A DNA stretch of 64,000 nucleotides, taken from NCBI RefSeq assembly GCF_011398355.1, contig NZ_AP021889.1:1178001-1242000 (forward strand), in the 5' to 3' direction. The translations under genes and the position numbers were made by a program. This document shows positions 1 to 64,000 of the stretch, piece by piece. The stretch is from Thiosulfatimonas sediminis. Its GTDB lineage: Bacteria > Pseudomonadota > Gammaproteobacteria > Thiomicrospirales > Thiomicrospiraceae. The notes beneath the pieces were generated by a model. It was not told where the DNA came from. It was given only the letters and a program-made list of their open reading frames with translations, and did not search any database. The first letter of the stretch is position 1, and the number at the start of each line of letters is the position of its first letter.

Positions 1-718
1 AGAGATGGCGGCGGCCTTTACTAAAGCCGGTTTTGATGCGATTGATGTGCATATGAGCGATATCTTGTCTGGTGATGTGAATTTTGCCGACTTCCGAGGT
101 CTGGTCGCTTGTGGCGGTTTCTCATACGGTGACGTATTGGGTGCCGGTCGCGGTTGGGCGAACTCAATCCTATTTAATGACACAGCACGTGCAACTTTCG
201 AGAACTTCTTTAAACGTGAAGATACCTTCTCGCTCGGTGTTTGTAATGGTTGTCAGATGCTGTCAAACCTAAAAGAGATTATTCCGGGTGCACAAAGCTG
301 GCCAGCATTTGTTCGTAATACGTCTGAGCAATTTGAAGCGCGTTTCTCGCAAGTGCAAATTGAAAAGTCGCCATCTATTTTATTGCAAGGAATGGAAGGC
401 ACGCGTATTCCGGTAGCTGTGGCGCACGGTGAAGGGCGTATGGATTTTGTTGACGGCGATGCGTCACAAGTGGCTGGTCTTGTCGGACTGCGTTATGTTG
501 ATGCACAAGGCAATCCAACCGAGGCTTATCCGTTTAATCCAAATGGCTCTGCGCAAGGGATGACGGGATTGACCACGCCTGATGGGCGAGTCACAATCAT
601 GATGCCTCATCCTGAGCGTGTGTTCCGTACGGTGCAAAACTCATGGCATCCGGATGATTGGGCCGAAGATGCCCCTTGGATGCGTTTGTTCCGTAATGCC
701 CGTAAGTGGGTTGGCTAA
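1..718 (+). CDS. purL: Phosphoribosylformylglycinamidine synthase, C-terminal glutaminase part (5' truncated)
   Basis: Purine biosynthesis, step 4: makes FGAM from FGAR, ATP and glutamine in the cytoplasm. Only the C-terminal class I glutamine amidotransferase domain is inside the window. The reading frame is open to the left edge, so the visible ATG at position 5 is internal. The nucleophile elbow GVCNGCQM carries the catalytic Cys, and the MPHPERVFR segment near the end carries the His and Glu of the triad. The C-terminus is ordinary for the large gammaproteobacterial PurL. A hairpin at 746-775 follows the stop. Family assignment is secure; the synthetase domains lie outside the window. Confidence 0.97.
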
Positions 719-745
719 AGCTCCTCTGCGGAATGGATAAGAATG

Positions 746-775
746 ACAAAGGCGGTGAGGTTTTACTGCCTTTGT
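746..775 (+). terminator. Hairpin downstream of purL
   Basis: An 11-bp stem (746-756 with 765-775, one G-U pair) with an 8-nt loop lies 27 nt after the purL stop. The following T-tract is short and interrupted, so termination may be weak. A second small GC hairpin (800-804 with 813-817) follows. Confidence 0.55.
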
Positions 776-839
776 TCTATTCGTTGAAGGCCTCGTTTTG
801 GGCGCTCTAAAACGCCCTCTATAAAAAGATTCATTAACT

Positions 840-859
840 CTATTAGAAAATTCTAATAG
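840..859. promoter_or_regulatory. Palindrome upstream of the soxB promoter (candidate operator)
   Basis: CTATTAGAA and TTCTAATAG form a perfect 9-bp inverted repeat with a 2-nt centre. It lies about 18 bp upstream of the likely soxB -35 box. Its core, TATTAG-N6-CTAATA, recurs exactly upstream of the rhodanese gene at 52592-52609. With the proposed promoter the centre would be near -63, an activator-like position. The binding protein is unknown. Confidence 0.5.
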
Positions 860-877
860 GAAATCATTTTCATTTAT

Positions 878-906
878 TTGACATTAAAAGTTTTAACCCT
901 TAAATT
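878..906 (+). promoter_or_regulatory. Likely sigma-70 promoter of soxB
   Basis: TTGACA at 878-883 and TAAATT at 901-906 are separated by 17 bp. A start near 913 would give a leader of about 110 nt. The -35 is perfect; the -10 is only moderate. Confidence 0.55.
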
Positions 907-1024
907 TGACTGAATTTTTTGGCAGGCAAATTCCTGCCGCTTGCAAACGCTGTATTATCCAGTCGTTCTGCCCTATAAAAACATCGCTTAAGCGAAACAA
1001 CTTTAATAACAACGGAGAGACCTG

Positions 1025-2944
1025 ATGTCTTTAAATCGCCGAGAATTTTTACACGTAATGTCGTTGGCTGCTGCGGCAGGTATGTTACCTGGTACTGCTT
1101 CTGCAATGTCTGGTGGTGCTGATAAAGCTGCGGCTGCAAAAGCCTCAGCAGATATCTACAACCGTCCAATGAAAGGTAAGGTTCGTTTGTTGCACATTAC
1201 CGATACGCACGCTCAGTTGAAGCCTATTTACTTCCGTGAGCCAAACGTAAACTTGGGTACAGGTCCTGCCTTCGGTCAATTGCCACACGTTGTTGGTCAA
1301 AAATTACTCAAAGAAATCGGTGTTGATGCGGCTAAAAATCCTGAGTTAGCGCACGCCTTCACTTACCTAAATTTCCAAGATGCATCTGAAACTTACGGTA
1401 AAGTGGGTGGTTTCGCGCATCTTAAAACGGTTTTAGATATGCTACGTGATCAAGCGGGTGGCTCGGCGAATACCATTACTATGGATGGTGGTGACTTGTG
1501 GCACGGTTCGGGTACGGCATTATGGACACGTGGTCAAGACATGGTTGAAGCGTCAAACCTAATTGGTGTTGACATCATGACAGGTCACTGGGAGTTTACT
1601 TACAAAGCGAACGAAGTACTTAAAAACTTGAACAAGTTTAAGGGTGAATTTGTTGCTCAAAACATTCGTGTTAAAGAAGACTCTTTGTTTGGTGATGCAT
1701 ACCGTGAAATGGTAGATGCCAATAACGGTACTGGTTTGTTTAACGAAGAGGAAGCTCGTCCGTTCAAACCATACGTTGTAAAAGTGATCAACGGTGAGCG
1801 TATCGCGGTTGTTGGTCAAGCTTTCCCTCGTACGGCAAACGCTAACCCACAAGCGAACTTCCCTGATTGGTCGTTTGGTCTGCGCGAACAAGAACTGCAA
1901 GAAACCGTCGAAAAAATTCGTGCTGAAGAAAAAGTCGCAGCAGTTGTGATGATTTCTCACAATGGTATGGATGTGGACATCAAAATGGCTTCTCGCGTCA
2001 ACGGTATCGACGCTGTATTCGGTGGTCACACGCATGACGGTATTCCTAAAACAATTAATGTTAAAACACCTAACGGTGGCGTATGTTACGTAACTAACGC
2101 TGGTTCGAATGGTAAATATGTTGGTTGTATGGATCTTGATATCCAAAAAGGTAAGCTGCAAGGTGTAAGCTACTCATTACTTCCAGTCTTCTCTAACGTC
2201 GTTAAGGCAGATGCCGGTGTACAGAAGTTCATCGACGATCTTTATATGACTAAGTATGATGACAAAATCATTGAATCTCGTCGTGCAGACGCCTATGTCA
2301 ACAAAGACCGCTTAGGTAAAACGTACGGTGAAATTCTAGGTGAAGAACTTGCGATTGCAGAAGACACCCTATATCGTCGTGGTAACTTCATGGGGACTTG
2401 GGATCAAATCATCGTAAACTCACTGCGTGAAGAACATGATACGCAAATTGCTATGTCGGCCGGCGTTCGCTGGGGTACTTCGGTTCTTGCTGGTGAAACC
2501 ATCACAATGGAACGCGTCATGGACGAAACTTCGATGACTTACGGCGAAACCTACAAGTCTGAAGTAACGGGTGCGCAAATGAAAGATATCCTAGAAGGTA
2601 TCTGTGAAAACCTATTCCAAAAAGACCCATACCTACAATCTGGTGGGGATATGGTTCGTCTTGGTGGTATGGACTATACTTGTGAGCCGAATGGTTCATT
2701 CGGTAACCGTATCTCTGATATGCGTTTGGATGACGGTACTCCGCTTGAAGCGAACAAAACCTACTCTGTTGCGGGTTGGGCACAAGTTGAAGCCATTGGC
2801 GAAGGCCGCTTAATGTGGGACGTTACTGCTGACTACCTACGTCGCCATAAAGGTGATATGAAGCTTAAGAAAGTTAACCATCCTAAGTTAAAAGGCGTTA
2901 AAGATAACCCAGGTATCGAAGCCTACGACGGTGAAATGGCTTAA
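1025..2944 (+). CDS. soxB: SoxB, periplasmic thiosulfohydrolase of the Sox pathway
   Basis: SoxB hydrolyses the sulfone group from SoxY-bound cysteine S-thiosulfonate, releasing sulfate during thiosulfate oxidation. The protein (639 aa) starts with a twin-arginine signal (RREFL at residues 5-9, AxA cleavage near 27), fitting Tat export of a folded metalloenzyme. It belongs to the 5'-nucleotidase superfamily: DTHAQLKPIYFREP, MDGGD, and GGHTHD are the dinuclear manganese-site motifs. The family-typical GHWEF replaces the nucleotidase GNHEF. It is somewhat longer than the roughly 560-aa Paracoccus protein. GGAGAG precedes the ATG. No other sox gene is adjacent, as is known for Thiomicrospira relatives. 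A strong terminator follows at 2971, so it looks monocistronic. Confidence 0.97.
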   Translation: MSLNRREFLHVMSLAAAAGMLPGTASAMSGGADKAAAAKASADIYNRPMKGKVRLLHITDTHAQLKPIYFREPNVNLGTGPAFGQLPHVVGQKLLKEIGVDAAKNPELAHAFTYLNFQDASETYGKVGGFAHLKTVLDMLRDQAGGSANTITMDGGDLWHGSGTALWTRGQDMVEASNLIGVDIMTGHWEFTYKANEVLKNLNKFKGEFVAQNIRVKEDSLFGDAYREMVDANNGTGLFNEEEARPFKPYVVKVINGERIAVVGQAFPRTANANPQANFPDWSFGLREQELQETVEKIRAEEKVAAVVMISHNGMDVDIKMASRVNGIDAVFGGHTHDGIPKTINVKTPNGGVCYVTNAGSNGKYVGCMDLDIQKGKLQGVSYSLLPVFSNVVKADAGVQKFIDDLYMTKYDDKIIESRRADAYVNKDRLGKTYGEILGEELAIAEDTLYRRGNFMGTWDQIIVNSLREEHDTQIAMSAGVRWGTSVLAGETITMERVMDETSMTYGETYKSEVTGAQMKDILEGICENLFQKDPYLQSGGDMVRLGGMDYTCEPNGSFGNRISDMRLDDGTPLEANKTYSVAGWAQVEAIGEGRLMWDVTADYLRRHKGDMKLKKVNHPKLKGVKDNPGIEAYDGEMA

Positions 2945-2970
2945 TCTTAGATTAAGTTGTAATGCTTAAA

Positions 2971-3004
2971 AAACCCGGTTTAGTTTTCTAAACCGGGTTT
3001 TTTT
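2971..3004 (+). terminator. Rho-independent terminator of soxB
   Basis: A perfect 13-bp stem (2971-2983 with 2988-3000) with a TTTT loop runs into a T-tract. It is one of the strongest terminators in the window and isolates soxB from the next gene. Confidence 0.92.
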
Positions 3005-3061
3005 ATGTCTGCGGTAAAACTATGCTAAAGTTTGCAAAATTTTATAAAGAGTAGAGTTGTC

Positions 3062-3361
3062 ATGATTAAAGATTATCAAGATTTACAGCAGTTAGTTTCC
3101 AGTGCGGGTGTGATTTTTTCTGAACAGAATCCGACTTATCAATTTGAATTTAGTCAGGCGGAAAACGGGGCTTGTACTCTATTGGAAAAGAAAAGTGGCA
3201 AGAAGTTTGTATTTATGTTGGCTAAGTTGGGCGCAGAGTTAAAGCTTGGGTTTGCTTTTTATGATGCTAATGAGCCGCAGCCTGATTGGATTGATGATGT
3301 TTTGGCCAGTGGTTCGACGACGAAGACCTTGTGTCAGTTGTTGGAAAGTGAATTTGTTTAA
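3062..3361 (+). CDS. Small protein of unknown function (99 aa)
   Basis: I do not recognise a family. The predicted product is a small soluble protein without signal peptide or membrane segment. It opens with IKDYQDLQQLVSSAG, has a mixed central part with a KKSGKKF basic patch, and ends acidic. I chose the ATG at 3062 because AAGAG/GTAGAG lies just upstream. An in-frame TTG at 3032 would add ten residues with no better ribosome site. It sits 57 nt after the soxB terminator and 9 nt before the phosphatase gene, so the two may be co-transcribed. Codon use and frame length support a real gene. Confidence 0.7.
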   Translation: MIKDYQDLQQLVSSAGVIFSEQNPTYQFEFSQAENGACTLLEKKSGKKFVFMLAKLGAELKLGFAFYDANEPQPDWIDDVLASGSTTKTLCQLLESEFV

Positions 3362-3370
3362 ACGACTTGT

Positions 3371-4081
3371 ATGACCATGCAGAACACCCAGTTTTTTACG
3401 CGCAATTTATTGGGGCGTGATTTTGTTGTTGGCGATATTCATGCACAGCACACGGCATTTATGCTGGCGTTACGCGAAGTGCGTTTTGATTTTGCGAAGG
3501 ATCGGGTGTTTTCAGTCGGTGATTTGATTGATCGTGGTCCGCAAAATAAGTTGGCGACGCAATTACTGGCACAGCGTTGGTTTTTTGCCGTGCGCGGTAA
3601 CCATGAACAGCTGGTATTGGATCAGTTTGCGCCAGAGCGAGTTATTTTGCGTGATAGAGCGCATTTAACTCCGCGTGAATCGCATATCAAAAGTGATGGG
3701 CACTGGTTTTTCGAGTTAACGCCGACTGAACAGCGTTGGTATTACCGACAATTTAAAGCGCTGCCGTATTTTATTGAAATCGACAGTGATGCAGGGCGCG
3801 TAGGATTATGTCACGCTGGTGTTCCAGCCGAGTTTACAGACTGGCAAACGATGAAGGCTAAGTCGGTGTCGCGTGAAATTCGCGAGGCGGTGCTTCGTAA
3901 CCGCAGCGCCAATTCACAAAATAATGCGATTAGCGGCATTGGCGTGACTGTTCACGGTCATACCGGTTTTAAAGACATCAAGCAGGTTAATAACAGCTTT
4001 TGGATTGATACTTTCAAAAAATCTGGAAAAATAACTCTGCTTGAACTAAATGATTTGTTTGCCAGAGCAAGGCGTTTATAA
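3371..4081 (+). CDS. PP2A-like serine/threonine metallophosphatase (PrpA/lambda type)
   Basis: Calcineurin-like phosphoesterase of 236 aa. The bacterial PPP signature blocks occur in order: GDIHAQ, GDLIDRGP and RGNHEQ, then CHAGVP and VHGHTGF, which supply the residues of a two-metal site. The size matches E. coli PrpA/PrpB and lambda phosphatase. It is cytosolic, with no signal peptide. Two in-frame ATGs (3371 and 3377) are possible and neither has a clear Shine-Dalgarno. The last 6 nt overlap the 3' end of the convergent gene. The natural substrate cannot be read from sequence; dephosphorylation of phosphoproteins or small phosphoesters is inferred from the family. Confidence 0.9.
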   Translation: MTMQNTQFFTRNLLGRDFVVGDIHAQHTAFMLALREVRFDFAKDRVFSVGDLIDRGPQNKLATQLLAQRWFFAVRGNHEQLVLDQFAPERVILRDRAHLTPRESHIKSDGHWFFELTPTEQRWYYRQFKALPYFIEIDSDAGRVGLCHAGVPAEFTDWQTMKAKSVSREIREAVLRNRSANSQNNAISGIGVTVHGHTGFKDIKQVNNSFWIDTFKKSGKITLLELNDLFARARRL

Positions 4082-4870
4082 AAGCTGGAAATGTTCGCCT
4101 ATCGCCATAACCACTTCAAACAGAATTAATATAATAATAATCCATTCCAAAAAAGCGCTGTGTTTGTGATGGTGTAAATCCATCATCATGGCGATGTCTT
4201 CTTTGAGCGTATCCAGTTTGTAGCTGATGATATCAAAGCGTGATTTGAGCTCCAGAGATTCGGAGAGTTTGTTGTACAGTTGCTCGAGTTCTTGGTTGTC
4301 CCACAGTACATCGGGTTTGTCGAGTAGCATTAAATCGAGCACCATATCGTGACGTAACAAGCTAATCTGTTTGGCGTAATCGGAAAACTGTTTGCGATGT
4401 ATCCAGCTAAAGCGTCCGGAAAGCTCTAACATTCTTCGCCCGATGCCGTAATAACGCTCGACTTCGATTTCAAAGTGTTCTAAGCCAACACTCTGTGCGA
4501 GTACTAGAGCGACGACCATCAAATTGGATGGGGTGAACGATTTCAAGCGGATGGTTTCATTATCCACGCTAAAGGATTGCTGCAGGGTATCATCGACAAT
4601 CAAGCGATAATCTTGATGAAGCATCTGCGCTTCAAAATCTGTGGCGTGCTCAATGCCCAGTTTTTCCAGCGCATCAATAATTTGTAAGCGATTCCAGTTG
4701 ACAAAGGTGAGCGCGTCGAACTGACAGAAAAATAGCCAACGAAACTCGTTTATTTGCGCAAAGTGAGTCGCTTCGATGCCTTTATGCATAGTGAGTTGTA
4801 ACTGCTCGGCAATTTCTTGGGCTGAGTAGTCGGGTGGCAGATAAATGGAAACAATATTGGCGTTATGCAT
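4076..4870 (-). CDS. RMND1/YagE (DUF155) family membrane protein
   Basis: This 264-aa protein resembles the RMD1/RMND1/YagE family: an N-terminal mixed region with the family-like FRWLFFCQFDALTFVNW segment, a helical middle rich in charged residues (likely coiled coil), and a single hydrophobic helix near the C-terminus (LEWIIIILILFEVVMAI). Eukaryotic members support mitochondrial translation; the bacterial role is unknown. It is convergent with, and overlaps by 6 nt, the phosphatase gene. Its start lies close to the end of the potFGHI operon. Confidence in the family is good, in function low. Confidence 0.75.
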   Translation of the reverse strand: MHNANIVSIYLPPDYSAQEIAEQLQLTMHKGIEATHFAQINEFRWLFFCQFDALTFVNWNRLQIIDALEKLGIEHATDFEAQMLHQDYRLIVDDTLQQSFSVDNETIRLKSFTPSNLMVVALVLAQSVGLEHFEIEVERYYGIGRRMLELSGRFSWIHRKQFSDYAKQISLLRHDMVLDLMLLDKPDVLWDNQELEQLYNKLSESLELKSRFDIISYKLDTLKEDIAMMMDLHHHKHSAFLEWIIIILILFEVVMAIGEHFQLL

Positions 4871-4908
4871 GGCAACCCCTAGGGCACGAAAAACATAAGT
4901 AAGCTGGT

Positions 4909-5724
4909 CTAGTTTAACTCACGTTGGCGCTGTTTTTCTTGACGGAACATCACAATACCGGCAATTAACACCGCGACACTGACCAGAAGCACAATAATGG
5001 TTGCCAAGGCGTTGATTTCCGGGCTGACGCCAAGACGCACGCTGGAGTAAACAACCATCGGCAAAGTGGTTGCACCGGGGCCGGAAACAAAGCTGGCGAC
5101 AACCAAATCATCCAATGAAAGCGTGAATGCCAATAGCCATCCCGCTAAGAGTGCCGGAGCAATCAGAGGGAGGGTGATCGTAAAAAATACCTTAATCGGT
5201 TTGGCACCTAAGTCCATTGCGGCTTCTTCGAGACTGAAGTCGAAATGTGCCAGACGTGAGGTGACCACAACAGTGACATAAGCGGTGGCAAAGGTCATGT
5301 GCGCCAAAATAATCGTGGTCTGTCCGCGACCTTCGGGCCAACCGAAGACCTCTTCCATGCTGACGAACAAGAGCAGCAGTGAAAGACCGATAATGACTTC
5401 CGGCATGACCAGAGGGGCCGCCAGCATTAAACGTAAGCTGGTGCGGCCCTTAAAGCGTTTAAACTTGATGAGTGCCATCGAGGCCATAACACCGAGGACA
5501 ACGGCTAAACTAGCGCTTATAAAGGCGATTTTGATGCTGAGCCAAGCGGCCGCTAGAATCTGTTCGTTTTGCAATAATTCGCCATACCACTTCGTACTCC
5601 AACCACCCCAGACTGTAACCAAACGGCTCTCATTAAACGAGTAAATAATTAAACTTAAAATTGGGCCGTACAGAAAGGCATAGCCAAACAGCAGTACGGT
5701 TAATAGGGGAAGAGAGCGACGCAT
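4909..5724 (-). CDS. potI: Putrescine ABC transporter permease PotI
   Basis: Inner-membrane permease of 271 aa with about six hydrophobic helices. The EAA loop (LEEAAMDLGAKPIKVFFTI) contacts the ATPase. It is the last gene of a four-gene minus-strand operon whose order (binding protein, ATPase, permease, permease) matches E. coli potFGHI, and the sequence resembles PotI as well as PotC. Its ATG overlaps the potH stop codon by one base (TAATG), implying translational coupling. Together with PotH it forms the membrane channel. PotC of a spermidine system is the alternative, but the binding protein argues for putrescine. Confidence 0.88.
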   Translation of the reverse strand: MRRSLPLLTVLLFGYAFLYGPILSLIIYSFNESRLVTVWGGWSTKWYGELLQNEQILAAAWLSIKIAFISASLAVVLGVMASMALIKFKRFKGRTSLRLMLAAPLVMPEVIIGLSLLLLFVSMEEVFGWPEGRGQTTIILAHMTFATAYVTVVVTSRLAHFDFSLEEAAMDLGAKPIKVFFTITLPLIAPALLAGWLLAFTLSLDDLVVASFVSGPGATTLPMVVYSSVRLGVSPEINALATIIVLLVSVAVLIAGIVMFRQEKQRQRELN

Positions 5725-6677
5725 TATGACTTTTCCTCCATCGCTTGCTGGCGTTGTTCAAAGTGTTGCCAGAGAACAAACGGAATAATCAGCACCAGCA
5801 ACAGCACCGCAGCCAAAGCGGAAGCCACAGGCCAATCTTTATTATTAAAGAACTCGGTCCACATTAACTTACCAATCATTAGAGTGTTTGGGCCCCCTAA
5901 TAAATCCGGGATCACAAACTCGCCCATGACCGGAATAAACACCAGCATCGAACCGGCAATCACTCCCGGCATCGACAAAGGCAGGGTTACGGTGAGGAAC
6001 TGTTTCCAAGGTGGGCAGCCCAAGTCGGCAGCGGCCTCCAATAGCGTGTTGTCCATACGGATGAGGGTCGCGTAGAGCGGTAAAATCATAAACGGCAAAT
6101 AGGTGTAAACCAAGCCGATATAGACCGCTGCTTGCGTATAAAGAATTTCCAAAGGTTGGTCGATGATGCCCATGCCCATTAAAGCCTGATTCAGCAAGCC
6201 GTTGTTTTTCAGGATCCCTATCCATGCGTAAACACGAATCAAAAACGACGTCCAAAACGGCAAAATAATCAGCATTAACAGCGGTAAGCGCCATGCTGCC
6301 GGTGCTTTGGCAATCGCATAGGCCATCGGGTAGCCGAGCATTAAGGTCAGAAGCGTCGCAATCGCGGCAATCTCGATGGAATTAAGCAGGGCTTTCCAAT
6401 ACAGCGGGTCCTCAAAAATCAGCATGTAGTTGCTAAAGTTGAGGACCAAAGTGACCAAGCCGTCTTCCACTTCGCGAATAAATGGCAGATAGGGCGGTTG
6501 CAGCAGTGCAGCTTCGGAAAGGCTGATTTTCAAAATGAACAGAAACGGCAGTAAAAAGAAAATCGCCATCCACAACCAAGGGATGCCGATTAAGCTTTTT
6601 TTGCCGAACGAGCTTTTCCAAAGGTGCCAATTTTGCCGAGCTTTGGAGGTCGGCGTTGCGGTCTCTTTAAAAATCAT
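5724..6677 (-). CDS. potH: Putrescine ABC transporter permease PotH
   Basis: Permease of 317 aa, the same length as E. coli PotH. After a short cytoplasmic N-terminus come six hydrophobic segments. Conserved PotH-like stretches include WTSFLIRVYAWIGILKNNG, VYIGLVYTYLPFMILPLY and an EAA loop (LLEAAADLGCPPWKQFLTV). I chose the ATG at 6677 because GGAG lies 6 nt upstream; a longer frame would run into potG. It starts 2 nt after the potG stop and overlaps potI by one base, so all three are tightly coupled. Confidence 0.9.
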   Translation of the reverse strand: MIFKETATPTSKARQNWHLWKSSFGKKSLIGIPWLWMAIFFLLPFLFILKISLSEAALLQPPYLPFIREVEDGLVTLVLNFSNYMLIFEDPLYWKALLNSIEIAAIATLLTLMLGYPMAYAIAKAPAAWRLPLLMLIILPFWTSFLIRVYAWIGILKNNGLLNQALMGMGIIDQPLEILYTQAAVYIGLVYTYLPFMILPLYATLIRMDNTLLEAAADLGCPPWKQFLTVTLPLSMPGVIAGSMLVFIPVMGEFVIPDLLGGPNTLMIGKLMWTEFFNNKDWPVASALAAVLLLVLIIPFVLWQHFEQRQQAMEEKS

Positions 6678-6679
6678 GC

Positions 6680-7780
6680 TTACTCCAATAACAGAGTGCA
6701 AGCGTCCGCTTGCCACGTTAAGCAGACTTTATCTTCCCAGCTTAAAGGCTGTTCCGCTAAGGCTTGAATGTTTGATTGTGTGAATTGCACCCGTTTGCCG
6801 CTGGCCAGCTCAACGTGATAAATCGAGACATCGCCTAAGTAGGCAATCTCTTTAATCACGCCTTGAATCTGATTGGCCGCCCCGGCTTGGCAAGATTGAA
6901 CCACCCGAATTTTCTCAGGACGCACCGCCACGGTGACGTTCATATCGGCAATCAACGGCTGGCCGTGAAAGACCTGTAAAGGTTGCTCGAAAGCATCGGT
7001 TTTAAGGGTGACCAAGTCTTCATCCTGACTGACAACTTCGGCATCTAACAGATTGATTGTGCCGATAAAATCGGCCGAGTAGGTACAGTTTGGATATTCG
7101 TAAAGACGACGCGGCGCATCCACTTGCACCACGCGTCCTTCACGCAACAGCGCAATACGCGAACTCATGGTCATGGCTTCTTCTTGATCGTGGGTTACCA
7201 CAATAAAGGTGATGCCGAGTCGTTCTTGCAAGTTCACCAATTCAAACTGCGTCTGTTCGCGCAGTTTTTTGTCTAATGCGCCTAAAGGCTCATCCAACAA
7301 CAGAATCTTTGGGTGCTTTGCCAAAGCGCGAGCCAGAGCAACGCGCTGCCGCTGGCCGCCGGAGAGTTGGTGCGGTTTGCGTTTGGCGAGTTTTTCGATT
7401 TGCACCAATTGCAACATCTCTTGTACACGCGCATCACGTTCCGCTTTCGGCATTTTGTCCTGTTTCAGACCAAACGCGATGTTGTCCGCTACACTCATGT
7501 GCGGAAACAGCGCGTAGGACTGGAACATCATATTGATCGGCCGTTTGTAGGGAGGAAGATCGGTGATGTCTTGGCCGTCAATCAAAATTCGGCCGCTGCT
7601 TGGCGTTTCAAACCCGGCTAACATCCGTAATAGAGTGGTTTTACCACAGCCGGAAGCTCCCAGTAGGGAGAAAAACTCCCCCGGATAGATACTTAGGCTA
7701 ACGTCATCAACGGCATACAAGGAACCAAATTGCTTAGTGACATTTTGGATTTCAACAATGGGTTGCTGTTCTAAAGACAT
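6680..7780 (-). CDS. potG: Putrescine ABC transporter ATPase PotG
   Basis: ATPase of 366 aa. Walker A is GASGCGKTT, the signature is LSGGQRQRVALARAL, Walker B is ILLLDEPLGALD, and the switch histidine is in VVTHDQ. The C-terminal third is the TOBE-like regulatory domain (AVRPEKIRV), as in PotA/PotG and MalK-type subunits. It lies 6 nt downstream of the binding-protein gene and 2 nt upstream of potH. Assignment as PotG rather than PotA rests on operon order and on the PotF-like binding protein. Confidence 0.92.
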   Translation of the reverse strand: MSLEQQPIVEIQNVTKQFGSLYAVDDVSLSIYPGEFFSLLGASGCGKTTLLRMLAGFETPSSGRILIDGQDITDLPPYKRPINMMFQSYALFPHMSVADNIAFGLKQDKMPKAERDARVQEMLQLVQIEKLAKRKPHQLSGGQRQRVALARALAKHPKILLLDEPLGALDKKLREQTQFELVNLQERLGITFIVVTHDQEEAMTMSSRIALLREGRVVQVDAPRRLYEYPNCTYSADFIGTINLLDAEVVSQDEDLVTLKTDAFEQPLQVFHGQPLIADMNVTVAVRPEKIRVVQSCQAGAANQIQGVIKEIAYLGDVSIYHVELASGKRVQFTQSNIQALAEQPLSWEDKVCLTWQADACTLLLE

Positions 7781-7786
7781 CGAAAG

Positions 7787-8911
7787 TTATTGCCCTGTTT
7801 TGACGCGTGTCCAAGTACGGTTCATCGAGCGTGCTTGTTTGTCGCTTGGGGTTTTGATGACCATAAAGTTAGCGCGGGTTTCGGCTGGAGGGTAGATGCC
7901 TTGGTCATTACGTACCGCTTCATCAATCAATGCTGTTGCTTCTTTATTCGCGTTTGCATAGGCAACATAGTTGGTGATTGGGGCAATCACTTTCGGGTCT
8001 AGGATGTAGTTGATAAAAGTATGTGCTGCTTTAGGATTTGGTGCGTCTGCTGGAATAACCATGACATCGGTCCAAACCACCGCGCCTTCTTTGGGTGCGA
8101 AATAGACGATTTCTTGGCCGTTTTTCGCTTCATCGGCGCGATCGCGCGCTTGCAGAATGTCGCCAGAATAGCCGTGTGCCACGCACAAGTCGCCATTTGC
8201 TAGATCGTTGATATATTGCGAAGAGTGGAAATAACGGATGTTATCGCGAACGGCACGAACGGTGTCGCTAGCGGCTTGTAATGAATCTTTGTTGTAATTA
8301 TTGCTGTCTTCGCCTTTATAAGCATGAGCCGCTGCAAAGACCTCAGTCACATCGTCCATTAAGGAAATGCCGCACTGTTTCAATTTAGCGGAAATTTTTG
8401 GATCAAAAATCAGCGCCCAAGTATCCAGTGGCATTTCATTGCCTAAAATCTGTTTCACTTTGGTCAAGTTAATTCCGATACCGGTGGTTCCCCACATATA
8501 AGGCACGGCATAAGCGTTGTTTGGGTCAATGTCGCTCAGCGACTTTAAAATGTCGCCATCCAAATGGCTGTAATTCGATAGCGCAGACTTATCTAGCTTT
8601 TGGTAAATACCGGCTTTGATATGGCGGTCGACAAAAGGACGCGCGGTTGGGAAAGCCAAATCGTAGCCGCTTTTGCCAGCCAGCAATTTGGCTTCGAGCA
8701 CTTCATTAGAGTCATAAACGTCGTAAACCACTTTGATGCCGGTCTGCTTTTCAAAATCGGCAATCGCTTCATCGGTAATATAATCCGACCAGTTATAAAT
8801 ATGCACGCTTTCTTGCGCGTTGACTGTGGCGCTAAAGCTCATTGTCATGGCTGCCAGAATAGAGGCTTTTAAGGTATTTGATAGAGTGACGGAAGTTGAC
8901 TTTTGTGACAT
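7787..8911 (-). CDS. potF: Periplasmic putrescine-binding protein PotF
   Basis: Solute-binding protein of 374 aa with a Sec signal peptide (cleavage after VNA, near residue 32). The mature part follows E. coli PotF closely: HIYNWSDYITDEAI, PYMWGTTGIGINL, NIRYFHSSQYINDLANGD and IYPPAETRA. These contain the tryptophan, tyrosine and acidic residues that cage the diamine in PotF/PotD. It is the first gene of the operon, with GGAG ahead of the ATG and a 271-nt upstream region. Putrescine is the most likely ligand; spermidine cannot be excluded. Confidence 0.92.
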   Translation of the reverse strand: MSQKSTSVTLSNTLKASILAAMTMSFSATVNAQESVHIYNWSDYITDEAIADFEKQTGIKVVYDVYDSNEVLEAKLLAGKSGYDLAFPTARPFVDRHIKAGIYQKLDKSALSNYSHLDGDILKSLSDIDPNNAYAVPYMWGTTGIGINLTKVKQILGNEMPLDTWALIFDPKISAKLKQCGISLMDDVTEVFAAAHAYKGEDSNNYNKDSLQAASDTVRAVRDNIRYFHSSQYINDLANGDLCVAHGYSGDILQARDRADEAKNGQEIVYFAPKEGAVVWTDVMVIPADAPNPKAAHTFINYILDPKVIAPITNYVAYANANKEATALIDEAVRNDQGIYPPAETRANFMVIKTPSDKQARSMNRTWTRVKTGQ

Positions 8912-9182
8912 GAGTATTCTCCAAAATCATAGTATCGAGTGCAAAACAAACAAATTTCGGAACAGTATTGGCAGCACCGCACGCGCTGTTGCTAAGGTCA
9001 GAAAACAAGGAAAATTTAAATGAAAAACGCCAAAAACGAAAGTGAATTTTGAACTTTGGCAGAAAAAAAGCATTGCGCAGGGTATTAAATCAAAGCGATG
9101 CCGCGGATTAGGGTTTTATCACGCCCAATTTTATTTGGTTAAGTGACAAAAAATGGACTTGTAACGCCACCTGAAATTCACG

Positions 9183-10427
9183 TTATTGTCTATTTAAGTA
9201 ATCTAAAACGCCATTAGCCACAACTTTGCCACTGGCTAAAACCGCCGTGAGCAGATAACCTCCTGTTGGTGCTTCCCAATCCAGCATTTCGCCGGCGCAA
9301 AAAACACCGGGTTTTTGCTTGAGCATTAAATTGGCATCCAGCGCATCAAAAGTAATCCCTCCGGCGCTACTAATCACTTCATCGATTGGACGGGTACTTT
9401 GCAATGCTAAGGGAAGTTGTTTTAAGGTGTGCGCTACGGTATCCGCATCTTGTAGTTGTTCAGCCGATAAGACTTCGCGCAGTAAGCCGACTTGTACATT
9501 TGATAAACCGAGTTTTTTGAACAGTGATGCGAGACTGGCTTTGCCTTTTTTTGCCCATCCGCGTTTAAAGCGCGTCTTTAGTGCATCGAGCGAATGGTCG
9601 GGCATTAAATCGGCATATAAAATAACCGCTTTTTTAGTCTGCTGTATTTGATCTCGCAGACCCGCAGACAGTGCATAGACTAAGCTGCCCTCCAAACCGT
9701 ATTCGGTTAGCATCGCTTCGCCCAATTTACTGTGCGTTATTCCTTGTAAATCCGTGTAGCTAAAGCGCACGTTTTTGATAGGGAGTCCGGCAAAGCGTTG
9801 CTTAAATATGTCGCTCCATAGAAGATTAAAGCCGCAATTAGCCGGCAGTAGGGGCGCGATTTCAATCCCCGCTTCGCGCAGTGGTTTTACCCATGCGCCA
9901 TCGGAACCTAAGCGCGGCCAACTGGCTCCGCCCATTGCCAAGACAGTGGCACTGGGCGTGGCATTCAAAGTCTGTTCAAGATGTTGCAGTTGCATGGCGC
10001 CGTCGACTGTCCAGCCCAGCCAGCGGTGGCGCATTTTGAAGGTCACACCAGCGAGCTTCATTCGCTGCAGCCAAGCGCGTAACAGGGGGGCGGCCTGCAT
10101 ATTTGTTGGATAAACCCGCCCGGAACTGCCGATATAGGTCGCAACGCCCAGTTGTTCAGCCCATAGGCGAACATCATCGGCGTTAAATTGTTGCAGCCAA
10201 GGGGTGATGTGTTGTTCGCGTTGCGTATATCGCCCAATAAAATCGTCGTAAGGTTCGCTGTGCGTTAAGTTAAAACCGCCACGCCCAGCCTGTAGCAATT
10301 TACGTCCGGCAGACGGCATCGCATCATAAACGGTGACTTGACAGCCGGCTTGCGACAAGAGGTCGGCTGCCATTAAACCGGCCGGTCCGGCACCGATAAT
10401 GGCAATTGAAAAAGAAGTAACGGACAT
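9183..10427 (-). CDS. BaiN/HI0933-family FAD-dependent oxidoreductase
   Basis: Flavoprotein of 414 aa. The N-terminal dinucleotide fold IIGAGPAGLMAADLLSQAG is followed by the family block GRKLLQAGRGGFNLTHSE, and a C-terminal FAD-contact segment CAGEMLDWEAPTGGYLL completes the fold. It appears closest to the TIGR03862-type subgroup. The biochemical role of this group is poorly defined; BaiN itself acts on bile acids, which is irrelevant here. It appears monocistronic: a 10498-10515 hairpin separates it from the upstream gene. Family secure, substrate unknown. Confidence 0.88.
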   Translation of the reverse strand: MSVTSFSIAIIGAGPAGLMAADLLSQAGCQVTVYDAMPSAGRKLLQAGRGGFNLTHSEPYDDFIGRYTQREQHITPWLQQFNADDVRLWAEQLGVATYIGSSGRVYPTNMQAAPLLRAWLQRMKLAGVTFKMRHRWLGWTVDGAMQLQHLEQTLNATPSATVLAMGGASWPRLGSDGAWVKPLREAGIEIAPLLPANCGFNLLWSDIFKQRFAGLPIKNVRFSYTDLQGITHSKLGEAMLTEYGLEGSLVYALSAGLRDQIQQTKKAVILYADLMPDHSLDALKTRFKRGWAKKGKASLASLFKKLGLSNVQVGLLREVLSAEQLQDADTVAHTLKQLPLALQSTRPIDEVISSAGGITFDALDANLMLKQKPGVFCAGEMLDWEAPTGGYLLTAVLASGKVVANGVLDYLNRQ

Positions 10428-10497
10428 TGGGCACTTAAACTCTCAATTATGAGGTGTGGATTTTACGCCAATAAAACCCTAGTGCTCAATAAAATTA

Positions 10498-10515
10498 AAG
10501 CCCGAAATCGGGCTT
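10498..10515 (-). terminator. Terminator of the DsrE-like gene
   Basis: An 8-bp GC-rich stem (AAGCCCGA with TCGGGCTT) is followed, on the minus strand, by a T-rich run (TTTAATTTTATT). It lies about 40 nt past the stop of the DsrE-like gene. Confidence 0.75.
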
Positions 10516-10554
10516 AATTAGACTTGTTCTGCTGGTCCTTTTCGCACAGAGAAT

Positions 10555-11049
10555 TTACTGAATTTTCAAATACGCAAAGCCTTCACTTTGAAGAATCGCA
10601 ATTTTCGCTACGCCAGACTTAGCGAATTGAATGCCTTTATACACCTTATCCTGCGGCAAGCCGACTTCGTCACGCGTCTTGTCACACAGGTGAACTTGGA
10701 CGCCACGCACATTCATCAACGCGTCCAGACGGCCTTTGAGTTCATCGCGACGTTCAAGCAGGGCGGCGTCATGCTCATACGGTGTGCCTTTCAAAGCATC
10801 ATCGGTGGTGAAGCGTAGACCGAAACCGACAAACACCAAATGCACTTCCGGCTCCATCAACTCATTCTCGTAGAAATTCATGATGTTGTTGATAGAGGTC
10901 AGCGTCGCCGAATAACGGGTCGGGTCGGCAAAATCCACATGGTACACCACCTTTGCACCGTCATCGGCGGCTTGGGCACTATGAACCAAGCCAAAAAAGG
11001 CGATGGAGAAGGCCAGTGCGGTCAGAAATTGTTTAACGAGCTTTTTCAT
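10555..11049 (-). CDS. Secreted DsrE/DsrF-like family protein
   Basis: The 164-aa product has a Sec signal peptide (cleavage after AQA, residue 27) and a DsrE-like alpha/beta domain of about 135 residues. The pattern KVVYHVDF, the VHLVFVGFGLRF strand, and a conserved-position Cys in VHLCDKTRDEVG are typical of periplasmic DsrE-like proteins in sulfur oxidisers. Cytoplasmic DsrE/TusD proteins carry persulfide on a Cys; whether this one does is an inference. GGAG precedes the ATG. It is followed by its own terminator and is about 60 nt from the PAS gene upstream. A role in sulfur handling is plausible but unproven. Confidence 0.75.
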   Translation of the reverse strand: MKKLVKQFLTALAFSIAFFGLVHSAQAADDGAKVVYHVDFADPTRYSATLTSINNIMNFYENELMEPEVHLVFVGFGLRFTTDDALKGTPYEHDAALLERRDELKGRLDALMNVRGVQVHLCDKTRDEVGLPQDKVYKGIQFAKSGVAKIAILQSEGFAYLKIQ

Positions 11050-11111
11050 CTTGAGTCTCCTTAGACCATGGATTACGGTTTTATGCGGTTCAATATTTTA
11101 CGATTGCGTGT

Positions 11112-12026
11112 TTATTGAATCTTAATCACTTCACGCGTGCCGCTAAGATTTTGAATGGCTTCATTCACACGCTTGAATAGAATCTGGCTATCTTCGTCAG
11201 GATGTCTGAGTTCGGTAACACCGGCATGGCTGGTTAAGCAAGTTGTAGTGCCGTCATCCAATTTGAATTTATAACCGGTGATTTTCTCTTGAATCAGCTT
11301 GCCGATACGATAAGCATCGACCGCTTTAACCTCTGGCAGGGCAATCATAAATTGATCGCAACTCAAGCGGCCAATCGGCCCCATTTCCTTGGCGACTTTT
11401 TCAATGGCGTGCGCCGCGCCCAAAATCGCTTTATCGCCCATTTCATGACCATAGCCATCGGTAATGTTTTTAAAGCAGTCAAGATTGATTTTAATCAGAG
11501 ACAGCGGTTGGTTGTTCATTTTTGCGCGATTGAGTTCTTCGTTCAATAAATCTAAGAAAAAGTCGCGGTTATATAGATTGGTCAGCGGGTCATTCGATGA
11601 TAAATGTTCTATCTGCTCTTCCATGTGTTTGCGGCTGGTGATGTTAATCGCAAGCCAGATTGCCGCCGGCTGACCGTAACTGTCGCCTTGCACTGGATAG
11701 ACGCGCGCTTCATACCATTGTCCGCCGGAAGGGCCTTCTGAAACGCCGTTGACATCGCTGTTAGAGAGCTGGTATTCAATCTCTTGCAGGGTATTTGAGG
11801 TAATTGATTTTTGCACCACTTTTAAAAAACGATCCGCCATTTTTTCTGGCAGGACTTGGTGGTATTTTTTGCCGATGAGTGTCGAACCGTCCGCATAGAG
11901 CGTCCGCTCTTGACCACCGACGATATCCAGATAAGTGCCATCCTGACCCATGATGAAAATCGGGTCAGGCATGGCGCTAGCAATCGCCTCGAGGTGTGAA
12001 TAGGTGTGTTTTAAAGCGTCACTCAT
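11112..12026 (-). CDS. PAS domain protein with a degenerate GGDEF domain
   Basis: A 304-aa cytosolic sensor-like protein. Residues 8-130 form a PAS fold (AMPDPIFIMGQDGTYLDIVG) and 145-300 a GGDEF domain (DPLTNLYNRDFF, then NLDCFKNITDGYGHEMGD). The metal-binding Asp183 and substrate-side residues are present, but the active-site signature reads SCDQF at 222-226 instead of GGDEF, so both glycines and the Glu are lost. Diguanylate cyclase activity is therefore doubtful; it may bind GTP or act as a signalling scaffold. No membrane segment or EAL domain is visible. It lies between ettA and the DsrE-like gene on the same strand. Confidence 0.85.
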   Translation of the reverse strand: MSDALKHTYSHLEAIASAMPDPIFIMGQDGTYLDIVGGQERTLYADGSTLIGKKYHQVLPEKMADRFLKVVQKSITSNTLQEIEYQLSNSDVNGVSEGPSGGQWYEARVYPVQGDSYGQPAAIWLAINITSRKHMEEQIEHLSSNDPLTNLYNRDFFLDLLNEELNRAKMNNQPLSLIKINLDCFKNITDGYGHEMGDKAILGAAHAIEKVAKEMGPIGRLSCDQFMIALPEVKAVDAYRIGKLIQEKITGYKFKLDDGTTTCLTSHAGVTELRHPDEDSQILFKRVNEAIQNLSGTREVIKIQ

Positions 12027-12066
12027 GTAAATTTTCTCCGCCTAAATGGCTTGTTGAAGGTACAAA

Positions 12067-12089
12067 AACGGCTGTCATAAACAGCCGTT
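12067..12089 (-). terminator. Rho-independent terminator of ettA
   Basis: A perfect 9-bp stem (AACGGCTGT with ACAGCCGTT) and 5-nt loop are followed on the minus strand by TTTTT. It is just past the ettA stop codon. Confidence 0.85.
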
Positions 12090-12099
12090 GGACGTGCAA

Positions 12100-13770
12100 T
12101 TATCCTTTAGAAATCGGCTTGTATTTGATGCGATGCGGTTGCGCTGCATCAGCCCCTTTACGGCGTTTTAGGTCCGCTTCGTAATCCGAGAAGTTACCCT
12201 CAAACCACTCAACATGCGAATCACCTTCAAAGGCAAGCATATGTGTGGCAATTCGGTCTAGGAACCAGCGATCGTGGGAGATGACGACTGCACAACCAGC
12301 AAATTCAAGCAGGGCTTCTTCAAGCGCGCGCAAAGTTTCAACGTCAAGATCGTTGGTCGGTTCATCCAGTAATAATACATTGCCGCCAGTGCGCAAGGTT
12401 TTGGCAAGATGAACACGATTGCGTTCACCTCCCGATAACTGGCCAATTTTCTTCTGTTGGTCGCCGCCACGGAAGTTAAAACGTGAGCAGTAAGCGCGTG
12501 AGTTGACTTCGATATTACCAACCATGAAGACTTCATCACCTTCGGAAATTTCTTCCCAGACGGTTTTTTTATCATCTAACGCATCACGGCTTTGGTCAAC
12601 ATAGGAAAGTTGTACCGTGTCGCCAAAGACCACTGAGCCAGAAGTGGGTTGTTCTTGGCCTGTCAGCATTTTAAACAGCGTAGATTTACCGGCACCGTTG
12701 GCACCGATAATACCGACGATACCCCCTTGCGGTAGGCGGAAAGAGAGATTGTCAATCAGTAGACGGTCGCCAAAAGATTTTGACATATTGGTGACTTCGA
12801 TCACTTTTTCACCCAATCGTTCTGCCACCGGAATGAAAATTTCATTGGTTTCATTACGCTTTTGGTGTTCTTGCGAGCTGAGTTCTTCAAAACGCGCCAA
12901 GCGCGCTTTAGATTTGGCGTGGCGGCCTTTAACGCCTTGACGAACCCATTCTAATTCGCTTTTGATGGTTTTCATCCGTGCAGCTTCAGATTTCGCTTCA
13001 CGTTCCAAGCGTTTTTCTTTCTGCTCTAGCCAGCTTGAGTAGTTGCCTTCATAAGGAATCCCTTCGCCACGATCTAACTCAAGAATCCATTCTGCCGCAT
13101 TGTCTAGGAAGTAACGGTCATGCGTGATAGCCACTACCGTGCCAGGAAACTCAAGTAAAAAGCGCTCTAACCACGCAATCGACTCGGCATCCAAATGGTT
13201 GGTCGGCTCGTCCAATAACAGCATGTCGGGTTTATCTAACAGTAGTTTACAAAGCGCAACGCGGCGCTTTTCGCCACCAGAAAGCTTGGATACATCGGCA
13301 TCCCAAGCAGGTAAGCGCAGTGCATCGGCCGCGATTTCTAGGTTGCGGTCAAGATTGTGGCCGTCTTTGGCTTGGATTAAGTCTTCAATTTCGCCCTGCT
13401 TTTTGGCAAGGGCGTCAAAATCGGCATCTGGCTCTGCATAAGCGGCGTAGACGGCATCGAGTTCTGCCAAGGCATTTTTGACATCAAGCACGGCCTCTTC
13501 GATGTTACCGCGTACGTCTTTGCTTTCGTCTAGTTGCGGTTCTTGCGGTAGATAGCCAACTTTAATCCCTGGTTGTGGGCGCGCTTCGCCAACGATGTCG
13601 GTATCAATGCCGGCCATAATGCGTAGAAGAGTGGATTTACCGGAACCGTTTAAGCCTAAAACGCCAATCTTTGCACCCGGAAAAAACGATAGGGAAATGT
13701 CTTTTAAAATGTGTCGGTTCGGTGGGACAACCTTGCCCACACGGTTCATGGTATACACAAATTGTGCCAT
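12100..13770 (-). CDS. ettA: EttA, energy-dependent translational throttle (ABC-F ATPase)
   Basis: The 556-aa protein matches E. coli EttA in length and layout. It has two ABC cassettes: Walker A GLNGSGKST and GANGAGKST, signatures LSGGEKRRVALCKLL and LSGGERNRVHLAKTL, and Walker B LLLDEPTNHLD and LLLDEPTNDLD. A charged interdomain linker lies between them. The N-terminus AQFVYTMNRVGKVVPP is typical of EttA. The family binds the ribosomal E site and gates early elongation according to the ATP/ADP ratio. There are no membrane segments. It is divergent from glyA with 228 nt between, and is followed by its own terminator. Confidence 0.95.
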   Translation of the reverse strand: MAQFVYTMNRVGKVVPPNRHILKDISLSFFPGAKIGVLGLNGSGKSTLLRIMAGIDTDIVGEARPQPGIKVGYLPQEPQLDESKDVRGNIEEAVLDVKNALAELDAVYAAYAEPDADFDALAKKQGEIEDLIQAKDGHNLDRNLEIAADALRLPAWDADVSKLSGGEKRRVALCKLLLDKPDMLLLDEPTNHLDAESIAWLERFLLEFPGTVVAITHDRYFLDNAAEWILELDRGEGIPYEGNYSSWLEQKEKRLEREAKSEAARMKTIKSELEWVRQGVKGRHAKSKARLARFEELSSQEHQKRNETNEIFIPVAERLGEKVIEVTNMSKSFGDRLLIDNLSFRLPQGGIVGIIGANGAGKSTLFKMLTGQEQPTSGSVVFGDTVQLSYVDQSRDALDDKKTVWEEISEGDEVFMVGNIEVNSRAYCSRFNFRGGDQQKKIGQLSGGERNRVHLAKTLRTGGNVLLLDEPTNDLDVETLRALEEALLEFAGCAVVISHDRWFLDRIATHMLAFEGDSHVEWFEGNFSDYEADLKRRKGADAAQPHRIKYKPISKG

Positions 13771-13896
13771 GGAAAATCCTTAAGTTGAATAACGTACAGT
13801 GAGTAAATCGTTGCGCAAGTTTACCGAGAATCGAAAAGCAGTTAAAGCTTCTTGTTTTGGCTTTTTGGCAGAATCGCCAAATTTTGTGCGTTAAAT

Positions 13897-13926
13897 TTGC
13901 GGCCTAGTGCAAAAAAAGGGTAAAAT
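13897..13926 (+). promoter_or_regulatory. Possible glyA promoter
   Basis: TTGCGG (13897-13902) and TAAAAT (13921-13926) with an 18-bp spacer lie upstream of glyA. The match is moderate. The resulting leader would be about 65 nt. Confidence 0.4.
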
Positions 13927-13998
13927 TTGCGCTTTGAAAATCGTGGGTTCGTGCTACGTTGCCACGGATTCGATCTACTTTTAAATGGAGTGTTAACC

Positions 13999-15270
13999 AT
14001 GTTTACTAAATCCATGACCATTGCTGGCTATGATGATTTGATTGCCGATGCGATTAAAAATGAAGAGAACCGTCAGGAGTCTCACATCGAACTAATCGCT
14101 TCTGAAAACTACACCAGCCCTCGTGTAATGGAAGCGCAAGGTTCCTATTTCACCAATAAGTATGCTGAAGGTTATCCCGGCAAACGTTATTACGGTGGTT
14201 GTGAGTTTGCAGACATTGTTGAACAGGCCGCGATTGATCGTGCAAAAGAACTATTTGGCGCAGATTACGCTAACGTACAGCCTCATTCTGGCTCGCAAGC
14301 AAATGCAGCGGTTTACATGGCATTATGTGAGCCGGCTGATACTGTTTTAGGAATGAGTTTGGCGCATGGTGGTCACTTGACGCACGGTTCGCACGTTAGC
14401 TTCTCGGGTAAAATCTATAACGCTGTACAGTACGGTATTGATCCTGTGAGTGGTCAAATTGACTACGATGAAGTTCAAAAACTGGCGGATGAGCATAAGC
14501 CTAAAATGATTATCGCCGGTTTCTCTGCGTATTCACAAGTTATTGATTGGTCTAAATTCCGTGCTATCGCCGATTCGGTTGGTGCTTACCTGTTTGTCGA
14601 TATGGCGCACGTTGCCGGTCTTATTGCTGGTGGTGAATATCCTAACCCAGTTCCGTTTGCCGATGTGGTCACCACGACGACACATAAAACTTTGCGTGGT
14701 CCTCGCGGTGGTTTGATTTTGGCGAAAGCGAATCCTGAGATTGAGAAGAAATTAAATTCAGCCATTTTCCCTGGCGGTCAAGGCGGTCCTTTGGTTCACG
14801 TGATGGCGGCGAAAGCGGTTGCTTTTAAAGAGTGTCTTGAACCTTCATGGAAAGAGTACTGTGTTAACGTCATTAAAAACGCCAAAGCGATGGCTGAAGT
14901 GTTTAAGGCGCGTGGTTGCGATGTGGTTTCTGGTGGGACAGAAAACCACCTTTTCTTGGTCAGTTTGATTGAAAAAGGGTTGACTGGTAAGTTGGTTGAT
15001 GCCGCTTTGGATGCAGCGCACATCACGATCAACAAAAACTCGGTGCCTAATGATCCGATGTCGCCGTTCGTGACTTCCGGTATTCGTGTTGGTACGGCAG
15101 CCGCAACCACTCGCGGCTTTGATGTGGCCGATTGTACAAACTTGGCAACTTGGATGTGTGATGTGATTGACGCTTGTGATCAAGAAAACAATACGTGGGA
15201 TGAGGTTGTTGTCAGCCGCGTACGCGAGAAAGTTTCTGCTTTGTGCGCGAAAAAACCAGTCTACAAGTAA
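13999..15270 (+). CDS. glyA: Serine hydroxymethyltransferase
   Basis: PLP enzyme (423 aa) interconverting serine plus tetrahydrofolate with glycine plus 5,10-methylene-THF. Visible family blocks are [35 protein letters not shown], and the PLP-lysine motif [17 protein letters not shown] chose the ATG at 13999 because GGAG lies 8 nt upstream; the in-frame extension to 13927 has no ribosome site and is not family-like. A terminator at 15354 ends the unit. The nrdR-rib cluster follows, an arrangement common in gammaproteobacteria. Confidence 0.97.
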
Positions 15271-15353
15271 GGTTTATAGCGCTTGCTGCGACGCCTATGT
15301 GACAAAAGGTTCACATGTTTAGCAGTGATGTGATATAAATTCTGCCTACAGAG

Positions 15354-15379
15354 AAAACCACCAAATCTGGTGGTTTTTT
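15354..15379 (+). terminator. Rho-independent terminator of glyA
   Basis: A 10-bp perfect stem (AAAACCACCA with TGGTGGTTTT) and a 4-nt loop run into a six-T tract. The 200 nt between it and nrdR hold no other feature I can support beyond space for the nrdR promoter. Confidence 0.9.
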
Positions 15380-15585
15380 CACATCTAAGCACAATATAAA
15401 TAAGCATTTGCTTAAGGGTATGAAAGTCGCTCTGAATAAACTTTGGCGAACGCCGTGCATAATCGAGTTTTTGTATCGCAAACGGCATTTGGCTTTTTGA
15501 ATATTACGATTCAATAGACAAGGGCACAGTGTCCATTTATATTGCGCTTGGGAAAACCCTAATTGATTAATGTTGAGAGATGCCT

Positions 15586-16053
15586 ATGCACTGTCCATTT
15601 TGTAATGCGCCTGATACCAAAGTGGTTGACTCGCGTTTGGCAACCGAAGGTGTGCAAGTGCGTAGACGGCGCGAGTGCTTGCAATGCGGCGAGCGTTTCA
15701 CCACTTATGAATCAGCCGAGTTGTCCTTGCCGCGTGTTATTAAAAGCGACGGTAATCGAGAACGCTTTAATGAAGAAAAAATTCGCAGTGGTTTGATTAA
15801 GGCTTTGGAAAAGCGCCCGGTGAAAAGCGAGGCGATTGATAAGGTTGTGAATCGCATTATGAAGCAAGCGATGACTGAGGGTGTGCGCGAGTTGCCATCC
15901 AGTACGATTGGCGAATGGTTGATGAATGAATTAAGCTCTTTAGATCAAGTCGCTTATGTGCGTTTTGCTTCAGTGTATCGTTCTTTTCAAGATGTGAATG
16001 CTTTTCGTGAAGAGATTGAGCGTTTAATGGTCACGACAACCGCTAAATCTTAG
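15586..16053 (+). CDS. nrdR: NrdR, ribonucleotide reductase transcriptional repressor
   Basis: The 155-aa protein begins with the zinc ribbon MHCPFC...[12 protein letters not shown] (four Cys) and continues with an ATP-cone domain ([19 protein letters not shown]). NrdR senses ATP/dATP and represses nrd operons through paired NrdR boxes. I prefer the ATG at 15586 over 15580: GAGAG then sits 6 nt upstream, and the protein starts with the conserved MHCPFC. It heads a plus-strand cluster with ribD 15 nt downstream, the usual gammaproteobacterial pairing. Confidence 0.95.
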
Positions 16054-16068
16054 GGTAAAGGAACGAAG

Positions 16069-17250
16069 GTGACTGTAACCGAGCAAGATAAGATTTTCAT
16101 GCAACAGGCGCTGGATTTGGCGTTAAAAGGGCGTTATTCGACTAAGCCTAATCCGGCGGTTGGTTGTGTTTTGGTGCGCGACCATGTCGTCCTTGCTGAA
16201 GGTTGGCATCAAAAGGCCGGGCAGCCACATGCTGAACGTGTTGCTTTGGCGAATGCCGCCGCGCAAGGGGTTGATGTAAAAGGGGCAACCGCTTATGTCA
16301 CGCTTGAGCCCTGTTCGCACCATGGGCGCACACCGCCTTGTGCTGACGGTCTAATCGAGGCGAAAGTCTCCCGTGTGGTGATCGGTATGCTCGATCCTAA
16401 TCCATTGGTGGCAGGCCAAGGTGTGCAACGCTTAGAGGCTGCTGGAATTGAGGTGCTGGTTGGGGTCTTAGCTGAGCAAGCTGAAGCCTTAAATTGTGGG
16501 TTTTTGCAACGGATGCGTGATGGCTTGCCATATGTGCGCGTCAAAATCGCAGCCAGTTTGGATGGTCGTACTGCGATGGCAGACGGCACCAGTCAATGGA
16601 TAACCGGTGCTCAAGCGCGTTTGGAAGTCCATAAAATGCGTGCTCAAGCCGGTGCGGTGATTATTGGAATCGGCACGGTGTTGATGGATGATCCAAGCAT
16701 GACGGTGCGTTTGACTACACAACAATTGAACGAACTCGGCTTAAGTTCGGAAGGGGTACATCCTTTACGAGTCGTGCTTGATCCGCATTTGAGTATGCCG
16801 TTACAGGCTAAAATGCTGCAATTGCCTGGGCGTACAATTTTGATGACCAGTAAAGAATCGGTAGAAAGTAATCCGGCGATGGTTGAGCAGCTTTTAGCAC
16901 AGCGTGCCGAGATTGTGGCGGTTGCGGCTCAGGATGATCGCTTGGATATAGAATCGATCTTGCACTATCTGGCGGATGAAGAGCAGATTAACGATGTTAT
17001 GGTGGAAACCGGCGCGGTGGCTGCGGGTGCTTTTGTCGAATCAGGTTATGTAAATGAGATTCACGCTTTCATTGCACCGCTGTTGATGGGGCATCAAGCG
17101 CGTCCGATGTTTGAGTTGCCGAGCGTTCAGCAGATGGCGGATAAATTGTCATTTACAATTCAGCAAATGGATAAGTTAGGTGACGATATTCGTTTGATTT
17201 TGACGGCTAAAAAAACGATTCGGTCAGACAATCATTTACCCAGCGATTGA
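16069..17250 (+). CDS. ribD: RibD, bifunctional riboflavin deaminase/reductase
   Basis: The 393-aa bifunctional enzyme deaminates and then reduces the GTP cyclohydrolase II product. The N-terminal deaminase zinc site is visible as PHAERVAL and LEPCSHHGRTPPC. The C-terminal reductase begins with VRVKIAASLDGRTAMADG. The start is a GTG preceded by AAAGGAACG. It is 15 nt from nrdR. A 144-nt gap before ribE contains a weak copy of the dispersed repeat, which is unusual inside an operon. Confidence 0.96.
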   Translation: MTVTEQDKIFMQQALDLALKGRYSTKPNPAVGCVLVRDHVVLAEGWHQKAGQPHAERVALANAAAQGVDVKGATAYVTLEPCSHHGRTPPCADGLIEAKVSRVVIGMLDPNPLVAGQGVQRLEAAGIEVLVGVLAEQAEALNCGFLQRMRDGLPYVRVKIAASLDGRTAMADGTSQWITGAQARLEVHKMRAQAGAVIIGIGTVLMDDPSMTVRLTTQQLNELGLSSEGVHPLRVVLDPHLSMPLQAKMLQLPGRTILMTSKESVESNPAMVEQLLAQRAEIVAVAAQDDRLDIESILHYLADEEQINDVMVETGAVAAGAFVESGYVNEIHAFIAPLLMGHQARPMFELPSVQQMADKLSFTIQQMDKLGDDIRLILTAKKTIRSDNHLPSD

Positions 17251-17251
17251 C

Positions 17252-17356
17252 GTATTGAATGAGGCGCGGCAAGGCGCTAATTATCGGTGTTTTTGTAATG
17301 CATCGTCACCTTGCTTTGTGCCCCAAGTCATTTGGATTTTTTGGATGTTTTCCTAA
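17252..17356 (+). repeat. Possible diverged copy D of the intergenic repeat
   Basis: The segment begins 2 nt after the ribD stop. Its 3' part (AAGTCATTTGGATTTTTTGG) resembles copies A and B, and GCGCGG and GTGCCC occupy the expected places. Identity elsewhere is low, so membership is tentative. Confidence 0.35.
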
Positions 17357-17394
17357 AAACTAATTAAAACAATAAGACAGAGAAAAACAAAAGT

Positions 17395-18048
17395 ATGTTT
17401 ACAGGAATCATTGCTGCTGAGGGGAGTATCAGCAAAATCGAGCCGCGTAACGGCGATTGGAAAGTCACCATTCATACCGGAAAACTGGATATGAGTGATG
17501 TAGCCTTGGGGGATTCGATTGCCGCCAACGGTATCTGTTTGACGGCAATTGAATTTGGTCGTGATTACTATGTGGCTGATGTCTCTGGTGAAACTTTAAG
17601 TGTGACCACGGCGGCTGAATGGCAAAGTGGGACTCCAGTCAACTTAGAGAAGGCGTTGCGCTTGCAAGATCGTCTTGGTGGGCATTTGGTGTCCGGTCAT
17701 GTTGATGGTGTTGGAAGAGTGAAATCCATCGCGCAAGACGCACGTTCTTGGCGTTATCAAATTGAAGCGCCGCTGGGTATCTGTAAATACATTGCCGCCA
17801 AAGGTTCTATTTGTATTAATGGAATTAGCTTGACGGTCAATAAAGTCGAAGGTTGTGTGTTTGACGTTAATATTGTGCCGCACACGCGTCAAGAAACCAC
17901 GATTAAGCATTTCCAAGTCGGTACGAAAGTGAACCTCGAAGTTGATCTTTTAGCACGTTACCTTGAGCGGATGTTGCACGCTCCGAGCCAAGAGCAACCA
18001 ACAACTAATATTACCGAACAATTTTTAGCAGAAAACGGATTTAAATAA
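17395..18048 (+). CDS. ribE: Riboflavin synthase (alpha subunit)
   Basis: Called ribC in E. coli nomenclature. The enzyme (217 aa) dismutates two 6,7-dimethyl-8-ribityllumazines to riboflavin. It shows the internal duplication of the family: MFTGIIAAEGSI at the start, GDSIAANGICLT and its second-half partner GSICINGISLTVNKVEG, and the GHLVSGHVDGVG block. It ends 1 nt before the ATG of ribBA, so the two are coupled. The 144-nt gap upstream separates it from ribD. Confidence 0.96.
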   Translation: MFTGIIAAEGSISKIEPRNGDWKVTIHTGKLDMSDVALGDSIAANGICLTAIEFGRDYYVADVSGETLSVTTAAEWQSGTPVNLEKALRLQDRLGGHLVSGHVDGVGRVKSIAQDARSWRYQIEAPLGICKYIAAKGSICINGISLTVNKVEGCVFDVNIVPHTRQETTIKHFQVGTKVNLEVDLLARYLERMLHAPSQEQPTTNITEQFLAENGFK

Positions 18049-18049
18049 G

Positions 18050-19165
18050 ATGCCATTAAACACCATTGAAGAACTGATTGAAGATTATAAACAAGGCAAA
18101 ATGGTCATCCTGATGGATGATGAAGATCGCGAAAACGAAGGTGATTTATTGGTCTCAGCGCAAACCGTTACGCCAGAGGACATTAACTTTATGGCGCGTT
18201 ACGGGCGTGGGTTAATCTGTTTGACCATGACGCGCGACCGTTGCAATCAATTGCATTTACCGCTGATGGTGCATAACAACACCGATCCGCACGGGACTAA
18301 TTTCACCGTTTCAATTGAAGCGGCGCAAGGGGTGACCACGGGTATCTCTGCAGCCGATCGTGCGGTGACTGTGCGCACGGCGGTAAAAGCAGGCGCGGGT
18401 CCGCAAGATATTGTTACGCCAGGGCATATTTTTCCGTTAATGGCTCAGCCTGGAGGTGTTCTAACACGTGCAGGGCATACTGAAGCCGGTTGTGATTTAG
18501 CGCGTTTATCGGGTTTTGAGCCGGCCTCGGTGATTGTCGAAATTATGAATGAAGATGGTTCGATGGCGCGTCGTGATGATTTAGAAGCTTATGCAGCTGA
18601 GCATCAGTTGAAAATTGGTACTATTGCCGATTTGATTCAGTATCGTCTAAAAAACGAAAAAACCATTGAACGTGTTTCGGAATGTAAATTGCCGACTCAA
18701 TACGGCGAGTTTCGCTTGATTGGTTATCAGGATATTCTTGACCAAAAAGCGCATTTTGCATTGGTCTACGGCAAGGTCGATACCGATGCGCCGGTGGCAG
18801 TGCGCGTGCATATGCTGGATACCTTGTGTGATGTGTTCGGTTCGCAACGTCCAGAATGCGGTTGGAGTTTGCAAGCCGCGATGCAGCAAATTGTTGCGGA
18901 AGGCGCAGGGGCGATTATTGTGTTGCGTAAACATGAAGATGCCACCGAACTCTTAGATAAGATTCAGCATTATCAAATGAAAGATTTGGGGGTGAAGATT
19001 CCAGAAAGCAGTCATCCAGACGATACCAAAACTTACGGTTTAGGTGCGCAAATTATTGCAGATTTAGGAATGCGTAAACTGAATGTCATCGGCTCAGCAA
19101 TGAAGATGACTGCGTTAAGCGGCTTTGGTTTAGAAGTTTGTCAAGTGCTTGAGAAAAAAGGTTAA
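18050..19165 (+). CDS. ribBA: 3,4-DHBP synthase with degenerate GTP cyclohydrolase II-like domain (RibBX type)
   Basis: The 371-aa product has two domains. Residues 1-200 are an intact 3,4-dihydroxy-2-butanone 4-phosphate synthase, with [11 protein letters not shown] (23-33), HGTNFTV, and [15 protein letters not shown]. Residues 205-371 have the RibA fold but lack its chemistry. Aligned to E. coli RibA, two of three zinc cysteines are Asp257 and Pro268 (only Cys270 remains), and the catalytic QEGRGIGL segment reads KHEDATEL. This is the pattern described for RibBX proteins of proteobacteria. Functional GTP cyclohydrolase II must then be encoded elsewhere. It is coupled to ribE and 116 nt from ribH. 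Confidence 0.93.
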
Positions 19166-19281
19166 ACCTTTAGCGACCATTTACCCAGCTTTTGTGGCAA
19201 AATAAGCGGCTGCTATTCAGCGTCGTTTAAATAGCGCAACTATCAAAAACAAAAAACAAAAAATAAGAGGCTCAGGAAAAC

Positions 19282-19743
19282 ATGAAAATGATTGAAGGGA
19301 ACCTATCTGCACAAGATATGAAAATCGGTTTTGTGGTGACACGTTGGAACAGTTTTATCGTTGATCACTTGGTAAAAGGTTCAGTTGAAACCATCGAACG
19401 TCACGGTGGTTCTGCAGAGAATATTACTCAGGTTATGGTTCCTGGTGCTTTTGAAGTGCCTTTGGCGGTTGAAAAAATGGCGGCTTCGGGAAAATACGAT
19501 GCGATTGTGGCTCTGGGTGCGGTCATTCAAGGTGGTACGCCACATTTTGATTTTGTTGCTGGTGAAGCGGTAAAAGGTATCAGTCAAGTCATGTTGAAAC
19601 ACGGCGTGCCGGTAGCGTTTGGAATCTTAACGGTCAATTCGATTGAGCAAGCGATTGAGCGTTCTGGTACTAAGATGGGGAACAAGGGTGAAGAAGCCAC
19701 TCTTGCTGCCATTGAAATGGTTAATGTATTGAAGCAAATTTAA
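19282..19743 (+). CDS. ribH: 6,7-dimethyl-8-ribityllumazine synthase
   Basis: Lumazine synthase (153 aa) condenses the RibD product (dephosphorylated) with dihydroxybutanone phosphate. Family motifs are [43 protein letters not shown] with the catalytic His, and [26 protein letters not shown] precedes the ATG. Its stop overlaps the nusB ATG (TAATG). The order ribH-nusB is highly conserved in proteobacteria. Confidence 0.97.
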
Positions 19744-20231
19744 TGAATATTAGTGACTCTATTCTGCCTGGACAAGGCGTTGAAATCGAAGAAAATGAAG
19801 CGCCGCTTAGTCCTCGTAGCCAAGCGCGTCGTGCAGCGATGCAAGCACTTTACCAATGGCAGATGACCAATACCGAAGTGTTGAAAATCATGCAACAGTT
19901 CAGTGAAGACGGCTATCTTGAAAAAGTTGATTTTGACTTTTTTAAAGATCTACTGTATTCCATCACTGGTGATGCTGAAGAGCTGGATGCGTTGTTTGCC
20001 GAGTTTATTGATCGTGATTTAAAACGTTTAGATCCAGTGGAGCGTGCGATATTACGTATCGGTGTTTATGAATTGCGCTCGAAAATCGAAATTCCGTATC
20101 GAGTGGTGATTAACGAAGCGGTTGAGTTGGCTAAGCGTTTTGGTGCGGATGAAGGTCACAAGTTTGTTAATGGTGTACTTGATAAGGTGGCGAAACAGCT
20201 GCGTGAGCTTGAAGTTTCTGTGCAAGCGTAA
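19743..20231 (+). CDS. nusB: Transcription antitermination factor NusB
   Basis: An all-helical 162-aa protein that binds boxA RNA with NusE (S10) in rRNA antitermination. Recognisable parts are SPRSQARRAAMQALYQWQ at the N-terminus, DRDLKRLDPVERAILRIGVYEL in the middle and VINEAVELAKRFGADEGHKFVNGVLDKV at the end. It overlaps ribH by one base and is followed by an intrinsic terminator at 20265. Confidence 0.96.
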   Translation: MNISDSILPGQGVEIEENEAPLSPRSQARRAAMQALYQWQMTNTEVLKIMQQFSEDGYLEKVDFDFFKDLLYSITGDAEELDALFAEFIDRDLKRLDPVERAILRIGVYELRSKIEIPYRVVINEAVELAKRFGADEGHKFVNGVLDKVAKQLRELEVSVQA

Positions 20232-20264
20232 TGTAAACCGCTCTAATTGAGTATTATTGATAAG

Positions 20265-20283
20265 CCCTCGCAAGAGGGTTTTT
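20265..20283 (+). terminator. Terminator between nusB and thiL
   Basis: CCCTC-GCAA-GAGGG with flanking A/T pairs and a five-T tail lies 33 nt after the nusB stop and 18 nt before the thiL ATG. It would end or attenuate rib-nusB transcription before thiL. Confidence 0.8.
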
Positions 20284-20301
20284 CTGTTTTTGGGTGTGTG
20301 G

Positions 20302-21339
20302 ATGGAATTTGATTTAATTAACTGTTATTTCGCGCCTTTGGGTTTGTCGCAGAGTTCAGAACAAGCGGCACTGGATGGAACGGATATCGGCATTGGTGAT
20401 GATGGTGCTGTGTTGAGCGTGCCAGCTGGTAAGCAGTTGGTGGTCGTAACAGACACTTTAGTCAGCGGGGTGCATTTTCCGGAAAATACTTGTGCTTATG
20501 ATGTTGCTTGGAAAGCATTGGCGGTTAATTTAAGTGATTTGGCTGCTATGGCAGCGACCCCTTTTGCTTATTCGTTGGGTTTGAGTCTGCCGACAGAGTG
20601 TGCAACGAATCAAGATTGGATGGCTGATTTCGCCCTTGGTTTTGCCGATTTAGTGGCTTCTACAGGCTTGTCTATTGCTTTGATCGGGGGTGATACCACG
20701 CGTTCTAAGGTTTTAACGCTTACTGTCAGTGCCAAAGGATGGGTTGATTACGGTCAGGCGATATTACGCAGTGGTGCTCAGGAGGGCGATTATATTGTGG
20801 TGAGTGGTGTTTTGGGTGAGGGTGCATTGGGTCTTCAAGTCGCGTTACATCAAATTCCGATGGGTTTATCTGCCCAGCAGAAACAAGCTGCACTGGATTA
20901 TCTAAATCGTCCACAACCGCAATTGCTTTTGGGGGAATTGTTGTCAGGGGTTGCGCACAGTGCCATAGATATTTCGGATGGTCTTTTGCAAGATCTTGGG
21001 CATATTCTGAAGAGTTCCAACAAAAAGCAGCGTTTATTGGGTGAGACAAAAGTGTTGGGCGCGCACATTGAGTTGGATAGGTTGCCGCTTTCCGCTGGTA
21101 TGCAGGCGCTATTTGCAGAGAATGAAAATTGGGCATGGCCTTTGAGTGGTGGTGATGATTATCAGCTTTGTTTTACGATTAGTGCGGAAGCTTTAGCGCC
21201 ATTATTGGCTGTGGCGCAGCAGAATACCATTCCGTTAAGCGTGATTGGTCAGATAAACGATCGAGGTAAGATAGAGGCGAGTTTGCGTGGTCAACCATTC
21301 GCGTTGGATGCGATGCTCGCTGGTTTTCAGCACTTTTAG
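20302..21339 (+). CDS. thiL: Thiamine-monophosphate kinase
   Basis: ThiL (345 aa) phosphorylates thiamine phosphate to the active diphosphate. Characteristic stretches are IGIGDDGAVLSVPAGKQLVVVTDTLVSGVHF (split here between the N-terminal acidic metal site and the VTDTL strand), DVAWKALAVNLSDLAAM, LIGGDTTRS and SGGDDYQLCF. I chose the ATG at 20302 because the earlier in-frame ATG lies inside the terminator hairpin and its extra residues are not family-like. The Shine-Dalgarno is weak. In E. coli pgpA follows thiL; here pgpA is about 31 kb away. Confidence 0.93.
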   Translation: MEFDLINCYFAPLGLSQSSEQAALDGTDIGIGDDGAVLSVPAGKQLVVVTDTLVSGVHFPENTCAYDVAWKALAVNLSDLAAMAATPFAYSLGLSLPTECATNQDWMADFALGFADLVASTGLSIALIGGDTTRSKVLTLTVSAKGWVDYGQAILRSGAQEGDYIVVSGVLGEGALGLQVALHQIPMGLSAQQKQAALDYLNRPQPQLLLGELLSGVAHSAIDISDGLLQDLGHILKSSNKKQRLLGETKVLGAHIELDRLPLSAGMQALFAENENWAWPLSGGDDYQLCFTISAEALAPLLAVAQQNTIPLSVIGQINDRGKIEASLRGQPFALDAMLAGFQHF

Positions 21340-21370
21340 TCGCCAATTTTGTGATTGAGTCGCGTAGACA

Positions 21371-21396
21371 ATAATCCCACCGTAAGGTGGGATTAT
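21371..21396. terminator. Hairpin between convergent thiL and aroG
   Basis: A perfect 11-bp stem (ATAATCCCACC with GGTGGGATTAT) and a GTAA loop sit between two convergent stops. T-tracts are poor on both sides, but the position suits a shared terminator. Confidence 0.7.
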
Positions 21397-21424
21397 TCAG
21401 GAGTGTGTTGCTCGTGGTGCGTGT

Positions 21425-22495
21425 TTACCGTGCGGTTTTTTCGCGACGACTGCGCACCCCTTGTGCCAGCATATTAAGTAATTCAAGGCTGGTATCCCAG
21501 TCAATACAGGCGTCAGTAATACTCTGGCCGTAATTGAGTTGCTTGCCTGGGTGGACGTCTTGACGGCCGCCAACCAAGTGGCTCTCAACCATGGCGCCCA
21601 TAATTTCAGGATTGCCATTTTCCAACTGTTCTTGAATGGATTTTGCGACAATCATTTGGCGGTTATGGTCTTTCTGACTGTTGGCGTGGCTACAGTCAAT
21701 CATCAGCTTGCTTTGTACATTGGCATCTTTTAGCTGTTTGACCGCTTCGGCGACAAACGGCGCTTCGTAGTTCGGGCCATCGTTGCCACCGCGCAGAATC
21801 ACGTGACAGTCGTGGTTGCCATTGGTTTCAAAAATGGCGGAGTGGCCATCTTTTGTGAGTGACATGAAAATATGTGGATTATTCGCGGCACGAATGGCGT
21901 CAACAGCAATGCGGAAACTGCCATCGGTACCATTTTTAAAGCCGACCGGGCAAGATAGGCCAGATGCCAGTTCACGGTGACCTTGGCTTTCGGTGGTGCG
22001 AGCGCCAATCGCTCCCCATGAAATTAGGTCGGAGATATATTGTGGAGAAATCAGGTCTAAGAACTCAGTCGCTGCTGGCACGCCTAGGTTGTTGATGTCG
22101 CACAGAAGTTTTCGCGCTAATCCTAAGCCTTTGTTGATTTCAAAAGACTCGTCCAGATTTGGGTCGTTAATTAGACCTTTCCAGCCAACGGTAGTGCGTG
22201 GTTTTTCAAAATACACGCGCATCACTATCAGTAAATCTTCTTTATGTGTTTCGATTTGCCCTTTGAGTTGCGCGGCGTAATCACGCGCAGCCGCAGGGTC
22301 GTGAATCGAGCATGGGCCTATGATTACCAGTAGACGATCATCACGACCAGCAAGAATGTTATGAATTTGCTGACGCGTATCATAGACGGTGCTTGAAGCG
22401 AAATCGCTCATCGGGTAGAGTTCATGTAACTCGCGCGGCGAACGCACTTCGGTGATGTTTTTGATACGTAAATCGTCAGTCTGATACTTGCTCAT
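21425..22495 (-). CDS. aroG: 3-deoxy-7-phosphoheptulonate synthase, class I (AroG-like)
   Basis: DAHP synthase (356 aa) condenses PEP and erythrose 4-phosphate, the first shikimate step. It follows E. coli AroG closely: YQTDDLRIKNI, VIIGPCSIHDP, MRVYFEKPRTTVGWKGLIND, SWGAIGARTTESQGHRELAS, CPVGFKNGTDGS and MIDCSHANS. These contain the PEP-binding Lys and the metal-binding Cys, His, Glu and Asp residues. Which aromatic amino acid inhibits it cannot be read reliably. It has its own promoter region (22496-22768) shared with the divergent DUF3579 gene. Confidence 0.95.
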   Translation of the reverse strand: MSKYQTDDLRIKNITEVRSPRELHELYPMSDFASSTVYDTRQQIHNILAGRDDRLLVIIGPCSIHDPAAARDYAAQLKGQIETHKEDLLIVMRVYFEKPRTTVGWKGLINDPNLDESFEINKGLGLARKLLCDINNLGVPAATEFLDLISPQYISDLISWGAIGARTTESQGHRELASGLSCPVGFKNGTDGSFRIAVDAIRAANNPHIFMSLTKDGHSAIFETNGNHDCHVILRGGNDGPNYEAPFVAEAVKQLKDANVQSKLMIDCSHANSQKDHNRQMIVAKSIQEQLENGNPEIMGAMVESHLVGGRQDVHPGKQLNYGQSITDACIDWDTSLELLNMLAQGVRSRREKTAR

Positions 22496-22768
22496 TGTGT
22501 ACTTCTTTTAGTGGTGTAATCGGCTGGTTTAGCGATTGATCGACTGGATAAAATCGCTGAAAAACCTGAAAAACAATTAAGCCGCTTATTATGCCATTAA
22601 CCACCCCGTTTGGGGAGGGAATCCGTAAAACTTTACCGCCAAAGGTTGCCGTTGTGGTCTGTTTGGATGAATTAAAAAGAGGGTGTTTTCAATCTGTCTT
22701 ATTAAGATTGCTTATTGTTGTAATAGATAAAAATAATCGGCCCAGACTCTCGGATTTCACTGGGGATA

Positions 22769-23140
22769 GTGTTAAAATCCCCGACAATTTTAGAAAATGC
22801 TTATGGGCAGCGTCGAGTGCATTGTAAATATATCATTCAAGGAATGACCGAAGATGGTCGTAAATTCCGACCTAGTGACTGGATTGACAGAATATCATCC
22901 ATGGGGGCCAGTTTTGGCGATTCGCACCGTTTGGTGTATTCCGATTTGCTTCATCCAGAACTTTTCGAAGGCCAGAAATGTTTGATGATTGACACTGAAT
23001 TGGAGATAAAAAACCCAAACATGTTTAGTTATGTGATGAATTTTGTCAAGAGCAATGGTTTGGTGATGTTGCAGGTGTGTCAGAACGATGAGGGTGTATG
23101 GTCCACCATAAGCTCGAAAGATAAAGATGCTGATAAATAA
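22769..23140 (+). CDS. DUF3579 family protein
   Basis: The core KYIIQGMTEDGRKFRPSDWIDRISS, the mid segment HPELFEGQKCLMIDTELE and the end MFSYVMNFVKSNGLVMLQV fit the DUF3579 family of short proteobacterial proteins of unknown function. The start is uncertain: GTG at 22769 has GGGGAT just upstream; GTG at 22817 would keep the family core; the first ATG (22844) would cut into it. No signal peptide or membrane helix is visible. It ends with a strong terminator and appears monocistronic. Confidence 0.75.
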   Translation: MLKSPTILENAYGQRRVHCKYIIQGMTEDGRKFRPSDWIDRISSMGASFGDSHRLVYSDLLHPELFEGQKCLMIDTELEIKNPNMFSYVMNFVKSNGLVMLQVCQNDEGVWSTISSKDKDADK

Positions 23141-23157
23141 GCGATCTTTTCTACTTT

Positions 23158-23182
23158 AAAACCGGCTTAATGCCGGTTTTTT
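23158..23182 (+). terminator. Terminator of the DUF3579 gene
   Basis: A perfect 9-bp stem (AAAACCGGC with GCCGGTTTT) and 5-nt loop with a T-run lie 17 nt after the stop. Confidence 0.88.
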
Positions 23183-23201
23183 AATTTTAAGGCGTTGCAG
23201 C

Positions 23202-23285
23202 AAAGTTATGGTTGATTTCAGCGCGGCGTTCGCTATTTTTTCAGGTTCAGAGATGAGAGCAAGTAATCGCTTCGCTCAGGTTAAT
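23202..23285 (+). repeat. Dispersed intergenic repeat, copy C (5' half)
   Basis: Shares TTGATTTCAGCGCGG, a T-run, a TTCAGAGATGA segment and GCTCAGGTTAA with copy B (51551-51688) in the same order and spacing. Only the first 85 bp are recognisable; the 3' half is absent or too diverged. Confidence 0.6.
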
Positions 23286-23381
23286 CCTTCCTTTTAGAAT
23301 TTGCTCTTAGCAATTACGTGATGCGTTGAGCGGGGGTGTTCTAGGCGCCAAGAAGTAGTAGCAACAGTATTTAGGGGTTTC

Positions 23382-24197
23382 TTAAAGGATTTCGCTTCCA
23401 AAAAAGAGGGTCACTAATCCGCCGAGCGCCAGATATGGGCCAAATGCAAATGGGGCGTCATGCGGACGGATTTTAAGCAGTGCAAGGCTTAATCCAATAA
23501 GGATGCTGCTGAGTGCGGCAATAAAGATGATTTGCGCAATCGCGAGAGCGCCAAACCAAGCCCCGAGTGCGGCAAGCATTTTGAAATCACCATAACCCAT
23601 GCCTTCTTTGCCGGTCAGTAGACGGAAGCTATGGAATACGCTCCATAATAATAGATAGCCCAAAGCAGCGCCCCATACCGCTAATTCTAAAGTGGTGAAC
23701 ATGCTTTGGGTATTGAGAAGTAAGCCAATCCAAAGTAGCGGAAAACTTAGGTTGTCCAAAATGAGTTGGTGTTCTATGTCGATTACCGTGATGGCGATAA
23801 GTAGCCAGCAAAATATAAGTGCTGCGAACCCTTCTAAGCTAAATCCAAAATACAGCAGCGTTGTCGCGGTCAAAATGGCTGAGGCAAGTTCAATCAGTGG
23901 GTAGCGTTTGGATATTGGTGTGTGGCAGTGGTGGCATTTCCCTTTGCTGTAGAGCCAGCTAAATAATGGAATTAAGCGGTACCATGGCAATTCGGTATGG
24001 CAGTTTGGGCAGCGCGACCGGCCAGTGCTAATGATGCGGTAGTGCGCAGTGTTTTCGTCTTCAGCAAACAGGCTTAGCGGCATGCGCCAAGTAAGCATGC
24101 TTAGGAAACTGCCGATAATCAGTCCGAGGATAATGCCGAACAGGGCGCTAAGGATCGGGGGTAAAGTGAGTAATGGAGTGCTAAATTCAGCCGGCAT
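23382..24197 (-). CDS. pilD: Type IV prepilin peptidase / N-methyltransferase PilD
   Basis: A polytopic inner-membrane aspartyl protease (271 aa). It cleaves type IV prepilins and type II secretion pseudopilins and methylates the new N-terminus. The N-terminal cytoplasmic domain carries two zinc-type Cys pairs (CPNC and CHHC). The second part has about six helices with the catalytic Asp in a VIDIEHQ loop and the GxGD motif GMGYGDFKML. The N-terminus GSFLSMLTWRMP is typical. No pil genes are adjacent, so it is an orphan locus. A GCAAATCT/AGATTTGC inverted repeat lies just upstream (24211-24236). Confidence 0.94.
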   Translation of the reverse strand: MPAEFSTPLLTLPPILSALFGIILGLIIGSFLSMLTWRMPLSLFAEDENTAHYRIISTGRSRCPNCHTELPWYRLIPLFSWLYSKGKCHHCHTPISKRYPLIELASAILTATTLLYFGFSLEGFAALIFCWLLIAITVIDIEHQLILDNLSFPLLWIGLLLNTQSMFTTLELAVWGAALGYLLLWSVFHSFRLLTGKEGMGYGDFKMLAALGAWFGALAIAQIIFIAALSSILIGLSLALLKIRPHDAPFAFGPYLALGGLVTLFFGSEIL

Positions 24198-24210
24198 TTT
24201 CGGAGTCCGT

Positions 24211-24236
24211 GCAAATCTAAAGATTAAAAGATTTGC
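24211..24236. repeat. Inverted repeat upstream of pilD
   Basis: GCAAATCT and AGATTTGC form a perfect 8-bp inverted repeat with a 10-nt centre, 14 nt upstream of the pilD ATG. It could be a leader hairpin or an operator. Confidence 0.4.
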
Positions 24237-24409
24237 TCATGCTAAGAGTAAGGTTGTGAAAGGTCAAGTTTTGCCGCTTGCAAAGCTGGTGTAAGCGACA
24301 AAGCATTGAGCGGGTCGGGGACACTGTATCAATTGAATCAGATTGACGCCGAATTGGCATTTTGTCGTTCTGTGTTTTGCTGTGGCTAATCGGATTTAAT
24401 TGCGCTTTT

Positions 24410-24790
24410 TTAGTTTTCGGTGTAGATAACGCAATTGCGTTCATTTTCCCAGACGGTGATGCTGTGCATTTGTACGGTCTGTGAGCCAATTCGTGCAGCA
24501 ATTTGCTGATACAGGTAAGCGGCAATATTTTCAGCGGTTGGGTTTGTGCTTGCAAAGTGTGGGTGGTCGTTCAAATAGGTGTGGTCAAGTTCCTTAATCA
24601 CTTCTTTTGCGTGACGTTTAATCTCTTTAAAATCAACAACCATGCCAATTTCATTCAGTTTCGAGCCGACAATTTGTACTTCAATTTTCCAGTTGTGGCC
24701 ATGAAGTTTGGCGCAGTCGCCTGGGTAGCCGCGTAGCGTGTGCGCCGCTGCGAAATCCAGCATCGTTTTTAGAACAAATTGTTGTGCCAT
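24410..24790 (-). CDS. queD: 6-carboxy-5,6,7,8-tetrahydropterin synthase QueD
   Basis: The 126-aa QueD/PTPS-family enzyme makes 6-carboxytetrahydropterin in queuosine (preQ0) synthesis. The zinc and catalytic residues are visible: AAHTLRGYPGDCAKLHGHNWKIEV contains the Cys and HGH, with the first zinc His in the AAH segment. VDFKEIK and LDHTYLND are further family blocks. It is separate from queC (38582), the next enzyme needed for the same pathway. The frame is monocistronic by spacing. Confidence 0.93.
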   Translation of the reverse strand: MAQQFVLKTMLDFAAAHTLRGYPGDCAKLHGHNWKIEVQIVGSKLNEIGMVVDFKEIKRHAKEVIKELDHTYLNDHPHFASTNPTAENIAAYLYQQIAARIGSQTVQMHSITVWENERNCVIYTEN

Positions 24791-24904
24791 GCAAGTCTTC
24801 TCAAAAAATAGTTAAGCCTTTAATTATATCCGATTTGAGATGTAAAAATAAAGCTAAGTCTCTGAAATTCTGTCTCTTTTTTCCTTTGTTCGGCACTGTG
24901 TCAA

Positions 24905-25786
24905 TTAATATTTACGCAGTGCAATGTAATCGGTTAATTGCCATAAAAACTCATTTTCGAAGGGCAGTCTTTGTAAGGCTTTTTTAGCCTCGATAATCAG
25001 ATTGTCGCGATAGGTTTTGGCTTTTTCTAAACCAAGTAATTTTGGGTAGGTGGATTTGTCGGCACTTTCATCTGAGCCTTGTGGTTTACCAAGGGTTTCG
25101 GTGTCGCTTTCGATGTCTAAAATATCGTCATGCACTTGAAATGCCAAGCCAAGTGAACGCGCATAATGGCTTAAATCGGCTTTGATTTCGTTATAAGCGG
25201 GGTGTTGGCAACCCGCCATGAGTAATGCGGCTTCAAAAAGTGCGCCTGTTTTTAGTTGGTGCATATTTTCAAGTTTGGTCTGCTCAGGTAAGCAGCCAGC
25301 TGAGTCGATGTCAATTTGTTGTCCGCCAATCATGCCGCAGGCACCGGCGGCTTTGCTCAGGATGCGAATCATTTCGATTTTGTCGTCTGCGCTGAGGGGT
25401 TCTGCATTGCTGAGAATTTCAAATGCTAGGGTTTGCTGAGCGTCACCGACAAGGATGGCGGTTGCTTCGTCAAACTGAATGTGTGTGGTTGCTTTGCCTC
25501 GTCTTAAGTCGTCATCATCCATTGCTGGCAAATCATCATGTACGAGCGAATAACAATGGATTAGTTCAATCGCGGCAGCGGGTGCGTCCAAATTTTCGGA
25601 AGGGATTTTTAGTGCTTCTCCGCAGGCATACAGTAACGCGGGACGGATTCTTTTGCCTTGTTCCAAAGTCGCATACTCCAAGGCTTGTTGTAGTTTTTCT
25701 GGACAAGCCTGATGTTTCAGTTGCTGTAAATGGATGCATAGCACCTGATTAATTCGGTGTTGATATTGACTAAGTTGCTTCTGCAA
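24905..25786 (-). CDS. ispA: Farnesyl diphosphate synthase IspA
   Basis: Short-chain trans-prenyltransferase (293 aa) making geranyl and farnesyl diphosphate. The two Asp-rich motifs are DDLPAMDDDDLRRG and DDILDIESDTETLGK, with GKRIRPALLYACGEAL upstream for IPP binding. Two residues between the aspartates of the first motif (DDDD block) mark the bacterial FPP type. It is not next to xseB or dxs as in E. coli. The upstream 275 nt, shared with the divergent CBS gene, hold no clear feature. Confidence 0.94.
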   Translation of the reverse strand: MQKQLSQYQHRINQVLCIHLQQLKHQACPEKLQQALEYATLEQGKRIRPALLYACGEALKIPSENLDAPAAAIELIHCYSLVHDDLPAMDDDDLRRGKATTHIQFDEATAILVGDAQQTLAFEILSNAEPLSADDKIEMIRILSKAAGACGMIGGQQIDIDSAGCLPEQTKLENMHQLKTGALFEAALLMAGCQHPAYNEIKADLSHYARSLGLAFQVHDDILDIESDTETLGKPQGSDESADKSTYPKLLGLEKAKTYRDNLIIEAKKALQRLPFENEFLWQLTDYIALRKY

Positions 25787-26067
25787 AATGATTTCCTGAA
25801 TCTGGAGTTTACTAAGGAAGACGAGAATAAGTCAGCAAGGGTTTGGTTGTCTTTTTTTGCCAAATACTTGATATGGCGGCAGTCCGTTATCTTGACGTAG
25901 TCACTGCCTTCCTCTTGATTGAGATTACGTGAACTTATTCTGTGCTTGCGTATGGCAGGCATTGTAAATAAAGGTGTGGCACTTGCCAAATAAATAGCGC
26001 TACAAAAAAGACATTTTCGGCCGATAATATTTATTATTGTTTACGTACAAATAAGGAGTGCTTGCTG

Positions 26068-26691
26068 ATGTTTGTGGTCTATAGCCCGGAAGGTCAATCC
26101 TTGGCGGCCTCGGCGCAAAATTTGTCGATGTTGCGAGTAGATCCTTCTAAACGCATTAATAAAATTGAAGACGCTTGGTTGGATGAGTTGCAGCCGGATG
26201 AAAAGTCTTTGTTAGGACAGTCATCTAAGGCTTTACAGGCTTATCAGCAGAATCGTAAAGAGTCACAGCATCGAGTCGTTGTTAAGGTACTTGAAATTAT
26301 GTCTGAGCCTTTGATTAGCATTCATCAACAAGCTGATTTGGCTCAGGCGTTTGCACGGATGGCAGAGATGAAAATTAATTATCTGCCGGTCTTGGATGAC
26401 CGAAGATTGATTGGTTTGTTGACCCGCGAGCAGCTGCTACGCAAGGTGTTGATTGGCGATGATGGTGCTTTAGAGTTTGGTGGCGAAAAACCGGTGTTCG
26501 AGATCATGCAGAGGCAGGTGGTGACCACCGATTTGTCGACCGATATTCGCCAGGTAGCACAGGTATTTACACAGTATAATTTGGGGGCTTTGGTGATTAT
26601 GGATGCCTTTAAACATCCTGTGGGGATAGTGACGCGCGGTGATTTAATTAAGCGTTTGGCAAAAGAGCCGCCACTGGAGCTCTACGTTTAA
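26068..26691 (+). CDS. CBS-domain pair protein
   Basis: A 207-aa cytoplasmic protein. The first 75 residues are not recognisable. Residues 75-205 form two CBS repeats (VLEIMSEPLISIHQQADLAQAF...VLDDRRLIGLLTRE and IMQRQVVTTDLSTDIRQVAQVF...PVGIVTRGDLIKRL). Such pairs usually bind adenine nucleotides and regulate a partner, but no effector domain is present. I chose the ATG at 26068 because AAGGAG lies 9 nt upstream; a TTG at 26062 would be too close. Confidence 0.85.
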   Translation: MFVVYSPEGQSLAASAQNLSMLRVDPSKRINKIEDAWLDELQPDEKSLLGQSSKALQAYQQNRKESQHRVVVKVLEIMSEPLISIHQQADLAQAFARMAEMKINYLPVLDDRRLIGLLTREQLLRKVLIGDDGALEFGGEKPVFEIMQRQVVTTDLSTDIRQVAQVFTQYNLGALVIMDAFKHPVGIVTRGDLIKRLAKEPPLELYV

Positions 26692-26833
26692 GAAGCTTCT
26701 TCACTGTCGCGATGTTGATTCATTTCGAGGCTTGTCCTGAAATTACTTTTTGTCGCGCCTCACCTAAGCTTAATGAAAGTTGATTCTGTAGTTGCTTAGC
26801 GCGTTTTGATTTAAAAACTTCCTGCCTTTCCTT

Positions 26834-26862
26834 TTCAAATCGAGCCAAGATTCCTTTATAAT
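26834..26862 (+). promoter_or_regulatory. Likely promoter of the DUF502-aspS-nadA region
   Basis: TTCAAA (26834-26839) and a perfect TATAAT (26857-26862) with 17-bp spacing lie upstream of the DUF502 gene. The -35 is weak. Confidence 0.5.
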
Positions 26863-26897
26863 GTGTCGTTTATATTTTAATGGCCTTGGAATCTGAT

Positions 26898-27557
26898 ATG
26901 ACCTACTTGAAGCGCTATCTTATCGCCGGGCTGCTGGTCTGGTTGCCATTGGGTGTGACCATTGCCGTCATAAAATTTTTGGTAGACCTGTTTGACAGAA
27001 GCTTACTACTGTTGCCGTTGCAATATCGTCCAGAAACTTTATTAGGAATGGATATTCCCGGACTGGGAATATTGTTGTCGTTTTTGCTGATTTTGTTCAC
27101 TGGGGTTTTGGCAGCCAATTTATTGGGCAGCAAGTTGGTGAGTATTTGGGAAGCGTTTTTATCACGTATCCCGCTGGTGCGCAGTATTTATAAAGCGGTT
27201 AAACAGATTGCCGAGGCCTTATTTGGTTCTGGTGAGCAGACTTTCCAGAACGTGTTTTTGATTGAATATCCTCGTAAAGGTTTGTGGACCTTGGCTTTTC
27301 AAACCGGTAAAAATATTTCTGAGCCACAGCGTAAAACCGGTATGCCACAGGTGGTGAATCTGTTTGTGCCAACTACGCCAAATCCGACGTCCGGGTTTTT
27401 TATTATGGCGGATCGTTCCGAGATAATAAAATTGGATATGGATGTCGATGATGCGCTGAAAATGGTAATATCCGGCGGTGTGGTTGCGCCGGATGAAAAG
27501 CGCAAGGCTTTGGCAGTCAATGTTACGGATAGTGCGTCAAGCACTGATAAACAGTAA
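26898..27557 (+). CDS. DUF502 family membrane protein
   Basis: The 219-aa protein has two N-terminal hydrophobic helices (YLIAGLLVWLPLGVTIAVI and a second at about 60-80). Family blocks follow: RIPLVRSIYKAVKQIAEALF, VFLIEYPRKGLWTLAF and VNLFVPTTPNPTSGFF. The function is unknown. I chose the ATG at 26898 since GGA lies 9 nt upstream and the protein then begins MTYLKRYLIAG, as is common in the family; an ATG at 26880 is possible. It lies upstream of aspS, an adjacency seen in several gammaproteobacteria. Confidence 0.87.
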   Translation: MTYLKRYLIAGLLVWLPLGVTIAVIKFLVDLFDRSLLLLPLQYRPETLLGMDIPGLGILLSFLLILFTGVLAANLLGSKLVSIWEAFLSRIPLVRSIYKAVKQIAEALFGSGEQTFQNVFLIEYPRKGLWTLAFQTGKNISEPQRKTGMPQVVNLFVPTTPNPTSGFFIMADRSEIIKLDMDVDDALKMVISGGVVAPDEKRKALAVNVTDSASSTDKQ

Positions 27558-27710
27558 CAATAGATTTTTGCTGTGCTGTTAAAAAGATACAGAATAAGTG
27601 TCAACAGGGCGGCTTTATTTTAAGAATTGAGAACACCGTTTACGCTGAAAGTGGCGAATGTGTTTTTAACTGTAAACATAGAAAACGTTGAATTAAAGGG
27701 TTTGGAAATT

Positions 27711-29495
27711 ATGCGTACGCATTATTGTGGACAAGTTACAGAAACATTAATCGAGCAAACGGTGCAGGTTGCTGGTTGGGTACATCGTCGTCGTGATCAC
27801 GGTGGGGTAATTTTCATTGATCTACGCGATCGTGAAGGGCTTGTTCAGGTTGTTGTTAATCCATCAGCAGATGATAATTTTGCGAAAGCAGAGAAGCTGC
27901 GTGCGGAATGTGTTTTGAGTATTACCGGTAAGGTAATCGCGCGTTCTGACGGAACCATCAACCCTAATATGAAAACCGGTAAGATTGAAATTGTGGCTGA
28001 ACAGCTTGAAGTACTGAGTATGGCCGAGCCGATTCCGTTTCAGTTAGATGAAAAAAATGTCGGTGAAGAGACCCGTCTAAAATATCGTTATATCGATTTG
28101 CGCCGCGAGCAGATGCAGGGTAATTTAAAATTGCGTTATGCCATTACCAAGTCAATGCGTCGTTATTTGGACAGCAACGGTTTTATGGATATGGAAACCC
28201 CAATTTTGACCAAATCCACCCCAGAAGGCGCACGTGATTACCTTGTGCCAAGCCGCACTCATCCAAATAAATTCTTTGCTTTACCGCAATCTCCGCAGCT
28301 TTTTAAGCAATTGCTGATGATGTCTGGTTTTGATCGTTATTACCAAATTACACGCTGTTTCCGTGATGAGGATTTGCGCGCCGACCGCCAGCCTGAGTTT
28401 ACTCAATTGGATATGGAAACCTCTTTTATGACCGAAGAACAGGTTATGAATATGATGGAAGGCTTGGCAAAAACGCTTTTTAAAGAAGCGATTGGCTATG
28501 AGTTTGGTTATGAGTTTCCGCGTATGACCTATGCCGAAGCGGTACAAAAATATGGTATTGATCGTCCTGACTTGCGTATTGACATGCAGTTGGTGGATGT
28601 CGCTGACCTATTGCAAAATATTGACTTTAAAGTGTTTGCAGCGCCTGCTAAAGATCCGAAAGGTCGTGTGGTTGCTTTACGTGTACCAAATGGCGGCAGC
28701 TTGTCGCGTAAAGATATTGACGCTTATACCAAATTTGTCGGTATCTATGGCGCTAAAGGCTTGGCATATATCAAGGTGAATGACATTCAAGCCGGCTTAG
28801 ATGGTTTGCAATCGCCAATTGTTAAGTTTTTCCCTGAGCAGGTGATGGAAATCCTTAGCCGCGTTGGTGCGCAAGATGGCGATATCGTTTTCTTTGGCGC
28901 CGATTCGGCGAAAGTGGTCAACGATTCAATGGGCGCCCTGCGTTGTAAAATCGGCGAAGACTTGGGCATGATTAAAGAGCGCTTTAAGCCGGTGTGGATT
29001 GTTGATTTCCCAATGTTTGAAGCTGATGAAGCGGCGGCTCGAATGGTTGCTGTGCATCATCCATTTACTCAACCGAAAGCTACGACAGAAGAGATTTTAA
29101 ACCACCATGCACCTGAGCAAATGTTGGCACGCGCTTACGATTTGGTGATTAACGGGTTAGAAGTTGGCGGTGGTTCGGTACGTATTCACGATACCAAAAT
29201 GCAGGCGGCGGTCTTTAAGTTACTCGGGATTGATGCGGAAGAAGCGCAAGAGAAGTTTGGCTTCTTATTGGATGCGTTGAAGTATGGTTGTCCACCGCAC
29301 GCCGGTATGGCATTTGGCCTGGATCGTTTGGTGATGATTTTGGGCGATATTCCCTCGATTCGTGATGTTATTGCATTCCCGAAAACCCAATCAGCGGCTT
29401 GTCCTTTAACCGAGGCGCCTGGTTTGGTCGACAATGCACAGTTAGAAGAGCTGATGTTGCGTTTCCGTAAGCCGCAGCTGGTCGCCGAAAAGTAA
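27711..29495 (+). CDS. aspS: Aspartyl-tRNA synthetase
   Basis: Class IIb synthetase of 594 aa, close to E. coli AspRS (590). The N-terminal OB fold binds the anticodon ([26 protein letters not shown]). The catalytic core has motif 2 [22 protein letters not shown] and motif 3 [13 protein letters not shown], with the bacterial GAD insertion between. I chose the ATG at 27711; the in-frame extension to 27627 is not family-like. It ends 9 nt before nadA. Whether it is strictly tRNA-Asp specific depends on the presence of asnS/gatCAB elsewhere. Confidence 0.97.
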
Positions 29496-29504
29496 GGGCT
29501 TGCT

Positions 29505-30587
29505 ATGTCGCTTAGCAACTTACAGCAAATTCCGGTTGAACTTGAAGCAAACATACAGCGTTTAATTGCCGAGGTTCCAACTCAGCCTTGGTTGAATAAT
29601 CAACAAAAACAGCTGCTTAAAGAGGAAATCAAACAACTTCTTAAGGCAAAAAATGCGCAGTTAGTGGCGCATTACTATGTGGATGATGATTTGCAAGCCT
29701 TGGCTGAAGAGACTGGTGGCGTGGTTGCTGATTCACTGGAAATGGCGAATTTTGGTGCGCAATCGAGTGCTGATGTGCTGGTGGTTTGCGGTGTGCGCTT
29801 TATGGGCGAAACAGCAAAAATATTCAGTCCGGAAAAAACCGTACTAATGCCTAATCTGGACGCGACTTGTTCATTGGATGTCGGCTGCCCAGCCAAGGAG
29901 TTTGCTGAGTTTTGTGCACAGTACCCTCAGCATAAAGTGGTCGTTTATGCTAACACCAGTGCTGAAGTTAAGGCACTGGCGGATTGGGTTGTAACATCCG
30001 GTAATGCTTTGCAAATCGTGCGTCATCTTAAGGCGCAGGGTGAAAAAATTATTTGGGCGCCTGATCGACATCTTGGTAACTGGATTGAGAAAGAGACGGG
30101 CATCGAGATGATTCGTTGGCAGGGCCATTGTATTGTGCATGATGAATTTAAAAGCTTTGAATTAAATGATTTGCGCCAAAAACATCCGCGCGCCAAGGTT
30201 TTGGTTCATCCAGAATCTCCTGCAGCGGTGGTTGAACAAGCGGATATTGTTGGGTCGACCAAGGTGCTGCTGAATGCGGTACAGAGCTTGGATGACGACG
30301 AGTTTATTGTGGCCACTGACTATAACATTTTTTATAAAATGCAGCAGTTGGCTCCGCATAAAACTCTGTTGGTTGCTCCGACTGGCGGTCATGGTGCGAC
30401 TTGTAAAAGTTGCGCGCATTGTCCATGGATGGCGATGAACGGCTTGCAAAACTTAGCGGAATGTTTACGTGCGATGGCACCGGTTGTGCAGATTGAGGAG
30501 CCCTTAAGGATGAAAGCCTTGCAATCTTTGCAACGGATGTTGGATTTCTCGCGGCAAGCAGGGTTAGTCGCGCATTCGTCGTCGTAA
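29505..30587 (+). CDS. nadA: Quinolinate synthase NadA
   Basis: A [4Fe-4S] enzyme (360 aa) condensing iminoaspartate with DHAP to quinolinate in de novo NAD synthesis. The segments [52 protein letters not shown] and [16 protein letters not shown] contain the cluster cysteines and substrate residues. It is 9 nt downstream of aspS, so co-transcription is likely. The C-terminal CxxCxxC (CKSCAHC) is as in E. coli NadA. Confidence 0.96.
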
Positions 30588-30667
30588 TGTAAAGTTTTTG
30601 CGAGTTAACAATTTACAACGAATTTGTTATGTAAAGCAGGTTCAATCAGTTCATCAGGGAGCATACT

Positions 30668-31189
30668 TTGCAGCAAGCGCGTAAACGCATTTTAGGCGTG
30701 GACCCTGGTTCCAGAAGAGCCGGATTCGGGATTGTCGAGTCCGGTCGTTTCAATCCAAATTATCTTATTAGCGGTGTCATACGGGTCGAAAAGTATTCCG
30801 GTGCCGAGCGTCTAAAACATATCTATCAATCGATGTGTCAAATTATTGAGCAGTACCAGCCAGATGTCATGGCGATTGAAAAGGTCTTTGTTTATAAAAA
30901 TCCAAAATCTGCAATTACATTGGGGCAGGCACGCGGCGTGATTTTGTGCGCGGCTGCAATGCATGATGTGCCTATTATGGAATATACCCCGACCCAAGTG
31001 AAAAGCACCATTGTGGGTAAGGGGCACGCCGCCAAAGCGCAAGTGCAGTTTATGGTACAGAACTTATTGAAGCTCACAGAAATGCCTCAAGAGGATGCGG
31101 CTGATGCTTTGGCTTGCGCCTTGTGTCACGACCGTTATATGTCTTTAGGTTTGGATGCATCGTTGATATCTCGGGGCACGAAGTTTTAA
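30668..31189 (+). CDS. ruvC: Holliday junction endonuclease RuvC
   Basis: Resolvase of 173 aa. The acidic catalytic residues appear in GVDPGSRRAGFG, AIEKVFV and the C-terminal EDAADALACALCH. The start is a TTG preceded by GGGAG at 7 nt; no ATG is available upstream of the conserved N-terminus. ruvA begins 24 nt downstream, giving the common order ruvC-ruvA-ruvB. Confidence 0.96.
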   Translation: MQQARKRILGVDPGSRRAGFGIVESGRFNPNYLISGVIRVEKYSGAERLKHIYQSMCQIIEQYQPDVMAIEKVFVYKNPKSAITLGQARGVILCAAAMHDVPIMEYTPTQVKSTIVGKGHAAKAQVQFMVQNLLKLTEMPQEDAADALACALCHDRYMSLGLDASLISRGTKF

Positions 31190-31213
31190 AATTATGTTTG
31201 GAAACAATGCGTT

Positions 31214-31879
31214 ATGATTGGTTTTTTAAAAGGATTCTTGGCAAAGAAACAGCCGCCGATCTTATGGCTGGATGTGCAGGGCGTGGGTTACGAGTTGGAA
31301 GCGCCGATGTCGACTTTCTATCAACTAAATCAAGCTGCCGATGAGGAAGTATTGCTATTAACCCATTTGCATGTGCGTGAAGATGCGATGCAGTTATTTG
31401 GCTTTGCTACCGAAGCCGAACGCATTCTTTTTAAAACGTTGATAAAGGTGAATGGTATCGGTGCAAAGATGGCTTTAGCTGTTTTGTCGTCAATGACGGT
31501 CAGCGAGTTTTGCCAGTCAGTTGAGCAGAGTGATGTGACCGCTTTAACGCGTATACCCGGTGTGGGCAAAAAAACCGCGGAGCGCCTGCAGATAGAAATT
31601 CGCGATCGGCTTAAGCCATTGATCGAATCTGGTTTGTTGAATTATCGCACTGACGATTTTGCATTGCAGTCTTGTGGGGCTCTTGGCAGTGTATCCGGTG
31701 AAGCACTGGCTAAGCAACTTCACTCTGATGTCATGGTTTCTAATAAGGCGGTTGAGGCATTATTGTCACTGGGATATAAAGTGACTCAAGCGGAGAAAAT
31801 GGTCAAACAGGCCTATCAGCAGGGGATGACCTTGGAAGCGTTAATTAAAGCTGCGCTGCAGGGAGTGAAATTGGCATGA
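31214..31879 (+). CDS. ruvA: Holliday junction DNA helicase subunit RuvA
   Basis: The 221-aa protein has the three RuvA parts: an N-terminal OB fold ([19 protein letters not shown]), two helix-hairpin-helix motifs ([19 protein letters not shown] and [19 protein letters not shown]), and a C-terminal domain that contacts RuvB ([16 protein letters not shown]). It targets RuvB to four-way junctions. Its TGA overlaps the ruvB ATG (ATGA). Confidence 0.96.
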
Positions 31880-32889
31880 TACAAACCGATCGTATTGTCG
31901 GTGCGCAAGAGAGTGATGATGACATCTATAACGTGCCATCGGTTCGCCCTAAACAGTTGTTTGACTATATCGGCCAGACTGCGGTGCGTGAACAGCTCAG
32001 TTTGTCGATGCAAGCGGCTAAAATGCGTGCGGAACCATTAGACCATGTATTGCTTTATGGACCGCCTGGTTTGGGTAAAACCACTTTATCAAATATCATC
32101 GCCCAAGAAATGGGCGTCACTCTGCGCCAAACCTCCGGTCCGGTGATAGAGAAGCCAGGGGACTTAGCTGCGATTCTTACCCGCTTAGAGCCGCATGATG
32201 TGCTATTTGTCGATGAAATTCATCGTTTAAGTCCGGTGGTCGAAGAAGTGCTCTATCCAGCGATGGAGGATTTCCAGATAGATATTATCATCGGCGAAGG
32301 TCCAGCTGCGCAGAGCGTAAAGATTGATTTACCGCCGTTTACTTTGGTCGGTGCTACCACGCGTGCTGGATTGTTGACCTCACCATTGCGTGATCGCTTC
32401 GGCTTGGTACAGCGTTTAGAGTTTTACAGTCATGCTGAGCTGTGTGAAATTGTCCAGCGTTCGGCGCATATTTTAGGCATGGAGTCGCATTTTGACGGAG
32501 CCATGGAAATCGCTCGTCGTTCAAGAGGTACACCGCGTATTGCTAACCGTTTGTTGCGCCGTGTACGCGATTACGCGCAAGTCAGAGGGGACGGCATTAT
32601 TTCCCAAGAAATCGCCAATCATGCCCTGAATCTACTGGAAGTTGATTACCTTGGTTTGGATAAAATGGATTTACGGTTCCTGGATGCGTTGATTAATAAA
32701 TTTGGCGGTGGGCCGGTTGGTATTGATAGCTTATCTGCAGCGATGGGTGAAGAGCGTGGGACGATTGAGGATGTAATTGAACCTTTTTTGGTTCAGCAAG
32801 GCTTTATGATTCGTACTTCGCGCGGTCGGGTTGCAACCAATCTAGGCTATGGACATTTGGGTGTTGAAAAAGACGATGTGAATGAGTAA
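31876..32889 (+). CDS. ruvB: Holliday junction branch migration ATPase RuvB
   Basis: AAA+ motor of 337 aa. Walker A is [10 protein letters not shown], Walker B is [10 protein letters not shown], sensor 1 is GATTRAGLL, and the sensor 2 arginine is in [19 protein letters not shown]. The C-terminal winged helix carries [27 protein letters not shown]. It is translationally coupled to ruvA. The tol operon starts 108 nt downstream, with no ybgC between, unlike E. coli. Confidence 0.97.
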
Positions 32890-32997
32890 AGTGCATGGCA
32901 AGATTTGCTAAACAGAATTTACTTGGTGTTTTTACATGGCCTTTTTGAGCAAAAGCAAATAACTTTATCAGACGAGTAGTTAGTAGGATTAACAGAT

Positions 32998-33732
32998 ATG
33001 GATAGCGAACTATTAGAACTTATTTTACTGGCTAGTCCAGTGGTACAGGCGGTAATGCTAATTTTGGCGCTGATGTCAATTGCTGCTTGGACTGTCGCTA
33101 TTGCCAAATCTCATCAGGTAAAAAAATCCCACAAGATTGCCAATCATTTCGAAAACGAGTTTTGGGAAGCGCAAGACTTGACCAATTTGTATTACAAAGT
33201 GGAAGCAACACGTGACACTTCAGAGGGTATGGCGCTGATTTTTGCAGATGGTTTTAAAGAGTTTATGCGTTTGCAAAAACAGGGTGTTGTCGTTTCTGCC
33301 GATCTTTTATCGGGTTCACAGCGTGCGATGAAAATCGCCTTTAGTCGTCAAGCGGATATGCTTGAGCACCGTCTCTCGTTGTTAGCGACGGTCGGTTCTT
33401 CTGCGCCCTATATTGGTCTGTTCGGTACGGTGTGGGGTGTAATGCACGCTTTCCAATCGTTGGGTGATGTACAGAATGCGACGCTGGCAACGGTTGCCCC
33501 GGGGATTTCCGAAGCGCTTATCGCGACCGCGATTGGTTTGTTTGCCGCGATTCCGGCGGTTATTGCCTACAATCGCCTGTCCAGTAAAATTGATCGTTTG
33601 TTGGTGGAGTATGAAAATTTTGCGGAAGGCTTTATGAGTATTTTGCAACGTCAGGCACACGTGATTGAGTCAAAGCAGACCAAGCATAAAGCGGATGACG
33701 CACACTCTGAACCGCAAGCACCCGTTGCTTAG
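32998..33732 (+). CDS. tolQ: Tol-Pal system proton channel subunit TolQ
   Basis: MotA/ExbB-family inner-membrane protein of 244 aa with three hydrophobic helices (residues 10-35, about 135-160 and about 170-195). Conserved stretches are LLATVGSSAPYIGLFGTVWGVMHAF and TLATVAPGISEALIATAIGLFAAIPAVIAYN. With TolR it converts proton-motive force into motion of TolA during outer-membrane constriction. The final 40 residues are charged. It starts a six-gene tol-pal run. Confidence 0.95.
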   Translation: MDSELLELILLASPVVQAVMLILALMSIAAWTVAIAKSHQVKKSHKIANHFENEFWEAQDLTNLYYKVEATRDTSEGMALIFADGFKEFMRLQKQGVVVSADLLSGSQRAMKIAFSRQADMLEHRLSLLATVGSSAPYIGLFGTVWGVMHAFQSLGDVQNATLATVAPGISEALIATAIGLFAAIPAVIAYNRLSSKIDRLLVEYENFAEGFMSILQRQAHVIESKQTKHKADDAHSEPQAPVA

Positions 33733-33767
33733 GCATCTGTGATTATCGTATTTTAGGAGAGTGATTG

Positions 33768-34229
33768 ATGTTTAACCAAGGCTTTCGTGCTAATCGTCGT
33801 AAACGTCGATTAATGGCAGAAATTAATGTGGTGCCTTACATTGATGTCACCCTCGTCTTGTTGATTATTTTTATGGTGACCGCGCCAATCGTTCAGCAAG
33901 CGGTGAGTGTTGAACTGCCGCAGACGCCGCAAATCAACAATAAAACCGTAGAGCAGATAGAAGCCGCACCGCCATTTGTGATTACCATTACTGCGGACGG
34001 GCTCTATAAAACGTCGGCGCAGCCAGAAGTCATTATTAGCGACCGTGAAGTGCAAACATTGGTGGCGCAAGTGGTGGCGCAAGCACAAATCAACCAGACA
34101 CAGCAGTTCTATATTCAAGGCGACCGCGCAGCACCTTATGGCAAAGTCATTCAAATTTTTACGTTGCTGCAAAGTAACGGAGTGGCGAATGTTTCTCTAA
34201 TCACTCAGCCAGAAGTGCAGGAGCCTTAA
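33768..34229 (+). CDS. tolR: Tol-Pal system protein TolR
   Basis: ExbD/TolR family, 153 aa. One N-terminal membrane helix contains the proton-path Asp (MAEINVVPYIDVTLVLLIIFMVTAP), followed by a periplasmic domain (QFYIQGDRAAPYGKVIQIFTLLQSNGV). The ATG at 33768 is 7 nt from AGGAGA; a TTG three bases earlier is less likely. It ends 5 nt before tolA. Confidence 0.95.
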   Translation: MFNQGFRANRRKRRLMAEINVVPYIDVTLVLLIIFMVTAPIVQQAVSVELPQTPQINNKTVEQIEAAPPFVITITADGLYKTSAQPEVIISDREVQTLVAQVVAQAQINQTQQFYIQGDRAAPYGKVIQIFTLLQSNGVANVSLITQPEVQEP

Positions 34230-34234
34230 ACGGT

Positions 34235-35446
34235 ATGCTCGACTTTTTTAAAAGCCATCCCAAAGCCTTCACACTTGCGCTATTGATCCACCTTGGTCTG
34301 TTGGGACTTATGGCGTTTAAATGGGATATGTTTGTTGAAAAAACGCCGCTGGAATTGAATAGTGGTGAAAGTAATCAACCGCTGGAAATTCCACAAGTAC
34401 CTAATAATCTGCCGATGCAGACGACAGCCGTGGACGCGACTTTAGTGCAGCAGCAGATAGAGTTGCTACAAGCTCGCCAACAAGAGCGTTTGGATGAGCA
34501 AAAGCGTTTTGAAATTCAGCGTGCTTTGGAAGAACAGCGTTTAGAGCAAGCTAAGCGCGAAGCGATAGCGGAGAAAAAGCGTCAGCAAGAAGCCGAGCAG
34601 CAGCGTATCGAGGAAGAGCGTAAAGCTGAAGAGGCTCGCATCAAAGCGCAAGCGGAGCGGGAAAAAGAGTTAGCGGCGAAACGCCAAGCGGAAATTGAAC
34701 AGCGTAAAGCACAACTTGAGCAGCAGCGTCAGCAAGAAGCTAAGAAGCAGCGTGAAGAAGAGGAGCGCAAAGCATCGGTGGCTAAACTGCAGGCCGAAGC
34801 TGAGCAGAAACGCCAACAGGAAGCTGAACGTCAGCGTATAGAAGAAGAGCGTAAAGCGAAAGAAGCGGCCCAAAAAGCCGCTGAAGAAAAACGCAAAGCG
34901 GATGAAGCTCTGGCACGTCAAAAAGCGGAAGCTGAACGCCAGCGACAAGAAGCTGAGCGTAAAGCCAAAGAAGCTGAGCAGAAACGCATCGAAGCCGAGC
35001 GTAAAGCGGAGGCGGAACGTAAGCGCGCAGAACAAGAGTTACAGCGCCGTATTGAACAAGAACGGTTAACTCGTCAAGCCGAACAACGGCAGCGAGAGGC
35101 CGAATTACAACAGCAGTTAAAAGCCGAAGAACAGGCGCGAATTGAGGCCGAAAATCTGAAGCAATTACGGACTTTGCAACAGCGTTATGTCACGTCGATT
35201 GCCGCTAAAGTCAAAAATAATTGGCGTACTCCGGCAAGGGTTTCGGATCAGGCCCAGTGTGATTTACGTATTAAGCAGCATCGAGATGGCACCATTCTTG
35301 ACGCGAATGTAATGAACTGTAATGCGTTTGCCGACAAACAGTTCCAGAATGCGGCAATTGACGCAGTTTATCGAGCTGCTCCTTTGCCCTTGGCACCGGT
35401 TCCGGAAGTGTTCGACGATGAAATTCTCTTTACCTTTAAACCATAA
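34235..35446 (+). CDS. tolA: TolA, periplasm-spanning envelope protein
   Basis: The 403-aa protein has three parts. One N-terminal helix (AFTLALLIHLGLLGLMAF) anchors it in the inner membrane. Residues 75-310 are a very long Lys/Glu/Ala/Gln/Arg-rich coiled coil of repeated EAERKRQQEAE-like units. The C-terminal globular domain (about 320-403: YVTSIAAKVKNNWRTP, CDLRIKQHRDGTI) contacts Pal/TolB and colicins. The repetitive middle creates long open frames on the other strand that are not genes. Confidence 0.95.
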   Translation: MLDFFKSHPKAFTLALLIHLGLLGLMAFKWDMFVEKTPLELNSGESNQPLEIPQVPNNLPMQTTAVDATLVQQQIELLQARQQERLDEQKRFEIQRALEEQRLEQAKREAIAEKKRQQEAEQQRIEEERKAEEARIKAQAEREKELAAKRQAEIEQRKAQLEQQRQQEAKKQREEEERKASVAKLQAEAEQKRQQEAERQRIEEERKAKEAAQKAAEEKRKADEALARQKAEAERQRQEAERKAKEAEQKRIEAERKAEAERKRAEQELQRRIEQERLTRQAEQRQREAELQQQLKAEEQARIEAENLKQLRTLQQRYVTSIAAKVKNNWRTPARVSDQAQCDLRIKQHRDGTILDANVMNCNAFADKQFQNAAIDAVYRAAPLPLAPVPEVFDDEILFTFKP

Positions 35447-35461
35447 AAATAGGACTTCTCA

Positions 35462-36760
35462 ATGCGTCATTCCAAACGATGGATTTTAAGTTTCGGTCTG
35501 TTTTTGTTGCTTTTTAGCTTAACGGCAAAAGCAGCATTAACCATCGAGATTAACGAAGGATTTGATAATGCGCTGCCGATTGCGATAGTTCCGTTCGCCA
35601 ATAGCAATAATAGTCAATTGGACGTTGCTACTGTTGTGGCTGCAGACTTAAAGCGAAGCGGCCAGTTTAAGCCGTTGGACAGCGCAAAGATGCCGGCTTT
35701 CCCGACCGAATTAACGCAAATTAATTATGATCGTTGGCGCGCGCTAAACATGGACAATATGGTGATTGGAAAAGTTAGTCAGTTGCCAAGTGGTTTGTTT
35801 CAAGTGGATATGCGCTTAATTAATTTATTGCGCAAAGAACAGGTGTTGGGTAAACGTTGGAGTAATGTGCCGCAGCAAGGATTGCGTCAGGTGGCGCATC
35901 AGATAAGTGATGCGGTATATCAAGAGTTGACCGGCAAGCGCGGCGCTTTTAATACCCAAATCGCTTATGTGACGTTGATTAAAGCGGCTAAACAACGCTT
36001 TTATACACTGGAAGTTGCCGATGCAGATGGCTTTAATGCCCAGCCGATTTTAAAATCAACTAAGCCGATTATGTCGCCAAGTTGGTCTCCAGATGGTAAG
36101 AAATTGGCGTATGTCTCGTTTGAAGAGGGTCGCTCTAAGGTTTATGTACAAACTTTAGGCGATTCGAAACGTCGTTTAGTGGCGGGTTATCCAGGAATTA
36201 ATGGCGCACCCGCATGGTCGCCGGATGGTCAAAAATTAGCGGTTACGCTCTCTAAGGGTGGTAATGCTGATATCTACGTTCTGGATTTAAACACGAACGC
36301 TTTAGAGCAGATTACACGTGATCGTGCGATTGAAACGGAAGCCACTTGGGCGCCTGATGGTAAGTCGATTCTGTATAACTCAGATCGTCGTGGTCAGCCA
36401 CAAGTTTTCCAATATTTCTTTGATACCCGTGATGAAGTACGCATTACATTTGAAGGTAAATATAATTCCGATCCGCAAATCTCGCCGGATGGTCGCTATG
36501 TCGCGGTAGTGCATGGCGGAAATGGTTATCATATCGGGCTTGTCGATACGCAAACCAAACGCTTTGAAGTGATTACCGATACGTTTTTAGACGAATCGCC
36601 AAGCTTTTCACCAAACAGTGAAATGATTTTGTATGCTATGAACAAAAACGGACGTGGTCAGCTTGCTGTGGTGACCATGGACGGCCGTTATTCGCAAACT
36701 TTGCAAGTTAAAAATGCGGAAGTTCGTGAGCCGGCTTGGGGGCCTTATTCTGCGGAATAG
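35462..36760 (+). CDS. tolB: Tol-Pal periplasmic beta-propeller protein TolB
   Basis: The 432-aa protein has a Sec signal peptide (ends near LTAKAA), an N-terminal alpha/beta domain and a six-bladed propeller. WD40-like PD40 repeats are visible as PSWSPDGKKLAYVSFEEG, PAWSPDGQKLAVTLSKGG, ATWAPDGKSILYNSDRRG and PQISPDGRYVAVVHGG. TolB docks on Pal and is released by TolA. It starts 15 nt after tolA. A stem-loop at 36805-36827 separates it from pal. Confidence 0.96.
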   Translation: MRHSKRWILSFGLFLLLFSLTAKAALTIEINEGFDNALPIAIVPFANSNNSQLDVATVVAADLKRSGQFKPLDSAKMPAFPTELTQINYDRWRALNMDNMVIGKVSQLPSGLFQVDMRLINLLRKEQVLGKRWSNVPQQGLRQVAHQISDAVYQELTGKRGAFNTQIAYVTLIKAAKQRFYTLEVADADGFNAQPILKSTKPIMSPSWSPDGKKLAYVSFEEGRSKVYVQTLGDSKRRLVAGYPGINGAPAWSPDGQKLAVTLSKGGNADIYVLDLNTNALEQITRDRAIETEATWAPDGKSILYNSDRRGQPQVFQYFFDTRDEVRITFEGKYNSDPQISPDGRYVAVVHGGNGYHIGLVDTQTKRFEVITDTFLDESPSFSPNSEMILYAMNKNGRGQLAVVTMDGRYSQTLQVKNAEVREPAWGPYSAE

Positions 36761-36804
36761 ACCTGTTAAATCGCGATAATCGTTTTGTATCTGATGAATG
36801 AAAC

Positions 36805-36827
36805 CTTAAATCTGGGATGGATTTAAG
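36805..36827 (+). other. Stem-loop between tolB and pal
   Basis: CTTAAATC and GATTTAAG form a perfect 8-bp stem around a 7-nt loop. There is no T-tract, so it is more likely an mRNA processing or stability element than a terminator. The pal Shine-Dalgarno GAGGAG follows 5 nt later. Confidence 0.5.
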
Positions 36828-36843
36828 TGTACGAGGAGAGTAG

Positions 36844-37479
36844 ATGAAAACCCTATCTAAATTGGCGCTTGCTGTCTTGACGGCATCTTTAGCAGCCTGT
36901 AGCACACCTCCACAAAAAGAGATGGATGCCATTCTGGATGGCGCACCATCGCAGGATACTGCGCCTGGGCTTGATGGCCGTTACGCGATTGAGCAGCAGG
37001 ATTTGGGCGGTGCTGCTGTCACGCCGGTGCAAATTTACGGTTCGAATGGCCAATTGTTGGCCAATATTGATCCTTTAGACGGGATGCAAAGCGTGGATAT
37101 TGGCGATCCGTTGAATCCGCAACTGCCTGAGTATAAATTGTTGAATCCGTTGCACGATAATGTGGTCTATTTTGGTTATGACCAATTTTCGGTCGATGAA
37201 ACAGGGATGGCTGTGCTGCGCTATTATGCCGACGTCTTGGTTCAAGACCCTCGTCGTAAAGCCGCTTTATATGGCCATACTGACGAGCGCGGGTCGCCGG
37301 AATACAATTTAGCTCTCGGAGAAAAGCGTGCCAAAGCGGTCTATGACGCTTTGCTAGTGTTGGGTATCGCTCCGAACCGTCTTGGTGTGAGTAGTATGGG
37401 CGAAGAAGAACCAGCTGTTTTTGGTTCAGATGAAGCCGCTTATGCCAAAAACCGTCGTGTACAGATTATTTTAAAATAG
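36844..37479 (+). CDS. pal: Peptidoglycan-associated lipoprotein Pal
   Basis: Outer-membrane lipoprotein of 211 aa. The lipobox is LAAC, with Cys19 as the acylated residue. A linker of about 85 residues precedes the OmpA-like domain (VVYFGYDQFSVDETG; YGHTDERGSPEYNLALGEKRA; NRRVQIIL) that binds meso-diaminopimelate of peptidoglycan. The protein is about 40 residues longer than E. coli Pal because of the linker. GAGGAG gives a strong ribosome site. Confidence 0.95.
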   Translation: MKTLSKLALAVLTASLAACSTPPQKEMDAILDGAPSQDTAPGLDGRYAIEQQDLGGAAVTPVQIYGSNGQLLANIDPLDGMQSVDIGDPLNPQLPEYKLLNPLHDNVVYFGYDQFSVDETGMAVLRYYADVLVQDPRRKAALYGHTDERGSPEYNLALGEKRAKAVYDALLVLGIAPNRLGVSSMGEEEPAVFGSDEAAYAKNRRVQIILK

Positions 37480-37512
37480 ATTTAACGGCATAGTGCAAAA
37501 GGACGAAACAGC

Positions 37513-38427
37513 ATGACGGTATTGCAGACGATCTTAAAAAAATCGCTAATTTCCAGCGCGGTCGCATTGGCTATTTTTGGCGCTCAAGTTCAAGCGCAGA
37601 CTTTAGAGCAGCGAATTGAGCGTTTAGAGCGAGTGGCAAATAATCCTGTGTTGTTGGACATGACGCGCAAGTTAAATGAACAAGAGCGTGAGATTCAAAC
37701 ACTGCAAGATAAGGTTGAGCGTGTGCAACGTGACCTTTCACTGATGCCGGAATCGGCGCTTGCGCCAGCAGTGAAAAATGCCGCTGCACCTCAAGATGCG
37801 GCTAGCTTGAGTGAGTTACAGCAGTTGGTTGTTAATTTACAAGCGCAATTATCACAAGCCCTTGAACAACAGAAAGTGCAGGCTGCGCGTATTTTAGTGT
37901 TGCAGGATGATTTACGTCGTCTACAGGATGGCAGTGTTGCTGGGGCGGCTTCTGCGCCGTCATCGGTGTCAGAGGATGCTCCATCGGTTGTGGTACCGCC
38001 AGTCACGGAACCCAAGCCGGCCCCGGTGCTAAAACCGGCATTACGCCCTGCAACGGCGGAAGAACAAAAAGCCTATCAAGCGGCTTTTGGTTTGATGCGC
38101 AACACCAATTACGCGGATTCAGTTGTGGCTTTTGGGGACTTTATCAGTAAATATCCGCAGTCGGATTTATTGCCGAATGCCTATTATTGGCGTGCGGAAG
38201 GTATGTATATTGACAATAAATTTGAAGCCGCACTTGATGTCTATAGCCAATTGGTTCGTGACTTTCCAGAGTCTTCTAAGGCCAGTGATGCCATGTTACG
38301 TGCAGGTGACTGTTTGAGTAATTTGAAACGTGATGAAGATGCGAAAAAAGTCTATCAACGGGTAGTTCAAGAGTTTCCTGAGAGCCGCGCCGCGGCAAAT
38401 GCGCAAAAAATATTGGAAAAAATGTAA
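37513..38427 (+). CDS. cpoB: Cell division coordinator CpoB (YbgF)
   Basis: A periplasmic protein of 304 aa with a signal peptide ending at VQA. A coiled-coil segment (about 30-140, Leu/Glu/Gln-rich) mediates trimerisation. After a Pro/Ala-rich linker the C-terminal TPR repeats follow (AFGLMRNTNYADSVVAFGDF, ALDVYSQLVRDFPESSKA, AKKVYQRVVQEFPESRAA). In E. coli it couples Tol function to PBP1B during septation. It is the last tol-pal gene and is followed by a strong terminator. Confidence 0.93.
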   Translation: MTVLQTILKKSLISSAVALAIFGAQVQAQTLEQRIERLERVANNPVLLDMTRKLNEQEREIQTLQDKVERVQRDLSLMPESALAPAVKNAAAPQDAASLSELQQLVVNLQAQLSQALEQQKVQAARILVLQDDLRRLQDGSVAGAASAPSSVSEDAPSVVVPPVTEPKPAPVLKPALRPATAEEQKAYQAAFGLMRNTNYADSVVAFGDFISKYPQSDLLPNAYYWRAEGMYIDNKFEAALDVYSQLVRDFPESSKASDAMLRAGDCLSNLKRDEDAKKVYQRVVQEFPESRAAANAQKILEKM

Positions 38428-38453
38428 GCTTTTTTGAGTTGGCTTTTTCTTAT

Positions 38454-38490
38454 AAACCCACCTTGAGCGTTTGTGCTAGGTGGGTTTTTT
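38454..38490 (+). terminator. Terminator of the tol-pal-cpoB operon
   Basis: A perfect 10-bp stem (AAACCCACCT with AGGTGGGTTT) with a 14-nt loop runs into a T-tract. Confidence 0.88.
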
Positions 38491-38581
38491 GTTTCACTGG
38501 TTTTAAAAGTGCGTTGCTGAGCGCATCTGGGCTCGGTGGGTTGGTTATAATAGTTTGCTTATTTTGAGAGGGAGTGGTGGT

Positions 38582-39280
38582 ATGACATCAAACAAAAAAG
38601 CGGTTATTCTCCTGTCCGGCGGTTTAGATTCTGCGACAGTACTTGCGATTGCGCTCAGCGAAGGATATGAATGCCATACGATGAGTTTTGATTATGGTCA
38701 ACGCCATAGAGCAGAGCTGGACGCGGCTGAGAATTTGGCTAAACAGATGGGCGCGGCAACGCATCGTGTGATGGATGTCGATATGCGTAAAATTGGGGGT
38801 TCGGCCTTAACGGATGATTCTTTGGCGGTACCCATTAGCGGGGTGGTTGAAGGCGAAATTCCAATTACCTATGTGCCAGCTCGTAATACGGTTTTTCTTT
38901 CGTATGCGCTGGCTTTGGCTGAGGTGGTAGAGGCGGACGATATTTTCATTGGCGTCAATGCGGTGGATTATTCTGGTTATCCAGATTGTCGTCCTGAGTT
39001 TATTAAAGCTTTTGAAGTAATGGCAAATTTGGCGACCAAGGTTGGTGTTGAGGGGCACACCTTACGGGTAAAAACGCCGTTGATTGATTTAACCAAGGCG
39101 CAAATTATTCAGACAGGTGATGCATTAGGTGTCGATTACTCTTTAACGGTTTCGTGTTATCAGGCTGATTTGCTTGGTCGTGCCTGTGGCGTCTGCGATT
39201 CTTGTCGTTTACGTAAACAAGGTTTTGCACAGGCAGGAATCGCAGACCCGACTGTTTATTTACCAGGCGTGGTTGAGTAA
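38582..39280 (+). CDS. queC: 7-cyano-7-deazaguanine (preQ0) synthase QueC
   Basis: ATP-dependent enzyme (232 aa) converting 7-carboxy-7-deazaguanine to preQ0. The PP-loop is [15 protein letters not shown], and the C-terminal zinc site is [20 protein letters not shown] (four Cys). I chose the ATG at 38582, giving a length close to E. coli QueC and a GGGAG site upstream. TATAAT at 38546-38551 may be its -10. queE, often found between cpoB and queC, is absent here. Confidence 0.96.
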
Positions 39281-39294
39281 AGTTGACCATAGTA

Positions 39295-39318
39295 CAGATA
39301 AGCGATGAGCGTTATCTG
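39295..39318 (+). other. Stem-loop after queC
   Basis: CAGATAA and TTATCTG form a 7-bp stem around a 10-nt loop, 14 nt past the queC stop. No T-tract follows; possible 3' stabiliser or weak terminator. Confidence 0.4.
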
Positions 39319-39513
39319 TCATTGTCAGGTCTTAATATTAGGGTAGCAGTCGTCTTATTCAGGTCAAATGGTTTTGGGCATGGAGTCGTGTCGAGTTATT
39401 CTGCTTTTGCCTAAGTTTTTGTTTTTAAAGCAGCTATCGGTGGATGCGGCAGCGTTTGAAAATATGCCGTGTCAGTGTTTCAAAAAAACTTATAAAAAAA
39501 TGTACCAAAAAGC

Positions 39514-39541
39514 TTGCGCTGATACCTCAGACTTGTATAAT
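39514..39541 (+). promoter_or_regulatory. Promoter of the tRNA-Lys pair
   Basis: TTGCGC at 39514-39519 and a perfect TATAAT at 39536-39541 are spaced by 16 bp. The GC-rich stretch after the -10 (CGCCCC) resembles a stringent-type discriminator. The first tRNA begins 17 nt downstream. Confidence 0.75.
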
Positions 39542-39558
39542 ACGCCCCATTCCGAAGG

Positions 39559-39634
39559 GGGTCGTTAGCTCAGCTGGTAGAGCAGTTGACTTTTAATCAA
39601 TTGGTCGCGCGTTCGAATCGCGCACGACCCACCA
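39559..39634 (+). tRNA. tRNA-Lys (anticodon UUU), copy 1
   Basis: A 76-nt cloverleaf with a 7-bp acceptor stem (GGGTCGT with ACGACCC), D arm containing AGCTCAGCTGGTAGAGC, an anticodon loop ACTTTTAAT giving UUU, a T-arm with GTTCGAATC, discriminator A and encoded CCA. It is identical to copy 2. Confidence 0.98.
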
Positions 39635-39687
39635 CTGGAATAAACTTTAAGCTTATTATTAAGTTTTTAGTTAACACTATACAATAT

Positions 39688-39763
39688 GGGTCGTTAGCTC
39701 AGCTGGTAGAGCAGTTGACTTTTAATCAATTGGTCGCGCGTTCGAATCGCGCACGACCCACCA
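39688..39763 (+). tRNA. tRNA-Lys (anticodon UUU), copy 2
   Basis: Identical over all 76 positions to copy 1, which ends 53 nt upstream. The spacer is AT-rich and lacks a clear promoter, so one primary transcript carrying both tRNAs is likely. A terminator follows 6 nt later. Confidence 0.98.
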
Positions 39764-39769
39764 TATTTT

Positions 39770-39804
39770 AAAACCCCGTTAGGAATGTCCTTGCGGGGTT
39801 TTTT
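39770..39804 (+). terminator. Terminator of the tRNA-Lys transcript
   Basis: AAAACCCCG pairs with CGGGGTTTT, and an inner AGGA/TCCT extension closes the loop. The stem runs into a six-T tract. Confidence 0.9.
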
Positions 39805-39872
39805 GTTTGGCTCTGCATCATTAAGCGGTGTAACAACAAGGATTGCGTTATTTCGCAATCCTTGTGGTATGG

Positions 39873-40640
39873 TCACAGTCGTTGCTGGGCAATCCGGCGC
39901 AGTGTAGCGACTTCTAAGTTGGCTTGGTCAGCAAAGCTTAGGGCGCGTTTTAGACGAGCCGGTGCTGAACGACCCATGCAGCCGTGTTCAGGGTCTCCTG
40001 CAAAGGCTTCGAGCAATCCGGTCATTAAACGGTCGGCATCTTGCGTTTGACCGCTCAGGTAAGCTTGTATCTCTAAAATATCTTGCGCTACGTCTTGCAA
40101 TAATTGCGGGTGTTCGGTTTGCAGTTGATGTACGTTGCCCCCCACTTCTAAGCCAGCAATATTGGTGGTTAGAATATATAAATTTTTACGAATCAACTCA
40201 TACAATAGTTCCGCTTCCGTATCGACAATGTACGCCGGTAAGTCCAGTTTTCCGAGTGCGTCGAACACCAATTTTGCTTGGCTGCCGTAAATCGGCGAAG
40301 GGATGACTACTTTAGAGTCCATGCCTTTTTTCTTTTCAAACCAAACTGAGATAACGGTTGGGGTTGGCAGTTTTGCGGCGATCCAGTCGCGCGGTAAAAG
40401 TTCATTTTGCAGTAAAATTATACGTTCTTGCCAGGCGCTAGGAATGGTTTGCAGAACGGTAGCAATATCGGCTTCTCCGACGGCAATCAGTACGGCTTGT
40501 GGCTCTGGTATGTCTTTCGCTAAGACGTTTAAGTCTTGATTGCGCATTGCGCCTTGTACTGGATAACCAAGGCGTAGGAAACCTCGGGCAAATACACTGC
40601 CTAGTTCGCCTAAGCCGACCACAATAATTGGATTTTTCAT
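39873..40640 (-). CDS. Rossmann-fold NAD(P)-binding protein, function unknown
   Basis: The 255-aa protein begins with a dinucleotide-binding motif (IIVVGLGELGSVFARGFLRLGY). The rest is reminiscent of 6-phosphogluconate/ketopantoate-reductase-like dehydrogenases: a substrate-binding helical half starts near AELLYELIRKNLYILTTNIAG. I cannot assign a substrate. I chose the ATG at 40640 because AAGGAG lies 5 nt upstream; the longer frame adds a non-family-like leader. It is convergent with the tRNA unit and stands alone. Confidence 0.75.
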   Translation of the reverse strand: MKNPIIVVGLGELGSVFARGFLRLGYPVQGAMRNQDLNVLAKDIPEPQAVLIAVGEADIATVLQTIPSAWQERIILLQNELLPRDWIAAKLPTPTVISVWFEKKKGMDSKVVIPSPIYGSQAKLVFDALGKLDLPAYIVDTEAELLYELIRKNLYILTTNIAGLEVGGNVHQLQTEHPQLLQDVAQDILEIQAYLSGQTQDADRLMTGLLEAFAGDPEHGCMGRSAPARLKRALSFADQANLEVATLRRIAQQRL

Positions 40641-40785
40641 AAGACTCCTTTTTGAACCCAAGGTTTTAAGAGGGATGTTTTGGTGCAATCTTGCACTAAA
40701 CTGGTAGTTTATCGTTTATTTGTTGGGTGGATGTTTTAGAATAACCGCTCGTCAACATCTATATTTAATCGCAAGGATATTAGCA

Positions 40786-41040
40786 ATGAATCAACCAAAA
40801 GCAAAGTTCACTTGGCATTATTATGTTATGGCATTCGGGGCTTTATTGGCGATGCTGGCAGGAACTTTGGGGGCGATTGGAGGAATCGTTTCGGGTTTAG
40901 CGATTGCGGTTTTAAGCCACCCAAGAATCCAGTTCCAGGGGATTGGCCGCTTTGTATTTTATGTGCTTTTTTTGATTATTTACGTGTTTGCTTTTCCAGA
41001 CCCACAAGTTGTACGTGAGATGATGACGCACGCCAATTAA
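40786..41040 (+). CDS. Small membrane protein of unknown function (84 aa)
   Basis: Predicted two-helix inner-membrane protein: helix 1 within YYVMAFGALLAMLAGTLGAI continuing through GGIVSGLAIAVL, helix 2 within RFVFYVLFLIIYVFAF. The N-terminus is basic and short. AAGGA precedes the ATG by 8 nt, supporting this start over a longer in-frame extension to 40720. I do not recognise a family. It stands alone between a divergent gene and a 412-nt gap. Confidence 0.65.
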   Translation: MNQPKAKFTWHYYVMAFGALLAMLAGTLGAIGGIVSGLAIAVLSHPRIQFQGIGRFVFYVLFLIIYVFAFPDPQVVREMMTHAN

Positions 41041-41452
41041 TTGAAAAGCTTTGTAGGGCTATGTAATTACAAGAGGTTTTGACTTTTTTGTCCGTCGATA
41101 ATCTTTTCAGGTGCTATTACCGAGTTTATTTAAATGGCATTTATTGAATTAAGGGTGATTTTTCTGAACCATATTGATTGATGTTTTTTTGATGAACGTC
41201 CTTAGCGTGCAAACTGGTGGTTAAAGCACGCCGTTTTAAACTTTGTGCACGCTGAGTTCTAGAGCCAAAAAACGGAATCTTAATATGCTGGGGTTCGGTG
41301 TTTAAAGGCGCACTTCAAAAAATAATTTTCCTGTTTTGGTGCGAAAATTGTCAAAGTGGAACACTCTTTGATAGGTGAGGCGATTGTTGAGCTTGTCGAT
41401 AGCCTATTTTAAATTCAAACATCGGGATCACACTCTTTTACTGAGATACTTA
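41041..41452. other. Intergenic region upstream of ntrBC with an inverted repeat
   Basis: No gene is visible. AGCGTGCA (41204-41211) and TGCACGCT (41246-41253) form a perfect 8-bp inverted repeat enclosing 34 nt, in which partial further pairing is possible. At 41336-41351, TTGGTGCG-N4-TTGT matches the sigma-54 -24 element and its spacing, but the -12 GC is GT. Both are candidate control elements for ntrB. Confidence 0.4.
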
Positions 41453-42535
41453 ATGAGTAAGCAGACCATTCAAATGATTCAAACAGAAAGTGACGATTTT
41501 TTTAGAGAAGTGCTAGAGGGGTTGACCACCGCCGTATTATGGGTTGATCGATCACAGACTATTACCTTTATGAATGTCGCAGCGGGTGAGATTTTTCAGC
41601 TTAGTCCTTCACGTGTGATTGGAACTCGCTGGCATAAATTGATGCCGAACTTAATTGAATCGCTTGAGTTAGCGGACGAAAAAAAAATTACAGTGCATGA
41701 ATATGTTGTTGAACAGTCCGATCTGTTTAAAGTACGAGTGAGTTGCACCATTTCGCCTTACGAACTTGGTGTGGAGCGCGGCTGGTTGTTTGAACTCTAT
41801 AATACCGAACGGCATCACCGAATTGTCGAAGAGGACGAGCGTTGGCATCAATATGAGGCGGGCAATTTACTGATTCGTACTTTGGCGCATGAAGTCAAAA
41901 ACCCACTGGCTGGTATTTTGGGGGCTGCGCAACTCTTGCAACGACGTTTTGAACCGAGTGATAAAGCCAATGATTTTTTAGATATTATTTCCAAAGAGGT
42001 TTTGCGACTGAAAAATTTGGTTGATCGAATGCTTGGACCAAAACAGTCGAATGAAAAAGAAGAGCATAATATCCATGAATTGATTCGTTATGTGTTACAG
42101 ATTACCGAAGGTGAAAAACCAAATAATGTCTATGTCAAACTCGATTATGATCCATCGATTCCCGAGGTGATGATCGATTTTGAAGCCATGGTGCAAGCCT
42201 TGTTGAATTTGGTCAAAAATGCGATTCAGGCGATGCAGCAGTATGGCGGTATGTTGACCATCAGAACACGGGTTGAGCATAAGTTTACATTGGGGACACA
42301 GACTTACCCGTTGGTGGCGCTGATCAGCATCAGTGATGAGGGTGAGGGAATCGCCCCCGAAGTGTTCGATTCGATTTTTTATCCGATGGTCAGTACCAAA
42401 AAAGAAGGGACTGGTTTAGGTTTGCCGGTGGCGCAAAATGTCTTGCGCCAGCACGATGGGTTAATTGTCGCGGAGAGTGAGCCGGGCAAAACCACGTTTA
42501 ATGTATATCTCCCGCTTAAGCAAAAGGAACGCTAA
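41453..42535 (+). CDS. glnL: Nitrogen regulation sensor histidine kinase NtrB (GlnL)
   Basis: Cytosolic kinase of 360 aa with no membrane helix, as is normal for NtrB. An N-terminal PAS domain (VLEGLTTAVLWVDRSQTITFMN) is followed by HisKA with the phospho-accepting His in RTLAHEVKNPLAGILGAAQLL. The ATPase domain has an N box (LLNLVKNAIQAM) and glycine loops (DEGEGIAPEVF, KKEGTGLGLPVAQNVL). The activity is controlled by PII in enterobacteria; a PII gene lies 3 kb away. It ends 4 nt before ntrC. No glnA is adjacent. Confidence 0.94.
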   Translation: MSKQTIQMIQTESDDFFREVLEGLTTAVLWVDRSQTITFMNVAAGEIFQLSPSRVIGTRWHKLMPNLIESLELADEKKITVHEYVVEQSDLFKVRVSCTISPYELGVERGWLFELYNTERHHRIVEEDERWHQYEAGNLLIRTLAHEVKNPLAGILGAAQLLQRRFEPSDKANDFLDIISKEVLRLKNLVDRMLGPKQSNEKEEHNIHELIRYVLQITEGEKPNNVYVKLDYDPSIPEVMIDFEAMVQALLNLVKNAIQAMQQYGGMLTIRTRVEHKFTLGTQTYPLVALISISDEGEGIAPEVFDSIFYPMVSTKKEGTGLGLPVAQNVLRQHDGLIVAESEPGKTTFNVYLPLKQKER

Positions 42536-42539
42536 GTCA

Positions 42540-43982
42540 ATGACACAGGTAGCACAAGAGATGGTAGACGCCCCGATTGTATGGGTTGTGGATGATGATG
42601 CGTCGATTCGCTGGGTATTAGAGGCGGCGCTGGAGGATAAGCCTTATAACGTCAAGGTATTTGATTCCCCTTTGCGTGCTTTGCAGACAATCGATGAGTA
42701 CCCTCCGGCAGCGGTGCTCTCTGATGTGCGTATGCCCGATATGGATGGTCTGACCTTTATGGAGGCGATTCATGAAAAGGATAAGCAGATTCCGGTGATT
42801 ATTATGACTGCGCACGCCGATTTGGATACGGCAGTGAAGTCGTTTCAAAGCGAAGCGTTTGAATATCTTCCAAAGCCGTTTGATATTGATGAAGCGGCCT
42901 CCTTGATTGATCGTGCAGTCAAGCGTCATCTGTCCGGCGGTTTGGCACGTGTCCATCGCACTAAAAAAAGCAATAAGCAGCCGTTGAATATTATTGGTGG
43001 CGCACCGGCCATGCAAGAGGTGTTTCGCGTACTCGGACGGGTGTCAAAACTGGATGTAACGGTGTTGATTAATGGTCAGACAGGGACCGGTAAGGAATTA
43101 GTTGCGCGCGCGCTGCACGAATTAAGCCCTCGTGCCGAAGGGCCTTTTGTGGCACTAAATACGGCAGCGATTCCGCGAGAGCTGTTGGAATCCGAATTGT
43201 TTGGGCATGAAAAAGGGGCGTTTACGGGAGCGCATTCGCAACGCATTGGGCGTTTTGAGCAGGCGGATGGTGGCACGCTGTTTTTAGATGAGATTGGTGA
43301 TATGCCGGTCGACTTACAAACGCGTCTCTTACGTGTTTTAAACGATGGTAGTTTTTACCGCGTGGGTGGTCGTAATCCAATTACCACCAATGTGCGAATC
43401 GTTGCTGCCACTCACCAAAATATGGAACGCTTGGTGCGCGAGGGGCGCTTCCGTGAAGATTTACTCTATCGTCTGAATATTATTCGTATTAAGGTACCGG
43501 CTTTGCGTGAAAGGCGCGAAGACATTCCGTTATTGGCGCGTTTTTATATGGAGCTTGAGGCCAAAGCGCTGAAATTGGAAGAGAAACAGTTAAGCAAAGA
43601 AGTCGAAGCTTTTTTGTCCGCTTTACCGTGGCCGGGGAATGTCCGGCAACTGCGCAGTCTATGCACATGGTTAACCATTATGGCGCCGGACAAAACGGTT
43701 TATGTAGAGGATTTACCCTTAGAGCTGCAGCGACCGACAGAAGATGGTACTGCTGAAGCTGGGAATGATAATTGGGAAGGGCCTTTGCGTCGTTGGGCGC
43801 AAAACTTTTTGGCGTCAGGAAAGGAGGGGTTGCATACTTCGGCAGAGTCGAAATTTGAAACGGTGCTAATTGAGGAAGCTTTAAAACACAGTTCCGGACA
43901 TCGCCAAAAAGCTGCAGCCCTGTTGGGTTGGGGGCGTAACACCTTAACCCGAAAAACGCAAACGTTAGGTCTGGATGACTAA
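42540..43982 (+). CDS. glnG: Nitrogen regulator NtrC (GlnG), sigma-54 activator
   Basis: Response regulator of 480 aa. The receiver domain has VWVVDDDASIRWVLEAAL, the phospho-Asp in VLSDVRMPDMDGLTFME and the Lys in YLPKPFD. The AAA+ domain has GQTGTGKELVARALHE, the sigma-54-contact loop GAFTGAH, and LFLDEIGDMP. The C-terminal Fis-type helix-turn-helix is HRQKAAALLGWGRNTLTRKTQTL. It is coupled to ntrB and activates nitrogen-limitation genes. Confidence 0.96.
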   Translation: MTQVAQEMVDAPIVWVVDDDASIRWVLEAALEDKPYNVKVFDSPLRALQTIDEYPPAAVLSDVRMPDMDGLTFMEAIHEKDKQIPVIIMTAHADLDTAVKSFQSEAFEYLPKPFDIDEAASLIDRAVKRHLSGGLARVHRTKKSNKQPLNIIGGAPAMQEVFRVLGRVSKLDVTVLINGQTGTGKELVARALHELSPRAEGPFVALNTAAIPRELLESELFGHEKGAFTGAHSQRIGRFEQADGGTLFLDEIGDMPVDLQTRLLRVLNDGSFYRVGGRNPITTNVRIVAATHQNMERLVREGRFREDLLYRLNIIRIKVPALRERREDIPLLARFYMELEAKALKLEEKQLSKEVEAFLSALPWPGNVRQLRSLCTWLTIMAPDKTVYVEDLPLELQRPTEDGTAEAGNDNWEGPLRRWAQNFLASGKEGLHTSAESKFETVLIEEALKHSSGHRQKAAALLGWGRNTLTRKTQTLGLDD

Positions 43983-44003
43983 TATGTTGGTGCTTTTTTA
44001 AGA

Positions 44004-44801
44004 ATGCTTTGGGAGTTTTGGCAAGCGTGGCGTACGCCGCTAAACTTAAATTATGTTAAACCGCTCGGTTATTTGCATGAATCGATTGCGATGCGTGCCA
44101 GAGCAAGGCGTTGTGAGCCACATTGGCAAGCGCATTATCAGCATTGTCAAAATGGCATTTTGCAGGCGCTTAAACGGGCGGGGAATTGCTCTCATTTACA
44201 AGAAAAAAGCGTGCTGATTTTTGGTGCAGGGCACTTGGAGGATATTCCGTTAGCCGATTTGGCTGTGAATTTTAAACGGGTTATTTTAGTGGATTTGCTG
44301 TTTAGTCTGCAGGTACGACGTACGGTCAGTGTTTATTCGAACGTGCAGTTAATTGAACATGATGTTACTGAGAACTTAGCGGCATTGTTTGCTGAGCCAA
44401 AAAATACAGCAACGCAATTACAGCCTCCATCTAAGTGGTTAGATAGAACCGATATAGGGTTGGTCGTCTCGCTTAATTTGATTACTCAGTTACCGCTACT
44501 GCCAGCTAAATATTTATTAAAGCACGGTTGGTTGAGATTGGAGCAGACAGAACGGTTTTCCAGTTTATTGATTCAACAGCATTTGGATTATTTACATGCT
44601 TTTCGTTGTCCAGTCTGTTTGATCGCTGATCGGCAAATTGTCGAGTTTAATCATGCCGGCGTCCAGCTGGATGCGTTTAATCCTTGGTGGCAAGTGGCTG
44701 CGCCGTCAGTAATAGAGCAGTGGGATTGGGAGTTGGCTCCATTTGGTGAAATTCAGCGTCAGACGCGGCAAGTGCATCAGGTTGGTCTGAGTTATTGGTA
44801 A
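44004..44801 (+). CDS. Unknown protein with methyltransferase-like glycine motif
   Basis: I do not recognise this 265-aa protein. Residues 65-80 (VLIFGAGHLEDIPLADL) followed by an acidic strand end (RVILVDLLFSLQVRR) resemble motifs I and II of SAM-dependent methyltransferases, and VVSLNLITQLPLLPAKYL could be motif IV. The N-terminal 60 residues are basic and helical. There is no signal peptide. It follows ntrC by 21 nt on the same strand, so it may be co-transcribed; the ribosome site is weak. Enzyme activity is an inference. Confidence 0.6.
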   Translation: MLWEFWQAWRTPLNLNYVKPLGYLHESIAMRARARRCEPHWQAHYQHCQNGILQALKRAGNCSHLQEKSVLIFGAGHLEDIPLADLAVNFKRVILVDLLFSLQVRRTVSVYSNVQLIEHDVTENLAALFAEPKNTATQLQPPSKWLDRTDIGLVVSLNLITQLPLLPAKYLLKHGWLRLEQTERFSSLLIQQHLDYLHAFRCPVCLIADRQIVEFNHAGVQLDAFNPWWQVAAPSVIEQWDWELAPFGEIQRQTRQVHQVGLSYW

Positions 44802-44834
44802 AGAAATGGGGTTGATCATGAACAGTATCTGTTT

Positions 44835-45263
44835 TTAGAGTGCTTGTACGAGGCCGAGAATGATGGCGTAACGAAATCCTTTACCAATCAATACCAATAC
44901 CACAAATAGCCCAAAGTGCATTTTCATAACACCAGCCAGCAAAGTTAAAGCGTCGCCGATAATCGGTGTCCAAGCGAGTAACATGGATGCCGAGCCATAG
45001 CGTTGAAACCACTGTTGACTGCGTGTCAAAGAGGTTGCTTTTATTGGAAACCATCGACTGTTCTGCCAGTGCAGTAGGTAACGTCCCAATAAGTAGTTGA
45101 TTACTGAGCCGAGGGTGTTGCCGAGAGTGGCAATTAACCAGAGTACAAACAGCGAATAGCTGGGGGTTTGGCTGAGGTTAAGAAGATAAATCTCTGAGCC
45201 TCCAGGCAGTAAAGTGGCCGATAAGAGGGCTAAGCCAAATAAAACAGCATAATCAAATATCAC
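44835..45263 (-). CDS. yqaA: YqaA-family (DedA/VTT-like) inner-membrane protein
   Basis: A 142-aa membrane protein of the same length and pattern as E. coli YqaA: SATLLPGGSEIYLL, TLGNTLGSVINYLLGRYL, QQWFQRYGSASMLLAWTPIIGDALTLLAGVMKM and IGKGFRYAIIL. I chose the GTG at 45263 (GAG 7 nt upstream) over a TTG at 45299 that lies inside the PII terminator. The function is unknown; the superfamily includes lipid scramblases and flippases. Confidence 0.85.
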   Translation of the reverse strand: MIFDYAVLFGLALLSATLLPGGSEIYLLNLSQTPSYSLFVLWLIATLGNTLGSVINYLLGRYLLHWQNSRWFPIKATSLTRSQQWFQRYGSASMLLAWTPIIGDALTLLAGVMKMHFGLFVVLVLIGKGFRYAIILGLVQAL

Positions 45264-45290
45264 AATCCACTCTTTAAGCGATAAAGCAAA

Positions 45291-45310
45291 ACAGCCCAAT
45301 AAAGGGCTGT
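45291..45310 (-). terminator. Terminator of the psd-PII operon
   Basis: A perfect 7-bp stem (ACAGCCC with GGGCTGT) and 6-nt loop are followed, on the minus strand, by TTTTGCTTT. Confidence 0.75.
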
Positions 45311-45361
45311 CTCTTTGCCAGTTTTCACTGGTTTATTAGGGAAAAAAATGCGGATGTAAAC

Positions 45362-46590
<1,229 letters not shown>

Positions 46591-46736
46591 TTTAAATCCT
46601 TTACGTCTCCCTAAGGAAGCACAGAGCAATTTGGTTGAAAGGCAACGCCTCGCTGAGGTCAATCGGGTTTACTATTGCGTTTTTCTCGGCAGGGTTGAAT
46701 ATTTAACAGCCCCTATATTGACTACGGATTTTAATG

Positions 46737-46742
46737 TATAAT
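46737..46742 (+). promoter_or_regulatory. -10 element of argG
   Basis: A perfect TATAAT lies 45 nt upstream of the argG ATG. A TTGACT at 46718-46723 is too close (13 bp) for a normal -35, so the upstream half is unresolved. Confidence 0.5.
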
Positions 46743-46787
46743 CGCGCGCAATTTAGAATTTTCTCAAAGTTTTATCAAGGAACAGAA

Positions 46788-48002
46788 ATGTCTGAAATCA
46801 AAAAAGTTGTTCTAGCCTATTCCGGTGGTTTGGATACCTCGATTATTGCTAAGTGGTTGCAAGAAGAATATCAGTGTGAAGTCGTCACTTTTACCGCCGA
46901 TATTGGCCAAGGTGAAGAAGTTGAGCCAGCGCGCGCCAAAGCCAAAGCGATGGGGATTAAAGAGATTTATATCGAAGATTTACGCGAAGAATTTGCGCGT
47001 GATTTCGTGTTCCCGATGTTACGCGCTAACGCGATGTATGAAGGCGAGTACCGTTTAGGTACTTCAATCGCACGCCCTTTAATTGCCAAGCGTTTGGTAG
47101 AAATTGCACAAGAAGTTGGCGCTGATGCAATTTCGCATGGCGCAACAGGTAAGGGAAATGACCAAGTACGTTTTGAGTTGAATGCGTACTCTTTAATGCC
47201 TGATGTTAAAGTGATTGCGCCATGGCGTGAATGGGATCTGTTGTCGCGTGAAAAGTTAATGGCGTATGCAGATGAGCACGGTATTCAAATCGAGAACAAA
47301 AAAGGCAAAAAGTCACCTTATTCAATGGATGCAAATCTACTTCACATCTCTTATGAAGGCGGTATTTTGGAAGAGCCTCATTCTGAGCCGGAAGAAGATA
47401 TGTGGTTATGGACGGTTTCTCCGGAAAATGCACCTGACAGTCCAACTTACGTAGAACTAAGTTTTGAAAAAGGCGATATCGTGGCGATTAATGGCGAAGC
47501 GATGAGCCCAGCAACCGTTATGGAGTACTTAAATAAAGTTGGCGGCGAAAACGGAATTGGTCGTGATGACATTGTCGAAAACCGTTTTGTTGGTATGAAG
47601 TCGCGTGGTTGTTATGAAACGCCGGCAGGAACCATTATGCTTAAAGCGCATCGCGCGATGGAGTCCTTGACTTTAGATCGTAACGCGGCGCATTTAAAAG
47701 ATGAGTTGATGCCGAAATACGCCGAGATGATTTATAACGGTTTTTGGTTTGCGCCAGAGCGTGAAATGCTGCAAGCGATGATTGATAAGTCGCAAGAAAA
47801 TGTTTCTGGAATGGTGCGTTTAAAATTGTATAAAGGCAATGTGGTTGTCGTGGGTCGTTCATCTGAAAACAGTTTATTTGATGAAATGATTGCCACTTTT
47901 GAAGAAGATGGCGGGGCTTACAACCATAAAGATGCAGAAGGGTTTATTAAGTTAAATGCATTGCGTCTTCGTACTTCTGCAAAAAAACGCGCAAGAAAAT
48001 AA
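46788..48002 (+). CDS. argG: Argininosuccinate synthase
   Basis: The 404-aa enzyme joins citrulline and aspartate using ATP in arginine synthesis. The PP-loop is [15 protein letters not shown], followed by [45 protein letters not shown] and [15 protein letters not shown] chose the ATG at 46788 with AAGGAACAG upstream. It is divergent from psd and followed by a strong terminator. Confidence 0.97.
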
Positions 48003-48071
48003 GCGAATAACTCCTTTGTTCGTTAAGAAGGTGCTGATAATTTCTCTTTAGAATGATTTGGCCTCTTCTTA

Positions 48072-48109
48072 AAAAAGCGTGCAGTCTTGATTGGCGGCAC
48101 GCTTTTTTT
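48072..48109 (+). terminator. Terminator of argG
   Basis: AAAAAGCGTGC pairs with GCACGCTTTTT around a 14-nt loop and runs into a seven-T tract. Confidence 0.9.
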
Positions 48110-48141
48110 ATCTCTTTTTTTTGTAAGTTTTAGGAAGCCAT

Positions 48142-48270
48142 AAATAAGCCTTTATTGGCTTCAGCATGGGATTGAGGAGAGTCAATTCTAGGCATGACAA
48201 GAATACCGTCTTGCTCAGCTAAATTGTTCAGTGTCTGAAGTTATTTGGATTTATTTTGTATTTCTTCAGG
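48142..48270 (+). repeat. Dispersed intergenic repeat, copy A
   Basis: A 129-bp segment between argG and the csp terminator. The 5' end folds as AAGCC-N6-GGCTT (48146-48161). The middle has GGCATGACAAGAATA and GTCTTGCTCAG. The 3' end has TCTGAAGTTATTTGGATTT closed by CTTCAG. It matches copy B in order and spacing throughout. Confidence 0.75.
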
Positions 48271-48283
48271 GATGCGTCCAAAC

Positions 48284-48315
48284 AAAAAAACCCAGCTTTT
48301 ACACTGGGTTTTTTT
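48284..48315. terminator. Bidirectional terminator, mainly for csp
   Basis: A 12-bp stem (AAAAAAACCCAG with CTGGGTTTTTTT) with an 8-nt loop gives T-tracts on both strands. On the minus strand it lies 77 nt after the csp stop. Confidence 0.85.
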
Positions 48316-48391
48316 AAACGGTCTGGGAGATGTTAAATCTCTTTTTTAATAAGCTCATTATCCGTTGCTGAAGCATTGGATAACGGAGTTA

Positions 48392-48601
48392 TTAAAGAAC
48401 GACGATGTTTTCAGCTTGTGGGCCTTTTAGACCTTTTGTAACAACAAACTCAACAGCTTGACCTTCGTTTAGAGTTTTGAAGCCATCACTAACGATTGAG
48501 CTGAAATGTGCGAAAACGTCTGGACCAGACTGTTGTTCGATAAATCCAAAACCTTTAGTTTCGTTGAACCACTTAACGGTTCCTTTTACTGTGTTAGACA
48601 T
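48392..48601 (-). CDS. Cold-shock-domain protein (CspA family)
   Basis: A 69-aa single cold-shock domain, an RNA chaperone. It has RNP1 KGFGFI and RNP2 DVFAHF, plus [18 protein letters not shown] at the N-terminus and [13 protein letters not shown] at the end. AGGATG precedes the ATG. The AT-rich upstream region of over 300 nt leaves room for a long structured leader as in cspA genes. Cold induction is not provable from sequence; the paralogue cannot be named. Confidence 0.95.
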
Positions 48602-48945
48602 AATAACATCCTATAAATTTTATATAAATTTTGCCTGCAATAGGCGTGGCTTGCTTAAAGATAAAAACTGACGGAACTTAAATACTGCAGGACGAGGTGT
48701 TACAAAAAATAATACAGCGAAATGAAGAATGTAAATTTTAATAGATTTTTCTAGCGCTGCAAAGTATGCGTTAAAACCAAGCGTAATGCAAGAAGAAAAT
48801 GCTTAAAAATTAAAATAGTTGAAAAAGGGGGAGTTTAATCATTTTTTCACTTACGATTTTTTAGAACAGACAAAGCAAATCGGGTTTAATTATGCCGTTT
48901 TGCTAAAATTACACTCTTAGTCTCCGTTTAGTGGTGGTTCCATCC
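48602..48945. other. AT-rich divergent region between csp and the glucan synthase gene
   Basis: It holds the leaders of two divergent genes. I see no confident promoter, no open frame and no strong hairpin. A TATTTA box on the minus strand near 48680 could serve csp. Confidence 0.4.
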
Positions 48946-51540
48946 ATGCATAACTTTTCTGTTGTTGTGTTGCTTATTTCGATAATTTTTGGCACCTATG
49001 CGTATTTCAATCAGCCGATAGAAGAACCGGCTTGGCCGAATGACATTCCTGGTTTTGCATTTTCGCCTTATCAAAAAGGGCAGAGCCCTTTCTTAGAAAA
49101 ATATCCCACTCCTGAGCAGATTGATCGTGATTTGGAGTTATTGTCTGGTAAAGCTCATGCGATTCGCACCTATACCGTAGATAAGGTGTTCGCTCAAATT
49201 CCGCAATTAGCTTATAAATATAAAATCAATCTTGCGCTGGGGGCTTGGCTGGATAAAGACCAAGCGCGTAATACCGCAGAAATTGAGCGATTTATTCAGC
49301 TTATTGAACAGCCGCCTTATAACATTGTACGTGCAATTGTCGGTAATGAAGTGCTATTGCGTGAAGATTTGTCTCCCGAACAGTTGATTGCGGTGTTGCA
49401 GGATGTGCGTGCTAAGACCTCTGTTCCGGTGGGTACTGCCGAGCCTTGGCACGTCTGGATAAAACATCCGGAATTGGTGGATGAAGTGGATTTTATCGCC
49501 GTGCATATGTTGCCTTTTTGGGAAGGTATCGCGCTAGAAGATTCCATCGAATATATTGTTGATAAGATGAATTTGTTACGCAGTACCTTTCCAGGTAAAC
49601 CGATTGTGATTACCGAAGTGGGTTGGCCAAGTAAAGGTCGCGCGATTAAAAAAGCCGAAGCCTCACGTGCCAACCAAGCGATTTTTATGCGCCGTTTTAT
49701 TCAGCGCGCGCAACAAGAAAAATATATTTTTTACATGATGGAAGCGTTTGACCAGCCATGGAAAAATCGCTTGGAAGGCAGTGTCGGTGGTCATTGGGGT
49801 TTGTATGACGTTGATCGTCAATTGAAATTTGAGCAGCAAACCCCGATTATCGCACTGCCTGAATGGCGTTTTCTCGCAGCCGCTTCGGCTTTGTTAGCCG
49901 TAGCGATGATCGCTTTTTTATTAATTGATAGCGGCGCTTTACGTAAACGTGGCCGCAGCTTTTTGGCGGTGTTGGCATTTTTGATTTCCAGTTTGGTTAT
50001 CTGGATGATTTATGACTATTCGAGTGAATACCATAATTGGGTGGGTGTGCTCGTAGGGATTTTGCTCTTGCTTGGCGTGGTGGGGGTGATTGTTGTCATT
50101 TTGACCGAAGCGCATGAGTGGGCTGAAGCCATCTGGTATCACCAGCGTCGCCGTCCTTTAATTGAAGTGCCGGTGCAGCAAGGTGTTTGTCCGTTTGTTT
50201 CGATTCATGTTCCCGCCTATAACGAGCCGCCTGAGATGATGAAAGAAACCTTATTGGCGCTGAGCCAACTGGATTATCCGTGTTTTGAAGTGCTAGTGAT
50301 TGATAACAATACGCGTGATGAATCGGTGTGGCGGCCGGTTGAGGACTTTTGTGCTGAATTGGGCGAGCGGTTTCGTTTTTATCATGTCAGCCCATTAAGT
50401 GGTTTTAAGGCTGGAGCTTTGAATTATGCTTTGCAACGTACCGCGGAGCAGGCGGAAATTATCGCGGTCATAGACAGTGATTATCGAGTGAATCCCGATT
50501 GGTTAAAGCGAATGGTTGGGCAGTTTCATGAGCCGAATGTTGCGATTGTCCAAGCGCCGCAAGACTATTGGGATTATTCGCAAAATGCTTTTAAAGCGAT
50601 GTGTTATGCCGAATATAAAGGCTTTTTTCATATTGGCATGGTAACCCGTAATGAGCGCAATGCGATTATTCAGCATGGCACTATGACGATGGTTCGGCAC
50701 CGTGTTTTGCAAGCGGTTGGTGGCTGGGGTGAAACGACGATTACCGAAGATGCAGAATTGGGTTTGCGTATTTTTGAACAGGGTTACGCGGCGGTATATA
50801 GCGAACACAGTTTTGGTAAAGGGGTGATGCCCGATACCTATATCGATTATAAAAAACAGCGTTACCGCTGGGCTTATGGGGCAATGCAGATTTTGCGCGA
50901 ACATGCCGGTGCTTTATTGGATTGGAATAAGACGCAGTTAAAGCCTGGGCAGCGTTACCATTTCTTTGCGGGCTGGCTACCCTGGATTGCCGACGGTTTT
51001 AACTATATTTTCACGGTTTTAGCGATTATCTGGACGGGGTTAATGCTCAGTGATCCGGTTCAATATAATGCCCCAGATTGGATGATTTCGATTATTCCTA
51101 TCGTTTTTTTCGGTTTCAAGATGAGCAAAATGCTGGTTTTATATATGGGGCATGTTGGGGCGAATTTGCGTACCGCTTTGGCCGCCGCGATTTCCGGTTT
51201 GGCTTTATCCCATACGATTGCAAAAGCGGTGTTGTGGGGCTTGTTTGTTGGACGCAAAATGCCATTTTTACGCACCCCGAAATTGGCGGACAGTCATAAC
51301 CTATGGCAAGCATTATTGGATGCCTATGAGGAAGCCTTGATGGCGGCGATTTTGTTGACGGCTGCAGTGCTTTTATATTGGAAGTTTGGCTTTGACACTT
51401 TTGAAATTAATCTATGGTTTGCGGTGTTATTGGTGCAGTCGATTCCGTATTTCGCGTCTTTGATGTTATCGATTATTAGCGCTATTCCGAATTTGCGCGG
51501 TGATTGGGTTCGCTTTAAATCAGATTTGAGCAATCAGTAA
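48946..51540 (+). CDS. GH17-GT2 fusion: beta-1,3-glucan synthase/transglycosylase (NdvB-like)
   Basis: An 864-aa membrane protein. After an N-terminal helix, residues 30-300 form a glycoside hydrolase 17 domain with acid/base Glu135 (VGNEV) and nucleophile Glu224 (ITEVGWPSKG). Two or more helices (about 308-390) follow. Residues 415-650 form a processive family 2 glycosyltransferase: HVPAYNE, DSD at 510-512, TED at 600-602 and QxxRW at 638-642. Several C-terminal helices complete a synthase pore. Known GH17-GT2 fusions (Pseudomonas NdvB-type) make cyclic or branched periplasmic beta-glucans. The start is uncertain: GTG at 48931 is possible. No PilZ domain or other polysaccharide gene is adjacent. 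Confidence 0.87.
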   Translation: MHNFSVVVLLISIIFGTYAYFNQPIEEPAWPNDIPGFAFSPYQKGQSPFLEKYPTPEQIDRDLELLSGKAHAIRTYTVDKVFAQIPQLAYKYKINLALGAWLDKDQARNTAEIERFIQLIEQPPYNIVRAIVGNEVLLREDLSPEQLIAVLQDVRAKTSVPVGTAEPWHVWIKHPELVDEVDFIAVHMLPFWEGIALEDSIEYIVDKMNLLRSTFPGKPIVITEVGWPSKGRAIKKAEASRANQAIFMRRFIQRAQQEKYIFYMMEAFDQPWKNRLEGSVGGHWGLYDVDRQLKFEQQTPIIALPEWRFLAAASALLAVAMIAFLLIDSGALRKRGRSFLAVLAFLISSLVIWMIYDYSSEYHNWVGVLVGILLLLGVVGVIVVILTEAHEWAEAIWYHQRRRPLIEVPVQQGVCPFVSIHVPAYNEPPEMMKETLLALSQLDYPCFEVLVIDNNTRDESVWRPVEDFCAELGERFRFYHVSPLSGFKAGALNYALQRTAEQAEIIAVIDSDYRVNPDWLKRMVGQFHEPNVAIVQAPQDYWDYSQNAFKAMCYAEYKGFFHIGMVTRNERNAIIQHGTMTMVRHRVLQAVGGWGETTITEDAELGLRIFEQGYAAVYSEHSFGKGVMPDTYIDYKKQRYRWAYGAMQILREHAGALLDWNKTQLKPGQRYHFFAGWLPWIADGFNYIFTVLAIIWTGLMLSDPVQYNAPDWMISIIPIVFFGFKMSKMLVLYMGHVGANLRTALAAAISGLALSHTIAKAVLWGLFVGRKMPFLRTPKLADSHNLWQALLDAYEEALMAAILLTAAVLLYWKFGFDTFEINLWFAVLLVQSIPYFASLMLSIISAIPNLRGDWVRFKSDLSNQ

Positions 51541-51550
51541 AGTAGACGCA

Positions 51551-51688
51551 AAACAAGTCTTCATTGACTTCAGCGCGGAATTTCCTGTTTTTGTTCGGTC
51601 CAGGCATGACAAAAATAGTTGTCTTGTTCAGTTAAGTTAAGTTTTTCTGTGCCTGAAGGCATTTGGACTTGTTCTGTATTTCCTTAAC
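51551..51688 (+). repeat. Dispersed intergenic repeat, copy B
   Basis: A 138-bp copy starting 10 nt after the glucan synthase stop. The 5' hairpin is AAGTC-N6-GACTT (51555-51570), a compensated variant of copy A. GGCATGACAAAAATA, GTCTTGTTCAG and CCTGAAGGCATTTGGACTT follow. An 11-bp inverted repeat (51631-51641 with 51683-51693) closes the 3' half. Confidence 0.75.
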
Positions 51689-51693
51689 TTAAC

Positions 51694-51992
51694 GCAGTAG
51701 AGCGCATCAGAAGAAAAGTAACCGCGGCGTCGATGATTATATGTAAGGGTCTTATACGATGAGGATTCTTTGAGTAAACCAAATGCTCGAACCCAAGGGA
51801 ATCCAGTGCTGTTTGGTGATTGGTGATCTAAAGGAAAATCGATTTGGTTTGAGAAAGGTTTTAAACGTTGACTGAAGCTTTGTTTCTGTTAAAAGAAATC
51901 GACTCTTGGTGGCGCAGGATTTGTTATCTAAAGAATCGGTATTTCGCGTAAACTAGCCCCTGTCTCCATTACTCGCTATTTAGTAAATTATT
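51694..51992. other. Remainder of the intergenic region before pgpA
   Basis: No supported gene. Several short stretches could be pgpA promoter elements, but no -35/-10 pair is convincing and no Shine-Dalgarno precedes pgpA. Confidence 0.4.
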
Positions 51993-52496
51993 ATGTCTAA
52001 GCAAAAAAACACTGTTCCCGCGCCTCGTTTGGCGCAAATTATCAAAAGTCCTGCCGAGTTTCTTGGCTATGGTTTAGGTTCCGGTTTAATCTCGCCTGCA
52101 CCCGGTACTTGGGGCACTTTACTGGGGTTGCTTTTGTTTGTCCCTATTTTGTTATGGTCGCACACCGCGGCATGGATACTATTGCTGGTTGGCTTATTTA
52201 CTGGCAGTTGGATTTGCCAAAAATCTGCAGAGGCGATTGGTGTGCATGACCACGGTGGGATTGTTTGGGATGAGTTTATTGGTATCTGGATTGTTTTGAT
52301 TTTACTGCCAGAGCAATCTTGGCTTTGGTGGTTGGTGGCGTTTATCAGTTTTCGTTTTTTTGATATTCTGAAACCGTGGCCAATCGGTTGGTTAGACCAG
52401 CGTTTGGAGGGCGGTTTTGGCATTATGGCGGATGATGTCGTCGCTGCATTGTTTGCGGCCTTGAGTATTTGGGTGCTGTTTGCACTGTTTGCTTAA
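51993..52496 (+). CDS. pgpA: Phosphatidylglycerophosphatase A
   Basis: A polytopic membrane enzyme (167 aa) removing phosphate from phosphatidylglycerophosphate to yield phosphatidylglycerol. Family motifs are SGLISPAPGTWGTLLGL, DHGGIVWDEFIGIWI, FRFFDILKPWPIGWLDQ and GGFGIMADDVVA. It is usually the neighbour of thiL in gammaproteobacteria; here it has moved to a separate, apparently monocistronic place. No Shine-Dalgarno is evident, yet the N-terminus is family-like. Confidence 0.94.
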   Translation: MSKQKNTVPAPRLAQIIKSPAEFLGYGLGSGLISPAPGTWGTLLGLLLFVPILLWSHTAAWILLLVGLFTGSWICQKSAEAIGVHDHGGIVWDEFIGIWIVLILLPEQSWLWWLVAFISFRFFDILKPWPIGWLDQRLEGGFGIMADDVVAALFAALSIWVLFALFA

Positions 52497-52566
52497 GCAG
52501 CGGTATTCTTATTAACAATAGAGCCGTCTTGCATAAGATAAATTTATAAAAATTAAGGTGATACGA

Positions 52567-52594
52567 TTGAGTTTGTTAATTATTTCTGTATTAT
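52567..52594 (+). promoter_or_regulatory. Possible promoter of the rhodanese gene
   Basis: TTGAGT (52567-52572) and TATTAT (52589-52594) are spaced by 16 bp. The -10 would lie inside the palindrome at 52589-52612, a geometry that suits repression. Confidence 0.4.
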
Positions 52595-52612
52595 TAGCAA
52601 CAGCTAATAATA
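52589..52612. promoter_or_regulatory. Palindrome upstream of the rhodanese gene (candidate operator)
   Basis: TATTATTAGC and GCTAATAATA form a perfect 10-bp inverted repeat with an AACA centre. Its core TATTAG-N6-CTAATA is identical in sequence and spacing to the soxB palindrome at 841-858. An RNA hairpin is an alternative reading, but it has no T-tract and is not a terminator. Confidence 0.5.
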
Positions 52613-52637
52613 AGATAATTTTTGGAGAAACTGGATT

Positions 52638-52931
52638 ATGTTTATTTCATGTGAAGAAGCAAAACAACTTGTAAAAAACCAAAATGCTCAACTTGTAGAT
52701 GTTCGTACTGCAGAAGAGTATGAAGCATCAAAAATAGCTCAGGCGATGAACCTTCCTTTGCAGCAGCTGGATTCTCTAGCGGCAAAATTGGATAAATCTC
52801 GTCCAGTTGTGGTTTTCTGTCGTTCTGGTCAGCGTTCACAAATGGCACTACAAATGTTAGTTAGCATGGGCTTTAGCGATGTTAAGAACTTGGGTTCTTT
52901 CATGGCATGGAACCAATGTTCAGATATCTAA
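52638..52931 (+). CDS. Single-domain rhodanese-like protein
   Basis: A 97-aa sulfurtransferase-type domain with no signal peptide, so cytoplasmic. Residues LVDVRTAEEYEASKI are the usual CH2-like block, and the active loop is FCRSGQRS with Cys61 as the persulfide carrier. It is the size of GlpE/PspE-type proteins. Its donor and acceptor are unknown, but the shared upstream palindrome links it to soxB regulation by inference. A very strong terminator follows, so it is monocistronic. Confidence 0.92.
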   Translation: MFISCEEAKQLVKNQNAQLVDVRTAEEYEASKIAQAMNLPLQQLDSLAAKLDKSRPVVVFCRSGQRSQMALQMLVSMGFSDVKNLGSFMAWNQCSDI

Positions 52932-52950
52932 GCGATGCCGTTGATGTCTA

Positions 52951-52983
52951 AAAAAAGCGCTTGTAATCAAGCGCTTTTTTTTT
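52951..52983 (+). terminator. Terminator of the rhodanese gene
   Basis: A perfect 13-bp stem (AAAAAAGCGCTTG with CAAGCGCTTTTTT) and TAAT loop run into nine T residues in total. Confidence 0.93.
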
Positions 52984-53149
52984 GTCACGCGTTTTGCTCG
53001 CTCTTGGCGTCTTGGAATATCCGTAATGAATAAGTTACGCAGTTCATCAAAGGTTTGTTACCCTAAGACCCTAGAAATCAGCCCAGACTATTCAAAACTT
53101 CGACCAGCGCAGCCCTGATGCTGTTTTAAGCATTGTTTTGGTAAATACT

Positions 53150-53212
53150 CATAAAAGTCTGCCTAGAATGGACGCTTTGCGTTTCTCGCTGAAGCCTATG
53201 AGGTTTGTTTTG
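53150..53212 (-). repeat. Dispersed intergenic repeat, copy E (minus strand)
   Basis: Read on the plus strand, GTCTGCCTAGAATGGAC and CGCTGAAGCCTATGAGG match the reverse complement of copy A (TGCCTAGAATTGAC, GCTGAAGCCAATAAAGG) with equal spacing. The rest of the 280-nt region holds nothing else I can support. Confidence 0.6.
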
Positions 53213-53263
53213 TGTTGCCTTAGGCTGACTTTTCTCGTTTTAAGATAAAGGATAAAACTGTTT

Positions 53264-54526
53264 ATGAAACTTGCATTGCATTGGCAGATATTAATTGCGC
53301 TGATTTTGGCGGTTGTGATGGGAACTTGGAGCGGAGTCGAGGGATCTATTTTTGGGGTTCACTGGTTGGCGGTCTATACCTTTATTGGAACGCTGTTTTT
53401 GAATGCATTAAAAATGATCGTGGTGCCTTTGGTGATGTCGGCGATTATTACAGGGATTGCCAATATTGGCGATAGTGGTGGCTTTGGTCGTTTGGGTGGA
53501 AAAACGCTCGGCTATTATGTCATGACCAGTTTCATTGCCATTATTATCGGCTTAACAATGGTGAACCTCATTCAGCCCGGAGTCAGTGATAATCCGGCGC
53601 CACAGTTAGTCAATGATGCCAGTGTAAGTGCGGCGGTTGAAGGAAAATCGGCAGGCGATGTGATCGAAGTATTCTTGCGTATGATTCCAACCAATATTGT
53701 TGATGCTGCTGCACAAGGACAGATGCTGGGCTTGATTTTCTTTAGTTTATTGTTTGGCTTTTTTATGACCAAGATTCAGGGAGAGGGAGCGCAAACCTTA
53801 AAAAATTTCTGGCAGGGCGTGTTTGATGTGATGATGTTAATGACCTCGCTCATTATGAAATTTGCACCGATTGGCGTTTTCGGCTTAGTTGCCGCTTCGG
53901 TCGCTAAAACGGGCTTTGAACAATTTGATAATTTGGCGTTGTTCTTTGTTACCGTTGCTGGGGCTTTGTTGATTCACTTTGCGGTGGTAATGCCGTTGAT
54001 TTTGCGTTTTATTGGCGGTGTTAAAAACCCTTGGTTGCATTATCAGGCGATGTTGCCAGCACTTTTGACGGCGTTTTCAACCAGTTCATCATCAGCAACC
54101 TTACCAGTGACCATGAATGCGTTGGAGCATCGGGCGGGGGTTTCTAATCGCGTTAGCAGTTTTGTTCTGCCACTGGGTGCGACGGTGAATATGGATGGCA
54201 CAGCGCTTTATGAATGTGTCGCCGCAATATTCATTGCGCAGCTGTTTGGTGTGCCGCTCGATCTGGGTACGCAATTGTTAATCGTGTTGATTGCGTTAAC
54301 AACGTCAATTGGAGTAGCAGGGATTCCATCGGCCAGTTTGGTTGCCATTTCCATTATTTTGGTTGCGGTGGGTTTGCCCGCAGAAGCGATTGGCTTATTA
54401 CTTGTGGTCGATCGTATTTTGGATATGATGCGCACCACGGTAAACGTATTCAGTGATTCAGTCGGCGCGGTAGTCATTGCGAAGTTAGAAGGCGAGCAGC
54501 ACGTTTTGGTAACAAAACACTTTTAA
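53264..54526 (+). CDS. Dicarboxylate/amino acid:cation symporter (DAACS, GltP/DctA-like)
   Basis: SLC1-type secondary transporter of 420 aa with about eight membrane helices and two re-entrant loops. The HP1 serine-rich loop is FSTSSSSATLPVTMNALE, the TM7 motif is ATVNMDGTALYE, and the HP2 region is ALTTSIGVAGIPSASLV. VVDRILDMMRTTVNVFSD is the TM8 substrate-binding helix. The late Arg in that helix region suits an acidic substrate (C4-dicarboxylate, glutamate or aspartate), but which one is unclear. It is monocistronic with its own terminator. Confidence 0.92.
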   Translation: MKLALHWQILIALILAVVMGTWSGVEGSIFGVHWLAVYTFIGTLFLNALKMIVVPLVMSAIITGIANIGDSGGFGRLGGKTLGYYVMTSFIAIIIGLTMVNLIQPGVSDNPAPQLVNDASVSAAVEGKSAGDVIEVFLRMIPTNIVDAAAQGQMLGLIFFSLLFGFFMTKIQGEGAQTLKNFWQGVFDVMMLMTSLIMKFAPIGVFGLVAASVAKTGFEQFDNLALFFVTVAGALLIHFAVVMPLILRFIGGVKNPWLHYQAMLPALLTAFSTSSSSATLPVTMNALEHRAGVSNRVSSFVLPLGATVNMDGTALYECVAAIFIAQLFGVPLDLGTQLLIVLIALTTSIGVAGIPSASLVAISIILVAVGLPAEAIGLLLVVDRILDMMRTTVNVFSDSVGAVVIAKLEGEQHVLVTKHF

Positions 54527-54609
54527 GGCTAAACAGTTTGCATCCAAGAGGAGCAAGCAGTAAAAATGTTGTTAAACTCCTGTGAGGATGATTTTTAAAG
54601 TTTGTTGCT

Positions 54610-54639
54610 AAACCCAAGCCGAAAATCTTGGGTTTTTTT
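54610..54639 (+). terminator. Terminator of the symporter gene
   Basis: A 9-bp stem (AAACCCAAG with CTTGGGTTT), 8-nt loop and a seven-T run lie between the symporter and the convergent lpxH. Confidence 0.88.
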
Positions 54640-54646
54640 ATGGGTA

Positions 54647-55375
54647 TTAAGCAAATTTAAGAATTTGAATCTCGGTGTCAGTGATTTTGAGATATTGGGT
54701 TTGCGGACGCCAATCGCTTAACACATAGTGGTGTATGGCTTTGCCCTTAATCTGTCGGCGTTGATAGTGTGGTTTATGAGTGTGGCCGTGAATCAGAATT
54801 TTGGCTTGTGGATGGCGGTCTAATAAATCATTGATGGCCTCTGTTGTTACGTCCATCATTTGAGCGTTTTTTTGACGACCGGCGTGCTGCGATTGGTTTC
54901 GCATTTTAGCCCCGATTTTATTGCGCATGGCTTTAGAGAGATGTAAAAACAGCCATTGGATGAGAGGGTTCCGCAGCCAGGCTCTCATCTTCTGATAGGC
55001 GGTATCGGCACTGCAGAGTTGATCGCCATGTACCATCAGAATCTGTTGTTGTGCAAACGGCAAAATATATTCGTCGCCAATTAGGTTTGCACCGCTGGCC
55101 TGGAAAAATGCGGTGCGCATTAAAAAATCACGGTTGCCATATTGCACTAAAATTTCACAGCCTTGTTGTTCTAAGGACTTTAATAGCGCAATTTCAGTGG
55201 TGTACTGTGTCAAGCTTAAGTCATCGCCTAACCATACTTCAAACAAATCCCCCAAAATAATCAGTCGTTGCACATTCATGGTCGCTTCACGTAGAAAGCG
55301 TTGAAAAGTTTGGTTAATGGGATGTTCTGGTTGATTGGGCTGTAGATGGATATCGGCAATAACAAGCGTATTCAT
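54647..55375 (-). CDS. lpxH: UDP-2,3-diacylglucosamine diphosphatase LpxH
   Basis: A peripheral membrane metallophosphoesterase (242 aa) that forms lipid X in lipid A synthesis. The manganese-site motifs are DIHLQPNQPEH, GDLFEVWLGDD, GNRDFLM, HGDQLCSAD and HGHTHKP. The order cysS (divergent), cyclophilin, lpxH matches E. coli cysS-ppiB-lpxH. It lies 98 nt downstream of ppiB, past that gene's terminator. Confidence 0.95.
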   Translation of the reverse strand: MNTLVIADIHLQPNQPEHPINQTFQRFLREATMNVQRLIILGDLFEVWLGDDLSLTQYTTEIALLKSLEQQGCEILVQYGNRDFLMRTAFFQASGANLIGDEYILPFAQQQILMVHGDQLCSADTAYQKMRAWLRNPLIQWLFLHLSKAMRNKIGAKMRNQSQHAGRQKNAQMMDVTTEAINDLLDRHPQAKILIHGHTHKPHYQRRQIKGKAIHHYVLSDWRPQTQYLKITDTEIQILKFA

Positions 55376-55420
55376 AGGCAGGGTCTTTATAGATAGGTCG
55401 GCAAAGTCGGTGCGAAAAAA

Positions 55421-55446
55421 AAGCCGAAGAGTGTTTTCTTCGGCTT
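55421..55446 (-). terminator. Terminator after the cyclophilin genes
   Basis: A 10-bp perfect stem (AAGCCGAAGA with TCTTCGGCTT) is followed on the minus strand by an eight-T tract. Confidence 0.9.
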
Positions 55447-55473
55447 ATATTTTAACGTAGTTGGTTAGCGGAA

Positions 55474-55977
55474 TCAGTCTTCGATTAAGGTCGTTTTGGT
55501 AATCAGAATATCATCTACTGGAACGTCTTGGTGACCACGGCGAGAGGTTGTGGCAACGCCAGCCATCGCATCAACCACGTCCATTCCCTCAATTACTTGA
55601 CCAAAAACGGCATAACCCCAGCCTTGTGCGTTTTTGCCACTGTGGTCAAGAAAGCTGTTGTCTTTAAGATTGATAAAAAACTGCGTGGTTGCAGAATGTG
55701 GGTCCATAGTGCGGGCGTAAGCCAAACTGCCGCGAACATTTTTTAGACCGTTGTCGGCCTCGTTCTCAATTGATTCGCCCGACTCTTTTTCATCCATACC
55801 AGGTAGCATTCCACCGCCTTGCACCATAAAGTTTGGAATGATGCGGTGAAAAAGTGTGCCGTTGTAAAAGCCTTCCATCACATAATGAATAAAGTTTTCT
55901 GCACCGATAGGGGCTTTTTCAGTATCGAGTTGTACGGTAATATCGCCCATCGTCGTGCTAATGATAACTTTTGACAT
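55474..55977 (-). CDS. ppiB: Cytoplasmic cyclophilin-type peptidyl-prolyl isomerase
   Basis: A 167-aa cyclophilin without a signal peptide, so cytosolic, like E. coli PpiB. The active site is FHRIIPNFMVQGGG (Arg, Phe, Gln), with SLAYARTMDPHSATTQFFINLKDNSFLDH further on. It lies 19 nt after ppiA, and the two share clear similarity, pointing to tandem duplication. Confidence 0.94.
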   Translation of the reverse strand: MSKVIISTTMGDITVQLDTEKAPIGAENFIHYVMEGFYNGTLFHRIIPNFMVQGGGMLPGMDEKESGESIENEADNGLKNVRGSLAYARTMDPHSATTQFFINLKDNSFLDHSGKNAQGWGYAVFGQVIEGMDVVDAMAGVATTSRRGHQDVPVDDILITKTTLIED

Positions 55978-55996
55978 TTTTTATAAGTCCTTGTTT

Positions 55997-56587
55997 TTAT
56001 TTAACTTGTCTTGCTTTAATAATTTCAATCGTTTCTGCAGGTACATCACCCATTCCGTTTTTAAAACCGGTAGGTGTGTTGCTGATTTCGTTAACCACTT
56101 GCATTCCTTTAATTACGCGACCAAACACGGTATAGCCCCATGCTTGAGAAGAAGATTTCTCACGATGGTCTAAAAAGCTGTTTTGGTTGGTGTTAATAAA
56201 GAACTGTGCGCTGGCAGAATGTGGGTCGTTTGTTCGCGCCATCGCCAAGGTGCCGATGCGGTTACGTAAGCCATTGTCGGCTTCGCTTTTAATCGGGTCA
56301 TGGTTGGGTTTGCGATTGAGGTTTTTATCGAAACCACCCCCTTGCACCATGAAATTTTTAATTACACGATGAAAAACCGTCCCATCGTAGAATTGTTCAT
56401 TGACATAACCAAGGAAGTTTTCAACGGTTTTAGGTGCTTGTTTTGGGTAGAGTTCAACCAGAATGCTGCCTTTATTGGTCTCAATTAAAACTTGCGGGTT
56501 TTGCTCGTTCGCTTGTGCCGCGAAATTAAGGGTTAAAAGTGCGCCGAAAACAGCGGTTTTAAAGGCTAAAAATAGACGTCTTGTCAT
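55997..56587 (-). CDS. ppiA: Periplasmic cyclophilin-type peptidyl-prolyl isomerase
   Basis: A 196-aa cyclophilin with a Sec signal peptide (AAQA near residue 26), so periplasmic like E. coli PpiA. The active-site block is FHRVIKNFMVQGGG, followed by TLAMARTNDPHSASAQFFINTNQNSFLDH. It is the first gene of a two-gene operon with ppiB and is divergent from cysS. Confidence 0.94.
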   Translation of the reverse strand: MTRRLFLAFKTAVFGALLTLNFAAQANEQNPQVLIETNKGSILVELYPKQAPKTVENFLGYVNEQFYDGTVFHRVIKNFMVQGGGFDKNLNRKPNHDPIKSEADNGLRNRIGTLAMARTNDPHSASAQFFINTNQNSFLDHREKSSSQAWGYTVFGRVIKGMQVVNEISNTPTGFKNGMGDVPAETIEIIKARQVK

Positions 56588-56765
56588 GATTCACTCCAAA
56601 AAATAATTGGTCATTAAGATACAATAGGCGCAATTCTAACACCTAGTCGTGCAGAGTAAACCAGTGTGCCAGAATTTGTTGTCGGCACTGTTGAACGTAA
56701 CTTGAAAAAACGTTGAAAAAAGTGCCGATTGATCCCGACCTTTTAACCCTCGTACAGGAACCCAA

Positions 56766-58133
56766 ATGAGCCTACAGATTTTTAATACCGAGACCCGTCA
56801 AAAAGAACTGTTTACCCCAATTCACGCCAATAAAGTGGGTATTTATGTTTGTGGTGTTACGGTTTACGATCTCTGTCATATTGGGCATGCGCGAGTGATG
56901 GTGGTGTTTGATACCGTCGTTCGTCATCTACGAGCTTTAGGATACGAGGTGACCTATGTGCGCAATATCACCGATATTGATGACAAAATTATTAAGCGCG
57001 CTTTGGAAAATGGCGAATCCATTCAATCGCTGACGACACGTATGATTGCTGAAATGCATGCCGATGAAAACGCGATGAATGTACTACGCCCGGATATGGA
57101 ACCAAAAGCCACGGAGCATATGGATGAAATCCGACATATGATTCAAGCGTTAATTGAGAAAGGTTTTGCCTATCCGGCAAGTAATGGCGATGTCTATTTT
57201 AAAGTGAATGCGTTTGAAAATTACGGCCGTCTCTCTGGTAAGCAATTGGAGGATTTGGAAGCGGGTGCGCGCGTTGATGTGAACAGTGTTAAACAAGACC
57301 CGATGGATTTTGTGTTGTGGAAAGCGTCTAAGGCTGACGAACCTGCATGGCAATCAAGCTGGGGAGAGGGCCGCCCAGGCTGGCATATTGAATGTTCAGC
57401 GATGTCGACCAAATGCTTAGGCAACCATTTTGATATTCATGGTGGTGGAATGGATTTGACTTTTCCGCACCATGAAAATGAAATTGCCCAATCGGAATGT
57501 GCGACGGGTGAACATTATGTTAATACGTGGATGCATTGTGGTTTTGTGCGAATTGATGATGAAAAAATGTCTAAGTCATTAAACAACTTTTTTACAATTC
57601 GTGAAGTGCTTAAAGTCTATCATCCTGAAGTGGTACGCTATTTCTTGTTGGCCAGCCACTACCGCAGTCCGGTGAACTACTCGGAAGAAAATTTGGATAT
57701 TGCTAAAGCATCGGTCGCTCGTCTTTATTCAGCGCTGCAAGAGGTCACAATTTCTTCGGCGGCTCAGGATACGCAGTTTGAAACGGATTTTATTGCGGTA
57801 ATGAATGACGACTTTAATACACCAAAAGCGATGGCGGTGCTGTTTGAGTTGGCAAAAGAGGTTAATAAAACTAAAGATTCAAGCCTAGCCGGTTTATTGA
57901 TTAAGTTGGCCAATCAAATTGGTTTACTTGAACAGCCGGTGGAGAGCTTCTTTAAATTGCAACCTTCAACGTCGGATTTAGACGATACGCAGATTGACGC
58001 TTTAATTGAAGAACGTAAATTGGCTCGCATGAATAAAGATTTTGCGCGTTCTGATGAGATTCGCGACCAGTTGAAAGAGCAAGGAGTTGAGTTGTTAGAC
58101 AGTGCGCAGGGCACAACTTGGCGTCGACTTTAA
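56766..58133 (+). CDS. cysS: Cysteinyl-tRNA synthetase
   Basis: Class Ia synthetase of 455 aa. HIGH is visible in [16 protein letters not shown], and KMSKS in [13 protein letters not shown]. The zinc ligands are the Cys of VCGVTVYD, the Cys of HIECSAMS, and the His/Glu of [10 protein letters not shown]. The C-terminal DALR/anticodon domain is normal. AGGAA precedes the ATG. No intrinsic terminator directly follows; the next hairpin (58390) belongs to the candidate sRNA unit. Confidence 0.97.
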
Positions 58134-58295
58134 TGGATTCTTGAAAATTGGGATTGTCGTGCTATTTATACTATTGGTTTGAAATTATTTTGAAATCAAA
58201 GGGTTAAGCGAGGCTTAATGCGTAGCTAAAAGTATTTGGTGTTAAGGGTTTTTGCGTATAGAAATAATTAATGAGTAATTAATTTATATTAATGT
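58134..58295. other. AT-rich spacer between cysS and the sRNA promoter
   Basis: No gene seen. The last 40 nt are AT-rich with an ATTAAT-GAG-TAATTAAT palindrome just upstream of the -35, which could act as an UP element. Confidence 0.35.
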
Positions 58296-58324
58296 TTGAC
58301 ATGATTAGAGAACGCTTATATACT
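58296..58324 (+). promoter_or_regulatory. Near-consensus sigma-70 promoter of the candidate sRNA
   Basis: TTGACA (58296-58301) and TATACT (58319-58324) with exactly 17 bp between. This is the best sigma-70 promoter I see in the window. No open gene starts downstream on this strand. Confidence 0.8.
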
Positions 58325-58330
58325 AAGCCC

Positions 58331-58422
58331 ATTCATGTTTCTTCATGAGTATCCTCCTCTGATTATTTCTTATGAGATAAGTTTTTTAGAACCACGGATT
58401 GGTAAGTTCCGTGGTTTTTTTT
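58331..58422 (+). ncRNA. Candidate small RNA (about 90 nt), unknown family
   Basis: A transcript starting 6-8 nt after the promoter -10 would end at the terminator stem AACCACGGA/TCCGTGGTT (58390-58416) with eight terminal T residues. Two weaker hairpins are predictable: TCATG/CATGA near 58334-58349 and CTTAT/ATAAG near 58369-58381. Between them lies an unpaired TATCCTCCTCTG, complementary to Shine-Dalgarno sequences such as GAGGAGG. This is the layout of a trans-acting sRNA. A leaderless ORF from an ATG near 58334 is possible but has no ribosome site and reads through the terminator. I cannot name a known family. Confidence 0.65.
58390..58422 (+). terminator. Rho-independent terminator of the candidate sRNA
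   Basis: A 9-bp perfect stem with a 9-nt loop and an eight-T tract. On the opposite strand there is no T-tract, so it is not the slt terminator. Confidence 0.88.
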
Positions 58423-58445
58423 GCCTATCTTTTCAGCATCTGTTC

Positions 58446-60431
58446 TTACTTTTCCGCCAGTTTATTATCGCTACCAATCGCCGGCATTTGATCGCTTAAG
58501 CGAGCATATTGTCCGTGCAACAAAGAATTGAATACTGTGGTGTACTCTAATACTGCTTTGACATAGTTACGGGTCTCTGTAAACGGAATAGAGTCCACCC
58601 ATTGATCAGCATCAAGCTTAAGTAGATTTTGCGTCCACTGGGCCACTCGATGAGGCCCTGCGTTATACGCTGCGGTAGCGAGTACTTTGTTATCGTTGTA
58701 TTTATCGGACAGATAACGCATATAGGCACTGCCAAGTTGAATATTGTTTTTCGCTTCAGTTAGTGCATAAATCGAGGTTTTGTCGTTGCCGATACGTTTA
58801 CCTATGTATTTAGCGGTTTTCGGCATAATTTGCATGAGCCCGACGGCACCTGCTGATGAACGAATGTCTTCGTTAAATGCACTTTCACGGCGGATAATCC
58901 CGTAAATCCACGCCGCTTCAATGTCGTTCTTTTTGGCATTTTCCATGACCGGCTCTTTATGAGGGGTTGGAAAGCGTAAATTAATATGATCCCACTCTTT
59001 GGCCAGCGCTAAACTGCGAATGGCGTGTGGGTACTGTTCCCACTGCTTGGCTAAGGTGGCGATTGAAATAAGCTCATCAGGGGCAACATTGGGTAAAAAA
59101 TAGTGCCACTCGACTTGTGCTGTTTTGACCCAGTCAACGGCAATTAATTCAGCAATTCTTTGCAGAGCTGGGTATTTTTTAATTAATGCGGTCTGGTCGA
59201 GTTGGGTATTTTTTTCGGGATTAAATTGGTAGGGTAATCGAATTCGGTCTGCGGCAAGAAAACCGTAATAGTTTCGTTTCTGAGCAAGAGTTTGGTAGAG
59301 CGTGTGTGCGGTTTTCTGATCCCCTCGTGCCTCAAGCGCGCGGGCCCGCCAATAACGCCATTGGTTACTATCTTGTTCTTCTTTACTCATCAACTCAATC
59401 GTGTCGAGTAAATCAATCCATCGCGAATTGCGCAGAGCGATTTGTGCTTGCCAACGTATGGTTTCTTCGCTGCCGTTACCCTGGGTGTTGACGTTTTCAA
59501 GCAGTGCTTTCGCTTCCTCTTGGTAACGATAGGCGCTGCGTAATGCAATTTTTCGTTGAATATCAATGCGTTGACTTTGATTTAAGCCATAAGGTTCGGC
59601 AAACTCTGCTAAAGCACTTTGTGCCAACTGCGGATTTTGGCTCGCAAGGTAAGGTACAGCTTGTATAAACGCTTCTTTGCGGGCAAAGCCGCTAATGGTT
59701 GTAATTTCTTTGCTCGTTAAATTTGGATTGCGCACAATATTTATCCAAGCGTTAACGACTTTTTTGTCGGCATTGGATAGGTCTTTGCTCGCGTCTTGTG
59801 CACGACTAAACTGTTTTTTCTGAATCAAAAGCGTAATTCGATTCCAAACCATTTGAGCAGTGAATTTCTTCTGGTTACGCAGCGCGGTTTCCACACTAAC
59901 ACAGGCTTCTGGAATCTCAATTAAACTTTGCCAAAGCTGCTGTGCGGCACTAATGGCCTTTTCTTTTTGTGCATCCGTTCCAAAGGCAATGCTCGCGTGG
60001 TAGAAATTGCACTGTAACGATTGGCTGTTTTGTGGTGTGTAGTGCAGCAGATACTCCGGCCATTGCTTGGTTGCGGCAAGGTGTTTTAACCAATGGGTGC
60101 GGAGTTTGTCGCTAAGGTATAGGTCTTGGTAGCGATTGAGGAAAAACTCGATAACCCGCGGTGGGGTGCTATCAATATTGACCCGGTAATCGTGATAGAG
60201 GACATAGGGATATAGGGTGTAATTTTGTAGTTGTTGTTTGTAACTGGCGATGGCTGCGCGGTCGTTGCGTTTGATTGCTTCGTATGCATCGATATAGGCT
60301 TTTTGTTCAATGCTCAGTGGCTGCGCCTGAGCCGACATTACGAAACTGGCTAGAAAGAGACAACCCAGGAGGCTAAAACGCAAACCGTGTTGCTGGATGA
60401 AAGTCAAAAGTGTCTTGAGCTGTGTGCGCAT
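58446..60431 (-). CDS. slt: Soluble lytic murein transglycosylase Slt70-like
   Basis: A 661-aa periplasmic enzyme that cleaves peptidoglycan with formation of 1,6-anhydro-MurNAc. A signal peptide ends at SAQA (near residue 36). A long superhelical alpha domain (about 40-480) precedes the catalytic lysozyme-like domain, with Glu in IIRRESAFNEDIRSSAGAVGLMQIMP, then YNAGPHRVAQW and PFTETRNYVKAVL. The length and order match E. coli Slt70. It is monocistronic by spacing and is followed by a second transglycosylase gene upstream on the same strand. Confidence 0.95.
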   Translation of the reverse strand: MRTQLKTLLTFIQQHGLRFSLLGCLFLASFVMSAQAQPLSIEQKAYIDAYEAIKRNDRAAIASYKQQLQNYTLYPYVLYHDYRVNIDSTPPRVIEFFLNRYQDLYLSDKLRTHWLKHLAATKQWPEYLLHYTPQNSQSLQCNFYHASIAFGTDAQKEKAISAAQQLWQSLIEIPEACVSVETALRNQKKFTAQMVWNRITLLIQKKQFSRAQDASKDLSNADKKVVNAWINIVRNPNLTSKEITTISGFARKEAFIQAVPYLASQNPQLAQSALAEFAEPYGLNQSQRIDIQRKIALRSAYRYQEEAKALLENVNTQGNGSEETIRWQAQIALRNSRWIDLLDTIELMSKEEQDSNQWRYWRARALEARGDQKTAHTLYQTLAQKRNYYGFLAADRIRLPYQFNPEKNTQLDQTALIKKYPALQRIAELIAVDWVKTAQVEWHYFLPNVAPDELISIATLAKQWEQYPHAIRSLALAKEWDHINLRFPTPHKEPVMENAKKNDIEAAWIYGIIRRESAFNEDIRSSAGAVGLMQIMPKTAKYIGKRIGNDKTSIYALTEAKNNIQLGSAYMRYLSDKYNDNKVLATAAYNAGPHRVAQWTQNLLKLDADQWVDSIPFTETRNYVKAVLEYTTVFNSLLHGQYARLSDQMPAIGSDNKLAEK

Positions 60432-60670
60432 AACTAACCTAATCGATAAAATCGTTTTTCAGAAAAAAATCGCTGTTTTAGCCAGAACGTTTTGTCTTTG
60501 CTATAACGGTTCTCTAAAAGCGCCAAATGAGCCTTGCTGGTTTTAGAGAGGAATTCTATTCTAACAAATACCCATCGCGAAAAGGTTAGATTTAAGAAGA
60601 CGCTGAATAAGTCTTAATTGAGTTGTTTTGCGTCTTATTAGGTTTTGCAGTAAAGATTTTTAAGGCCGAA

Positions 60671-62566
60671 TTAAATGGTGTTAAATGGAATTTTAATCAC
60701 TTGCCCGGGTTGCAATAACGTTTTCAACGTCATTTGATTGTACTGTGCCAGTCCTTCAACACTTAATTCAAACTCTTTGGCAATCGCCCAAAGATTATCG
60801 CCATTGCGAACAATATATTGTTGGTGTTTGGACATTTTGGGACCAAGCCAAATACGCAGTTCTTGATGGGGGCGTATGTTTTTAGCCGAAGAAAGTTGGT
60901 TCCACGCCATAATCTGTTTGACTTCGATACCGTGGGCGAGTGCAATTTCGCTCAGGGTTTCGCCTGATTTTACTTGATGAATCAGTTGTTGATTTTGCAT
61001 CGCAGCCTTATCCATCACGATGGTTTGTCCAATGTGGAGCGGTGCATTCTTGGCTAAGCGATTCCACTCACGCAGCTGTTGAATTTCAACGCCGTTTTGC
61101 TGGGCAATTTCGCTCAGCGTATCGCCTGATTTCACCTGATATATTATTTTTTCTTGAATGGACGGCGAAGACGATGGCTTGTTGTGCTTTTGGGCTTCAG
61201 ATTTTACAGGCATCGGTGCCGCTGGTGCCGATGCTGAAGGTTGTAATGTCTTAAGCGGGTTGCTTTTGTTGGTCGCGATTAAGCTGCTATTGTCGCTGAC
61301 AATCGGAATCAGTAAGGTCTGTCCAACACGCAAGAAATTGCTGTTCATCCGGTTGAGTTTTTTAATGGCGTTAACTGAAGTGCCATAATGGCTGGCAATT
61401 TTGCCTAAATAATCGCCATTTTGGATGCGATGCCGTTGCCAATGTACCTCAAAGCTTTGTGCATTTTGCCGATAGGCTTGGTTGAACAGGGACTGTTTTT
61501 CAATCGGCAAAAGAATGTGGTGCGGCCCTTGTGGCGGCGTTGCTTGACGCACATAAGCCGGATTGAGTTTTGCGAGTAAATCAGCAGAAATTTTGGTATT
61601 GGCGGCAACGGCGCTTAACGAGATTTGATGGTTTAATTCGATAACATCGAAAAATGGCTGATTGGCAATCGGTTCAATGGCGATGTCATATTTGGTGTTA
61701 TGTTCGATTAGATAGGCAATTGATAAAAGCGCTGGCACATAATTTTGTGTCTCACGCGGAAGATAAGGACTGATCTGCCAAAAGCTTGGCATGGTCTCTG
61801 TTTTAGCATTTTGTGCTTGATAGCGTTTAATCGCTTTGAGTACATTGCCATATCCCGCATTGTAAGACGCTAGGGCGAGTAGCCAGTCTTGTGTATTGTC
61901 ATAGTGCCGTTGTAGATAGGTGAGAGCCGCTTCGGTGCTTTTAACCACATCTCGACGTCCGTCGTACCACCAGTTGTTTTCCAGACCTAAGCTTTTGCCG
62001 GTAGCGGGCATGAATTGCCATAAGCCTAAAGCTTGCGCGTGTGATTTTGCGTGCGCTTTAAAGCCACTTTCTACCATTGGTAAGAGCGCGATTTCTAATG
62101 GCATATTGCGCGCTTTAACCTCTTCTACAATGTAATACAGGTAAGGTTTGGCTCGTTTGGAGACCTCAATAAGGTGTTTTTGACGTTTTTTGTAGTAGCT
62201 AACGGAGTGTTCGAAATGGCCTTCATTGGCGTACACCAGATCAAAGCTGCCGGAAAATGTCGCCCATAAGTTTGTATGAGGTTCTGGTTTCGTGACTTCT
62301 CGGTATTGCGCTTCAATTTCTTGTTTTATTTGAGGCTTGTCGTTTAAATAGAGCGTGCTTGATTTGTTCGTTTGTGGACGTGTAATCGGGGCTTTTGCGA
62401 TGCTTTGCACTGGCTGTACGTAGCGGTCTTGTTGCTGTGCTCTTTTTTCGTCCAACATGGGCACAGAGACGCAGCCGTTGAGATTCAATATTAGGCCACT
62501 AAAGAGGCAGATGGGTAAGATTTTTCGTGTCAATGAGGTCACAGAGTGTGCAGAGCGATTTTTCAT
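60671..62566 (-). CDS. mltD: Membrane-bound lytic murein transglycosylase MltD with four LysM domains
   Basis: A 631-aa lipoprotein (lipobox LNGC near residue 32). The SLT catalytic domain lies at about 130-290: LLPMVESGFKAHAKSHAQALGLWQFMP with the catalytic Glu, then ALASYNAGYGNVLKAI. Four LysM repeats follow, starting near HRIQNGDYLGKIA, YQVKSGDTLSEIA, HQVKSGETLSEIA and YIVRNGDNLWAIA, separated by a Ser/Pro/Ala linker. E. coli MltD has two LysM repeats. Its ATG overlaps the gloB stop (ATGA), so the two are co-translated. Confidence 0.94.
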   Translation of the reverse strand: MKNRSAHSVTSLTRKILPICLFSGLILNLNGCVSVPMLDEKRAQQQDRYVQPVQSIAKAPITRPQTNKSSTLYLNDKPQIKQEIEAQYREVTKPEPHTNLWATFSGSFDLVYANEGHFEHSVSYYKKRQKHLIEVSKRAKPYLYYIVEEVKARNMPLEIALLPMVESGFKAHAKSHAQALGLWQFMPATGKSLGLENNWWYDGRRDVVKSTEAALTYLQRHYDNTQDWLLALASYNAGYGNVLKAIKRYQAQNAKTETMPSFWQISPYLPRETQNYVPALLSIAYLIEHNTKYDIAIEPIANQPFFDVIELNHQISLSAVAANTKISADLLAKLNPAYVRQATPPQGPHHILLPIEKQSLFNQAYRQNAQSFEVHWQRHRIQNGDYLGKIASHYGTSVNAIKKLNRMNSNFLRVGQTLLIPIVSDNSSLIATNKSNPLKTLQPSASAPAAPMPVKSEAQKHNKPSSSPSIQEKIIYQVKSGDTLSEIAQQNGVEIQQLREWNRLAKNAPLHIGQTIVMDKAAMQNQQLIHQVKSGETLSEIALAHGIEVKQIMAWNQLSSAKNIRPHQELRIWLGPKMSKHQQYIVRNGDNLWAIAKEFELSVEGLAQYNQMTLKTLLQPGQVIKIPFNTI

Positions 62567-63378
62567 GATTGTTTTTCGTCAACAGTAATTTTTTCTATTC
62601 CTTGGTCCACTCGGTCTTTCCAGGCACGTAAAGTGGCAAAGAGTTCAGCTGGGCAGTCTTTGCTGCCTTTGGCGATTAATTTGGCTTTTAAAGCGGGGGT
62701 GTCAAAACGCATAAATGGATTGGTGCGCTTTTCTAAACCGAGCGTATCGACGTTACCGTCATGCAACGCCGGATAATTAACGTGTAGTTGATTGAGGCGT
62801 TGTTGTAATGCAGTATTTTCGGGCTCGACATAGGTGGCAAACGCCAGATTGTCTGCACTGTATTCATGCGCGCAATAGAACAATAAGTCCTCATTGAGCG
62901 CACGCAGTTTTAAAATGGAGTTGGCAAATTGTTCAACCGTACCGCCCAAAATCCGTCCGCAACCGCCGGTAAATAAGGTGTCGGCACAAAAAAGCCATTT
63001 TTCGTTAACATAGCTGATATGGTCTTCTGTGTGCCCAGGAGTGTCTAGTACGCGGAAGTGTAAATCTGGATTTAGGGTGATTTGTTCGCCTTCACTTAGG
63101 CGCTTTTCGATCAACGTAAAAGGCGTTTTTTGTGGGCCGTAAATCACGCAGTCGGGATAGTTTGCTTTAATTTCCGCGACACCGTCAATGTGATCAAAAT
63201 GTCGGTGAGTGATTAAAATCGCGGCTGCTTGCAGCTGGTTTTGCTGTAAAAAATCAATAACTTGCCGGGCTTCGCCGGGGTCGACAATCCATGCTAAGCC
63301 TTGAGTGCTATCATACATAACCCAAATATAGTTATCATAGGTACCGACCAATGCGGGAAGGCCTGCTATTTTTATCAT
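62563..63378 (-). CDS. gloB: Hydroxyacylglutathione hydrolase (glyoxalase II)
   Basis: A metallo-beta-lactamase-fold enzyme of 271 aa that hydrolyses S-lactoylglutathione. The binuclear site motif is ITHRHFDHIDG, followed by DTPGHTEDH, FCADTLFTGGCGR and CAHEYSADNLAFA. The start at 63378 (MIKIAGLPAL) fits the family N-terminus; an ATG at 63393 is an alternative. It lies upstream of mltD with a 4-nt overlap, the same neighbours as in E. coli mltD-gloB-yafS. Confidence 0.93.
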   Translation of the reverse strand: MIKIAGLPALVGTYDNYIWVMYDSTQGLAWIVDPGEARQVIDFLQQNQLQAAAILITHRHFDHIDGVAEIKANYPDCVIYGPQKTPFTLIEKRLSEGEQITLNPDLHFRVLDTPGHTEDHISYVNEKWLFCADTLFTGGCGRILGGTVEQFANSILKLRALNEDLLFYCAHEYSADNLAFATYVEPENTALQQRLNQLHVNYPALHDGNVDTLGLEKRTNPFMRFDTPALKAKLIAKGSKDCPAELFATLRAWKDRVDQGIEKITVDEKQS

Positions 63379-63549
63379 TGATGACGAAACCATGTATTTA
63401 TAATCTGCAGGGATTTTAATGGCTAAAAATAATTATTTCTATGCGAAATTGTGCGATTTGTCATTAAATTTGTAGGTGAAGTTATTGAGTAGCCTATAAA
63501 AATAACTGATGAAATCGCCTTAACCTCGCCCAATTTTTAAGAGGCTTAT

Positions 63550-64000
63550 ATGTCTGCCAGTTTTCAACAACAGCTAAAGCGGCTTTTCGCGCAAGCGCCA
63601 TTAAACCAAGTTTACGCGGATGAGCGCGTTCTAATTGATCAAGCATTAAATAACGTATTTGGTTATTTTGTGCTGCAGATTGGCTGTATTTCGGATGAAA
63701 ATTTGATGTTGCACAGTCGAGTGAATGTCAAAGTTTTGCTCGATTCGGTTTATCCTGCTGCCAATTTACTCAATGACGGTGTGCAATTTGTGCAGGCCGA
63801 TTTGGATTATCTGCCGATTGGTAAGGATAAAATTGATCTGTTTTTATTGCCGCATACATTGGAAAGCGCCGATGATCCGCATTATTTATTACGCCAGTTA
63901 GATGCGATGTTGTTGCCAGAAGGGCATTTGGTGATTAGCGGTTTTAATCCTCAAGGCTGTTGGGTTTGGCGGCACCGCTGGTTTTCTCGTAATCCGCTGT
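63550..64000 (+). CDS. SAM-dependent methyltransferase-like protein, YafS type (3' truncated)
   Basis: An open frame starting at an ATG with AAGAGG upstream and running to the window edge (150 codons). The N-terminus VFGYFVLQIGCISDENLM stands where motif I of class I methyltransferases is expected, though the usual glycine-rich GxGxG is reduced to QIGC. DLDYLPIGKDKIDLFLLPHTLESADDPHYLLRQLDAMLLPEGHLVISGFNP fits motifs IV-VI (split across the middle). Position next to gloB, divergent, as in E. coli yafS, supports the call. rnhA would be expected beyond the edge. Confidence 0.82.
   Translation, partial: MSASFQQQLKRLFAQAPLNQVYADERVLIDQALNNVFGYFVLQIGCISDENLMLHSRVNVKVLLDSVYPAANLLNDGVQFVQADLDYLPIGKDKIDLFLLPHTLESADDPHYLLRQLDAMLLPEGHLVISGFNPQGCWVWRHRWFSRNPL

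Follow-up and report, generated by a model that had tools for sequence, protein, structure and literature searches.

A conserved RNA gene beside cysS in a family of sulfur oxidizers: a probable trans-acting anti-Shine-Dalgarno small RNA with Sox genes as candidate targets

What is encoded between cysS and slt in Thiosulfatimonas sediminis, where a near-consensus promoter leads to an intrinsic terminator, and on what would the product act? The locus lies in a 64,000-nucleotide stretch of DNA analysed here as the window. The first-pass annotation had placed in this interval an unannotated small RNA (sRNA) gene bearing a motif complementary to Shine-Dalgarno (SD) sequences. The placement is confirmed, with promoter, structured RNA and terminator all found where expected, and inspection of open reading frames (ORFs) bears out that no credible gene lies on either strand between promoter and terminator. 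The order is cysS upstream, then the sRNA on the plus strand and the convergent slt on the minus strand (Table 1). The gene is almost certainly real, as judged by its conservation, and is presumably transcribed. Overall, the best explanation is a likely one, namely a trans-acting anti-SD sRNA that would repress Sox proteins.

Table 1. Features of the sRNA locus (positions in the window)
Feature	Positions	Strand	Basis or remarks
Sigma-70-type promoter, TTGACA-N17-TATACT	58296-58324	+	11/12 consensus match; TTGACA 58296-58301, 17-bp spacer, TATACT 58319-58324; hexamers conserved across the genus
Dyad ATTAG-N6-CTTAT occupying the spacer of the promoter; probable operator	58304-58319		Half-site conservation
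Small RNA, ~92 nt (5' end deduced from promoter position)	58331-58422	+	Fold, covariance models, covariation
Hairpin 1, AUUCAUG / CAUGAGU, loop UUUCUU	58331-58350	+	Loop and 3' arm within the invariant core
Micro-ORF ATG AGT ATC CTC CTC TGA (MSILL*)	58345-58362	+	Frame kept in all genera; read from aligned sequences
Anti-SD linker UAUCCUCCUCUG, unpaired	58350-58361	+	Invariant in 26 genus sequences
Hairpin 2	58363-58380	+	Covariation support; missing in g2 and g5
Intrinsic terminator, 11-bp hairpin + T8	58388-58422	+	Hairpin 58388-58418; stem varies with compensation, T run kept

Distribution and conservation of the gene

In 25 further genomes of the genus, a BLAST search with positions 58290-58425 gives a significant match adjoining cysS, slt or both. 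With the first covariance model, built from 26 sequences, 52 of the 63 family genomes each yield a single copy, and the refined model adds the remaining three genomes of genus g2 (other genera are likewise designated by handles). The sRNA is single-copy in these 55/63 genomes and occurs in all seven genera of the family, which covers Thiomicrorhabdus, Hydrogenovibrio, Thiomicrospira, Sulfurivirga and related MAGs. The eight other genomes are six drafts in the window's genus, one genome that is 82% complete and one of g5. A search at the level of the order drew the same 63 genomes as the family-level search, and the sRNA was not found outside the family in a 370-genome sample of the class, where the five matches all belong to family members. 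It is kept where cysS or slt is not found alongside (e.g. L062, L063 and L071).

A check proposed with the original annotation was whether promoter and core are conserved while the flanks diverge, and this is what 25 genus sequences display. The flanks have a mean pairwise identity of 0.42 (upstream of the -35 hexamer) and 0.41 (downstream of the T run). The -35 and -10 hexamers stand at 0.92 and 0.82, hairpin 1 at 0.98, the linker at 1.00, hairpin 2 at 0.93 and the T run at 0.98; the terminator stem-loop, where the variation is compensated, has 0.50. This pattern rules out chance as an explanation of the locus.

One sRNA-lacking genome (G018) contains a linker-like stretch, TATCCTACTCTGATTATT, between usp-like and tsaB-like genes (L082, near 3654). 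The partial match shows no clear promoter or terminator and is possibly a decayed copy or a chance occurrence.

RNA structure and the invariant core

For the RNA a folding energy of -26 kcal/mol is computed, with shuffled sequences at -13.6 (sd 2.67; z -4.64). Two small hairpins around an unpaired linker had been predicted, together with a terminator of 9 bp and eight T residues; the hairpins, the linker and the T8 run stand, and the terminator stem is 11 bp in the present fold. The terminator is absent from the list of the built-in scan, whose limit of 8 for the loop is exceeded by the predicted 9. In the alignment, 97% of cells are paired and 11 of the 18 pairs show two-sided changes; the covariation score is 0.232, whereas shuffled alignments score 0.090 and slid structures no more than 0.081. 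Both hairpin 2 and the terminator have covariation support. The smallest version of the sRNA, that of g2, consists of hairpin 1, the linker and the terminator alone.

The anti-SD motif is exposed as anticipated and is, moreover, invariant in the linker of the genus, with an unpaired probability mostly >0.9 for UAUCCUCCUCUG in the genus consensus. In other genera the linker varies to UAUCCUCCUUUAG (g6) and UAUCCUCUUAUGA (g2). The core that is invariant across genera, UUUCUUCAUGAGUAUCCUC(C), reaches beyond the CCTCC motif on the 5' side to include the hairpin 1 loop. Two genera, g5 and g2, have a changed 5' arm in this hairpin and an unchanged 3' arm, which indicates a constraint on the core beyond structure. 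The core complements AGGAGGATACTCATGAAGAAA exactly; as reverse complement, GGAGGATACTCATGAAGAAA, it reads as an ideal start region (SD, AUG, Lys, Lys), the complementary translation start being GGAGGA-N5-AUG-AAG-AAA. Because the core reaches 5' through the hairpin 1 loop, the likely target is the whole translation start (SD + AUG + AAG AAA). Several matches to the core pattern in unrelated phyla resemble ordinary gene starts on the opposite strand.

Predicted partners and alternative readings

An independent promoter and an intrinsic terminator with a U tail, as well as a conserved unpaired seed, characterize trans-encoded Hfq-type sRNAs, and all are found here; Hfq is encoded in 11 of 12 genomes checked, including the window's own. 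The sRNA would be transcribed from its own sigma-70 promoter, ended at its own terminator and act in trans. The loop UUUCUU, the linker UAUCCUCCUCUG and the arm between them would pair with the SD, the start codon and the first lysine codons (GGAGGA...AUGAARAA), and this pairing, probably with Hfq, would block ribosome loading on the target mRNAs. Such SD masking seems quite likely. An anti-SD motif that is exposed and invariant, in an Hfq-bearing genome, is most naturally read in this way, and there is a parallel in the alpha-r14 RNAs (PMC10746234).

In the alpha-r14 family, which includes NfeR1 of Sinorhizobium, an sRNA acting in trans masks the ribosome sites of several mRNAs with an anti-SD motif that is ultraconserved and unpaired (PMC10746234). 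A conserved unpaired anti-SD motif is common to both, together with action in trans, which is predicted for the present sRNA. The family is defined by three hairpins, all of which have CCUCCUCCC in unpaired stretches (PMC10746234), an arrangement not found here; instead, the present sRNA has a single UCCUCCUC motif in the linker and the conserved loop UUUCUU. AbcR1 and AbcR2 of alphaproteobacteria are likewise anti-SD sRNAs, which act mostly on transport and metabolic mRNAs (PMC10746234); they resemble the present sRNA in carrying anti-SD motifs, whereas bacterial class and motif differ and no homology is detected.

Candidate targets come from a pattern search in eight genomes followed by family-wide checks of orthologs. 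The pattern GGAGGATA-N1-8-ATG occurs at 46 sites in the eight genomes, against 10 for the reversed control, and recurs in orthologs of a SAXB-like gene (four genomes in three genera), soxX (three genomes) and flhF (two genomes). When the whole 20-nt core is searched in 12 genomes with ≤3 mismatches, the only matches apart from the sRNA locus itself are SoxH-like and SAXB-like starts, here and there, and a single coincidental site. The identity of soxX is certain (TIGR04485, above cut-off); in the window's genome soxY and soxZ come after it, and then another ORF, read as soxA. Over its full length the small candidate target gene gives a match to the SoxAX-binding protein model, at 28 bits against a curated cut-off of 95, and the window's own copy does not match this model; with a score so far below cut-off, the gene is called SAXB-like only.

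Family-wide, GGAGG occurs in the start regions of 48/49 SAXB-like genes and of 48/49 soxX genes in the sRNA-bearing set, compared with 4/204 of the background neighbouring genes. Median duplex energies with the linker are -12.9 (SAXB-like), -13.1 (soxX) and -7.0 (background); the p-values of this comparison are descriptive, since orthologs are not independent and a few of the 49 stem from genomes in which the RNA was not detected. The best duplex, at -28.3 kcal/mol, is formed by the SAXB-like gene of genome G011, with near-continuous pairing over the SD, AUG and lysine codons; SAXB-like pairing is weaker in the window's own genome (linker energy -10.9). In the clade without the sRNA, GGAGGA is kept in none of four SAXB-like start regions, and soxX carries AGGAGGA in two genomes (G017 and G024) and lacks it in others. 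In g2 the linker is changed to UCCUCUUAUGA, with no matching change in soxX. The most likely conserved targets would be the SAXB-like gene and soxX, the first gene of soxXYZA, which belongs to the periplasmic thiosulfate-oxidizing Sox system; for Sox genes as targets, the case is evenly balanced.

It is possible, at somewhat less than even chances, that the RNA is a general anti-SD sRNA and that its real targets are other mRNAs with strong SD sequences, such as those of envelope proteins (pal among them), flagellar flhF or transporters. The prominence of Sox genes could then reflect nothing but the strong GGAGGA SD of highly expressed genes, which soxX and the SAXB-like genes probably are. Background genes with a strong SD pair equally well with the linker, soxX and SAXB-like starts being no stronger than the four GGAGG-bearing ones (p 0.39 and 0.24; almost no power), and flhF carries GGAGGATAGATG in two genomes. 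The pal gene, previously suggested as a pairing partner, ranks only fifth among 59 start regions of the window in predicted linker pairing, and the Sox genes are better candidates. Two observations speak against a purely general role: nearly every copy of the two Sox genes has GGAGG, a motif otherwise uncommon in these genomes, and the invariant loop UUUCUU suits the AUGAARAA stretch by which SAXB-like starts are extended.

A coding function of the invariant block provides another reading, in which the transcript would be a tiny mRNA or dual-function RNA for the peptide MSILL. In g6 (CTC CTT TAG) and g2 (CTC TTA TGA) all changes in the block are synonymous or preserve the stop, the chance of such MSILL-preserving changes being ~2% by a rough, post hoc hand estimate. 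The ATG, however, has no preceding Shine-Dalgarno sequence and lies within the hairpin 1 stem, one genome reads ATG AAT (Asn), and coding does not explain why UUUCUUC upstream of the micro-ORF is equally invariant. A translated peptide is unlikely.

A role as leader or attenuator for a downstream operon is far less probable. Ile-Leu-Leu codons in a short ORF ahead of a terminator do recall amino-acid attenuators, but the sRNA persists in other gene neighbourhoods; in the window an attenuator is ruled out, since slt is convergent and no gene directly follows on the same strand. Equally improbable is an element of the opposite strand, where GGAGGATACTC ATG AAG AAA CAT GAA resembles the ideal SD and start of a small gene: this MKKHE micro-gene is not conserved, its frame ending or diverging after five codons in different genomes, and the conserved promoter, T run and terminator serve the plus strand.

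On the best reading, this anti-SD sRNA acting in trans had not been described before. In the open-access literature searched, no sRNA of Thiomicrospira-group chemoautotrophs was found, nor any that targets the Sox thiosulfate pathway. An anti-SD RNA that is present family-wide and has Sox starts as its best partners is a candidate post-transcriptional control point for sulfur oxidation in chemoautotrophs.

The promoter dyad and relation to Rfam families

The sRNA promoter is the best among five sites scored in the 56-61 kb region. The first-pass annotation had considered it constitutively strong or growth-regulated; regulation is now favoured over simple constitutivity, because the spacer holds a conserved dyad. 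In 25 genus sequences the half-sites are 0.90 and 0.93 identical and the intervening N6 merely 0.51. In its general form, ATWAG-N6-CTWAT, the dyad is present in 24 of 25 parsed genus promoters and in most of those of g3, g4 and g7, and it is absent from the sRNA promoters of g5 and g6. With zero mismatches, the combined promoter and dyad pattern matches the sRNA locus exclusively in the 63 genomes; one-mismatch matches elsewhere are about at the level of a control pattern. A dimeric regulator bound to this dyad, between the -35 and -10 hexamers, probably controls the sRNA in most genera.

Some of the dyad copies in the sRNA promoters of L003-L026 are symmetric as ATAAG...CTTAT and some as ATTAG...CTAAT, and many are mixed (ATAAG...CTAAT). 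Two symmetric versions would fit binding by a symmetric dimer.

In the window, a dyad ATTAG-N6-CTAAT also occurs at 842-857, within one of the one-mismatch matches to the combined promoter and dyad pattern (834-858), ~170 bp upstream of soxB (ORF from 1025; TIGR04486, 720.7 bits against a cut-off of 550). It is a lead only, as the chance expectation for the window is about half a dyad (hand estimate). A rhodanese-like gene (52638) has another ATTAG-N6-CTAAT dyad immediately before it (52593-52608); relatives do not conserve this dyad, which is therefore not taken as an operator and is probably due to chance.

The sox genes of Hydrogenovibrio are divided into three groups lying apart from one another (soxXYZA, soxB and soxCD), an arrangement that has been read as a hint of differential regulation (PMC6501319). 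It is tempting to propose that the sRNA coordinates scattered Sox genes by masking the soxX(YZA) and SAXB-like starts, while the dyad regulator governs both the sRNA and soxB. This extension is speculative and rather doubtful.

No Rfam family reaches its cut-off at the sRNA locus, and the sRNA is a new family for Rfam. A weak likeness on the reverse strand to STnc480 (RF02068) comprises a common CUGAUUAUUU and a CCACGG/CCGUGG hairpin; with 28 bits against a gathering score of 72, and on the opposite strand, it is judged to be chance. In E. coli STnc480 sits between allE and glxK and not near cysS. Its Rfam model appears to bear a U-tailed terminator on the reverse strand (E. coli L393, 3001-3066); in view of this terminator and of the allE-glxK placement, the deposited strand of STnc480 may be wrong.
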